DNA of 41,221 bases, taken from Anaerolinea sp. GTDB lineage: Bacteria; Chloroflexota; Anaerolineae; Anaerolineales; Villigracilaceae. Below are positions 1 to 41,221 of the stretch, one piece after another. The position numbers were made by a program, and so were the translations under genes. The stretch lies in contig DYID01000015.1 of assembly GCA_020723805.1 (NCBI GenBank), forward strand, positions 1 to 41,221. The letters run 5' to 3'. Under the pieces are notes generated by a model, which had not been told where the DNA came from, did not search any database, and saw only the letters and a list, made by a program, of their open reading frames with translations. Positions within the stretch are counted from its first letter, which is position 1. Each line of letters opens with the position of its first letter.

Positions 1-68
1 CGAAGTTCGCCATCCGTGAAGGCGGTCTGACCGTCGGCGCCGGCGTCGTCACCAAAATTCTGGAATAA
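1..68 (+). CDS. tuf: Elongation factor Tu, C-terminal end (partial)
   Basis: The window opens inside this gene. Frame 3 encodes 21 residues, KFAIREGGLTVGAGVVTKIL plus E, then TAA. This is the almost invariant C-terminus of EF-Tu (beta-barrel domain 3), the GTPase that carries aminoacyl-tRNA to the ribosome. The 5' part lies outside the window. rpmG begins 20 bp downstream, and the order tuf-rpmG-trnW-secE-nusG is common in bacteria, which supports the call. Confidence 0.93.
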   Translation, partial: KFAIREGGLTVGAGVVTKILE

Positions 69-88
69 GAGAAAGTTGGTAAGTAAGT

Positions 89-259
89 ATGGCATCCAAG
101 AAGAAAGACGTTCGGCCCGTCATCACGCTTCAATGCAACGAGTGCAAGGAACGCAACTACACGACTGAGAAAAATCGCCGCAACGACCCGAATCGTCTGG
201 AGTTCAGCAAGTACTGTCCGCGTTGCAAGAAGCACACGACGCACCGCGAAACCAAGTAG
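89..259 (+). CDS. rpmG: 50S ribosomal protein L33
   Basis: The 56-residue protein starts [16 protein letters not shown] and ends THRETK. It carries the two Cys pairs of the zinc-binding (C+) form of L33: CNEC near residues 16-19 and CPRC near 43-46. L33 sits near the E site of the large subunit. Length and motifs match the family closely. It lies between tuf and tRNA-Trp, a standard arrangement before secE. No strong Shine-Dalgarno is visible, so it may rely on coupling to tuf. Confidence 0.96.
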
Positions 260-342
260 TCATATAGTCTGATAGTTGCCAGTCTGATGTCGCTGGACAC
301 AAATAGTCTATGAGGCTATCGGACTAAAGACTATAAGACTAC
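258..342 (+). repeat. AGTCT-rich low-complexity repeat upstream of tRNA-Trp
   Basis: The gap between rpmG and the tRNA is made of permutations of atagtctgatag, agtctatgag and gactataagacta. These fold into imperfect hairpins because TAGTC and GACTA are complementary. The 13-mer GACTATAAGACTA at 329-341 recurs exactly at 27425-27437 inside the glycine riboswitch region. No promoter or coding sequence is evident in it. Confidence 0.7.
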
Positions 343-344
343 CT

Positions 345-417
345 AGGCCAGTAGCTCAATTGGTAGAGCACTCGTCTCCAAAACGAGCGGTTGTGGGTTC
401 AAGTCCTGCCTGGCCTG
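345..417 (+). tRNA. trnW: tRNA-Trp (anticodon CCA)
   Basis: A full cloverleaf can be drawn. The acceptor arm AGGCCAG (345-351) pairs with CTGGCCT (410-416), with discriminator G417. The D-arm is GCTC/GAGC. The anticodon stem CTCGT/ACGAG encloses the loop CTCCAAA, with CCA at 378-380. The T-loop is TTCAAGT. The 3' CCA is not encoded. Position between rpmG and secE is typical for tRNA-Trp. Confidence 0.96.
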
Positions 418-487
418 CCTGACTGTCAATGCCGCTTTTCCAAAGGCGGCATTTTAACGGCGTGAAAAAACTCAAGGAGATACAGTC

Positions 488-697
488 TTGGCTGAGAAAG
501 CAAAAGGCAAGAAACCGAATCCGGTCCAGGCATACTTCCGCGAAACCATTGGCGAGCTCCGCAAGGTAACCTGGCCCACAAGACGCGAAGCCCTGCAACT
601 AACGGGACTCGTGATTGTAGTCATGATCGCCGTCGGCTTCATTCTTGGAATGACCGACGCCGTGGCGCGTGGTTTGCTGGGATTGCTGCTCGGCTGA
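488..697 (+). CDS. secE: Preprotein translocase subunit SecE
   Basis: The 69-residue single-span protein is the short form typical of most bacteria. The cytosolic amphipathic helix carries the conserved FRETIGELRKVTWPTRREAL segment (residues 17-36), followed by one transmembrane helix (about 38-60). SecE clamps SecY in the protein-export channel. The start is TTG at 488, chosen because AAGGAG lies 8 nt upstream (474-479) and no ATG fits. nusG follows 25 bp downstream. Confidence 0.95.
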   Translation: MAEKAKGKKPNPVQAYFRETIGELRKVTWPTRREALQLTGLVIVVMIAVGFILGMTDAVARGLLGLLLG

Positions 698-722
698 ACC
701 GCCGCCAGGAAATTGAGGTCGA

Positions 723-1496
723 ATGGTGTTACAAGAATCGCCCGAACCCATCGAACGTCAACCCGACGAGACCGCTGAAACGACGGGTGAAACGCTCGAG
801 CCGCAGGAAACGGCTTCTAATGTGAAAGCGACATTGGAAGCCTCTGATGCTTTAAGCGATTCTTCGGAACGCCCGTCTTCCGTTCAGGAAGAGACGCCTC
901 AGACCGCCCCGGCGCCTGCTCCTGCATCCCAGCCTGCCGCTCCCTCCAGCGACGCTCCCGCTGCTGAAGGGGAGGGTCCGGCGTGGTATGTGATCCATTG
1001 CTACTCGGGATACGAGAACAAAGTGCGTCACAACCTCGAACAGCGCATCGAGACCATGGGAATGAAGGACAAGATCTTCGATGTCGTCATCCCTACCCAG
1101 GAAGAGATCGAGGTCAAAGACGGCAAGCGGCGTTCCGTGGAGCGTCATATCTTTCCCGGCTATGTCTTGGTCAACATGCTGTTGACAGAAGAATCCTGGT
1201 ATGTGGTGCGCAACACACCCGGCGTGACGGGCTTCGTCGGCATGGGAAACACGCCGACACCGCTGCGCCCTGAAGAGGTTGCCCAAATCATCAAGCGCAT
1301 GGAAGCCGAAGCGCCGACCGTCAAGGTGACGTACAAGGTTGGCGAGCGCGTCCGCATCATTGACGGTCCGTTCAATGATTTTCGCGGCGTGGTGGCGGAG
1401 ATTGACATGGAGCGCTCGAAGGTGCGCGTCAACGTCTCGTTCTTTGGACGCGAAACACCGGTCGAGCTGGACTTTTTGCAGGTAGAAAAGGCTTAG
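723..1496 (+). CDS. nusG: Transcription termination/antitermination protein NusG with N-terminal extension
   Basis: Residues 86-257 form normal NusG. The NGN domain starts AWYVIHCYSGYENKV and contains FPGYVLV. The C-terminal KOW domain contains GERVRIIDGPFNDFRGVV. NusG binds RNA polymerase and couples it to Rho or the ribosome. Residues 1-85 are an extra tail rich in Glu, Pro, Ala and Ser with no predicted fold, making the protein 257 aa rather than the usual roughly 180. The ATG at 723 follows a purine-rich stretch (GGAAATTGAGG). Extended NusG N-termini are known in several phyla, so the tail is probably real, but a later internal start cannot be excluded. Confidence 0.95.
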   Translation: MVLQESPEPIERQPDETAETTGETLEPQETASNVKATLEASDALSDSSERPSSVQEETPQTAPAPAPASQPAAPSSDAPAAEGEGPAWYVIHCYSGYENKVRHNLEQRIETMGMKDKIFDVVIPTQEEIEVKDGKRRSVERHIFPGYVLVNMLLTEESWYVVRNTPGVTGFVGMGNTPTPLRPEEVAQIIKRMEAEAPTVKVTYKVGERVRIIDGPFNDFRGVVAEIDMERSKVRVNVSFFGRETPVELDFLQVEKA

Positions 1497-1556
1497 AGAA
1501 AACAGTAACAGGCTGAGGGTCGGGAAGGAAGCGTTTCCTCGTCTCAGTCTGATACA

Positions 1557-1595
1557 GTGGGAGGGCGTCCCGTAAAAATCGCCCGCTAAAACCAC
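1557..1595 (+). promoter_or_regulatory. Putative L1-binding mRNA site ahead of rplK
   Basis: GTGGGAG at 1557-1563 begins a structure with outer stem GTGG/CCAC (1557-1560 with 1592-1595) and inner stem GGGCG/CGCCC (1563-1567 with 1580-1584). The 3' side reads GCTAAAACCAC. This resembles the 23S rRNA L1 site (GTGGGAG...TACCAC). It ends just before the rplK Shine-Dalgarno AAGGAG. From E. coli precedent, L1 bound here would repress L11-L1 translation. The repressor role is inferred. Confidence 0.5.
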
Positions 1596-1608
1596 ACAAG
1601 GAGTAAAA

Positions 1609-2034
1609 ATGGCAAAGAAACTGAAGGCAATTGTTCGTCTCCAGCTGGAGGCTGGAAAAGCCAACCCGGCGCCCCCGGTGGGTCCGGCGCTGGCTGGTCA
1701 TGGTATCAACATCATGGCTTTCTGCAAGGAATATAATGCCCGCACGTCGAACCGCCCGGGTGAGATTATTCCGGCAGAAATCACCGTCTATACGGACGGG
1801 TCGTTTACGTTTGTTTTGAAGACCTCGCCGGCGTCAGTGTTGCTGCGCAAGGCGGCAAAGGTGCAGAAGGGCTCGAGTGCGCCGAACAAGGAAAAGGTCG
1901 GCAAGGTGACGCGTGCGCAGATTCGGGAGATCGCGGAGTTGAAGATGAAGGACCTGAACGCGATCAACCTCGAAGGCGCAATCAAGCAGATTGAAGGCAC
2001 AGCCCGTTCGATGGGCATCACGATTGTAGATTAA
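1609..2034 (+). CDS. rplK: 50S ribosomal protein L11
   Basis: The 141-residue protein starts [20 protein letters not shown], with the conserved [23 protein letters not shown] segment. The C-terminal RNA-binding domain ends [14 protein letters not shown]11 forms the base of the GTPase-associated centre with 23S rRNA and L10/L12. The start follows AAGGAG by 6 nt. It is full length and in the standard position after nusG. Confidence 0.97.
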
Positions 2035-2038
2035 TTTT

Positions 2039-2074
2039 GTGGGAGTGGCGTTCTTCGCGCCACGCTTGTACCAC
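2039..2074 (+). promoter_or_regulatory. Second putative L1-binding mRNA site, ahead of rplA
   Basis: GTGGGAG at 2039-2045 repeats the start of the site ahead of rplK. GTGG (2039-2042) can pair with CCAC (2071-2074), and GTGGCG (2045-2050) pairs with CGCCAC (2058-2063). The 3' side reads GCTTGTACCAC, closer to the rRNA L1 site than the first copy. The structure abuts the rplA Shine-Dalgarno GGAGGA (2075-2080), so bound L1 could block its own translation. Confidence 0.5.
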
Positions 2075-2084
2075 GGAGGAACCC

Positions 2085-2804
2085 ATGGCTAAACACGGAA
2101 AAAAATATAAAGCCGCTCTGGCTAAAGTGGATTTGGAAAAAGAGTATCCGGTGCGCGAGGCGATTGCCCTCGCCAAGGAAACCAGCATTACCAAGTTCGA
2201 TTCGACGGTGGAAGTTCATATCCGCACGGCGCTCGATCCGCGTCAGTCGGACCAGCAGGTGCGCGATGTGGTGGTGTTGCCGCACGGCTTGGGTAAGACC
2301 GTGCGCGTGCTGGTTTTTGCCCAGGGCGAAGGAGCGGCAGCCGCCCGCGCGGCCGGCGCGGACATGGTCGCCGATGACGATGAGTCGCTGAAGAAGATCG
2401 AAGGCGGCATGCTGGACTTCGATGTGGCGATTGCCACCCCCGATGCAATGGGTAAGGTGGGGCGTCTGGGACGTGTGCTGGGTCCGCGCGGACTCATGCC
2501 AAACCCGAAGGCTGGTACGGTGGTCAATGCCGCTGACTTGCCGCGCGCCATCAAGGAAGCCAAGGCGGGGCGTGTCGAATTCCGCCTGGATAAGACCGCC
2601 AACATTCATGTCTCGGTCGGCAAGGCGTCGTTCAGCGTGGATCAGTTGTATGATAATTTTTCCGCATTGATGAGCGCGGTGCATAAGGCGCGCCCGGCAG
2701 GCGCAAAGGGCGAGTATATCAAGCGCATTACGCTCGCCACGACGATGGGTCCCGGGATCAAGGTCAACCCGGCGGAGACCCACAAACTGGAGGTTAGCGG
2801 GTAA
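2085..2804 (+). CDS. rplA: 50S ribosomal protein L1
   Basis: The 239-residue protein starts [22 protein letters not shown]. The two-domain L1 fold shows [23 protein letters not shown] and the strongly conserved [14 protein letters not shown] hinge region. L1 binds the mobile L1 stalk of 23S rRNA and, in many bacteria, represses its own operon. The ATG at 2085 is preferred over an upstream in-frame codon because GGAGGA lies 4 nt before it and homologues start there. Confidence 0.96.
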
Positions 2805-2892
2805 AATTCGACCCGAATCCTGTACGCCACTTCGCCAGTGAAGGCGGGTGTGGCGCTCGCCATTTGAAGCGTGAGCGTCACTTAATTTCCTG

Positions 2893-2971
2893 CTCAGGTG
2901 AAGACACAAGCAACCATTCCTCCTTTGGGAGTTGCATGAGTCTTTGCCTGTCAAGTGGCAAAGACTTTTTT
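2893..2971 (+). promoter_or_regulatory. L10 leader with intrinsic attenuator
   Basis: The rplA-rplJ gap holds an L10-leader-like segment (GCTCAGGTGAAGACACAAGC) and a small CTCC/GGAG hairpin. A perfect 10-bp terminator stem AGTCTTTGCC/GGCAAAGACT (2939-2948 with 2957-2966) follows, running into six T. Such leaders bind the L10(L12)4 complex and attenuate rplJL transcription, as known in Bacillus. The ligand assignment is inferred from position and the partial consensus; the terminator is seen directly. Confidence 0.7.
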
Positions 2972-2992
2972 ATGGAAAGGAGGTGAGACCCT

Positions 2993-3523
2993 TTGGCAGT
3001 TACAAGAGAACGTAAAGAACAGGTGCTGGCCATGTATTCCGAATGGCTCAAGAAGAGCCAGGCTGTAATTCTTGTGGAATATACCGGCTTGAAGATGAAG
3101 GACTTGGATAACATCCGCGCCAAGGTCCGCGAATCGGGCGGCGAGTTCCATGTGTTGAAAAACACCCTTGCCCGCCGTGCATTTGCTGCGCATGGCATGA
3201 ATCTGCCTGCGGAATTTCTCGAGAAGAGCACGGCTGTTTCGTTTGCTTTTGCGGACCCTGCGTCCACGGCAAAGGCTTTGAACGATGCGACGAAAGGCAG
3301 TGAATTCGTCAAGGTAAAGGGCGGGTTCATGAGCGGTCAGGTGCTGAACGCGGCGCAGGTCAAAGCGCTGGCAGATATGCCGCCGCTGCCGGTGGTCCGC
3401 GCGCAGTTGTTGGGTGTGCTGCAAGCGCCCGCTGGGAAACTGGTCCGCACGATTGCCGAACCCGCTCGTGGTTTGGCGGCTGTTATCAAGGCTTTCGCAG
3501 AGAAAGCCCCCGCCGCGGCGTAA
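2993..3523 (+). CDS. rplJ: 50S ribosomal protein L10
   Basis: The 176-residue protein begins MAVTRERKEQVLAMYSEWLK, with the family core VEYTGLKMKDLDNIRAKVRE and the rRNA-binding N-domain LKNTLARRAF. A C-terminal helix binds L12 dimers (EPARGLAAVIKAFAEKAP). It anchors the L7/L12 stalk. The start is TTG at 2993, supported by the near-perfect AAGGAGGTGA at 2978-2987. It is transcribed with rplL and probably controlled by the attenuator just upstream. Confidence 0.95.
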   Translation: MAVTRERKEQVLAMYSEWLKKSQAVILVEYTGLKMKDLDNIRAKVRESGGEFHVLKNTLARRAFAAHGMNLPAEFLEKSTAVSFAFADPASTAKALNDATKGSEFVKVKGGFMSGQVLNAAQVKALADMPPLPVVRAQLLGVLQAPAGKLVRTIAEPARGLAAVIKAFAEKAPAAA

Positions 3524-3584
3524 TCGGCTGGTTATTACGCAATTGACAAAAAAAAACTATCTCATTTGTAATGGAGTGTAAGCA

Positions 3585-3971
3585 ATGTCTGAAAAGCTCG
3601 AAAAACTCGTGGAAGAACTTTCCACCCTGTCCGTCCTCGAGGCGGCTGAACTGGTGAAGAAATTGGAAGAGAAGTGGGGCGTCTCTGCCGCCGCTCCTGT
3701 GGCGATGGCGGCGATGCCCGCCGGCGGCGCCGCTGCGGCTGCCGAACCCGTTGAAGAGAAGACCGAGTTCGATGTGATCATCAAGGACGCCGGCGCCAAG
3801 AAGATTGACGTGATCAAGGTGATCCGCCAGTTGACCAGCCTCGGTCTCGGCGAAGCCAAGGCTTTGGCTGAAACCCCCGGTGGCAAGGTCCTTTCCGCCG
3901 TCGGCAAGGATGTCGCCAACGACGCCAAGAAGAAACTGGAAGAAGCCGGCGCGACGGTTGTGCTCGAGTAA
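3585..3971 (+). CDS. rplL: 50S ribosomal protein L7/L12
   Basis: The 128-residue protein has the N-terminal dimerisation helices ([30 protein letters not shown]) and a flexible Ala/Gly-rich hinge (about 41-60). The C-terminal factor-binding domain is [27 protein letters not shown]. The stalk recruits translational GTPases. It follows rplJ by 61 bp. The usual next genes rpoB and rpoC are absent; the unit ends in a terminator instead. Confidence 0.97.
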
Positions 3972-3993
3972 GTCGGTTCTTCTGTGGAACAAA

Positions 3994-4023
3994 AAAAGGC
4001 GGCTCACGCGAGCCGCCTTTTTT
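3994..4023. terminator. Bidirectional intrinsic terminator between rplL and lexA
   Basis: AGGCGGCTC (3997-4005) pairs with GAGCCGCCT (4010-4018), closed by a short loop. It is preceded by seven A and followed by six T, so it can work in both directions. It terminates the ribosomal operon on the plus strand and lexA (stop at 4035) on the minus strand. Confidence 0.9.
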
Positions 4024-4034
4024 GTTTACTTGCC

Positions 4035-4730
4035 TTACACGGCAAGCGGTTTGTCCACTTTGCGAATGACCATGACCACCTTGCCTTTGATTTCGAGCGG
4101 TTCAGTCTTTTTGATGTAGATGGGTTTCATGGTGGGGTTGGCGGGCTGGAGGCGGTAACGATCCTTTTCCTTGAAAAAGTATTTGAGGGTCGCTTCGTTG
4201 TTGTTGGGCAGCCAGACCGCCACCATTTCGCCATTGCGCGCTTCGTTGGTCTGTTTCATGACAACGATGTCACCGTCGTTGATCATGGCGTCAATCATGG
4301 AGTCTCCCTGCACGCGGAGGGCATAGAGATCGTCGCCTTTTTCTTTGGAGGGGAGGAGGCTGCGGGCAATGTCCACAGCGTCGGCTTCGTTGTCGGTATA
4401 ACTCAGCCCGGGTTGCAATTCGGGGAGCGGTTGACCGGCGGCAATGGGACCCAGAATGGGCACGCGGAGCATGTTGCCCGCTTGGACGATCTGGTTGACC
4501 TTGCCGGTCAGGCGCATCCCGCGTGACACGCGGTCGTCACGCTCAATGTAGCCCATCTTTTCCAGTTGTTGGAGGTAATAGTTGACAACGGACGTGGACG
4601 AAATTTTGACCTTTTCGCCAATTTCACGGATGGAAGGGGGGCGTCCGTGTTGGGTCTGGTATTCGTTGACGAATTCCAGCACTTTTTTGTGTTTGTCTGT
4701 CAGCCCCTTGCTTTGTCGAGCCATCATCAT
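4035..4730 (-). CDS. lexA: LexA SOS repressor
   Basis: 231 residues. The N-terminal winged HTH (about 8-72) shows GRPPSIREIGEKVKISSTSVVNYYLQQLEKMGYI. The autocleavage site is Ala98-Gly99 (IAAGQP). The S24-type peptidase has Ser144 in GDSM and Lys183 in EATLKYF as the catalytic dyad. RecA-stimulated self-cleavage derepresses DNA-damage genes. The first of three ATGs is used because GGGAGG lies 6 nt upstream. It is transcribed alone; corA behind it on the same strand is 88 bp away. A consensus LexA box in its promoter indicates autoregulation. Confidence 0.95.
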   Translation of the reverse strand: MMMARQSKGLTDKHKKVLEFVNEYQTQHGRPPSIREIGEKVKISSTSVVNYYLQQLEKMGYIERDDRVSRGMRLTGKVNQIVQAGNMLRVPILGPIAAGQPLPELQPGLSYTDNEADAVDIARSLLPSKEKGDDLYALRVQGDSMIDAMINDGDIVVMKQTNEARNGEMVAVWLPNNNEATLKYFFKEKDRYRLQPANPTMKPIYIKKTEPLEIKGKVVMVIRKVDKPLAV

Positions 4731-4769
4731 AGCAGCCTCCCGAGCGTTTTTCGCTCATTTGTGCTATGA

Positions 4770-4798
4770 ATGATACTCGAACGTCTGTTCTGTGTCAA
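4770..4798 (-). promoter_or_regulatory. lexA promoter with embedded LexA (SOS) box
   Basis: Read on the minus strand, TTGACA (4793-4798), a 17-bp spacer and TATCAT (4770-4775) make a sigma-70-type promoter. The spacer contains CGAACGTCTGTTCT on the plus strand (4778-4791). This matches the CGAAC-N4-GTTCG LexA box of Gram-positive type at all but the last base. LexA bound here would exclude RNA polymerase. Confidence 0.88.
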
Positions 4799-4818
4799 GC
4801 CCGTGAGTTTTGGGAAAA

Positions 4819-5805
4819 TCAGATCCAGGTGCGGCGGCGCATCCACAGGTACATGCCGAAGGGGAAGAAGAGCATGATGAGAACGGTGAGGGTGAAGATG
4901 GAGCGTGTAGTCCAGCCGGTCAGGTTTGCCACAGGTTCGAAGAAGTTCATGCCAAAGAAGCCCGTAATGAAGGTGATGGGCATGAAGAGCGTGGTGATGA
5001 TGGTGAGGGTCTTCATGATGTCGTTCATGCGGTTGTTGATGACGGAGAGGTAGGTGTCGAGCGCGCCGCCAACCAGGTCGCGCAGGCTTTCGTTGAGGTC
5101 GTGCAGGCGGACGAGGTGATCGTAGAGGTCGCGGAAGAAGATGCGGTCCCGCGGGTCTATTACCTGGAAGTCGTCGCGGGCGAGTTTGTTCATGACTTCG
5201 CGCTGGGGGAGAAGAATCCGCCTCATCGCCAGGAGAACGCGTTTGAGGGCAAACAGCCGTTCGAGAGTCTGAGGCGAGGGTCTGTCGAAAACCTGGTCTT
5301 CGATTTGGTCAATAGTTTCGTCAATGGTTTCGACAGCCGGCATGTAGGCGGCGATGAGTTTGTCGGCGATTTTATAGAGGAGGTGGTCGGCGCCATCCTG
5401 CAGGATGCGCGGGTCGCGGCGGCAGGTATTCCAAGTTTCATCCACAGCGGGAATGGAAAGATCGTGGTGGGTGACCACGTAGTTTTTGCCGAGGAAGATG
5501 TCCAGTTCGTCAATCTCGGTGTCCCATTCGCTGCCGTTGTGCGCGACAGCCATATAGTTGAGAGCGATGTAAAGGTAATCGCCCCAGTCGTCGAGTTTGG
5601 GCGAATGGGTTTGCTGAAGAGCGTCTTCGATGGCGAGGGGATGAAAGCCGAAAGCCGTGAGGATGGGGAGGCAGGTTTCAGGAGGTTCACCGGAGAAATC
5701 CACCCAAAGCAAACCGCGGCGGTTGCGGATGAGTTTGGGGAATTCGTGAGGCGGGATGTCGGTGCGGAGGGGGACGCCGGCGGCGTAATAAAGGGAACGG
5801 ATCAT
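4819..5805 (-). CDS. corA: CorA-family divalent metal (Mg2+/Co2+) transporter
   Basis: 328 residues. A large soluble N-domain (about 1-265) with long helices (ETIDETIDQIEDQVFDRPS) is followed by two C-terminal transmembrane helices. The signature GMN sits in GFFGMNFFEPV near residue 284, between the helices. A basic tail, RRRTWI, ends the protein. CorA forms pentameric channels for Mg2+, and sometimes Co2+ or Ni2+. It stands alone, facing away from the DUF2089 operon. Substrate preference cannot be read from sequence. Confidence 0.92.
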   Translation of the reverse strand: MIRSLYYAAGVPLRTDIPPHEFPKLIRNRRGLLWVDFSGEPPETCLPILTAFGFHPLAIEDALQQTHSPKLDDWGDYLYIALNYMAVAHNGSEWDTEIDELDIFLGKNYVVTHHDLSIPAVDETWNTCRRDPRILQDGADHLLYKIADKLIAAYMPAVETIDETIDQIEDQVFDRPSPQTLERLFALKRVLLAMRRILLPQREVMNKLARDDFQVIDPRDRIFFRDLYDHLVRLHDLNESLRDLVGGALDTYLSVINNRMNDIMKTLTIITTLFMPITFITGFFGMNFFEPVANLTGWTTRSIFTLTVLIMLFFPFGMYLWMRRRTWI

Positions 5806-5873
5806 GGTCTCTTCCAGTTTTTAGTGAAAATAAATTCTACCTTTCAAATAATTGAAAATAGACTTCATCTTAT

Positions 5874-5922
5874 TTGACAATATCAAGGTTTAACTTGACA
5901 ATATCGAAAATTGCCTTATAAT
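5874..5922 (+). promoter_or_regulatory. Consensus promoter with doubled TTGACAATATC operator-like repeat
   Basis: TTGACA (5895-5900), a 16-bp spacer and TATAAT (5917-5922) form a perfect sigma-70 promoter. The -35 region is part of TTGACAATATC (5895-5905), repeated exactly at 5874-5884, 21 bp upstream and so about two helical turns. The upstream copy has no matching -10 element, so it is more likely a regulator site than a second promoter. It points into the DUF2089/DUF4097 operon. Confidence 0.75.
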
Positions 5923-5934
5923 TGTTCAAGGATC

Positions 5935-6213
5935 ATGAAAATGTTCGAGAAACAAGGCGAAATGTTTGGACCTTTTGTGCTTTCCAATTCTCAGTTGGGG
6001 ATGCCGAGGATTCCCGCCGCTCTTTTGTCGGCGACGTTTCAGGCTTCATTTGCATTATCTTACCAGCAATTTTTCCGTTTCTTTGATACAAATTTCGCTT
6101 CTGTGAAATCTCCCGATGTTGTGTTGCAGGCGGGAGGTTTTGGACTCTGTGTGCGACAGCCTAGTTTGACTTTTCCAGTGGCAACGTCTGCTGATTTGCC
6201 AGCTGGCGCATAG
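5935..6213 (+). CDS. Possible small ORF in the operon leader
   Basis: An open frame of 92 residues starts MKMFEKQGEMFGPF about 6 nt after the expected transcription start, with only a weak AAGG before it. The sequence has no recognisable domain, transmembrane helix or signal peptide, and its base composition is lower in GC than the neighbours. The following DUF2089 gene has its own good Shine-Dalgarno 22 bp later. It could be a true leader gene, a leader peptide or merely untranslated 5' RNA. I would not assign a function. Confidence 0.3.
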   Translation: MKMFEKQGEMFGPFVLSNSQLGMPRIPAALLSATFQASFALSYQQFFRFFDTNFASVKSPDVVLQAGGFGLCVRQPSLTFPVATSADLPAGA

Positions 6214-6235
6214 ATAACTGATTGGAGGAGTACCC

Positions 6236-6616
6236 ATGCATCCTGCACCATCCCGTTGTCCGGTTTGTCAGTCCGAGTTGACCGTTACCCGTTTGCAGTG
6301 CGCCTCGTGTGACACGTCCATCGAGGGACGCTTTACCAGCGGACCCTTTGGGCATTTGAGCCCGGAGTATGTGGATTTTATCGTGACGTTCGTGCGCTGT
6401 GAGGGCAAGATCAACCGCATGGAACAGGAACTCGGTCTTTCGTATCCGACGATTCGCAACCGCCTGCATGAAGTGATTCGCGCGCTGGGCTATGAACCCG
6501 GCAAAGAGGAAACCGTTGAAATCAGCGTGGAGCGGCGCAACGCCGTGCTCGAGGAACTGGAGGCGGGCAGGATTTCGGCGGATGAAGCCATGCGCATCTT
6601 ACGCGGAGAGGAGTAG
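6236..6616 (+). CDS. DUF2089 family zinc-ribbon/HTH regulator with SHOCT-like tail
   Basis: 126 residues in three parts. A zinc ribbon has Cys8, Cys11, Cys22 and Cys25 (CPVC...CASC). A helix-turn-helix (about 50-85) shows INRMEQELGLSYPTIRNRL. The C-terminal helical hairpin (about 102-125) reads RRNAVLEELEAGRISADEA. DUF2089 proteins are presumed transcriptional regulators. The start follows GGAGGAG by 6 nt. As first annotated gene after a consensus promoter with a doubled 11-bp repeat, it is the obvious candidate to bind that repeat and control the five genes downstream; this is inference. The SHOCT-like tail recurs in three operon neighbours. Confidence 0.85.
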   Translation: MHPAPSRCPVCQSELTVTRLQCASCDTSIEGRFTSGPFGHLSPEYVDFIVTFVRCEGKINRMEQELGLSYPTIRNRLHEVIRALGYEPGKEETVEISVERRNAVLEELEAGRISADEAMRILRGEE

Positions 6617-6621
6617 CAGCC

Positions 6622-7713
6622 ATGTCCAAAATGATTTCAGCCGGGAAGACGCCGAAAATCAAGGTGGATACGGTCGGCGGCGATTTGAGCGTGGTGGGCT
6701 GGGATGGTGATATTCTCGTCAAAGGCGATGAGGATGAAATCCGCATCCAGCAGAATGGCGAGGTGGTCACTCTCTCCTGCGGCGGCGACCTGGCTTTGCG
6801 CGTGCCGAAGGGCGCTTCTTTCGAATTTGGCAACATTGGAGGAGATGCCTCCATTCGCGGCGTGCTGGGAGATGTGTTTCTGCGGAACGTCGGCGGCGAT
6901 CTTTCCATCCGTGATGCGGGTTCGGTGACGATTGACAGCATCGGCGCCGACTTCAGTCTGCGCAGCGCACATGGCGATCTCCATGTGAAGAACGCCGGCG
7001 GCGATGTGTCCATTCGGGATGCGGAGGGGAAGGTTATCCTCGATTCCGTAGGTAATGACCTTGCTTTGCGCGGGGCGCGGGGCGATGTGAAGGTCAATGT
7101 GGGGGAGGATGTGATTGTCTATCTCGACCCGCGCGCCGACGGCGAATATGCGGTGGTGGCGGGCGACGATATTTTGCTGGTCATTCCGCCGGATGCCGAC
7201 GCCACCCTGACCATGCAAGGTGACCAGATTGAGGTGGACCTGCCCGGCGTGGAACCCGACGAGGATGCAACCGAGCGCGTGGTGGTGCTGGGCACCGGCT
7301 CCGCCAGGATTTCTTTGAGCGCGGGCGGCGATGTGCGTGTGAGCAGCCGCGAAGATGCCGCCGAGTATGCCGAGGAGTTCGGAAACTTTGCCGGGATGAA
7401 CTTCGATTTTTCCGGTTTGGGCGACCGCATCTCCAAGCGGGTGGAGGAGGCAACCCGCCGCGCCACCAAACGCGCCGAGGAGGCAATGCGCCGGGCGGAG
7501 CGTCATGCTGAGCGTCATGCCCGCCGCGGGCGGGTGGGAATGAGTTGGACCTGGGACCTCAAGGGCGGTCCGAAGCCGCCCACACCGCCGGCGCCTCCCT
7601 CCGAGCCGGTGACGGATGCGGAGCGGATGGCAATTTTGAAGATGCTGGCGGAAAAGAAGATTACCGCCGAGCAGGCGGAGCAATTACTCGCCGCTTTGGA
7701 AGGAGGCAAGTAA
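6622..7713 (+). CDS. DUF4097-type beta-solenoid protein with C-terminal SHOCT-like hairpin
   Basis: 363 residues. Residues about 10-245 are a run of about 20-residue repeats of the form GGDLSIRDAGSVTIDSIG, the pattern of DUF4097/bactofilin-like right-handed beta-solenoids. Residues about 265-305 are an Arg/Ala/Glu-rich amphipathic helix (RVEEATRRATKRAEEAMRRA) likely to form a coiled coil. A Pro-rich linker (about 318-330) leads to the SHOCT-like hairpin AERMAILKMLAEKKITAEQA (about 335-354). There is no signal peptide or transmembrane segment, so it is probably cytosolic. It starts 5 bp after the DUF2089 gene, and its stop overlaps the next start (TAATG). YvlB and LiaX of Firmicutes combine the same domain types in the other order. 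Confidence 0.8.
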   Translation: MSKMISAGKTPKIKVDTVGGDLSVVGWDGDILVKGDEDEIRIQQNGEVVTLSCGGDLALRVPKGASFEFGNIGGDASIRGVLGDVFLRNVGGDLSIRDAGSVTIDSIGADFSLRSAHGDLHVKNAGGDVSIRDAEGKVILDSVGNDLALRGARGDVKVNVGEDVIVYLDPRADGEYAVVAGDDILLVIPPDADATLTMQGDQIEVDLPGVEPDEDATERVVVLGTGSARISLSAGGDVRVSSREDAAEYAEEFGNFAGMNFDFSGLGDRISKRVEEATRRATKRAEEAMRRAERHAERHARRGRVGMSWTWDLKGGPKPPTPPAPPSEPVTDAERMAILKMLAEKKITAEQAEQLLAALEGGK

Positions 7714-8354
7714 TGTCTTCGGAGGAGCGCAAAAAGATTTTGCAAATGGTGGAGGACGGGAAAATTTCGGCGGAGGAAGCCGTCCATTTGATGGCGGCGC
7801 TGGACGACGATGACGAGATGGAGGGAGGAGCGGCTGAGGCGGAGGTGGAGGTTTTGGAAGGCGGATCAGGCTCCGGCTACGAAAGAACCGAGGCGCCGGA
7901 GTTCGAGAGAATCAAGGCGCGGGCGCGCCGCTTTGCGTTGATCCCTCTGTGGACGGGAGTCGTGGTCACCTTGTTGAGCGCCTGGGCGGTGTACTCCATC
8001 CAGCAGAGCGCAGGGACGAATTTCTGGTTCTATTGCATGATCCTTCCGCTGATGCTGGGGGTGTTGTTGATTGCGCTGGGCGGCGGAGGACGCGCCTCCC
8101 GTTGGGTGTACGTGGATGTAAAGCGAAAGGACGCCAAGCCCGGTGATGGTCCGAGACATATTACACTGGCTTTCCCGGCGCCGCTGGGATTTTTGGCGTG
8201 GTTCTTCGATACGTTTGGTCATAACTTCAAAGGGATGAGCCGCGGCAAAGCGGATGGCATCGTTCAGATGATGCAAGCCGCGCGCGACTCGAACGAGCCT
8301 TTTATGGTGCACGTGGACGATGATAACGCACATGTGCAGGTATATATCGGCTGA
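7713..8354 (+). CDS. Membrane protein with N-terminal SHOCT-like hairpin
   Basis: 213 residues. The N-terminus EERKKILQMVEDGKISAEEA (4-23) is the SHOCT-like hairpin, followed by an acidic linker rich in Asp and Glu. Two transmembrane helices follow (about 76-95 and 104-124), then a soluble C-terminal part that includes ITLAFPAPLGFLAWFFD and ends VHVDDDNAHVQVYIG. The last segment resembles the end of the small protein at 9639 (EDGEHVEIYIE), so the two are probably related. Start ATG 7713 shares one base with the previous stop; a longer in-frame extension was rejected because it lies inside the upstream gene. Function is unknown. Confidence 0.8.
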   Translation: MSSEERKKILQMVEDGKISAEEAVHLMAALDDDDEMEGGAAEAEVEVLEGGSGSGYERTEAPEFERIKARARRFALIPLWTGVVVTLLSAWAVYSIQQSAGTNFWFYCMILPLMLGVLLIALGGGGRASRWVYVDVKRKDAKPGDGPRHITLAFPAPLGFLAWFFDTFGHNFKGMSRGKADGIVQMMQAARDSNEPFMVHVDDDNAHVQVYIG

Positions 8355-8364
8355 CGGAGCCTGA

Positions 8365-9618
8365 ATGATTGACGCAAAGAAAAAGCCTTTGTTGAGCGGT
8401 TTGTTGATCTTGTTCCTGGCGGCGATGATTTTTGCAAACATCGGCGGGAACATGTACAGCGGCTTGATGCCGTTGTATCTGAAGGACCTCGGTTCCTCGA
8501 TTTCGCAAATCGGTCTGTTTTTTACCATTTCACAGATCGTGCCGCTCTTTTTGCAGATTTTGGGCGGCTGGATTTCCGATACGCTTGGGCGCCTGCGCGC
8601 GATTGCCATTGGCAGTGTCTTCGGGGTAATTGGTTTTGTGCCGCTGGTGCTGGCGGACTCGTGGGGCTGGCTGGTGCTGGCGGTGGCGATTGGCTCGGTG
8701 GCGCGGGCGCTGGTGGGTCCGAGTTTCGACGCGTTCATCGCCGAACATTCGAGCGAGGAGAACCGCGGCAAAGTTTTCGGCATCACGCAGACGATTTTCA
8801 TGATTGTTTCGGTGGTGGGTCCGCCGCTGGGGGGCTGGCTGGCGCAGGATTACGGCTTTCGGGTGATGCTGCTGGCGGCGGGCGCTTTCTATTTCATTGC
8901 CGCAGTCATGCGGATTGGCATGGCGCGCGAGGCGGCAAAGACCGAAACGGGAACGAAGACGCTCTCCTTCGCGGGGTTGAAATCCAACCTGGGCGCGATG
9001 TTCGGTTTGATGTTTTCGGGCGGGTTGATTACGTGGATTTTGCTCACCGACGGTTTCCGCGACGTATCCTTTCAACTTTCGGGAAACTTGTTCCCGGTAT
9101 ACATGCAGGAGATTGGCGGTTTGTCCATTCAGCAGATTGGGTGGGCGACTTCGCTGTTCGGCTTGTGCATGATGCTGGTGACCATTCCCGGCGGCTGGCT
9201 TTCGGACAAGGTGGGGGAGCGCTTTGGCATTGCGCTGGGCATGGCGCTGCTGAGCGGCGCGCTGTTTCTGCTGGTCAACATCCCGCAGGGAAACCAGTGG
9301 CTGTATTTTGCCGGCTGGGCGCTGGCAGGGATGGGCGTGGGCGTTTCGACGCCGGCGTATCAGTCGCTGATCAGCAAGGCGGTTCCGCAGCATTTGCGCG
9401 GCATGGCGTTTGGTTTGTTCAGCACAAGTTTGGGGATTGTATCCCTGCCCGCTCCATGGATCGGCGCGCAGTTGTGGGAGCGTTTCAGCCCGCAGTTCCC
9501 GTTTACAATTACGGCAATTGCCATATTGCTTTCGATTATTCCCATCTGGTTGAAGTTCAAACTTCCCAAGGCGGAGGAAAAATCGGAAGAGGCTGCAGTC
9601 GCCGCTGTTTCATCATGA
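8365..9618 (+). CDS. Major facilitator superfamily transporter
   Basis: 417 residues with about twelve transmembrane helices. MFS motif A is visible in the loop between helices 2 and 3 (GGWISDTLGRLRAI) and again in the second half (GGWLSDKVGERFGI). The closest general resemblance is to multidrug/sugar-type MFS_1 proteins. Substrate cannot be inferred. It starts 10 bp after the membrane-protein gene and lies between two SHOCT-like genes, so it appears to be an integral member of the operon and a likely client or partner of the SHOCT-like proteins. Confidence 0.85.
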   Translation: MIDAKKKPLLSGLLILFLAAMIFANIGGNMYSGLMPLYLKDLGSSISQIGLFFTISQIVPLFLQILGGWISDTLGRLRAIAIGSVFGVIGFVPLVLADSWGWLVLAVAIGSVARALVGPSFDAFIAEHSSEENRGKVFGITQTIFMIVSVVGPPLGGWLAQDYGFRVMLLAAGAFYFIAAVMRIGMAREAAKTETGTKTLSFAGLKSNLGAMFGLMFSGGLITWILLTDGFRDVSFQLSGNLFPVYMQEIGGLSIQQIGWATSLFGLCMMLVTIPGGWLSDKVGERFGIALGMALLSGALFLLVNIPQGNQWLYFAGWALAGMGVGVSTPAYQSLISKAVPQHLRGMAFGLFSTSLGIVSLPAPWIGAQLWERFSPQFPFTITAIAILLSIIPIWLKFKLPKAEEKSEEAAVAAVSS

Positions 9619-9638
9619 TTCTATACTGGAGGTAGATA

Positions 9639-10016
9639 ATGGCATCCGCTGAAGAACGAATGAAAATCCTGAAGATGATCGAAGACGGCAAACTCAGCGC
9701 GGAGGAGGGCGCCAAACTGCTGGCGGCGTTGAGCGCCAAAAAGCCGACTCCGCCCCGCCCGCCGGGCATGCCGGGTGGAGCCAAGTGGCTGAGAATCCGC
9801 GTGACGGATATGCGCTCGGGACGCTCGAAGGCGTCGGTGCAAATCCCGCTGGCGCTGGTGGACGCCGGTTTGAAGATCGGCGCACACTTTGCGCCGGAGG
9901 TGGAGGGCGTGGACATGTCCAACGTCATGGAAGCCCTGCGCTCCGGCATGACCGGCAAAATCATTGACGTGACCGACGAGGAAGATGGCGAACACGTCGA
10001 AATCTACATCGAATAG
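9639..10016 (+). CDS. Small cytosolic protein with N-terminal SHOCT-like hairpin
   Basis: 125 residues. EERMKILKMIEDGKLSAEEG (5-24) is the fourth copy in this operon of the SHOCT-like hairpin. A Pro-rich linker (KKPTPPRPPGMPGG) joins it to an alpha/beta domain of about 75 residues (WLRIRVTDMRSGRSKASVQI to GEHVEIYIE). No transmembrane helix or signal peptide. A strong GGAGGT lies 6 nt before the ATG. The C-terminal domain resembles that of the product at 7713, which has a membrane anchor in between. Probably a regulatory or adaptor protein; function unknown. Confidence 0.8.
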   Translation: MASAEERMKILKMIEDGKLSAEEGAKLLAALSAKKPTPPRPPGMPGGAKWLRIRVTDMRSGRSKASVQIPLALVDAGLKIGAHFAPEVEGVDMSNVMEALRSGMTGKIIDVTDEEDGEHVEIYIE

Positions 10017-10033
10017 CGCCGCCGAGTATCTTC

Positions 10034-11374
10034 ATGGAAACATCATCGAAACGCCCTGCGGGGATGTTTGCTTTTATTATCATCTGGCTGGGACAGATTA
10101 TCTCTGTGCTTGCCAGCGGTATGAGTCAGTTTGCGCTGACGATTTTCCTGTACGAAAAAACCAACAGCGCCACGGCGCTGGGGTTGATGCAGGTCTTTTA
10201 TATCACGCCCTTTTTGTTGATTTCTCCGTTTGCGGGCGTAATGGTGGATCGTTACAACCGCAAACTGATGATGATGGTCAGCGACCTGGGGGCAGGGCTG
10301 GCGACGCTGGGCATTTTGACGGTTTTATATTTCGACGTGTGGCAGTTCTGGCACATGTATGTCGCCGCGGTCATCTTTGGGCTGGGCAACGCCTTTCAGT
10401 GGCCCGCCTATTCTGCCGCCATTACCACGATGATCCCGAAGGAACAGTTGGGTCGCGCCAACGGCTTGATGTCGCTGATGGAGGCGGGACCCGCCGTCAT
10501 TGCTCCCATCCTGGCTGGCACACTGCTTCCCCTCATCAAACTGACCGGCATCCTTTTTCTGGATGTCGCCACATTCCTCTTCGCAATCGGCGCATTGATG
10601 ATTGTGCATATTCCCCAGCCTGCCCGCACCCAGGAGGGTATGCAAGCCAGCGGCGGGATGTTGAAAGAAGCGGCATACGGCTTCAAGTATATTTTTGCCC
10701 GCCCAAGCCTGCTGGGCTTACAGTTGATCTTTTTTGCGGGCAATCTCTTTAGCGGTATCGGGTTCACGGTTTTTGCCCCCATGATTCTCTCGCGTTCGGG
10801 CAATGACAGCCTGATGTTTGGCTCGGTCCAATCGGCGGGCGCGATTGCCAGCGTGGTCGGAGGCGTGCTGATGAGCGCCTGGGGAGGCTTCAGGCGGCGC
10901 GTTCATGGGGTGTTGTTTGGCTGGGTGTTGAGCGGTCTTGGATTGGCAATCGTTGGGCTGGCGGGCGGATTTCCTTTCTGGATTGCCGGCAGCATTTTGT
11001 CCTCCATCGTCATTCCATTAGTAAACGGCTCGAACCAGGCGATCTGGCAATCGAAGGTCGCACCGGATCTTCAGGGGCGCGTCTTTTCTGCCCGGCGCCT
11101 GATTGCGTGGTTTACCAATCCCATCTCCCCGGTCATTGGCGGTCTTCTCGCAGATGTATGGCTGGAGCCCGCCGCCCGCGCCGGGACGGGCTTGCCCGCC
11201 GCGCTCTCATGGCTGGTCGGCACAGGACCCGGCGCCGGCATGGGGTTGTTGATTGTTTTTTGCGGACTGGCATCGGCGCTGGTTGGAGCGGCTGGCTATC
11301 TTGTCCATCCCATCGTTCACGCCGAATCGATTCTGCCCGACCATGATGCGCTTGCCAGGGCAGAACCCGCCTGA
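10034..11374 (+). CDS. MFS exporter of the macrolide-efflux (MFS_3/MefA-like) type
   Basis: 446 residues with about twelve transmembrane helices. The N-terminal half reads GQIISVLASGMSQFALTIFLYEKTNSA, then SPFAGVMVDRYNRKLMMMVSD (motif A), as in Mef-type and other MFS_3 exporters. NGLMSLMEAGPAVIAPILAG in helix 5 fits the same group. It is the last gene of the operon, 17 bp after the small SHOCT-like gene, and is followed by a strong terminator. Together with the regulator and the DUF4097 protein it suggests an export or envelope-stress response. No drug substrate can be claimed. Confidence 0.82.
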   Translation: METSSKRPAGMFAFIIIWLGQIISVLASGMSQFALTIFLYEKTNSATALGLMQVFYITPFLLISPFAGVMVDRYNRKLMMMVSDLGAGLATLGILTVLYFDVWQFWHMYVAAVIFGLGNAFQWPAYSAAITTMIPKEQLGRANGLMSLMEAGPAVIAPILAGTLLPLIKLTGILFLDVATFLFAIGALMIVHIPQPARTQEGMQASGGMLKEAAYGFKYIFARPSLLGLQLIFFAGNLFSGIGFTVFAPMILSRSGNDSLMFGSVQSAGAIASVVGGVLMSAWGGFRRRVHGVLFGWVLSGLGLAIVGLAGGFPFWIAGSILSSIVIPLVNGSNQAIWQSKVAPDLQGRVFSARRLIAWFTNPISPVIGGLLADVWLEPAARAGTGLPAALSWLVGTGPGAGMGLLIVFCGLASALVGAAGYLVHPIVHAESILPDHDALARAEPA

Positions 11375-11388
11375 TTCATTGTTGATCC

Positions 11389-11428
11389 AAAAAGCGGCAG
11401 CCGCTTCCCAAGGTGGCTGCCGCTTTTT
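11389..11428. terminator. Bidirectional intrinsic terminator
   Basis: AAAAAGCGGCAGCC (11389-11402) pairs perfectly with GGCTGCCGCTTTTT (11415-11428) and a second T-run follows. It lies between the convergent MFS exporter and arsM, and can stop transcription from both sides. Confidence 0.92.
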
Positions 11429-11434
11429 CGTTTT

Positions 11435-12253
11435 TTATTGCGGTTTATACGCCGTGATCTTGGCGCTATACACCGTCTTATACACGTCCTCGCGCGGATA
11501 TTCTTTCACATCCAGCCTCATCTCTTCGAGCGCGGAGTCAACGGTTTCCTTATCGAGAAACACCGGCGTAACGGAAATATTCATAAAGCCAGCCGCTTCC
11601 ATCATGCCGACGTATTCCTTCGCATCTATCGCACCCGCCACACATCCCGCCCAGGCGCTCAGGCTTTGCTTCACCGCTTCGGGCAGGGGTCCGTCGGTGA
11701 CGATATCCGAGATGGCGAGTTTGCCTCCGGGTTTAAGCACGCGGAAGGCTTCGGCGAACACCTTGGATTTATCGGGCGAGAGGTTGATAACGCAGTTCGA
11801 GATGATCACGTCCACGCTGTTGGATTCGACGGGCAGGTCTTCGATGAATCCCTGGCGGAATTCGACGTTGGACAAACCCAAACGCTTCGCACTACCCCGA
11901 GCCTGTTCCAACATCTCCGGAGTCATGTCCACGCCGATGACGTGTCCTGTTTCGCCGACTTGTTTGGCGGCAAAGAAACAGTCGAGCCCGGCGCCGGAGC
12001 CAAGGTCGAGGACGGTTTGCCCGGGCTGTAATGAGGCAAGGGTGATTGGGTCACCGCAGCCGTAACTGACAACGGATTCGCCTTCGGGGAGGGTGGCAAG
12101 TAAATCTGTCGGGTAGAGGCGGCTGTCGGAACAGGAGCAGGCGTCGGCGCTGTCCTGAGCCTGTCGAAGGGGTCCGCAGCAGGAGGCGTTGCTTTTAATC
12201 CGCTCTGCATAATGCTCGCGGACAACGTCATGGATGGGGGTGGGGGTTGTCAT
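11435..12253 (-). CDS. arsM: Arsenite methyltransferase ArsM
   Basis: 272 residues. A SAM-binding Rossmann fold has LDLGSGAGLD (82-91) and NCVINL (153-158). Cys66, Cys154 and Cys204 match the three arsenite-binding cysteines of ArsM. It methylates As(III) to volatile or less retained organoarsenicals. AAGGAGAT precedes the ATG by 3 nt. Residues 28-34 (PLRQAQD) are encoded by the dispersed repeat CCTGAGCCTGTCGAAGG, which seems to have inserted in frame into a variable N-terminal loop. It lies downstream of arsR on the same strand, and an ArsR-type operator abuts its ribosome-binding site. Confidence 0.92.
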   Translation of the reverse strand: MTTPTPIHDVVREHYAERIKSNASCCGPLRQAQDSADACSCSDSRLYPTDLLATLPEGESVVSYGCGDPITLASLQPGQTVLDLGSGAGLDCFFAAKQVGETGHVIGVDMTPEMLEQARGSAKRLGLSNVEFRQGFIEDLPVESNSVDVIISNCVINLSPDKSKVFAEAFRVLKPGGKLAISDIVTDGPLPEAVKQSLSAWAGCVAGAIDAKEYVGMMEAAGFMNISVTPVFLDKETVDSALEEMRLDVKEYPREDVYKTVYSAKITAYKPQ

Positions 12254-12264
12254 GGGATCTCCTT

Positions 12265-12282
12265 ATATAGAAGTTCGTCTAT
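12265..12282 (-). promoter_or_regulatory. ArsR-type operator upstream of arsM
   Basis: ATATAGAAGTTCGTCTAT is an imperfect palindrome (ATAGA...TCTAT). It shares its halves with the site in the arsR promoter. It lies directly upstream of the arsM Shine-Dalgarno, implying that arsM has its own ArsR-controlled start as well as readthrough from arsR. Confidence 0.65.
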
Positions 12283-12301
12283 GGATTGAGGTAAAAATGA
12301 A

Positions 12302-12326
12302 GGGACGCCGCCTAGGATGGCATCCC
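12302..12326 (-). terminator. Weak hairpin terminator after arsR
   Basis: GGGACGCC pairs imperfectly with GGCATCCC around a 9-nt loop. On the minus strand it is followed by TTCATTTTTAC. It could reduce readthrough from arsR into arsM, or may simply be an RNA hairpin. Confidence 0.35.
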
Positions 12327-12332
12327 ATCATT

Positions 12333-12644
12333 TCAACTTTCGAGAATTTGTTGAAGCGTGTGAGTAGTTTCGGCTTCAGGGGCGAATTTAATCATCAGTT
12401 GCCCACAGCAGTAGGCAAGGCGATCCTGGTTGAGGGTATAGAAGGTTTGCTTGCCTTCTTCGCGCGCCTGAACCAACCCTGCCTCGCGCAGAATGGCAAG
12501 GTGATGCGAAACGGTCGGCTGGGTGACGTGGAGTTGTTCTGCCAGTTCGCCCACAGAGACCTCGCGGCAACAGCACGCGCTCATGATCTTCTGGCGGGTG
12601 TCGTCGGCGATGGCTTTGGCAAAGAGGACGGGATCATTTTTCAT
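12333..12644 (-). CDS. arsR: ArsR/SmtB family arsenic-responsive repressor
   Basis: 103 residues. The winged HTH (about 31-70) reads VGELAEQLHVTQPTVSHHLAILREAGLV. A cysteine cluster Cys24-Cys25-Cys26 lies at the start of the DNA-binding region and Cys79-Cys80 in the C-terminal helix; either could bind As(III). Metalloid binding releases the operator. It is the first gene of an arsR-arsM unit, with a consensus promoter containing an operator (12664-12691). The genomic pairing with arsM makes arsenic the likely inducer; Cys placement is not the classic CVC, so exact chemistry is uncertain. Confidence 0.9.
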   Translation of the reverse strand: MKNDPVLFAKAIADDTRQKIMSACCCREVSVGELAEQLHVTQPTVSHHLAILREAGLVQAREEGKQTFYTLNQDRLAYCCGQLMIKFAPEAETTHTLQQILES

Positions 12645-12663
12645 ATAGATAACTTTCGATGTG

Positions 12664-12691
12664 ATTATATAGATATTTGTCTATTTGTCAA
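12664..12691 (-). promoter_or_regulatory. arsR promoter containing an ArsR-type operator
   Basis: On the minus strand, TTGACA (12686-12691), a 16-bp spacer and TATAAT (12664-12669) form a consensus promoter. The spacer holds ATATAGATATTTGTCTAT (12667-12684, plus strand), the same half-sites as the operator at arsM. A third partial match (ATATAGATAACTTTCGAT) is at 12643-12660. This is a classic autorepression layout. Confidence 0.8.
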
Positions 12692-12798
12692 GAGGGCGTT
12701 ACACTGCACAGAGGGAGTAAATCACAGGGGTTCATGTGTAGAGAAGATAGAGCAGGGTGGAACCTCCTTGCTCACCTGTGCCTGCGGATTGCCGCACC

Positions 12799-12870
12799 AA
12801 GTCGGTTTCAACCGACTTGCATGAACTGAGGCGGGGATTCATCCCCCGCCGAATCTTATGGCAAAGATTC
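12799..12870. repeat. Three tandem palindromic hairpins
   Basis: AAGTCGGTT/AACCGACTT (12799-12818), GGCGGGGAT/ATCCCCCGCC (12830-12850) and GAATCTT/AAGATTC (12851-12870) follow each other. There is no T-run after any of them, so they look like a composite palindromic repeat rather than a terminator. The 12700-12917 gap holds no gene that I can support. Confidence 0.6.
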
Positions 12871-12917
12871 ATCGTTGACAAACCACTAGAGAGCATCTCT
12901 TACGCTGGGACGACACT

Positions 12918-14006
12918 CTACGGATGCCGCTTTCCCTGCAGGATCATGATTTCATAGAGCGCGGGTCCGCTTGCAGAGGCGGATAAGGTATCGAGGGCGA
13001 TATCGAGTTCGAGGTCCGCGTTGAAGCGGAAGTAGTAGGGGTTGGCGAACAGGCGGGCGAATCTCTGCTGCCATTTGGGGAGCAGGAGCAGGAGACTGAC
13101 CGCTTCGATCATCTTTGGATTGCGCAGCCGCAGTTGAATCGAGCCGCGTTCCGACTTCCAGTTGAAGTCCACTTCGCGCGGATATTGATAGCCGCCTTCG
13201 TGCGGGATGAAGTCGCGCGTTTGCATGGTGAGCGGCGCACCCTCGCCTGTGATGATTTCGGAGCCTTTTGCCAGCAGGAAGACCGGCATGTGGACGTTGC
13301 CGTATTTGTTCGAGGCGATCTGCTCCACGAAGATGAGGGTGTATTCGCCAATGTGCGCCCGCCCCCAATACCAGTGATCCATCACGTCGTTCAAACCGAC
13401 GTTGCCCCAATTGTGGTCGTGATAGCCCGTGCCTTTGACGGCTCGCGTTTGACCGTCGTAGGTGAGCGTCCCTTCAACGGTTCCGTGAGGGATGGCGGGA
13501 AGCCAGCCGAAGAAATGGTCGAGGTCGCCGAAATACGCCTTGCCCGCGCCAGGACGCCATGGCGGGACGATGCCGGTGAAGGTCAGGTCGGCGGCGAGAC
13601 CCTCGCCTTCGAAATGGACTTCGTACTGGGGGAGACGTTGACCTGAGCCTGTCGAAGGTTCGCCGCGCGTCCAATTCGGACCGATGCGGACATCGCACGC
13701 TTCCTTCTCCGCCTTGAACTGATTCGCGGGAAAGGAGAGGAGACTCATCGCCTTCGTTCCGTCGGGACGGGTGATGGTCAGCGAGACGAACGGCTTGAGC
13801 GGGCTGTTTCTTTCGATGAGCGGCTTTGTGCCGAAGACGATGACCGCGGTGGAGCCATCATCGAAGTGAGCGTCGTAGTACCACCATTCGAAGTTGCCGC
13901 GTCCCGTGTCCATGCGAATGCCGTCCTCCCAGGGGGCGATGGTTTCGGTCAGGTTTTCACGTTTCAGGGATTCGGGTGTAACGGCTAAGATGACGGGCTT
14001 GGGCAT
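12918..14006 (-). CDS. CrtC/AttH-like lipocalin-fold protein
   Basis: 362 residues. The N-terminal half has the family hallmark FEWWYYDAHFDDGSTAVIVF (39-58), and later YHDHNWGN followed by WYWGRAHIGEYTLIF. This pattern is that of the CrtC (hydroxyneurosporene synthase)/AttH lipocalin-like superfamily. True CrtC hydrates carotenoids, but no carotenoid genes are nearby, so substrate is open. Residues 116-123 (EPSTGSGQ) are encoded by the repeat CCTGAGCCTGTCGAAGG, in a different frame from the copy in arsM. It lies 47 bp upstream of pepF on the same strand. Confidence 0.75.
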   Translation of the reverse strand: MPKPVILAVTPESLKRENLTETIAPWEDGIRMDTGRGNFEWWYYDAHFDDGSTAVIVFGTKPLIERNSPLKPFVSLTITRPDGTKAMSLLSFPANQFKAEKEACDVRIGPNWTRGEPSTGSGQRLPQYEVHFEGEGLAADLTFTGIVPPWRPGAGKAYFGDLDHFFGWLPAIPHGTVEGTLTYDGQTRAVKGTGYHDHNWGNVGLNDVMDHWYWGRAHIGEYTLIFVEQIASNKYGNVHMPVFLLAKGSEIITGEGAPLTMQTRDFIPHEGGYQYPREVDFNWKSERGSIQLRLRNPKMIEAVSLLLLLPKWQQRFARLFANPYYFRFNADLELDIALDTLSASASGPALYEIMILQGKRHP

Positions 14007-14053
14007 GGATGCTCCTTCTCAGTTTCCTTGTGTCTCAGTGGTTGAAGGGTGCG

Positions 14054-15862
<1,809 letters not shown>

Positions 15863-15882
15863 GTCGGAGGGTTCCTTTCGGT

Positions 15883-17034
<1,152 letters not shown>

Positions 17035-17050
17035 TCAGTTCGATGTGGGT

Positions 17051-17056
17051 TATAAT
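17051..17056 (+). promoter_or_regulatory. -10 element of a hicBA promoter
   Basis: TATAAT lies 28 bp before the hicB start, in the 68-bp divergent gap with tgt. A TTGTCA upstream is only 13 bp away, too close for a normal -35, so the upstream element is uncertain. Confidence 0.45.
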
Positions 17057-17084
17057 TTTGTCGAAGCGATAATTGGAGGTTCAG

Positions 17085-17288
17085 ATGAAGTTTAAAGTAT
17101 TTGTCCATCCCGCTGAAGAAGGCGGATACTGGGCGGAAGTCCCCGCGATTCCCGGCTGCGCCACGCAAGGCGAGACCCTGGACGAACTGATGGAAAACGT
17201 TCAGGAAGCCATCGAAGCGTGTCTTTCAGTTGATGTTGAAGAGTATGGGTTGACCGAAGATACACAGGTATTGGAAGTTGCCGTATGA
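17085..17288 (+). CDS. hicB: HicB-family antitoxin
   Basis: 67 residues starting MKFKVFVHPAEEGGYWAEVP. It has the HicB partial RNase-H-like fold with AEVPAIPGCATQGETLDELMENVQEAIE, the family signature. It neutralises HicA. ATG 17085 is chosen over an upstream TTG because GGAGG is 6 nt before it. It lacks a C-terminal DNA-binding domain, so it is the short form. Its stop overlaps the hicA start (ATGA), giving tight coupling. Antitoxin-first order is the less common of the two hic arrangements but well known. Confidence 0.9.
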   Translation: MKFKVFVHPAEEGGYWAEVPAIPGCATQGETLDELMENVQEAIEACLSVDVEEYGLTEDTQVLEVAV

Positions 17289-17491
17289 AATCTGTTTCAG
17301 GGGCGCAGCTCGCTAAGGTGTTGGAGAAACACGGCTGGAAACTTCTGCGCGTTAAAGGGAGCCATCATGTCTACGGCAAATCGGGAAGAATAGAAAGGAT
17401 TTCAATTCCAATTCACGGAAATCAGCCTTTGAAAATTGGATTGTTGCGGCATTTGTTGAAGGTGGCAGAATTGGAAGAAAAGGATTTGTAG
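17285..17491 (+). CDS. hicA: HicA-family mRNA interferase toxin
   Basis: 68 residues with the dsRBD-like HicA fold: SGAQLAKVLEKHGWKLLRVKGSHHVY, then ISIPIHGNQPLKIGLLRHLLK. The catalytic His is in GSHH (27-28). HicA cleaves mRNA independently of ribosomes when freed from HicB. Overlaps hicB by 4 bp. All key residues are present, so it should be active. Confidence 0.92.
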   Translation: MKSVSGAQLAKVLEKHGWKLLRVKGSHHVYGKSGRIERISIPIHGNQPLKIGLLRHLLKVAELEEKDL

Positions 17492-17522
17492 CGCCTCCTA
17501 CCGAGATTTTAGCAAGGTAAAA

Positions 17523-17548
17523 GACCTCCGCGGTCCCCTGCGGAGGTC
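17523..17548. terminator. Hairpin after hicA, possible weak terminator
   Basis: GACCTCCGC (17523-17531) pairs with GCGGAGGTC (17540-17548). There is no T-run on the plus side; the minus side has CTTTTAC. It may serve either convergent gene weakly. Confidence 0.35.
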
Positions 17549-17640
17549 CTGTCGTTAAAGTCGTCACTCTTCCACAGATTTATCTTCCAACATAGTGCAG
17601 GATGGTATCCCGCGCCGCGATCCAATGCGGCTGGAAATGT

Positions 17641-17671
17641 AAGCAGGACAGGCTCGCCGCCTGTTCTGCTT
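17641..17671. repeat. CAGGACAGGC hairpin, copy 1
   Basis: AAGCAGGACAGGC pairs with GCCTGTTCTGCTT around a 5-nt loop. A close relative stands at 18048-18076, and the two bracket the YgiT-like gene. Confidence 0.6.
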
Positions 17672-17707
17672 GTTCACGCCAGCACCGACTTTTTGCGCTG
17701 CGGCAGT

Positions 17708-17935
17708 TTAGGCAAACTCAAAGACGGGAACTTCCATCACACGCGCTGGTTTCTGCTTACTGTGAATCAATTGCTGGATGCGCTCGACCGTCTCTGCGGA
17801 AAAGAGTTGCTCGCCCGTTTCCAGACACACGCGCGCGGGAACATTCTCGATCACAATTAGTTTTCCATCCACTTCAATCGTATAAGTCACTTTTTCAGGA
17901 ATAAACGTTTCTTTTGGAAATGTGGTAACCATCAT
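17708..17935 (-). CDS. YgiT/MqsA-type antitoxin-like protein lacking its zinc finger
   Basis: 75 residues starting MMVTTFPKETFIPEKVTYTIEVDGKLIVIENVPARVCLETGEQL. The VTYTIEVDGKLIVIENVPARVC core is typical of YgiT-type zinc-finger antitoxins. The first CxxC is missing and the second is reduced to CLET, so zinc binding is unlikely. GGAGAGA precedes the start. No toxin gene (MqsR-like or DUF4258) is adjacent. It is best read as a solitary, degenerate antitoxin or a repurposed small protein. An upstream open extension to 18061 overlaps a repeat hairpin and is not believed. Confidence 0.6.
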   Translation of the reverse strand: MMVTTFPKETFIPEKVTYTIEVDGKLIVIENVPARVCLETGEQLFSAETVERIQQLIHSKQKPARVMEVPVFEFA

Positions 17936-18047
17936 TCTCTCCGCAATCGTGGCGCGAAGTTCCTCGAGTATGAAGCAAGTATACACCAGTTGAGCGATTG
18001 GGAATCGTCCACCCGGCGTTGCTGCGTAAAGAAACAGATGTGAAACA

Positions 18048-18076
18048 AACAGGACAGGCAAACCGCCTGTCCTGTT
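18048..18076. terminator. Hairpin after clpB (CAGGACAGGC hairpin, copy 2)
   Basis: AACAGGACAGGC pairs perfectly with GCCTGTCCTGTT. It begins 4 bp past the clpB stop, and on the minus strand is followed by TGTTTCAC, a poor T-run. It is likely to work as clpB terminator, and belongs to a repeat family also seen at 17641. Confidence 0.6.
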
Positions 18077-18079
18077 CTT

Positions 18080-20680
18080 TTACGCCACCACCTCTCCTTC
18101 CACCACCTCACCTTGGGCGGCAGTGGAAAAGACCAGCCCGTCCGCGCCGCGATCCACTTGAATGACATCGCCCTCGCGGAACTCGCCCGCCAGAATCTTG
18201 AGCGCCAAGGGGTCTTGCAGTTCGCGCTGGATCGCCCGCTTCAACGGACGCGCGCCGAAGTCGGGATCGTAGCCGACCTCCGCGAGATATTCGCGCGCGG
18301 CTTCGCTGACTTCGAGACGATAGCCCTTGTCTGCCAGCAGTTGACTGACGCGGCGCAGTTGGATGTCCACGATGCCCGTCAGGTGTTCGCGGCTCAACGG
18401 ATGGAAGATGACCATCTCGTCAATGCGGTTGAGGAATTCGGGGCGGAAGTGCGCCTGCATGACGCGCGTGATCTCGTCCCGCGTCACCTTGCGACCGCCC
18501 TCCCACAACTGGTTGCCCAGGTTGGAGGTCATGATAACGACCGTGTTGCGGAAGTCCACCGTGCGACCCTGCCCGTCGGTCAGGCGTCCGTCGTCGAGCA
18601 GTTGCAGCAGGACGTTGAAGACCTCGTGATGCGCCTTCTCGATTTCGTCGAACAGCACCACACTGTACGGTCGGCGGCGGACGGCTTCAGTCAACTGCCC
18701 GCCTTCCTCATAACCGACGTAACCAGGCGGCGCGCCGATGAGACGGCTGACCGTGTGCTTTTCCTGATACTCGCTCATATCAATGCGGATCATCGCATGG
18801 TCGTCATCGAACAGGAACTCCGCCAGCGCGCGGGCGAGTTCGGTCTTGCCGACGCCCGTCGGACCGAGAAAGATGAACGAGCCAATCGGGCGGTTCGGGT
18901 CCTGTAACCCTGCGCGGGCGCGGCGCACGGCTTTCGAGACCACGCTCACCGCTTCGTCCTGACCGACGACGCGCTGATGCAGCCGCTCCTCCATGTGAAT
19001 CAATTTCTGCGTCTCGCCTTCGAGCAGGCGCGAGACGGGGATGCCCGTCCAGCGCGCCACGATGGCGGCGATTTCCTCCGCGTCCACTTCCTCTTTGAGC
19101 AGCGCGCCTTCGCTCTGCATGGTCTTCAGGCGGGCTTCGGCGGCTTGAATCTTCTGCTCGATTTCGCGCAGTTCGCCGTATTTCAGCCGCGCCGCCCGTT
19201 CCAGGTTCGCTTCGCGCTCGGCGCGTTCGATTTCGACGCGGGTTTGCTCGAGTTTCTCTTTTAGCGTGCGAAGTTCGGCAATCGCCTGTTTTTCGGTCTG
19301 CCAGCGCGCAGATAACGCCTTCGACTTCTCGCGCAAATCGGCGAGTTCCTTTTCGAGACTGGCAAGCCGCTCCTTCGACGCCTTGTCCTTTTCCTTCTTC
19401 AACGCCTCGCGCTCGATCTCCAACTGCATGATGGCGCGGTCCACCTCGTCCAACGCCTGCGGCTTGGAGTCGATCTCCGTGCGCAGACGGGCGGCGGCTT
19501 CGTCAATCAGGTCAATGGCTTTGTCGGGCAGGTGACGGTCGGCGATGTAGCGGTGACTGAGAGTCGCGGCGGCAATCACGGCGGGATCGGTGATGCGCAC
19601 GCCGTGATGCACCTCGTAGCGTTCCTTGAGTCCGCGCAGAATCGAAATCGTGTCCTCCACGCTCGGCTCGTCCACCAGCACAGGCTGGAAGCGCCGCTCC
19701 AGCGCGGGGTCTTTCTCGATGTTCTTGCGGTACTCGTCCAGCGTGGTCGCGCCAATCATGTGCAGTTCGCCGCGCGCCAGCATGGGCTTGAGCATGTTGC
19801 CTGCGTCCATGGCGCCTTCGGCTTTGCCCGCGCCGACGACGGTGTGCATCTCGTCAATGAACAGGATGATTTCGCCCTGCGCTTCGGTCACTTCCTTGAG
19901 GACGGCTTTGAGACGTTCCTCGAACTCGCCGCGATACTTCGCGCCCGCGATGAGCGCGCCCATGTCGAGTTGAACCAGCCGCTTCTTTTTCAGACCTTCG
20001 GGTACGTCGCCCTTGACGATGCGCTGCGCCAACCCCTCGACGATGGCGGTCTTGCCGACGCCAGGCTCACCCACCAGCGCGGGATTGTTCTTGGTGCGGC
20101 GCGTCAAAATCTGGACGACGCGGCGGATCTCCTCATCGCGCCCGATCACAGGGTCGAGTTTGCCCTGACGCGCGTAGGCGGTCAGGTCGCGCCCGTAACG
20201 TTCGAGCGCCTGGTAGGTGGATTCAGGCGTCGGGGAGGTCACTCTCTGGGAGCCGCGAACCGTTTTCAGGGCGGAAAGAATCGCATCCTTCGTCAGACCG
20301 AAAGAGGCGAGACGTTTGCCCTCGATGGATTCGGTCAAGCCAAGCAGGATGTGTTCGGTCGAGACGTAGTCGTCCTGCATCCCTTTGGCGTACCGCTCGG
20401 CGGCGCGGAACACGTCCGCGGTGGATTGCGCCAATCCCACCTCCGCGTTCGCGCCGTGGATTTTGGGACGGCGCTCCAGTTCGCGGACCAGTTCGTTCCG
20501 CAGCGCGTCGGCGCTCCCCGCCACCTTGCCGACGATGGCTGGGACGACGCCCTCTTCCTGATTGAGCAGCGCCAACAGTAAATGAGCAGGCTCGATCGCC
20601 TGATGGTTGTAATCCTGCGCCAGATGCTGCGCGTTGAGAATCGCTTCCTGCGATTTTTGGGTGTAGTTGTTCAAATTCAT
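18080..20680 (-). CDS. clpB: ATP-dependent disaggregase ClpB
   Basis: 866 residues, full length. Clp-N repeat domain (1-145). First AAA+ module has Walker A GEPGVGKT (204-211) and FIDEMHTV. A long coiled-coil middle domain (about 405-525) contains [14 protein letters not shown], which sets ClpB apart from ClpA/ClpC. Second AAA+ module has Walker A GPTGVGKT near 603-610 and [11 protein letters not shown]. With DnaK it rescues aggregated proteins after heat stress. GGAGGAAG precedes the ATG. No CIRCE element is visible in the 200 bp upstream. Confidence 0.97.
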
Positions 20681-20883
20681 ACTTCCTCCGAATAATTGCT
20701 GTTTCGGAGAAAATATTAATCACACCCCGTCGGATGAAAATTAACGCGGCGTCAGAGGAAGGTTAGAGGGATAATCGCCCCTCCCCCAAGCGGAACTTCC
20801 GCCCACGTGCCGTTCGTCCCTTCGCATCCATTGATCGCTGCGTCTCGCCGAGGGGTAAATCGCCACCATTTGAATGAATTGGT

Positions 20884-21150
20884 TTAAGGGAAATAACGAT
20901 AGATATCTTTGCGATTCAGGAAACAGACAAAAATCACTTGCCCCTCTAGAACCTCGATCCCAATTCTATATTCCCCGACCCTGATACGGTAGTACGTTGC
21001 ATAGCCTTCCAGTTTCTTCATATTCTGCAAGTCTGACAATGAAGTCGCCGATTCGACCTGCATGATAATCTTTTGCACTTGCTTCAGCAAGCGCTTATCT
21101 TTTACCTTCTTCAAATCGCGTCGAAAACTCTTTTCGTAGAGAGTTTTCAT
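20884..21150 (-). CDS. RelE/ParE-superfamily toxin
   Basis: 88 residues: MKTLYEKSFRRDLKKVKDKRLLKQVQKIIMQVE, then LKKLEG-like MKKLEGYATYYRIRVGEYRIGIEVLEGQVIFVCFLNRKDIYRYFP. The YRIRVGEYRIGIE strand pair and terminal HRKDIY-like RKDIYRYF are hallmarks of RelE-type mRNA interferases. Lies 4 bp after its antitoxin. The 203 bp on to clpB contain one copy of the AAGCGGAACTTCC repeat and no gene. Confidence 0.85.
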   Translation of the reverse strand: MKTLYEKSFRRDLKKVKDKRLLKQVQKIIMQVESATSLSDLQNMKKLEGYATYYRIRVGEYRIGIEVLEGQVIFVCFLNRKDIYRYFP

Positions 21151-21154
21151 TGGT

Positions 21155-21358
21155 CTACCCCGCGAGGATGGCGTCTATTTCTTCCTTGCTGACAAAGTCA
21201 TTTTTTCGACCTTCGCGGATGGCATGAGCAAGACCAATATCTTCGATGGCTTCGGCTACGATTGCGGCAAATATATCCTGTCGTTCCTCGAAGAGTTCAA
21301 CAATGGCTTCTTTGAGCAAAACCTTGAATTGTTTTTCGTCTAAAGTGGCAATGGTCAT
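21155..21358 (-). CDS. Antitoxin partner of the RelE-type toxin
   Basis: 67 residues: a short N-terminal strand (MTIATLDEKQFKVLLKEAI), then helices, ending DFVSKEEIDAILAG, as in many RelB/Phd-like antitoxins of this group. Little DNA-binding signature is visible. On the minus strand, TATAAT (21376-21381) and AGAGGTG precede it, so it heads the two-gene unit. The call rests mainly on size, acidity and its position 4 bp ahead of the toxin. Confidence 0.75.
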   Translation of the reverse strand: MTIATLDEKQFKVLLKEAIVELFEERQDIFAAIVAEAIEDIGLAHAIREGRKNDFVSKEEIDAILAG

Positions 21359-21423
21359 GGGACACCTCTTTTGAAATTATACCGCCAATTGACCCTTGCC
21401 CTGGCGGTAATTTCACCCTTCAC

Positions 21424-21727
21424 CAAGCGGAACTTCCACCCGCGTGCCTTCATCCAAGAAACCATCCATGGACCCTTCGGCACGCTCAGGGCAGGTTTTT
21501 CACGAATACGTGAAGACTCGCTCATCAGGTTCGTTTACACTTGCACCTGGCGCAAGTGCAGGTGTTCGCGGGCATTCATTCGTGGACGGCTTTCCTCTCC
21601 ACCCCAAAGCGGACTTCCCCCGCGCGCCGTCATTCTCACCGAGACCATCCACGAATTTTTCACGAATACTCGAACCGCGTGCCGTCTATTCGTTTATTCG
21701 TGGCTTTTCATTCGTGGACGGCTTTCC
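21424..21727. repeat. Degenerate duplicated segment
   Basis: Two imperfect units carry the same landmarks in order: AAGCGGAACTTCC-like (21426, 21606), CCATCCA, TTTTTCACGAATAC (21496, 21656) and CATTCGTGGACGGCTTTCC (21577-21595, 21709-21727). A further partial copy (AAGCGGAACTTCCGCCC) is at 20788. The first unit also holds CCCTTCGGCACGCTCAGGG (21473-21491) and a palindrome at 21539-21561. Frames are broken on both strands; no gene is supported between 21359 and 22050. Confidence 0.6.
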
Positions 21728-21780
21728 CCGCCGCACGCCTGCCCTGCGACCGCAGGGAGTATCGAAGTGAATAACTTGTG

Positions 21781-21852
21781 TTACGCGGTAGCGCGAGATT
21801 AATCTCGCGTTTTCAGGCGACATCAATGTCGCGCTACGAAGAAACTGCGTAA
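21781..21852. repeat. TTACGC-ended palindromic element, copy 1
   Basis: It runs from TTACGCGG to ACTGCGTAA and contains two hairpins, GCGAGATTAATCTCGC (21793-21808) and GCGACATCAATGTCGC (21817-21832). The reverse complement of this block is closely similar to 26320-26391. Non-coding. Confidence 0.7.
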
Positions 21853-21914
21853 GATGAGTGAATAATCTCTCTCAAGAGAAAGACGCTATAACGTGAGTTC
21901 GGGTTAGTGAATTA

Positions 21915-21986
21915 GGACGCAGATAAACGCTGATGGCGCTGATTCAAAAGAAAGAAAATCTGCGTTTTCAGCGTGAATCAGCGTCC
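21915..21986. repeat. GGACGCAGAT...GCGTCC element, copy 1
   Basis: GGACGC and GCGTCC close an imperfect hairpin with inner blocks CGCAGAT, AACGCTGA, ATCTGCG and GAATCAGCG. A second copy is at 31101-31198. Confidence 0.65.
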
Positions 21987-22050
21987 AAGTTGATGTGCTA
22001 GCCCATATCCCAAACTGACGTGTATAATGCCGCCCAAAAAGGAGGCAGCC

Positions 22051-22218
22051 TTGAAAAAATTCATCTCAATTCCCCATCTGGCGGCGGGGGCGATCGTATT
22101 CATCCTGATGGTCGCGATCAGTGTCTTCTCGTTGGACGTCCCCCTTGGCGAAGCCTTGTTGTATTCGCTGATTCTCACGGTGGTGGGCATGGTGGTCGTT
22201 TGGTGGCAATACGGATAA
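22051..22218 (+). CDS. Small membrane protein
   Basis: 55 residues starting MKKFISIPHLAAGAIVFILMVAISVFSL, with two predicted transmembrane helices (about 9-28 and 33-52) and the end VVWWQYG. TTG 22051 is chosen because AAAGGAGG (22038-22045) is 5 nt upstream. The ATG at 22027 lies within the -10 sequence TATAAT (22023-22028), so it is unlikely to be used. A terminator follows. Function is unknown. Confidence 0.65.
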   Translation: MKKFISIPHLAAGAIVFILMVAISVFSLDVPLGEALLYSLILTVVGMVVVWWQYG

Positions 22219-22270
22219 ATCGTTTCCCTTTGGAGAAATGGTATATCGCTCTTCAAATGAAGTTGGAAAC

Positions 22271-22300
22271 AAAAGCCGCAGGTCATAGCCTGCGGCTTTT
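22271..22300. terminator. Bidirectional intrinsic terminator
   Basis: AAAAGCCGCAGG (22271-22282) pairs perfectly with CCTGCGGCTTTT (22289-22300), loop TCATAG. It separates the small membrane-protein gene from the convergent DUF2255 gene. Confidence 0.85.
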
Positions 22301-22302
22301 GG

Positions 22303-22680
22303 CTATCTCATTACCAACTCCGTCGTCGTGTCCCGCGATTTCTTCTGCGACATATCCTTCACGTATTGAACCTCCCCCGGCTTGTTGTACTTCTCCTTAT
22401 ACGCCGCGCTGACCAAATCCTTGAGACGCTCGCTCCGCGTTTGAATTGCTCGCACGGGAATTTCCTTTTTGCCGACAACAATCATTCCATGCGGGTCTTC
22501 GAGAAACGTGCGCCACCAACTGCGCGGCTTCAGGCTCCACGAGCGGACGAAGACGCGCCCCTCCACGACCACCGCCCAAATACCGATGATGCGGTGAGTC
22601 GAGCCGCTCCCGGCGCGGATGCCGAGAATCTTATCCTTGCTTATTGCTGCAAGGACGGCATCGGAAAAACGAGATTTCAT
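22303..22680 (-). CDS. DUF2255 family protein
   Basis: 125 residues. Family-type segments are GIRAGSGSTHRIIGIWAVVV, EGRVFVRSWSLKPRSWWRTFL and the C-terminal DTTTELVMR. DUF2255 proteins are small and related in look to nitroreductase/flavin-reductase deazaflavin-binding folds, but biochemical function is not established. Its start overlaps the stop of the DUF2721 gene by 4 bp (ATGA), so the two are co-translated. Confidence 0.75.
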   Translation of the reverse strand: MKSRFSDAVLAAISKDKILGIRAGSGSTHRIIGIWAVVVEGRVFVRSWSLKPRSWWRTFLEDPHGMIVVGKKEIPVRAIQTRSERLKDLVSAAYKEKYNKPGEVQYVKDMSQKKSRDTTTELVMR

Positions 22681-23090
22681 TGCTTCCTCTTTCCGCCCTC
22701 TTGCTGTTCCAAATCCGTAAGCAGCAAATCGAGGGCGCCGACCGAGATGGAAAGTTCACGCAGCGAAAGCAGCATGGAGACGATCATCAACACCAGGGCG
22801 ATGGCAAAACTCCATTGTCCAGCCGCCGCCCAGCCCTCAAACAGCGCGAACATACTGACCACGCAAAACAGCAGGCTGGTCACGCCTACAATTTGCATGT
22901 TGCGAATGAGGTACACACGGTAGCGCAGGTTGCCGATCTGTGCCAGCAAATTCTCGTTCCGCTCCGTCTGATACTTGCTGTGCAGATTGCGGATGATGGT
23001 GGCGAGCGTGTTGAAGCGGTTTGTATATGCCAGCAGAAGAAGGGAGATGGTCGGGAAAAGCAGGGCAGGGGTGGTAAGGTCGAGTTCCAT
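22677..23090 (-). CDS. DUF2721-like membrane protein
   Basis: 137 residues from MELDLTTPALLFPTISLLLLAY. One N-terminal helix (about 8-23), a cytosolic stretch with the typical NRFNTLATIIRNLHSKY segment, then two further helices (about 68-88 and 96-117). The pattern of an early TM, a NRx(2-5)L..L.R region and paired helices is that of DUF2721. ATG 23090 is chosen over an upstream extension that runs into repeat DNA. Function is unknown. Confidence 0.7.
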   Translation of the reverse strand: MELDLTTPALLFPTISLLLLAYTNRFNTLATIIRNLHSKYQTERNENLLAQIGNLRYRVYLIRNMQIVGVTSLLFCVVSMFALFEGWAAAGQWSFAIALVLMIVSMLLSLRELSISVGALDLLLTDLEQQEGGKRKQ

Positions 23091-23137
23091 GGGGTAGATT
23101 ATAGCCCCGCCCTGACTCCCTTGCACTTTCAAAAATG

Positions 23138-23241
23138 GGACACGGATTGACACGGATTTACGCGGAAAAAGAAAAAATGTATTCATTGGCGTTCATCCGT
23201 GTTTTACTTGCACTTGGCACAAGTGCAGATATCCGTATCCC
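23138..23241. repeat. GGGACACGGAT...ATCCGTATCCC element with nested palindrome
   Basis: The outer arms GGGACACGGAT (from 23138) and ATCCGTATCCC (to 23241) face each other. Within the right half sits ACTTGCACTTGGCACAAGTGCAG (given here as 23206-23228; key stem TGCACTTG/CAAGTGCA), which matches 21539-21561 at 21 of 23 bases. No gene between 23091 and 23358. Confidence 0.6.
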
Positions 23242-23358
23242 GAATCCAATGTGTAAGGGTATCAGTGCCATGCCGTAAAGGGCGCAGGTGTAACCTTTTC
23301 GTGAAAAATCCGATTAAAACAGCAAAATTTTCATGATATAAACGGGAAAATTTTTATC

Positions 23359-23919
23359 ATGACCCAACGCAAATATCGTTTTTATTTGGAATGGCTGGTC
23401 TTGAACGTCATCGGTTTTTCGCTGGGAAGCCTGCACGGTGCCACGACTGATGGCTTTATCCCCACTATCATCCCTGGAATGCTTGGATTGGTGCTCGGCG
23501 ACTTGGTCTTTGGCGGGATGATTGGCTTTGTTCAATACCTCGCCTTGCTCCGCACACGTTTCCTGCCTGTGACCTCTGCCTGGATCCTCGCCACCAGCCT
23601 TGGGTTTACGCTGGGAGCGCGGAGCGGCGCTCTGCTCACCTTTCGCATCACCCACGACTGGACGATGGCAGGCGTCATCTTTGGGGTTTTTATGGGGGCA
23701 AGTATGGGCTTGGTCACAGCGTTCGTTCTGTTTAGAAAATTCTCCCTTCCTCACTTGCTGATTTGGCTGGTGACCTGCACGCTGGCATGGATTGCCGGCG
23801 AGAGCGTCGCCTTTGCCGCGTATTTTTCCCTGCGCACGGTGCCGCTCGTTGCCCTGACAATCGCCGTCATCACGGGGCTGGGGCTGCTATTGCTCCAGCC
23901 GCGTTTGCAGGCAGAATAA
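23359..23919 (+). CDS. Integral membrane protein, unknown function
   Basis: 186 residues, almost wholly hydrophobic, with about five to six transmembrane helices (for example VLNVIGFSLGSLHGAT, GDLVFGGMIGFVQYLALL, LIWLVTCTLAWIAG, ALTIAVITGLGLLLL). No domain recognised. There is no good Shine-Dalgarno; the preceding 30 nt are AT-rich (AAAATTTTCATGATATAAACGGG), so a promoter close by is possible. It converges on the gene at 23926 with only 6 bp between stops. Confidence 0.6.
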   Translation: MTQRKYRFYLEWLVLNVIGFSLGSLHGATTDGFIPTIIPGMLGLVLGDLVFGGMIGFVQYLALLRTRFLPVTSAWILATSLGFTLGARSGALLTFRITHDWTMAGVIFGVFMGASMGLVTAFVLFRKFSLPHLLIWLVTCTLAWIAGESVAFAAYFSLRTVPLVALTIAVITGLGLLLLQPRLQAE

Positions 23920-23925
23920 TCTCCC

Positions 23926-24450
23926 CTACGAACTCACTGCGAACGCCACACGTTCCGGGTTGACCAGCATCATCGGTGTCTTCACCACCGGCATTTGCGG
24001 CAGATAGGGATTGGCAATCTCCGCCTCATACACCGACAGCCACGAAACACGCGCCACCTCCAGACTGGTGGCAAGTTCCGTTTGGGCAGAGATGCGGATT
24101 TTCCCCCTCACAACGAACGTCCCTATCAGCACGTCAACCTCCTGCATCACGCGGTTGGCTTCGTTCGGGTCGTAATCCAGCGGTTCGTCGGTGGGGGGGA
24201 GGGTGTGATAAGCAATCAATTGAGATGTGGGAAAGAAGAGCTCGGCAAATGTCAACGGACGCAGCGGCGTCCCGCCAAACACAATCACCTGCGGCTTGAG
24301 GAGATGCACATACTTCGGCGCACCGTCGGTGCGGAGCCAGATGTTCATGCGCGGCACGTTCTGCTTGGAAACCGCCTCCCCCCGCACCATCGTATCATGC
24401 GTGTACAGCATGACGGGCGTTGTCTTCTCGTCGGGTCTGAGAACATACAT
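23926..24450 (-). CDS. Conserved-looking hypothetical cytosolic protein
   Basis: 174 residues starting MYVLRPDEKTTPVMLYTHDTMVRGEAVSKQ. No transmembrane helix, signal peptide or catalytic motif that I recognise. The middle reads PLRPLTFAELFFPTSQLIAYHTLPP, and the end has a beta-rich stretch VLIGTFVVRGKIRISAQTELATSL. Good codon use and a purine-rich GGAGGCAG before the ATG support a real gene. It is divergent from recJ, about 100 bp apart. Confidence 0.65.
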   Translation of the reverse strand: MYVLRPDEKTTPVMLYTHDTMVRGEAVSKQNVPRMNIWLRTDGAPKYVHLLKPQVIVFGGTPLRPLTFAELFFPTSQLIAYHTLPPTDEPLDYDPNEANRVMQEVDVLIGTFVVRGKIRISAQTELATSLEVARVSWLSVYEAEIANPYLPQMPVVKTPMMLVNPERVAFAVSS

Positions 24451-24553
24451 ACTGCCTCCTCGAACCCATTATACACTTGCCCCCGGCTCGTCACACCGTT
24501 TATACTTGCCGGCGCTTATCAATCCTGAAATCCCCCGAACGGACTCTAACCGA

Positions 24554-26269
24554 ATGCACAATAAACGCTGGGTCATACAACCTCCCATCATTCCGCAAGC
24601 CGACGAAGCCCTCTCCAAATTCCCCTACCCCCTTAAGCAAATCCTTTACAACCGCGGTTACAGCACCGATGCCGAAGCGCGCGCCTTTCTCAAAGCCGAA
24701 GCGCCCGCCGGCACCGACCCCTTTCAAATGCTCGGCATGGACACTGCCGTCGAGCGCATTCGCTATGCCATCGAACACAACGAACCTATTGCCATCTACG
24801 GCGACTACGACGTGGACGGCGTCACCGCCACTGCCCTGCTTGTCGAGGCGCTGCAATGGCTTGGCGCAGACGTGCGCGGCTACATCCCCAACCGCTTCGA
24901 CGAAGGCTACGGTCTCAACAAAGACGCGCTCGACTCCCTCAAAGCGGACGGCGTCAAACTCGTCATCACCGTGGATTGCGGCATCCGTTCTCCCGAAGAA
25001 GCGCTTCATGCGCGGACCATCGGGCTGGACCTCATCATCTCGGACCATCACCACCCCGACGGCTCCAACCTGCCGCCTGCTCTCGCCGTCATCAACCCCA
25101 AACAACCCGGTGACCCCTATCCTGACAAGGATTTGGCAGGCGTGGGGATTGCCTACAAGATCGTTGATGCATTGGTAAAAGAAAGAGGAAAGACGAAAGA
25201 CGGCGACCCCTTTCCTCTTTCCTCTTTCCTCGATTTGGTTGCCCTCGGCACCGTTGCCGACCTCGCCCCCCTCGTCGGTGAGAACCGTTCCCTCGTCCGC
25301 CGCGGCATCAAGCAGATCCGCGAAACGAAGCGGCAGGGACTCTTCTCTCTCGCCGGCGTGGCGCAGGTCAAACTCGACAAAATCAAAGCCAGTGACATCG
25401 GCTTCATGCTCGGACCGCGCCTCAACGCCTCCGGGCGGCTCGAATCGGCGCTTGCCTCCTTCGAACTGCTCACCACCACCGACTTCATGCGCGCCGGTCA
25501 ACTTGCCCAACAGCTCGACGTGCAAAACCGCCAGCGCCAGTCCATCACGCGCACCATGCAGGCGCAGGCAGAAGCCATCGCCCTCGGCGACGACCCCGAT
25601 GCCTATCTCTTCTTCGCCGCCCACGAAGACTTCAACCCCGGCGTGGTCGGGCTGACCGCTTCCAGATTGACCGATGCCTATTACCGCCCGGCAGTCGTCG
25701 CCGCGAAAGGACCCGAAGAGACGCGCGGCTCGTGCCGTTCCATCCCCGAATTCCACATCACCGATGCGCTCGACCAGTGCAAAGACCTGCTCATCCGTCA
25801 CGGCGGTCATGCCGCCGCGGCAGGCTTCACCGTCCGCAACGAAAACCTCCCCGAACTCGTCTCCCGCCTCAAAAGCCTCGCCAAACAGCAACTCGAAGGC
25901 AAAGACCTGCGTCACACCCTCACCGCCGACGCCGAAGTGGCGCTCGAAGAACTCAACTTCGACGTATTGAAACATCTTGCCTACCTCGAACCCACCGGCT
26001 ACGGCAACTCAGAAGCGGTCTTCGTCTCGCGCGATGTGAAAATTAAATCCTCCCGCACCGTCGGCGCGGAGGGCAAACACCTCAAACTCATCCTCGAAGA
26101 CTCGCGCGGCGCAACCTACGACGCCATCGGCTTCCGCTTGGGCGAGTTGCAAAAATCACTGCCCCCGCGTGTGGACCTCCTGTACACCCTCGAAGCCAAC
26201 GAATGGAACGGGCGCACCACCCTGCAACTCAACCTCAAAGACCTCAAACCCGCCGGCACCCCCGATTGA
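24554..26269 (+). CDS. recJ: Single-stranded-DNA-specific exonuclease RecJ
   Basis: 571 residues from MHNKRWVIQPPIIPQADEAL. DHH-family motifs are YGDYDVDGVTATALL, ITVDCGIRS, SDHHHPDG and the DHHA1-type GGHAAAAGFTV (in RHGGHAAAAGFTV). RecJ is a 5'-3' ssDNA exonuclease in recombination and repair. An upstream extension was rejected because it overlaps the divergent gene. Residues about 207-224 (VKERGKTKDGDPFPLSSFL) are encoded by GAAAGAGGAAAG...CTTTCCTCTTTC, a perfect 12-bp inverted repeat (25181-25192 with 25210-25221) of low complexity that looks like an in-frame insertion just before the conserved LDLVALGTVADLAP. Confidence 0.93.
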   Translation: MHNKRWVIQPPIIPQADEALSKFPYPLKQILYNRGYSTDAEARAFLKAEAPAGTDPFQMLGMDTAVERIRYAIEHNEPIAIYGDYDVDGVTATALLVEALQWLGADVRGYIPNRFDEGYGLNKDALDSLKADGVKLVITVDCGIRSPEEALHARTIGLDLIISDHHHPDGSNLPPALAVINPKQPGDPYPDKDLAGVGIAYKIVDALVKERGKTKDGDPFPLSSFLDLVALGTVADLAPLVGENRSLVRRGIKQIRETKRQGLFSLAGVAQVKLDKIKASDIGFMLGPRLNASGRLESALASFELLTTTDFMRAGQLAQQLDVQNRQRQSITRTMQAQAEAIALGDDPDAYLFFAAHEDFNPGVVGLTASRLTDAYYRPAVVAAKGPEETRGSCRSIPEFHITDALDQCKDLLIRHGGHAAAAGFTVRNENLPELVSRLKSLAKQQLEGKDLRHTLTADAEVALEELNFDVLKHLAYLEPTGYGNSEAVFVSRDVKIKSSRTVGAEGKHLKLILEDSRGATYDAIGFRLGELQKSLPPRVDLLYTLEANEWNGRTTLQLNLKDLKPAGTPD

Positions 26270-26319
26270 TTCGCCAGCCAATAACCTCCGCTTCTTAGCC
26301 TTTGTGTTTTTCACTCACC

Positions 26320-26391
26320 TTACGCAGTTTTTTCGTAGCGTGACATTCATGTCGCCTGAAAATGCGAGATGAATCTCGCGCCACTGCGTAA
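26320..26391. repeat. TTACGC-ended palindromic element, copy 2
   Basis: Starts TTACGCAG and ends CTGCGTAA, with inner hairpins around GACATTCATGTC and GCGAGATGAATCTCGC. It is an inverted relative of 21781-21852. It fills most of the 200-bp gap between recJ and the next gene. Confidence 0.7.
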
Positions 26392-26470
26392 CATATGTTC
26401 TTCATGGTAAAAATTGCAACCAATCTCCTGTGAGGGCGTATATCCCAGTGAATTCATACAGGAGAACATC

Positions 26471-26992
26471 ATGAACCTTCAGCAAAAACCTGCCCTCCTC
26501 CAGGTCACCGCCTGGATGACCCTCGCCAGCGGCGTCGTCAACCTGTTCTGGGGTTTTGTCGCCTCGGGCACTGCGCTTGCCACCATCATCGGGGTTGTCT
26601 GCATTCCACTCACCATCCTGCCTGCCGTCTTGGGCGTCTTCGAACTCATCTATGCCGCCAAACTCTTCAGCGAACCGCCGCAAATTCTCAAACCCTCCAC
26701 CAACATCGCTGTCTTCGAAATCGCCTCCTTCCTTACCGGCAACCTTTTCTCGACTGCGGTCGGCATCCTCGCCCTCGTCTTCTACAATGACCAGGCGGTC
26801 AAGGACTACTTCGCCCGCCTGAATGGGACTTTTACGCCCCAGCCTGTGACCCCGCCTGCGCCCGCCTCTTCGCCGGACCTCCCGCCTGCTCCTGCCGAAG
26901 AACCTTCCCCCTCCCCCGAAACGGACCTGCCCACCCCTCCCGCCGAAGAACCTCCCGCCAAGCCCAAACGCGGTCCCCGCAAAGTGGCGTGA
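26471..26992 (+). CDS. Small membrane protein with Pro-rich tail
   Basis: 173 residues from MNLQQKPALLQVTAWMTLAS. Three to four transmembrane helices lie in residues 10-105 (TLASGVVNLFWGFVAS, IIGVVCIPLTILPAVLGVFELIYA, NLFSTAVGILALVFY). The C-terminal 60 residues are rich in Pro, Ala and Glu and end in a basic patch (KPKRGPRKVA). AGGAGA precedes ATG 26471. The soluble tail may bind partners or nucleic acid. No family recognised. Confidence 0.65.
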   Translation: MNLQQKPALLQVTAWMTLASGVVNLFWGFVASGTALATIIGVVCIPLTILPAVLGVFELIYAAKLFSEPPQILKPSTNIAVFEIASFLTGNLFSTAVGILALVFYNDQAVKDYFARLNGTFTPQPVTPPAPASSPDLPPAPAEEPSPSPETDLPTPPAEEPPAKPKRGPRKVA

Positions 26993-26999
26993 CACGATG

Positions 27000-27034
27000 A
27001 AACTTCCGAAGCCTGACGAACTTCGGAAGTTTTT
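27000..27034 (+). terminator. Intrinsic terminator
   Basis: AAACTTCCGAAG (27000-27011) pairs with CTTCGGAAGTTT (27021-27032) and runs into five T. It lies 7 bp after the membrane-protein stop and insulates it from the riboswitch region. Confidence 0.88.
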
Positions 27035-27138
27035 GAATCAAGGATGTTCTTCCTCTTGACTCTCATTCCCCTCAACCGTAAAATCGAACCACAATTCAAC
27101 GGGCAACAGGGAAGAGACTCTCTTCAAGTATTGGCGCC

Positions 27139-27500
27139 GGAGAGCGCTTGCTGCAAAGATGATCTTGGCGCAGCGAACGTTCTCTAACTGCATAGATGAT
27201 TTTCGCGTAACGGACGTTCTCTAACGTCCGCGAAGAGGGCGCCGAAGGGGCAAGCCTGGCAAGGCGAAACCAGGCGAAACTCTCAGGCAAAAGGACCCTG
27301 CCCCGACTCAACTCTGGAAAGCGTCCCGCAGGCACTCCCTGCGAGGAACACCGACGGTGAAAGATTAGTTAGATAGTCTTATAGTCAAATAGTCTGATTG
27401 TCATAATTCGACTAAAAGATGAGCGACTATAAGACTATGAGACTAATCGAATCTCTCAGGTTCAATTACAGAGGCGCGCGGTTATACCCGTGCGCCTTTT
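27139..27500 (+). promoter_or_regulatory. Tandem glycine riboswitch with terminator, expanded by repeats
   Basis: Aptamer 1 core: GGAGAG (27139), GCGCCGAAGGGGCAA (27239), CTCTCAGGCAAAAGGAC (from 27280) and CTCTGGA (27312). Aptamer 2 core: CACCGACGGTGAAAG (27349), CTCTCAGGTT (27453) and ACAGAGG (27468). Both match the glycine riboswitch consensus. A 10-bp stem (27472-27481 with 27488-27497) then T4 forms the terminator, overlapping the end of aptamer 2. Glycine should permit readthrough into gcvH-gcvPA-gcvPB. Two peripheral stems are enlarged: tandem 32-nt units at 27157-27188 and 27194-27225 in aptamer 1, and a long hairpin at 27363-27448 in aptamer 2. Confidence 0.92.
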
Positions 27501-27520
27501 GATTCGCCAAAATCCGTAAC

Positions 27521-27561
27521 GCGACATTCATGTCGCCACACCGCGCAACATAAATGTTGCG
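27521..27561. repeat. Paired GCGACATTCATGTCGC / CGCAACATAAATGTTGCG hairpins
   Basis: Two adjacent perfect palindromic hairpins (27521-27536 and 27544-27561) lie in the 5' UTR between the riboswitch terminator and the gcvH start. The first is shared with the TTACGC-ended elements at 21781 and 26320. Confidence 0.65.
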
Positions 27562-27587
27562 GCACATCTTCCCAAGGAGACAAAACC

Positions 27588-27965
27588 ATGAACGTACCCT
27601 CCCACCTGAAATACACCAAATCCGATGAATGGTTCGACCCCGCCACGGGCAAGGCTGGCATTAGCGATTACGCCCAGGGACAACTCTCCGACATCGTCTT
27701 CGTCGAAATCCTCGTCGAAGAAGGCGAGACCATCGAAGCCGGCAAGCCCATCGCCTCGGTCGAATCGGTCAAAGCCTCGGCGCAGGTCTATTCGCCTGCC
27801 TCCGGCAAAGTCGCGGCGGTCAACAAAGCCCTCCCCGACAAACCCGAGCTCATCAACTCCGACCCCTACGGCGAAGCCTGGATGATTCAACTCGAAGGCG
27901 GTACGGCGGGAGATGTAATGGACGCTGCCGCATACGAGAAGTATTGCGCGGAACGCGCCCATTAG
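27588..27965 (+). CDS. gcvH: Glycine cleavage system H protein
   Basis: 125 residues: MNVPSHLKYTKSDEWFDPATGKAGISDYAQ, then ASVESVKASAQVYSP, in which Lys62 is the lipoylation site. H protein shuttles the aminomethyl group between P, T and L proteins. AAGGAGA precedes the ATG by 8 nt. First gene after the glycine riboswitch; gcvPA follows 50 bp later. No gcvT or lipoate ligase is in the window. Confidence 0.96.
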   Translation: MNVPSHLKYTKSDEWFDPATGKAGISDYAQGQLSDIVFVEILVEEGETIEAGKPIASVESVKASAQVYSPASGKVAAVNKALPDKPELINSDPYGEAWMIQLEGGTAGDVMDAAAYEKYCAERAH

Positions 27966-28000
27966 TAATTGGTAAGCGGTAATTACCATTTACCAATTAC
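27965..28000. repeat. TTACCAATTAC inverted repeat between gcvH and gcvPA
   Basis: GTAATTGGTAA (27965-27975) is perfectly complementary to TTACCAATTAC (27990-28000), with an inner palindrome GGTAATTACC. The left arm overlaps the end of the gcvH stop codon. The same word recurs inside gcvPA. Confidence 0.65.
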
Positions 28001-28015
28001 CAGCATGGAGTCACC

Positions 28016-29371
28016 ATGACCTACATCCCCATCAGTCCCAAAGAACGGGATGCGATGCTGGCGACCATCGGCGTCCAATCGCTCGATGAACTGTTCGAGG
28101 ACGTCCCCGCCAAACATCGCTTCCCCAAACTCGACCTGCCCCCCGCGCTCACCGAAATGGAAGCGCTGGATGAACTCTCGGGTCTCGCGCAGGCGAACGA
28201 AAACGTCCGCAGCGACCTCATCTCCTTCCTCGGCGCGGGCATGTACAACCACTACATCCCCTCCGTCGTGGACCACATCCTCCGCCGCGGCGAGTTCTAC
28301 ACCGCCTACACCCCCTACCAGCCCGAAATCTCGCAAGGGACTCTGCAAGCCATCTTCGAGTACCAGTCTCTCATGTGCGCGCTGACGGGCATGGATGTCT
28401 CGAACGCCTCGCACTACGACGGCGCCACCGCCACCGCCGAAGCCGTAAACCTTGCCAACGCGCAGTTCCGCGGCAAACGCAAGAAGGTCGTCATCTCACC
28501 GACTGTCCACCCGCAATACCGCGCCGTCATCCGCACCTACACCCAGGGCATGGACATGCAGCTCGCCGGCGACGACCAATTCCCAATTACCGATTACCAA
28601 CCTTCGGACCTCCTATCCCTCGTGGACGATAACACCTGCCTCGTCATCGTCCAATACCCTGATTTCTTCGGGCGCATCTACGATTACACCAAACTCATCG
28701 AAGGCATCCACGCTAAAGGCGCGTTAGCCTGTATCGTCGCCAACCCCACCGCTCTCGCCCTCTTCAAGACCCCAGGCTCGATGGGCGCCGACATCGTCGT
28801 CGGCGACGGGCAGCCGCTGGGCATCCCCATGTGGTACGGCGGACCCAGCGTCGGCTTTTTTACGACGCGCAAGCAATTCGTCCACAAGATGGCGGGGCGT
28901 CTCGTTGGCGAAACGGTGGACAGCAAAGGTCAGCGCGCCTACGTCCTCACCCTCACTGCGCGCGAACAGCACATCAAACGCGAACGCGCCACCTCCAACA
29001 TCTGCACCAACCAGGGACTCATCGCCCTTGGCACGGCGGTCTATCTTTCCCTGCTCGGCAAAAAGGGTTTGCGGCAGGTTGCCGAACTCTGCTATCAAAA
29101 GGCGCATTACGCCGCCGCGCAGCTCAGCAAAATCGAAGGCATGGGTCTGTGTTTCAGCGAACCGTTCTTCCATGAGTTCGCGTTGTGCGTCAACCGCCCC
29201 GTCGAGGAGGTCAACGCGCATTTGCTCGAACACGGCATCCTCGGCGGCTACGACCTCGGTCAGGACTACCCCGCCCTCAAAGACCACATGCTGATTGCCG
29301 TGACCGAGATGAACACCAAGGAAGATATTGACACGCTTGTCGAAGTGTTGTCGGAGGTGAGCCATGATTAA
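28016..29371 (+). CDS. gcvPA: Glycine dehydrogenase (decarboxylating) subunit 1
   Basis: 451 residues, the N-terminal half of split P protein: MTYIPISPKERDAMLATIGV, then FLGAGMYNHYIPSVVDHIL and TPYQPEISQGTLQAIFEYQ, all diagnostic. It pairs with GcvPB to decarboxylate glycine. Residues about 187-197 (DQFPITDYQPS) are encoded by CCAATTCCCAATTACCGATT-type sequence (28576-28600), the repeat also found just upstream of the gene. It occupies a surface-like loop before LVDDNTCLVIVQYPDFFG, so function is likely kept. Overlaps gcvPB by 8 bp. Confidence 0.95.
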   Translation: MTYIPISPKERDAMLATIGVQSLDELFEDVPAKHRFPKLDLPPALTEMEALDELSGLAQANENVRSDLISFLGAGMYNHYIPSVVDHILRRGEFYTAYTPYQPEISQGTLQAIFEYQSLMCALTGMDVSNASHYDGATATAEAVNLANAQFRGKRKKVVISPTVHPQYRAVIRTYTQGMDMQLAGDDQFPITDYQPSDLLSLVDDNTCLVIVQYPDFFGRIYDYTKLIEGIHAKGALACIVANPTALALFKTPGSMGADIVVGDGQPLGIPMWYGGPSVGFFTTRKQFVHKMAGRLVGETVDSKGQRAYVLTLTAREQHIKRERATSNICTNQGLIALGTAVYLSLLGKKGLRQVAELCYQKAHYAAAQLSKIEGMGLCFSEPFFHEFALCVNRPVEEVNAHLLEHGILGGYDLGQDYPALKDHMLIAVTEMNTKEDIDTLVEVLSEVSHD

Positions 29372-30896
29372 CGCTTCGCCTACACTCAGTGCAGACGCAC
29401 CCGACCAGACCAAAGTCAAGATTGTCGAACCGACGATTTTCGAACTCTCCTCCCCCGGGCGGACGGGCGTGACCTTCCCCGCTTCAGACGTACCCGAAAC
29501 TGCTCTGCCTCCCGAAGAGTTACTCCGCCCCGACCTGCCCCTGCCCGAACTCGCCGAAGTGGACGTGGTTCGCCACTACATGCATCTCTCCTCCTTCAAC
29601 TACTCGGTGGACACGGGCTTCTATCCGCTCGGCTCCTGCACGATGAAGTACAACCCGAAAATCAACGAAGACACCTGCCGCCTGCCGGGGTTCCTTTACA
29701 CGCACCCATTACAGCCGATTGAAACCGTGCAGGGCAACCTGGCTTTGATGTACCAGTTGCAGGAATGGCTGAAGGAAATCAGCGGCTTTGCCGGTGTGAC
29801 GTTACAGCCCGCCGCCGGCGCACATGGAGAATTCACGGGCGTGCTCATCATGCGCGCTTACCACAAATCGCGCGGCGACCACAAGCGCGTGAAGATGCTC
29901 ATCCCCGATTCTGCGCACGGCACCAACCCCGCCTCGGTCGGCATGATGGGCATGAACGTCGTGCAAATCCCCTCCGACTCGCGCGGCAACGTGGACCTCA
30001 AAGCCCTCGAAGCCGCCTGCGACGATACTGTCGTCGGCATGATGCTCACCAACCCGAACACGCTCGGTCTGTTCGACGAAAACATCGAGAAAGTCATCGA
30101 ACTCGTTCACGGCTGCGGCGGCTTGATGTACGGCGACGGCGCGAACCTCAACGCCCTGCTGGGCATCGTCCGCCCCGGCGATTTGGGCTTCGACGTGATG
30201 CACTTCAACCTGCACAAGACGTTCGCGGTCCCGCACGGAGGCGGCGGACCAGGCTCAGGTCCCGTGGGAGTCGCCGCGCATCTGGTGGATTTCCTCCCCG
30301 AGCCAATCGTCGGCATCATCGAAGAGGGCGAAGACGACCTGCCTCCGCTCTACGGCTTCGTCAAACCCGCCAAGACCATCGGGCGCATGAAAGCCTTCCA
30401 CGGGCATTTTGGCGGCGGCTTGGTGCGCGCCTTTACCTACATCGCCATGCACGGAGCCGGCGGACTCAAAGACATTGCCCAATACGCGGTGCTGAACGCC
30501 AACTATCTGCAAGCCCGCCTGCGGAACACCTATCACATTCCCTACGACAGGACGTGCATGCACGAGTTCGTCGCGGAGGGACGCTTCGCAGGCTCTGACG
30601 TCCGCGCCCTCGACATCTCCAAGCGCCTGATGGACTACAACTTCCATCCGCCTACCAACTACTTCCCGCTCATCGTTCACGAAGCGCTGATGATCGAGCC
30701 GACCGAGACCGAAAACAAAGATACCCTCGACGCCTTCGCCGACGCGCTCATCAAGATTGCCGAGGAGGCAAAGACCCAGCCCGAGCTCGTCAAGTCTGCG
30801 CCGCACACCACCAAATTCGGTCGCATGGATGAGGTCAAAGCGGCGAGGGAGTTGGTCCTTTGCTGCTGGCTGCCGGAGGATTTCAGTGACCAGTAA
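29364..30896 (+). CDS. gcvPB: Glycine dehydrogenase (decarboxylating) subunit 2
   Basis: 510 residues, the C-terminal half of split P protein. PLP-binding Lys285 lies in MHFNLHKTFAVPHGGGGPGSGPVGV. Other family segments are YPLGSCTMKYNPKINE and DSAHGTNPASVGMMG. It starts inside the end of gcvPA, so translation is coupled. Last gene of the gcvH-PA-PB unit. The last codons and the following bases contain CAGTGACCAGTAAGCAGTGATCAG-type low-complexity repeat (30886 to about 30922). Confidence 0.96.
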   Translation: MINASPTLSADAPDQTKVKIVEPTIFELSSPGRTGVTFPASDVPETALPPEELLRPDLPLPELAEVDVVRHYMHLSSFNYSVDTGFYPLGSCTMKYNPKINEDTCRLPGFLYTHPLQPIETVQGNLALMYQLQEWLKEISGFAGVTLQPAAGAHGEFTGVLIMRAYHKSRGDHKRVKMLIPDSAHGTNPASVGMMGMNVVQIPSDSRGNVDLKALEAACDDTVVGMMLTNPNTLGLFDENIEKVIELVHGCGGLMYGDGANLNALLGIVRPGDLGFDVMHFNLHKTFAVPHGGGGPGSGPVGVAAHLVDFLPEPIVGIIEEGEDDLPPLYGFVKPAKTIGRMKAFHGHFGGGLVRAFTYIAMHGAGGLKDIAQYAVLNANYLQARLRNTYHIPYDRTCMHEFVAEGRFAGSDVRALDISKRLMDYNFHPPTNYFPLIVHEALMIEPTETENKDTLDAFADALIKIAEEAKTQPELVKSAPHTTKFGRMDEVKAARELVLCCWLPEDFSDQ

Positions 30897-30923
30897 GCAG
30901 TGATCAGTGAGTCAGTGATCAGG

Positions 30924-30957
30924 AAAGCCTCGCGGGTGAAAACCTGCGGGGCTTTTT
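30924..30957 (+). terminator. Intrinsic terminator of the gcv operon
   Basis: AAAGCCTCGCGGGT pairs with ACCTGCGGGGCTTT (two G-T wobbles), loop GAAA, then five T. It lies 28 bp past the gcvPB stop. Confidence 0.9.
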
Positions 30958-30980
30958 GTTTTCCGTGTTAATTACTCACC

Positions 30981-31052
30981 TTACGCGAAACGTCCCGAAG
31001 GTTCTCGCAAATTGCGCCTATTTTCAAGCAAAACCTTCGGGACGGTGCGTAA
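30981..31052. repeat. TTACGC-ended palindromic element, copy 3
   Basis: Starts TTACGC (30981) and ends GCGTAA (31047-31052). The inner arms CGTCCCGAAGGTT and AACCTTCGGGACG are perfect complements, unlike the cores of copies 1 and 2. The outer flank ACTCACC is shared with copy 2. Confidence 0.65.
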
Positions 31053-31100
31053 CATCAATTAACTATTCAGATGCCCTGATACCCTTACACAATGGTTTTG

Positions 31101-31198
31101 GGACGCAGATCCCTGCACCGCCCGCAAGGGCAGGTAAAAACGCTGACTTTCGCTGATACAAAAGGGAAAATCTGCGTTTCCAACGTGAATCAGCGTCC
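31101..31198. repeat. GGACGCAGAT...GCGTCC element, copy 2, with nested hairpin
   Basis: Shares its ends and inner blocks with 21915-21986. About 25 bp at 31111-31135 (CCCTGC...GGGCAGG arms) interrupts the shared sequence after GGACGCAGAT, indicating a later palindrome insertion. No gene between 30897 and 31313. Confidence 0.65.
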
Positions 31199-31220
31199 AT
31201 AAATACCGCCAGCGCCCTCA

Positions 31221-31248
31221 TTGACACTTCTCTTCCTTCGGGTATAAT
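31221..31248 (+). promoter_or_regulatory. Consensus promoter for tRNA-Lys
   Basis: TTGACA (31221-31226), 16-bp spacer, TATAAT (31243-31248). It is a perfect sigma-70-type promoter 65 bp before the tRNA. Confidence 0.85.
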
Positions 31249-31313
31249 ACCGTCCGCACCATGGCTGGCTGAAGTGAAAGGCAGGTATGATTCGGTCAGC
31301 GTGCCGCTTTCAT

Positions 31314-31385
31314 GGGTCCGTAGCTCAATGGCAGAGCAAGCGCCTCTTAAGCGTTAGGTTCTCGGTTCGACCCCGAGCGGACTCA
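31314..31385 (+). tRNA. trnK: tRNA-Lys (anticodon CTT)
   Basis: Acceptor GGGTCCG (31314-31320) pairs with CGGACTC (31378-31384), discriminator A31385. D-arm GCTC/GAGC. Anticodon stem AGCGC/GCGTT, loop CTCTTAA, anticodon CTT at 31346-31348. T-arm CTCGG-TTCGACC-CCGAG. The 3' CCA is not encoded. It reads AAG. Confidence 0.94.
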
Positions 31386-31472
31386 CACTATCAGAGTCCA
31401 ATGCCTGTTCGTTTTCATTCTCATCAGGTATTGGACTCTTGTGTTTTACCTCCCCCATCCACCTTGCCAATC

Positions 31473-32255
31473 ATGAACCGAGAAACTTTGCTTGCCCGCC
31501 TCCTGCCCGACCTGCCCGACGGCAGGATTCTCGAAGTTCACATCGGGATGCACTGGACGGCGGTCCTTGCCGAGGTGGACGGCGTCATCCGTTGCGGTCT
31601 CTCCGCTACGATGGATAAGGAATCGCATCGTTTCACAAATGAGCCAGCCATTTCTCGCGCCGATCACCTGACGGAACTCCCCGCCCGCCAACTGGCAGAA
31701 CACGTTTACTCCCCTCACGCAGCGGAAATTTCCATAGGGATGGCGGCAATCAATGCCCTCCTGCCGCCTCGCCCCGACCTGTGGGTGGACCTCCACTCGA
31801 AAGAGGTTCTTGCCCGCCTCGGCGCCGGCAAAACGGTGGTGATGGTGGGACATTTCCCCTACGTTCCCGAATTGCGCCCCAGGGTAGGGTGTCTGCTTGT
31901 GTTGGAACTGAATCCCAAAGATGAGCAGGACCTGCCTGCCGAAGCCGCGCCTCAAGTCATTCCGCAGGCAGATGTGCTGGCAGTCACTGCCATGACCCTG
32001 CTCAACCGCACCTTCGATGAACTTATCGCCCTGCGCCGTCCCGGCACTCCCATGGTCATTGTGGGACCCAGTACGCCGCTTTCCCCGCTTCTCTTCGAAG
32101 CGGGAGCGGTGGTCCTTTCCGGCGCAGTAGTGGAAAACCCGGCGGCTGTGTTGCGCGGATTGAAAGAAGGCGCGACCTTTCATCAATTGCGCCAAATGGG
32201 AGTGCGGCTGGTTTCCATGACCGCCGACGCCACATTGCTCGACGAATCGCGTTGA
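31473..32255 (+). CDS. DUF364/DUF4213 (putative heavy-metal chelation) family protein
   Basis: 260 residues from MNRETLLARLLPDLPDGRIL. The N-terminal domain has HIGMHWTAVLAEVDGVIRCGLSATM. The Rossmann-like C-domain carries KTVVMVGHFPYVPELR, DVLAVTAMTLLNRTFDELI and PMVIVGPSTPLSPLLFEAGA, all typical of DUF364. The family is suggested to bind metals or a SAM-like ligand, but its role is unproven. The longer in-frame stretch upstream crosses the tRNA and is not used. The Shine-Dalgarno is weak. Confidence 0.8.
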   Translation: MNRETLLARLLPDLPDGRILEVHIGMHWTAVLAEVDGVIRCGLSATMDKESHRFTNEPAISRADHLTELPARQLAEHVYSPHAAEISIGMAAINALLPPRPDLWVDLHSKEVLARLGAGKTVVMVGHFPYVPELRPRVGCLLVLELNPKDEQDLPAEAAPQVIPQADVLAVTAMTLLNRTFDELIALRRPGTPMVIVGPSTPLSPLLFEAGAVVLSGAVVENPAAVLRGLKEGATFHQLRQMGVRLVSMTADATLLDESR

Positions 32256-32305
32256 AACTCGAACAGGGCTGATATGATTTCAAACCGGAAAGACAGGTGC
32301 CTCGA

Positions 32306-32818
32306 ATGACTGTTTCATGGTATGCCATGCGAAGCAAACCCAACAAGGAGGAATTCCTTGCCGCTCAACTTCAGGCGTATGGCTTGGAAGTGTTCTTCCC
32401 GGTTCTGCATGTCAAGCCGGTCAATCCCCGGGCGCGCAAGTTTCGACCCTACTTCCCGAACTATTTGTTCGTGCATGTGGATTTGGGAACGGTCAACATT
32501 TCCGATTTGAACTGGATGCCGGGCGCTTCGGGCTTGGTCAGTTTTGGAGGAGAACCCGCCTCTGTTCCAGACCTGCTGATTGCCGCCCTCAAAAAACAGA
32601 TCGAACACCATAACGCTTTTTTGCGCGACCAGCAAAACAACTTTCAGCGCGGCGATGTGGTCCTCATCGAGACGGGTCCCTTTGCAGGATATGAAGCCGT
32701 CTTCGACACACATCTCTCCGGGCGGGAACGTGTACGCGTGTTGCTGAGTCTGCTTCAGCGCAGGCAAATGCCCGTGGAAATTGAAAGCAGGCACATCCGT
32801 CGTGTGAAGCGTTCGTGA
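32306..32818 (+). CDS. Specialised NusG paralogue (RfaH/LoaP-like antiterminator)
   Basis: 170 residues: NGN domain MTVSWYAMRSKPNKEEFLAAQLQAYGLEVFFPVLHVKP and FRPYFPNYLFVHVDL, then KOW domain NFQRGDVVLIETGPFAGYEAVFDTHLSGRERVRVLLSLL. It is clearly distinct from housekeeping NusG at 723. RfaH, LoaP and UpxY keep RNA polymerase processive through long polysaccharide operons. It stands immediately before a glycan cluster, which fits. A GTG nine bases upstream (32297) is an alternative start. Confidence 0.85.
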   Translation: MTVSWYAMRSKPNKEEFLAAQLQAYGLEVFFPVLHVKPVNPRARKFRPYFPNYLFVHVDLGTVNISDLNWMPGASGLVSFGGEPASVPDLLIAALKKQIEHHNAFLRDQQNNFQRGDVVLIETGPFAGYEAVFDTHLSGRERVRVLLSLLQRRQMPVEIESRHIRRVKRS

Positions 32819-32961
32819 TGTTCGTCCGATAACCCAAAAGTCATGGGGAAGCAACGTTCTGAGAAACCGTGTAACCTTTATTTTTTCGAGGCGTCATGGG
32901 GATGCTCCACAATATTTGATTGTGTGACCATTTCTCTGCAATGGCAGAGGGAGAGACAGCA

Positions 32962-34476
32962 ATGAGCATTCGTTCAGATGTGGAAAGAATTCCCTGGATG
33001 ACCGTTTCAAAAAAAATCAAGAAGGCAAACGAACTGATCCCCAGAAGCACACAATGGCTGTTATATACTGCCGTGCTTGTCCTGTCGGATGCGTTGATGA
33101 CGTTTGCGGCGTTTCTGCTGGCATATTATCTTCGCTTTGAAGCAAAATTCATTGCCGGCTGGTTCAATCAAAACGCCTCGGTTTCGTTCAAAACATACAG
33201 CATTCTGCTCTATTCCATGCCTTTCCTCTGGCTGGCGATCTTTGCCCTCAACGGGTTGTATTCCAAAGACAACCTGCTGGGGGGGACGCGGGAATATGCA
33301 GGGGTATTCCGCTCCGTTGTGACGGGCTTTCTGCTCATCATCTTTGCGGGCTTTGTGGATACCACGCTGTTCATTGCACGCGGCTGGTTGTTCATGGCAT
33401 GGGGGCTGAATTTTCTGTTTGTCGCTGGCGCACGTTTCTGGCTGCGGCGCGTCATCTATGCCCTCCGCCGGCAGGGATTTTTCCTCACTCCGGCGGTCAT
33501 CGTCGGCGCCAACCAGGAAGGGCGTTGGCTGGCGGAACAACTGCTTAAGTGGCAGACTTCCGGTCTGCACTTGGTCGGTTTTGTAGATAAAAAGACGCCC
33601 GCGACCTTCCCGCTTTTCCATGACCTTGTGTCGTTGGGAACGGTGGAACAGTTGGGTGAAATCATCGAACGCTACGACATCGGCGAAGTAATTCTGGCTT
33701 CGAGCGCCATTTCCACCAGAGACTACCTGCTGGAAATCTTCCGTAAATACGGCGTGTCCGACAAGGTCAACATCCGCATGTCGTCCGGATTGTATGAGAT
33801 TCTCACCACCGGGCTGACGGTCAGCGAGTTTGCCTATGTGCCTCTCGTGTACGTCAACAAGGTGCGCCTGACCGGGTCTGATACAATTCTGAAATTCCTG
33901 CTCGATTACGTGTTGACTATTGGTGCACTGCTTGTGCTTTCGCCTCTGTTGCTGGTGCTGGCAATCCTGGTGAAACTGAGTTCGCCGGGACCCATCATTC
34001 ACAAACGACGGGTAATGGGGCTGAACGGTAAACAATTCCATGCCTACAAGTTTCGCACCATGGTGATCAACGGTGATGAAGTGTTGGCGCAGCATCCCGA
34101 ATTGCAGGAAGAACTGGCGCGCAATCACAAGTTGAAGAACGACCCGCGTGTGACCCGCATCGGTGCCTTTCTGCGAAAGTACAGCCTGGACGAACTGCCG
34201 CAGTTGTTCAACGTGCTCAAACGGGAAATGTCCCTGGTGGGACCGCGCATGATTTCGCCGGAAGAAGTCGCCATGTACAAACAGTTCGACATGAATCTGT
34301 TGACGGTGTTACCGGGCATCACCGGCGTCTGGCAGGTGAGCGGGCGCTCCGATATTTCCTATGAAGAGCGCGTGCGCCTCGATATGTATTACATCCGCAA
34401 CTGGAGCATCTGGCTCGATCTTCAATTACTCTTTCAAACCATCCCTGCAGTTCTCAAGAGCCGTGGGGCATACTAA
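32962..34476 (+). CDS. Polyprenyl-phosphate sugar-1-phosphate transferase (WbaP/WcaJ type)
   Basis: 504 residues. Four N-terminal transmembrane helices (about 30-150), a Rossmann-like middle domain ([18 protein letters not shown]), a fifth membrane segment (about 310-335) and the catalytic domain with [31 protein letters not shown] and [13 protein letters not shown]. It loads the first sugar phosphate on undecaprenyl phosphate to start a surface glycan. GAGGGAGAG precedes ATG 32962; earlier in-frame codons lack one. First structural gene of the cluster. Confidence 0.92.
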
Positions 34477-34508
34477 AAATCCACTTACAAAAGGAAACAC
34501 ATACACAT

Positions 34509-35444
34509 ATGGCAAAAATTCTGGTTACCGGCGGAGCCGGCTTCATTGGTTCGCATGTGGTGGACTTGTTCCTCGAAAAGGGATACGAGGTGGTCATCCT
34601 CGATGACCTTTCGACGGGGCGCGAATCCAACCTCAACCCGCGGGCGAAGTTCTACAAAATGGACATCCGCAGTCCCGAGGTCCGCAGCGTTTTCGAGGCG
34701 GAACGCCCTGATTACATCAGCCACCACGCCGCCCAAATGGATGTCCGCCGTTCGGTTGCCCAGCCGCTGTTCGACGCCGATGTCAACATCCTGGGTTCCA
34801 TCAACCTGATCGAATGCGCCAAGGAATTTGGCGTCAAGCATTTTGTCTATATCTCCACCGGCGGCGCCGTTTATGGCGAGCCGGAATACGTCCCCTGCGA
34901 TGAAGCGCACCCCATCAACCCCATCTGCCAGTATGGCGCCAGCAAGCACACGGTTGAGCATTACCTCTTCATGTACCACGTCAATTACGGCTTGAACTAC
35001 ACCGTCCTGCGTTACCCCAATGTGTACGGTCCCCGCCAAGACCCGCACGGCGAAGCGGGCGTGGTGGCGATCTTCACCGGCAAAATGCTGGCGGGCGAAC
35101 CGGTCACCATCAACGGTGACGGCGAACAGACCCGCGATTTCGTCTATGTGGGCGATTGCGCCTACGCCAACTACCTCGCCGTGACGGTGGACCACCAGCC
35201 CGGCATCTACAACATCGGCTGGGGACGCCCCACCTCCGTCAACGACATTTTCAACACCCTGGCAAAAGTGACCGGCTACCCCCTGAAACCGAACTACGGT
35301 CCCGCCAAGGTCGGCGAGACGCGTCACATCTACCTCGAAGCCGCCAAAGCCAAACGCGACTTGGGCTGGGCTCCCACCCTGTCGCTGGAGGAAGGTCTCG
35401 AAAAGACGGTGGCTTACTTCAGAGAAAAGGAACGAGTCGCTTGA
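34509..35444 (+). CDS. NAD-dependent sugar-nucleotide epimerase (GalE-like)
   Basis: 311 residues of extended SDR type. NAD-binding [14 protein letters not shown] at the N-terminus, catalytic YGASK (about residues 141-145), and nucleotide-binding [15 protein letters not shown]-glucose/UDP-GlcNAc 4-epimerase is the likely class; exact substrate cannot be fixed. The stop overlaps the TTG start of the next gene (TTGA). Confidence 0.88.
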
Positions 35445-36421
35445 TCATCGTTCAAACTCCACTCCGCATCAGTTTCTTTGGCGGCGGCACCGACTTCCCC
35501 TCCTACTACATGGAGGAGGGGGGCTGTGTGCTGAGTTCCGCCATTGACAAATTCATCTTCCTGACCATCAAGGAGCGCTTCGACTCCAAAGTGCGCGTCG
35601 GCTACACCCGCACCGAAATGGTGGATGACATTGACCAACTTCAACACGAACTGATCCGCGAAGCCCTGCGCCTGACCGGCATTCGCAGCGGAGTGGAGAT
35701 TACCACCATGGGCGACATCCCCTCCGAAGGCTCGGGGCTGGGCTCCTCCAGCACTGTGACCGTCGGCGCCCTGCACGCCATGTACGCTTACCTCGGCGAA
35801 ATCGTCTCCGCCGAACGGCTGGCGCGCGAAGCGTGCACCATCGAAATCGTCACCCTCAAAAAGCCCATCGGCGTGCAGGATCAATACATTGCCGCCTACG
35901 GAGGGCTGCGCTTCATTGAATTTATGACGGACGGAGAGGTCAAAGTGGAGAAAATCAACATCTCCACCGATGCGCGGCGGGCGTTGAACGACAACTTCCT
36001 GCTCTTTTTCACCGGAGTCAGCCGCAGCGCCTCTACCATCCTCTCGGAGCAAAAGAGCAACATCAAAGACCGTCTGACCGAACTGCGCGAAATCAAGCAC
36101 ATGGCATGTCAGGCGCGCACCTACATCGAAACCGAAAACTTCGACGCCCTGGGCGAACTCATGCATCAATCCTGGGAACTCAAAAAACGCCTGGCTGGCA
36201 CCATCAGCAACGGACAAATCAATGAAATGTACGAGACCGCCCGGCGCGCCGGCGCCATTGGCGGCAAAATTGCCGGCGCAGGAGGCGGGGGGTTTCTTTT
36301 GTTGTATGTTCCCTACGAACGTCAAAGCAAGGTCCGTGCCGCCCTGAGCGGCTTGCAGGAACTCCCTTTCCGCCTGGAATCGGATGGAACCAAAATCATT
36401 TTCAATTACCGTCGGTCATGA
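35441..36421 (+). CDS. hddA: D-glycero-D-manno-heptose 7-phosphate 1-kinase (GHMP family)
   Basis: 326 residues from [23 protein letters not shown], a diagnostic N-terminus of HddA-like GHMP kinases. The ATP-binding motif [12 protein letters not shown] and the C-terminal [14 protein letters not shown] are present. It phosphorylates heptose-7-phosphate at C1 in the GDP-heptose route. Start TTG 35441 overlaps the epimerase stop by 4 bp; a longer upstream frame runs through the epimerase gene and was rejected. gmhA follows directly. Confidence 0.88.
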
Positions 36422-36435
36422 AAGGAAGGTCAGAG

Positions 36436-37050
36436 ATGGAACCCATCCAGCGTTATCTTTCCACGTTACAGCAGACCATGGACAAACTCCCCCAGCCGCT
36501 CATCGCAGAGGTCATCTACACCCTCCAGCGCGCCCGCATCCAGGGCAATCAGGTTTTCATCATGGGCAATGGCGGCTCCGCATCCACCGCTTCACACTTC
36601 GTCTGCGACCTTGCCAAAAACACCCGCAACCCCTCTCTGCCGCACTTCCGCGCCATCGGGCTGGCAGACAACATGGAAATCTTCTCCGCTTACGCCAACG
36701 ACGAAGGCTACGAAAACGTCTTCTCCCAGCAGTTGATCAACCTCATCAAACCCGAAGACGTGGTCATCGCCATCTCCGCCAGCGGCAACTCGAAGAACGT
36801 GGTCAAGGCTGTGGAAGAAGCCCGCAAATACGGCGCCCTCACCATCGGCTTCACCGGCTTCAGCGGCGGGCGACTCGGCGAAATCGTGGACCTGCACATC
36901 CATGTCGAGAGCGACATCATCGAACACGTCGAAGACATTCACCTCATGCTCGAACACATGATTGTCCGCACCATCAAAGACCAACCCTTCATCGGACTCA
37001 GCCTGCCGCAGGCGGATGCCAAACTCTCCGCCGAAGTGCTGGGAGACTGA
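36436..37050 (+). CDS. gmhA: SIS-domain phosphoheptose isomerase
   Basis: 204 residues from MEPIQRYLSTLQQTMDKL. SIS fold with FIMGNGGSASTASHFVCDLAKN, VVIAISASGNSKNVVKAV and a C-terminal EDIHLMLEHMI, as in GmhA. It converts sedoheptulose-7-phosphate to D-glycero-D-manno-heptose-7-phosphate. AAGGAAGG precedes ATG 36436; an ATG at 36418 overlaps hddA and lacks one. It ends base-to-base against gmhB on the opposite strand. Confidence 0.88.
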   Translation: MEPIQRYLSTLQQTMDKLPQPLIAEVIYTLQRARIQGNQVFIMGNGGSASTASHFVCDLAKNTRNPSLPHFRAIGLADNMEIFSAYANDEGYENVFSQQLINLIKPEDVVIAISASGNSKNVVKAVEEARKYGALTIGFTGFSGGRLGEIVDLHIHVESDIIEHVEDIHLMLEHMIVRTIKDQPFIGLSLPQADAKLSAEVLGD

Positions 37051-37608
37051 TCAGCGCCCGTCCTGCCTCAGGATGAACTCAATCGCCTGAGATACATCGT
37101 CGCAAACGAAATACCCCGCCATGCCCGGCGGCTTGGGCAAAGCCAGTTGCTCCGCGCCGCGACCCGTCTTCAACAAAATCGTCCCGCGCACGCCCGCCGC
37201 CTGACCCGCCTGCACATCGCTCCACGCATCGCCGATCATCCACGAACGTTTCAAATCCAGCGACAACTCCCTCGCCGCCTGCAAGAGCAGCCCCGGTTTT
37301 GGCTTGCGGCACGCGCATCCATCATCGGGACCATGCGGGCAGAGATACGCTCCATCCACCCTGCCGCCCTCCGCGCGAATCAGCCTCACCAGGCGGTCAT
37401 TGATTTCCCAAGCCGCCTCCAGCGAAATGATGCCGCGCCCCACCGCCGACTGATTGGTGACGATGACAACCTTGTATCCATTGAGCCGGGCATCGCTCAA
37501 CGCACGCAGCGCTCCCGGCAGCACACTCACCTGTGCCCACTCCCGAACATAATCGGGACGATTTTCGATAAGCACGCCGTCGCGATCGAGAAAGATAGCA
37601 GGAAACAT
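37051..37608 (-). CDS. gmhB: D-glycero-D-manno-heptose-1,7-bisphosphate 7-phosphatase (HAD)
   Basis: 185 residues. HAD motif I is FLDRDGVLIENRPDYV (nucleophile Asp8), with VVIVTNQSAVGRG as motif II and MIGDAWSDVQAG as motif IV. The zinc-binding loop CPHGPDDGCACRKPKPG marks GmhB. It removes the C7 phosphate after HddA. It is on the minus strand, tail-to-tail with gmhA and with no base between stops. No terminator fits there, so convergent transcripts must overlap. The nucleotidyltransferase needed to finish GDP-heptose (hddC) is not in the window. Confidence 0.9.
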   Translation of the reverse strand: MFPAIFLDRDGVLIENRPDYVREWAQVSVLPGALRALSDARLNGYKVVIVTNQSAVGRGIISLEAAWEINDRLVRLIRAEGGRVDGAYLCPHGPDDGCACRKPKPGLLLQAARELSLDLKRSWMIGDAWSDVQAGQAAGVRGTILLKTGRGAEQLALPKPPGMAGYFVCDDVSQAIEFILRQDGR

Positions 37609-37845
37609 GGCGACATTATACTATTCGGCTTTTTCAACCAGGCGCACTCGACTTTCGAGCATTGTCTGCTCAAAGACTTGATCCGCCCCGGACGACCCAC
37701 ATGACAAAACGGGACGCCCCGCCTCACCCTACCCGGAACCTGCTCCTCCCTCACCGGCTGGGGACGCCCCGCAGCATATCTGCCCCCCCGCACCGACCCG
37801 CCCCCGGCGTCATGTCGGAATGGCGGAGCACGCCACAAACCAACC
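37609..37845. other. Non-coding gap between gmhB and the acyltransferase gene
   Basis: The 237 bp are C-rich on the plus strand and contain GGGACGCCCCGC twice (about 37710 and 37762). No open frame has recognisable features and no consensus promoter was found. It must hold start signals for both divergent genes. Confidence 0.4.
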
Positions 37846-38592
37846 ATGCTCGAAAAACTTCGACTCTACATCCGCCGTCAGGCAACCTCCACAGCGCGCT
37901 ACTTCTACGAACAGACCATCCTGTTCCTCTTCGGCTGGATTCCCACCCTCATCGGCATTGGCGTGCGCGGGCTGGTCTACCGCCTCATCCTGCACATGGA
38001 CGGACTTGCCGCCATCGAAAAAGGTGTCCGCATCCGTTTTGCCAACCACATCAAACTGGGACATGGCGTGTACATAGACGAAGGCGCTTACCTGCACGCC
38101 TGTCCGCAGGGCATCGAAATCGGCGATAACACCATCATCATGCACGGAGCCGTTCTGCACGTGTATAACTTCCGCGATATGCCGCAGTCCCGCATCAAAA
38201 TCGGCAAAGACAGCCTGGTGGGCGAGTACTCCGTCATTCGCGGGCAGGGCGGTGTGACGATTGGCGACCGCGTCTATACATCGCCTTTCACCCAAATCAT
38301 CGCCGTCAACCACGTCTTCGATGACCCGAACCGGCCCTTTGTGGAACAGGGCATTACCGCCGAAGGCATCATCATCGAAGACGACGTGTGGCTGGGCGCC
38401 GGTGCGGTCATCACCGACGGCGTGCGGGTGGGCAAGGGAGCGGTGGTGGCGGCGGGTGCCGTGGTGACGAAAGACGTGCCGCCGCATACGGTGGTGGGCG
38501 GCGTGCCTGCCAAACCAATCAAAACGATTGATGGAACCGTCAGTAACCCTGACCGAAAAATTTTTCATGCAACCAAGGATGGAGGCTTATGA
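37846..38592 (+). CDS. Left-handed beta-helix acyltransferase
   Basis: 248 residues. After a possible membrane-associated N-terminal part ([25 protein letters not shown], about 26-50), hexapeptide repeats run from about 60 to 225 (for example [46 protein letters not shown]). [11 protein letters not shown] supplies the active-site-like His. Maltose/galactoside O-acetyltransferase-like enzymes acetylate surface sugars. Overlaps the next gene by 4 bp (ATGA), so it belongs to the glycan cluster. Confidence 0.87.
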
Positions 38593-39785
38593 CGACATTA
38601 TCTGTGGTGATTCCAGCGTACAACGAGGAAAACGGCATCAAGGCGATTGCCGAACGAGTCCTTGCCGTTGAACCGGCGCTGAAGCAGGCGGGTGTGGACC
38701 GCCTGGAACTGCTCGTGGTGGATGACGGCTCGAAGGACAGAACGGCTGAAGTCGCCGGATCAATTCCCGGCGTCAACTTGATCCGCCACCCCAAGAATCG
38801 CGGCTATGGAGCGGCGCTGAAGACCGGCTTCTCCAAAGCCAGCGGCGAACTCATCGGCTTTCTGGATGCCGACGGCACCTACCCGCCGGAATACTTCCCC
38901 CAGTTGTGCCAGTCTGCCCTGAACGGCTCGGACCTGGTCATCGGTTCGCGCATGGCAGGCACCGAGAGCAAAATGCCCCTCACGCGGCGCATCGGCAACT
39001 TCTTCTTTGCCAACCTGCTCTCGATTTTGGGCAGGCAGAAGGTGACCGACAGCGCCAGCGGTATGCGCGTCTTCAAACGCGAAATCCTCGAACAACTCTA
39101 TCCTCTGCCCGACGGCTTGAACCTGACGCCGGTCATGAGCACGCGCGCTTTGCACGAGGGTATCAAAATCGTCGAAGTCCCCATCCCCTACAGCGAACGG
39201 GTGGGGCGCTCCAAACTGAGCGTCATCCGCGACGGGCAAATCTTCCTGCAAAGCATGGTGTGGACAGCCCTGTCCTACAATCCCGTGCGCATCCTTGGGC
39301 TGGTGGGGCTGGGCGGCATCGGCATTGCCGGGCTGATCTTCCTCGGCTTGCTGATCGTCCGACTCAACGGCGTGACCACCCTGGGTCCCTGGGGCGTGCT
39401 GGCGTTGTTCACCGCGATGGTCTCATCCATCGCTGGCTTGAACATCTTTGCGCTGGGTGTCACCTTCAACTATCTGGTATCGTTGTTCTACAAGCGCCCC
39501 ATCCGCCAGGGATTGTTCGGCAAACCCATCTTCAAGACGCCCCTCGACCAGCAATTCGGCTGGATGGGCGGTGGCTCCATGTTGCTCGGTCTGCTGGTGG
39601 CAGTGGTCTCGTTCCTGCTGGGCATGAACGGCTGGAAGATTGACCGCCTGTGGTTCTACCTGCTGGGGAGCGCCATGCTCTTTTTGGCAGGCATTCAATT
39701 ATTCATTTACTGGCTGTTGCTGCGCATCCTCGAAGAACTCAGCCAGCGTGAGATCCGCACCAAACACGACATGGGTCTTGCGTAA
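38589..39785 (+). CDS. Membrane-anchored family 2 glycosyltransferase (DPM1-like)
   Basis: 398 residues. The GT2 catalytic domain (1-235) has [24 protein letters not shown] and the DxD-type [14 protein letters not shown]. Four transmembrane helices occupy the C-terminal part (about 240-265, 272-300, 335-355, 362-385). Dolichyl/polyprenyl-phosphate sugar synthases look like this. It likely makes a lipid-linked sugar or extends the glycan. Translationally coupled to the acyltransferase. Confidence 0.88.
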
Positions 39786-39803
39786 TTCATCGAGCGCATC
39801 ATC

Positions 39804-39871
39804 GGCGTTCTCTAACGCCATCAATTGTAGGGCAAGTCTCTGACTTGCCCGCGCAAATCGGAGATTTGCGC
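39804..39871. repeat. Three tandem hairpins after the GT2 gene
   Basis: GGCGTTCTCTAACGCC (39804-39819), GGGCAAGTC/GACTTGCCC (39830-39850) and GCGCAAATC/GATTTGCGC (39851-39871). The first shares CGTTCTCTAACG with the repeat units inside glycine aptamer 1. No T-run follows; they may still slow readthrough. Confidence 0.6.
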
Positions 39872-39929
39872 TACCGTCCGAATTTTAGAAGATACTTAGT
39901 GTACGTTAGTGTAAGAAGGAGAGAATATT

Positions 39930-41221
<1,292 letters not shown>

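Follow-up and report, generated by a model that had tools for sequence, protein, structure and literature searches.

The stretch of DNA analysed here, a window of 41,221 nucleotides, is part of a 3.69-Mb assembly in 54 contigs, which is labelled G000 in our comparisons between genomes. The window contains the glycine-cleavage genes gcvH, gcvPA and gcvPB, preceded by a leader (27056-27500) in which a promoter is followed by two glycine aptamers and then by a GC-rich hairpin and T residues. The closest relatives of the GcvPB protein are Anaerolineales/Chloroflexota records, among them one named Candidatus Villigracilaceae. The locus is organized as follows.

27056-27084, + strand: sigma-70-like promoter of the gcv leader, TTGACT-17-TAAAAT (consensus match only)
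27099-27306, + strand: glycine aptamer 1, with an enlarged P2 stem (lineage covariance model R1, 94.6 bits, model positions 1-108 of 108)
27304-27481, + strand: glycine aptamer 2, with an enlarged P3 tip (RF00504, 40.6 bits)
27472-27500, + strand: probable intrinsic terminator and expression platform, abutting aptamer 2 P1 (predicted helix 27473-27477/27492-27496)
27588-27965, + strand: gcvH (TIGR00527 / NF002270, above cut-off)
28016-29371, + strand: gcvPA (NF001696, above cut-off)
29364-30896, + strand: gcvPB (NF003346, above cut-off)

Both ends of this arrangement recur in related genomes: a TTGACT-like box is visible 5' of the riboswitch in many relatives, and a GC-rich hairpin with a T run is similarly placed after aptamer 2. 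The putative terminator helix (27473-27477/27492-27496) has pair probabilities of 0.87-1.0 in the predicted fold, and a consensus terminator scan did not flag the hairpin at 27472-27500. From its position directly against P1 of aptamer 2, the GC-rich hairpin and T run looks like the expression platform of the riboswitch. Elsewhere in the window, 21768-21865 and 26307-26404 form a 98-nt inverted pair, 88% complementary, with palindromes of another family, and part of this pair resembles 27515-27565, between the riboswitch and gcvH.

The Rfam covariance search proposed in the first-pass annotation of this DNA (RF00504, a model of 94 positions with a gathering score of 32 bits) returned two aptamers above the gathering score, at 27304-27481 (40.6 bits) and 27200-27308 (39.3 bits), and so the tandem pair upstream of gcvH, gcvPA and gcvPB that is expected of this family. 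The aptamer 1 match, with its start at 27200, appears in one scan and was dropped by Rfam's filters in others. We therefore relied for the limits of aptamer 1 on a lineage covariance model, R1, built from 17 relatives that have other, mostly short, P2 stems, none of them with the repeat insert described below. R1 recovers the riboswitch in 11 of the 11 relatives given to it from outside the training set (63.0-105.2 bits). On 601 bases with the filters switched off, the model gives another, lower match (27163-27306, 72.5 bits), which we attribute to the handling of long inserts in that mode. The R1 helices show covariation in the 17 relatives by four of five measures, with 97.5% paired cells and two-sided changes in 10 pairs, either value being reached in none of 500 shuffles; the count of further pair types is not above that of the shuffles (309/500).

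The conserved 5' strand of the aligned relatives, CAGGGAAGAGA, corresponds to 27107-27117 in the window. Taken together, the alignment of the relatives and the R1 match at 27099-27306 define P2 of aptamer 1 as an 8-bp stem around a 106-nt insert.

27107-27117, + strand: P1 5' strand CAGGG (27107-27111) and conserved AAGAGA (27112-27117) of aptamer 1 (relatives' alignment, fold and R1)
27118-27239, + strand: aptamer 1 P2, an 8-bp base stem (27118-27125/27232-27239) around the 106-nt insert (complementarity; the P2 base covaries in the 17 relatives)

We reject a start of aptamer 1 at GGAGAG 27139, since both R1 and the relatives put the start at 27099; this GGAGAG (27139-27144) lies inside the P2 insert. 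More generally, the difference between the Rfam start (27200) and the R1 start (27099) illustrates that a general covariance model can misplace the end of an aptamer when one of its stems is enlarged.

The P2 insert is built largely from copies of a REP (repetitive extragenic palindromic) family, another copy of which lies near the end of the window.

27133-27147, - strand: putative degenerate inverted REP-like hairpin inside P2, with GGAGAG in its loop region (by-eye comparison with inverted REP copies)
27151-27187, + strand: first 37-nt tandem unit, containing most of a truncated REP at 27168-27188 (repeat comparison)
27188-27224, + strand: second 37-nt tandem unit, 84% identical to the first (repeat comparison)
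27205-27231, + strand: complete REP, GCGTAA and a hairpin with GTTCTCTAAC (core copies and consensus)
39804-39819, + strand: second REP-core copy in the window (core pattern match)

The tandem units that the first-pass annotation had placed in a peripheral stem of aptamer 1 are thus real, but the repeating unit is 37 nt long, at 84% identity, and not 32 nt. Each unit holds REP-like sequence, and the second of these REPs (27205-27231) is complete. The REP-like hairpin at 27133-27147 may have supplied the GGAGAG that misled the first reading of aptamer 1. The 12-nt REP core, CGTTCTCTAACG, has 94 copies in G000 compared with 0 for a reversed-pattern control, and is also present in G001 (103), G019 (103), G014 (69), G007 (61), G012 (43) and G009 (42), again with 0 for each control. 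In G003, G005, G006, G008, G010 and G016 there are 0-1 copies (reversed control 0-2), the sister genome G006 having 1. The consensus of 20 distinct copies is GCGTAG followed by the hairpin, and the window copy reads GTAA. Among the 40 riboswitch regions scanned, G000 alone has the REP core in P2; the one other core match, in G038, is no REP and lies where aptamer 2 ends. P2 in the other genomes is filled by other palindromes or is short (10-274 nt). We found no overlap with other known RNAs in an Rfam scan of 20 fetched REP loci, some of which have tRNA genes nearby.

Relatives of the host encode a candidate for the enzyme that moves these repeats. The NCBIfam model for the REP-associated tyrosine transposase (RAYT), NF047646, scores 117 bits in G009 and 120 bits in G001 (cut-off 80), and proteins like the G001/G009 RAYT are present in G007 (96% identical), G012 (71%) and G004 (69%). 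REPs flank the RAYT gene on both sides in three genomes (G001, G009 and G012); in G007 and G004 they stand on one side. In two of the relatives with REPs on both sides of the RAYT gene, the group adjoins an open reading frame whose product resembles GcvH by eye. G000 itself has no close RAYT, its best match being weak and partial (43% over 56 residues), and G014 and G019 have no RAYT match at E 1e-5 despite their many REPs. Possession of a RAYT is consequently not a strict explanation of REP number, G000, G014 and G019 all being REP-rich with no close RAYT. Spread of the REPs linked to RAYT activity is nevertheless likely. Because the core occupies P2 in G000 only among the regions scanned, and because copies of the family flank RAYT genes in relatives, the description of this insert as a mobile palindrome is reasonable.

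The insert in aptamer 2 belongs to a different family, of which the window again holds a further copy.

27363-27448, + strand: octamer-armed hairpin (TAGTCNN)n/(NNGACTA)n, 86 nt, at the aptamer 2 P3 tip (fold, pattern counts and arm-unit count)
258-342, + strand: second octamer-armed hairpin in the window, with 4 forward and 4 reverse units (adjoins tRNA-Trp at 345-419)

Every detail reported earlier for the aptamer 2 hairpin was confirmed, namely its length of 86 nt, its closure by GATTAGT/ACTAATC and its perfect 14-bp inner stem (27373-27386 / 27425-27438). The same is true of the claim that the two inserts belong to dispersed families of self-complementary repeats and extend existing stems, to which the genome counts testify, and of the relatives elsewhere in the window, 258-342 being an octamer hairpin and 39804-39819 a REP core copy. 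The arms of the aptamer 2 hairpin consist of 8-nt units, ATAGTCNN and its complement, with 4 + 4 units in the glycine riboswitch. Matches to ATAGTCNN are spaced 8 nt apart, as in arrays of short tandemly repeated repetitive sequences, which have units of 7-8 nt. Copies of ATAGTCNNATAGTC exceed the control in G000 (71 vs 6), G007 (129 vs 27) and G014 (44 vs 5), and the octamer variant ATAGTTNNATAGTT prevails in other genomes.

Across relatives, P3 of aptamer 2 carries TAGTC arms, TAGTT arms, unrelated palindromes (for example in G013) or short loops. At least two recognizable units are present in each arm in 15 of 18 octamer-bearing glycine tips, and the other 3 have fewer in one arm. In G023 a TAGTT-type hairpin of 129 nt occupies the P3 tip of each aptamer. 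For the glycine riboswitch, the genus counts refer to 16 genomes, G000 included; G004 and G012 gave no gcvH match, and the two-aptamer scans left out G055 and, in part, G045. Our tree has several low-support nodes and contains partial sequences for G001, G002 and G003, and we used it only to name the sisters, G006 and G014, whose pairing has a support of 66. G006 is close to the window genome at this locus, with a GcvH 94% identical and P-proteins about 97% identical, and its P3 tip is a 13-nt loop with no hairpin.

Of the parsed genus genomes, 14 of 16 have P3 tips longer than 40 nt, as do 15 of 23 others. This implies that the long tip is old and that the hairpin in aptamer 2 is not necessarily a recent arrival. 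The possibility that the long stems are ancestral, which the first-pass annotation had named as evidence against its reading, is hence partly borne out for aptamer 2, but the sequence of the tip changes between genomes and the REP insert in P2 is confined to G000 among the regions scanned. What is old in the family is the position at P3; the type and length of the sequence that fills it turn over. From this standpoint the P3 tip of aptamer 2 might be an ancestral stem that evolves in place by 8-nt slippage, leaving the REP cluster in P2 as the only true insertion. This account, which we regard as possible but doubtful, draws on the prevalence of long tips, on the variation in length at the site among close relatives (86 nt in G000, 145 in G014, 45 in G001) and on the resemblance of octamer arrays to slippage products. 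It is difficult to reconcile with the unrelated palindrome in G013 and the short loop in G006 at the same tip, and slippage alone leaves unexplained why the octamer motif recurs at many unlinked sites and in two further riboswitch classes. It also sits uneasily with the fixed order of the arms, forward then reverse in 24 of 24 pairs outside riboswitches, which is expected of a discrete element.

An Rfam scan of 20 octamer loci of G000 placed, among the matches listed, one in a SAM-I riboswitch, one in a cobalamin riboswitch and 18 without overlap. The SAM-I riboswitch (G000:C33:10148-10356, locus L092, 73.1 bits) has 113 nt at P3 that are not shown in the alignment to the model, and the cobalamin riboswitch (G000:C13:35649-35780, locus L079, 35.6 bits) carries its octamers in a peripheral stem. 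The same element is therefore common to three riboswitch classes. Our survey of all 45 SAM matches above cut-off in 18 genus genomes found octamer arms at the SAM-I P3 tip in 8 matches from 7 of the 18 genomes (G000, G001, G004, G007 twice, G011, G016 and G017). The majority of the remaining SAM P3 tips are short and several have heptamer-like repeats (CAGTGAT); the other SAM riboswitch of G000 is among those with no octamers. In the cobalamin riboswitch, the stem between CAACTGT and AAGTCAGG is octamer-armed in 15 of 18 genomes; of the other three, G016 has a different short repeat there, and G006 and G008 have a short loop. These sites thus vary between genomes in the presence or absence of the element. 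Only 6 of 18 cobalamin matches lie above the Rfam cut-off, perhaps in part because of the inserts. The cobalamin riboswitch of G007 (locus L225, G007:C29), with an octamer insert of 215 nt, scores 21.3 bits and is below the cut-off; inserts of this kind may thus cause riboswitches to be missed in annotation. Octamer types can differ within a genome: in G001 the glycine and SAM copies are of TAGTC type and the cobalamin copy is TAGTT, and in G011 the SAM copy is TAGTC and the others TAGTT. A rule that the prevailing octamer type of a genome is also its riboswitch type fits several genomes but is broken by these two.

That glycine, SAM-I and cobalamin riboswitches of the genus share the octamer hairpin, and that it is able to close, could also indicate that the long hairpins are selected modules, acting in polymerase pausing, leader protection or protein binding and common to several riboswitches of the lineage. 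We consider this unlikely: G006 has no such hairpin in either its glycine or its cobalamin riboswitch, octamers are missing from 1 of the 2 SAM riboswitches of G000 and from 37 of 45 in the genus, and many dispersed octamer copies lie outside known RNA families.

Those dispersed copies show how the riboswitch members compare with the rest of the family. In G000, three or more units in each direction within 140 nt are present in 2 of 23 clusters outside riboswitches (among the loci listed), compared with both of the clusters (2 of 2) that lie in SAM and cobalamin riboswitches. In total the same arrangement is found in 12 of 47 octamer clusters outside riboswitches, and the median hairpin z-score of 48 clusters, relative to mononucleotide shuffles, is -0.7. 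The G000 loci come mostly from an unselected pattern list, and those of G007 and G014 partly from BLAST matches to whole hairpins, so that the share of two-armed copies is biased upward. With a loose definition of an arm, the forward arm precedes the reverse arm in all 24 pairs outside riboswitches and in all 4 pairs within them, which speaks against plain microsatellites as the whole explanation of the octamers and suggests that the octamer hairpin is a discrete element. We infer that the octamer family is mobile, although our search, limited to Y1 transposases, found no transposase linked to it; the term "mobile palindromes", previously applied to both inserts, is thus better founded for the REP, with its RAYT in relatives. 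Rfam matches above cut-off overlapped the octamers in none of 20 further loci, one of which is the G007 cobalamin riboswitch mentioned above. Several of these loci have tRNA genes nearby, and the G014 hairpin at 1219-1290 of locus L219 directly adjoins one. Another G014 array (locus L221, G014:C3) lies ~50 nt downstream of a T-box leader, and at 1497-1747 of locus L085 other palindromes lie between the two octamer arms, as if inserted in the loop of the palindrome.

G014, for which the hit list is complete, has 2 of its 19 octamer clusters in riboswitches where 0.04-0.07 would be expected, on the assumption that riboswitches cover 1.1 kb and that 8-15% of the DNA is intergenic; the corresponding Poisson P of 0.0007-0.002 is a rough guide only, since the riboswitch copies descend from few events. 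One might go further and propose that the octamer-armed hairpin is a lineage-specific element that targets, or is preferentially kept in, the hairpin tips of structured leader RNAs, and so came to riboswitches of all three classes in one genome, perhaps by inserting into the loops that hairpins form in single-stranded DNA. We put this forward only tentatively.

The enlarged stems are able to close. When each segment is folded alone, pairing within 3 nt of both ends is found for aptamer 1 P2 in 37 of 40 genomes and for its P3 tip in 38 of 40, and for aptamer 2 P2 in 38 of 39 genomes and its P3 tip in 35 of 39. A free fold of the window RNA favors a rival structure, in which the P2 base helix has a probability of 0.08, because the beginning of P3 can pair with GGCGCC of the insert, and aptamer 2 P1 has one of 0.13-0.43. 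A fold with five native helices enforced is 1.7 kcal/mol less stable, against a total of -163.9. These predictions suggest a riboswitch core that can form and is available without necessarily dominating, and the earlier statement that both cores are intact, which had been based on the wrong 5' strand for aptamer 1, is not fully supported. The low probability of the P2 base helix might instead be taken to mean that the P2 insert damaged aptamer 1 and that aptamer 2 works alone. With the aptamer 1 core fitting the lineage model over 108 of 108 positions at 94.6 bits, and the native fold no more than 1.7 kcal/mol above the best one, we think this unlikely.

The explanation that best accommodates these observations, and that we hold to be probable, is that two peripheral stems of the gcv riboswitch have been lengthened by dispersed self-complementary repeats that are tolerated as helix extensions. 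In this riboswitch family glycine is sensed in two aptamers and a terminator is controlled. The tandem riboswitch upstream of gcvH-gcvPA-gcvPB would accordingly be expected to act, probably through the terminator that abuts aptamer 2 P1. Aptamer 1 P2 would have taken up a cluster of RAYT-associated REPs, the 37-nt tandem duplication included. The P3 tip of aptamer 2 carries an octamer-armed hairpin, its units changing in number and type between related genomes, the changes in number probably arising by slippage. A repeat that folds on itself would only extend a helix pointing outward from the core, leaving the ligand pockets intact, and for this reason such insertions would survive purifying selection; repeats landing elsewhere than at stem tips, or lacking self-complementarity, would be lost. 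The octamer hairpins at the stem tips of the SAM-I and cobalamin riboswitches would follow from the same filter of tolerance. We infer that the inserts are neutral and that the riboswitch is active in regulation.

This suggests that the peripheral stems of regulatory RNAs could grow by the addition of ready-made palindromes and not only base by base. One family in three riboswitch classes, with sites that are filled, differently filled or empty, also amounts to a natural experiment on what stem extension costs in folding and switching.

Compared with other members of RF00504, the riboswitch is typical in having two aptamers above the gathering score upstream of gcvH-gcvPA-gcvPB, and differs in that aptamer 1 P2 (122 nt) and the aptamer 2 P3 tip (86 nt) are far longer than the 94-position model allows for. 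Its REPs resemble the GTAG-tagged REPs associated with RAYT transposases (PMC3733652), for which the portion of that paper available to us names Chloroflexi among the phyla with GTAG repeats: they share a GTAG-like tag, a short stem-loop, a high copy number and, in relatives, a RAYT with adjoining REPs. They differ from what that portion describes in lying within a riboswitch aptamer, in their loop TTCTCTAA and in the lack of a close RAYT in G000. Judged by its title as cited in PMC4046671, a study of heptamers of short tandemly repeated repetitive (STRR) sequence in cyanobacterial RNase P RNA (Vioque 1997) concerns a similar case of short-period repeats within a structured RNA; here the units are octamers, the arms are inverted and three riboswitch classes are involved. 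Rickettsia palindromic elements, going by their description in the part of PMC10969869 consulted, are likewise dispersed palindromes tolerated inside genes, but the genes there encode proteins. A search of open papers found none that reports a single repeat family in riboswitches of several classes. REPs, RAYTs and repeats within structured RNAs are already known, and the distribution of one repeat family across riboswitch classes is a new variation on them rather than a new kind of regulator.
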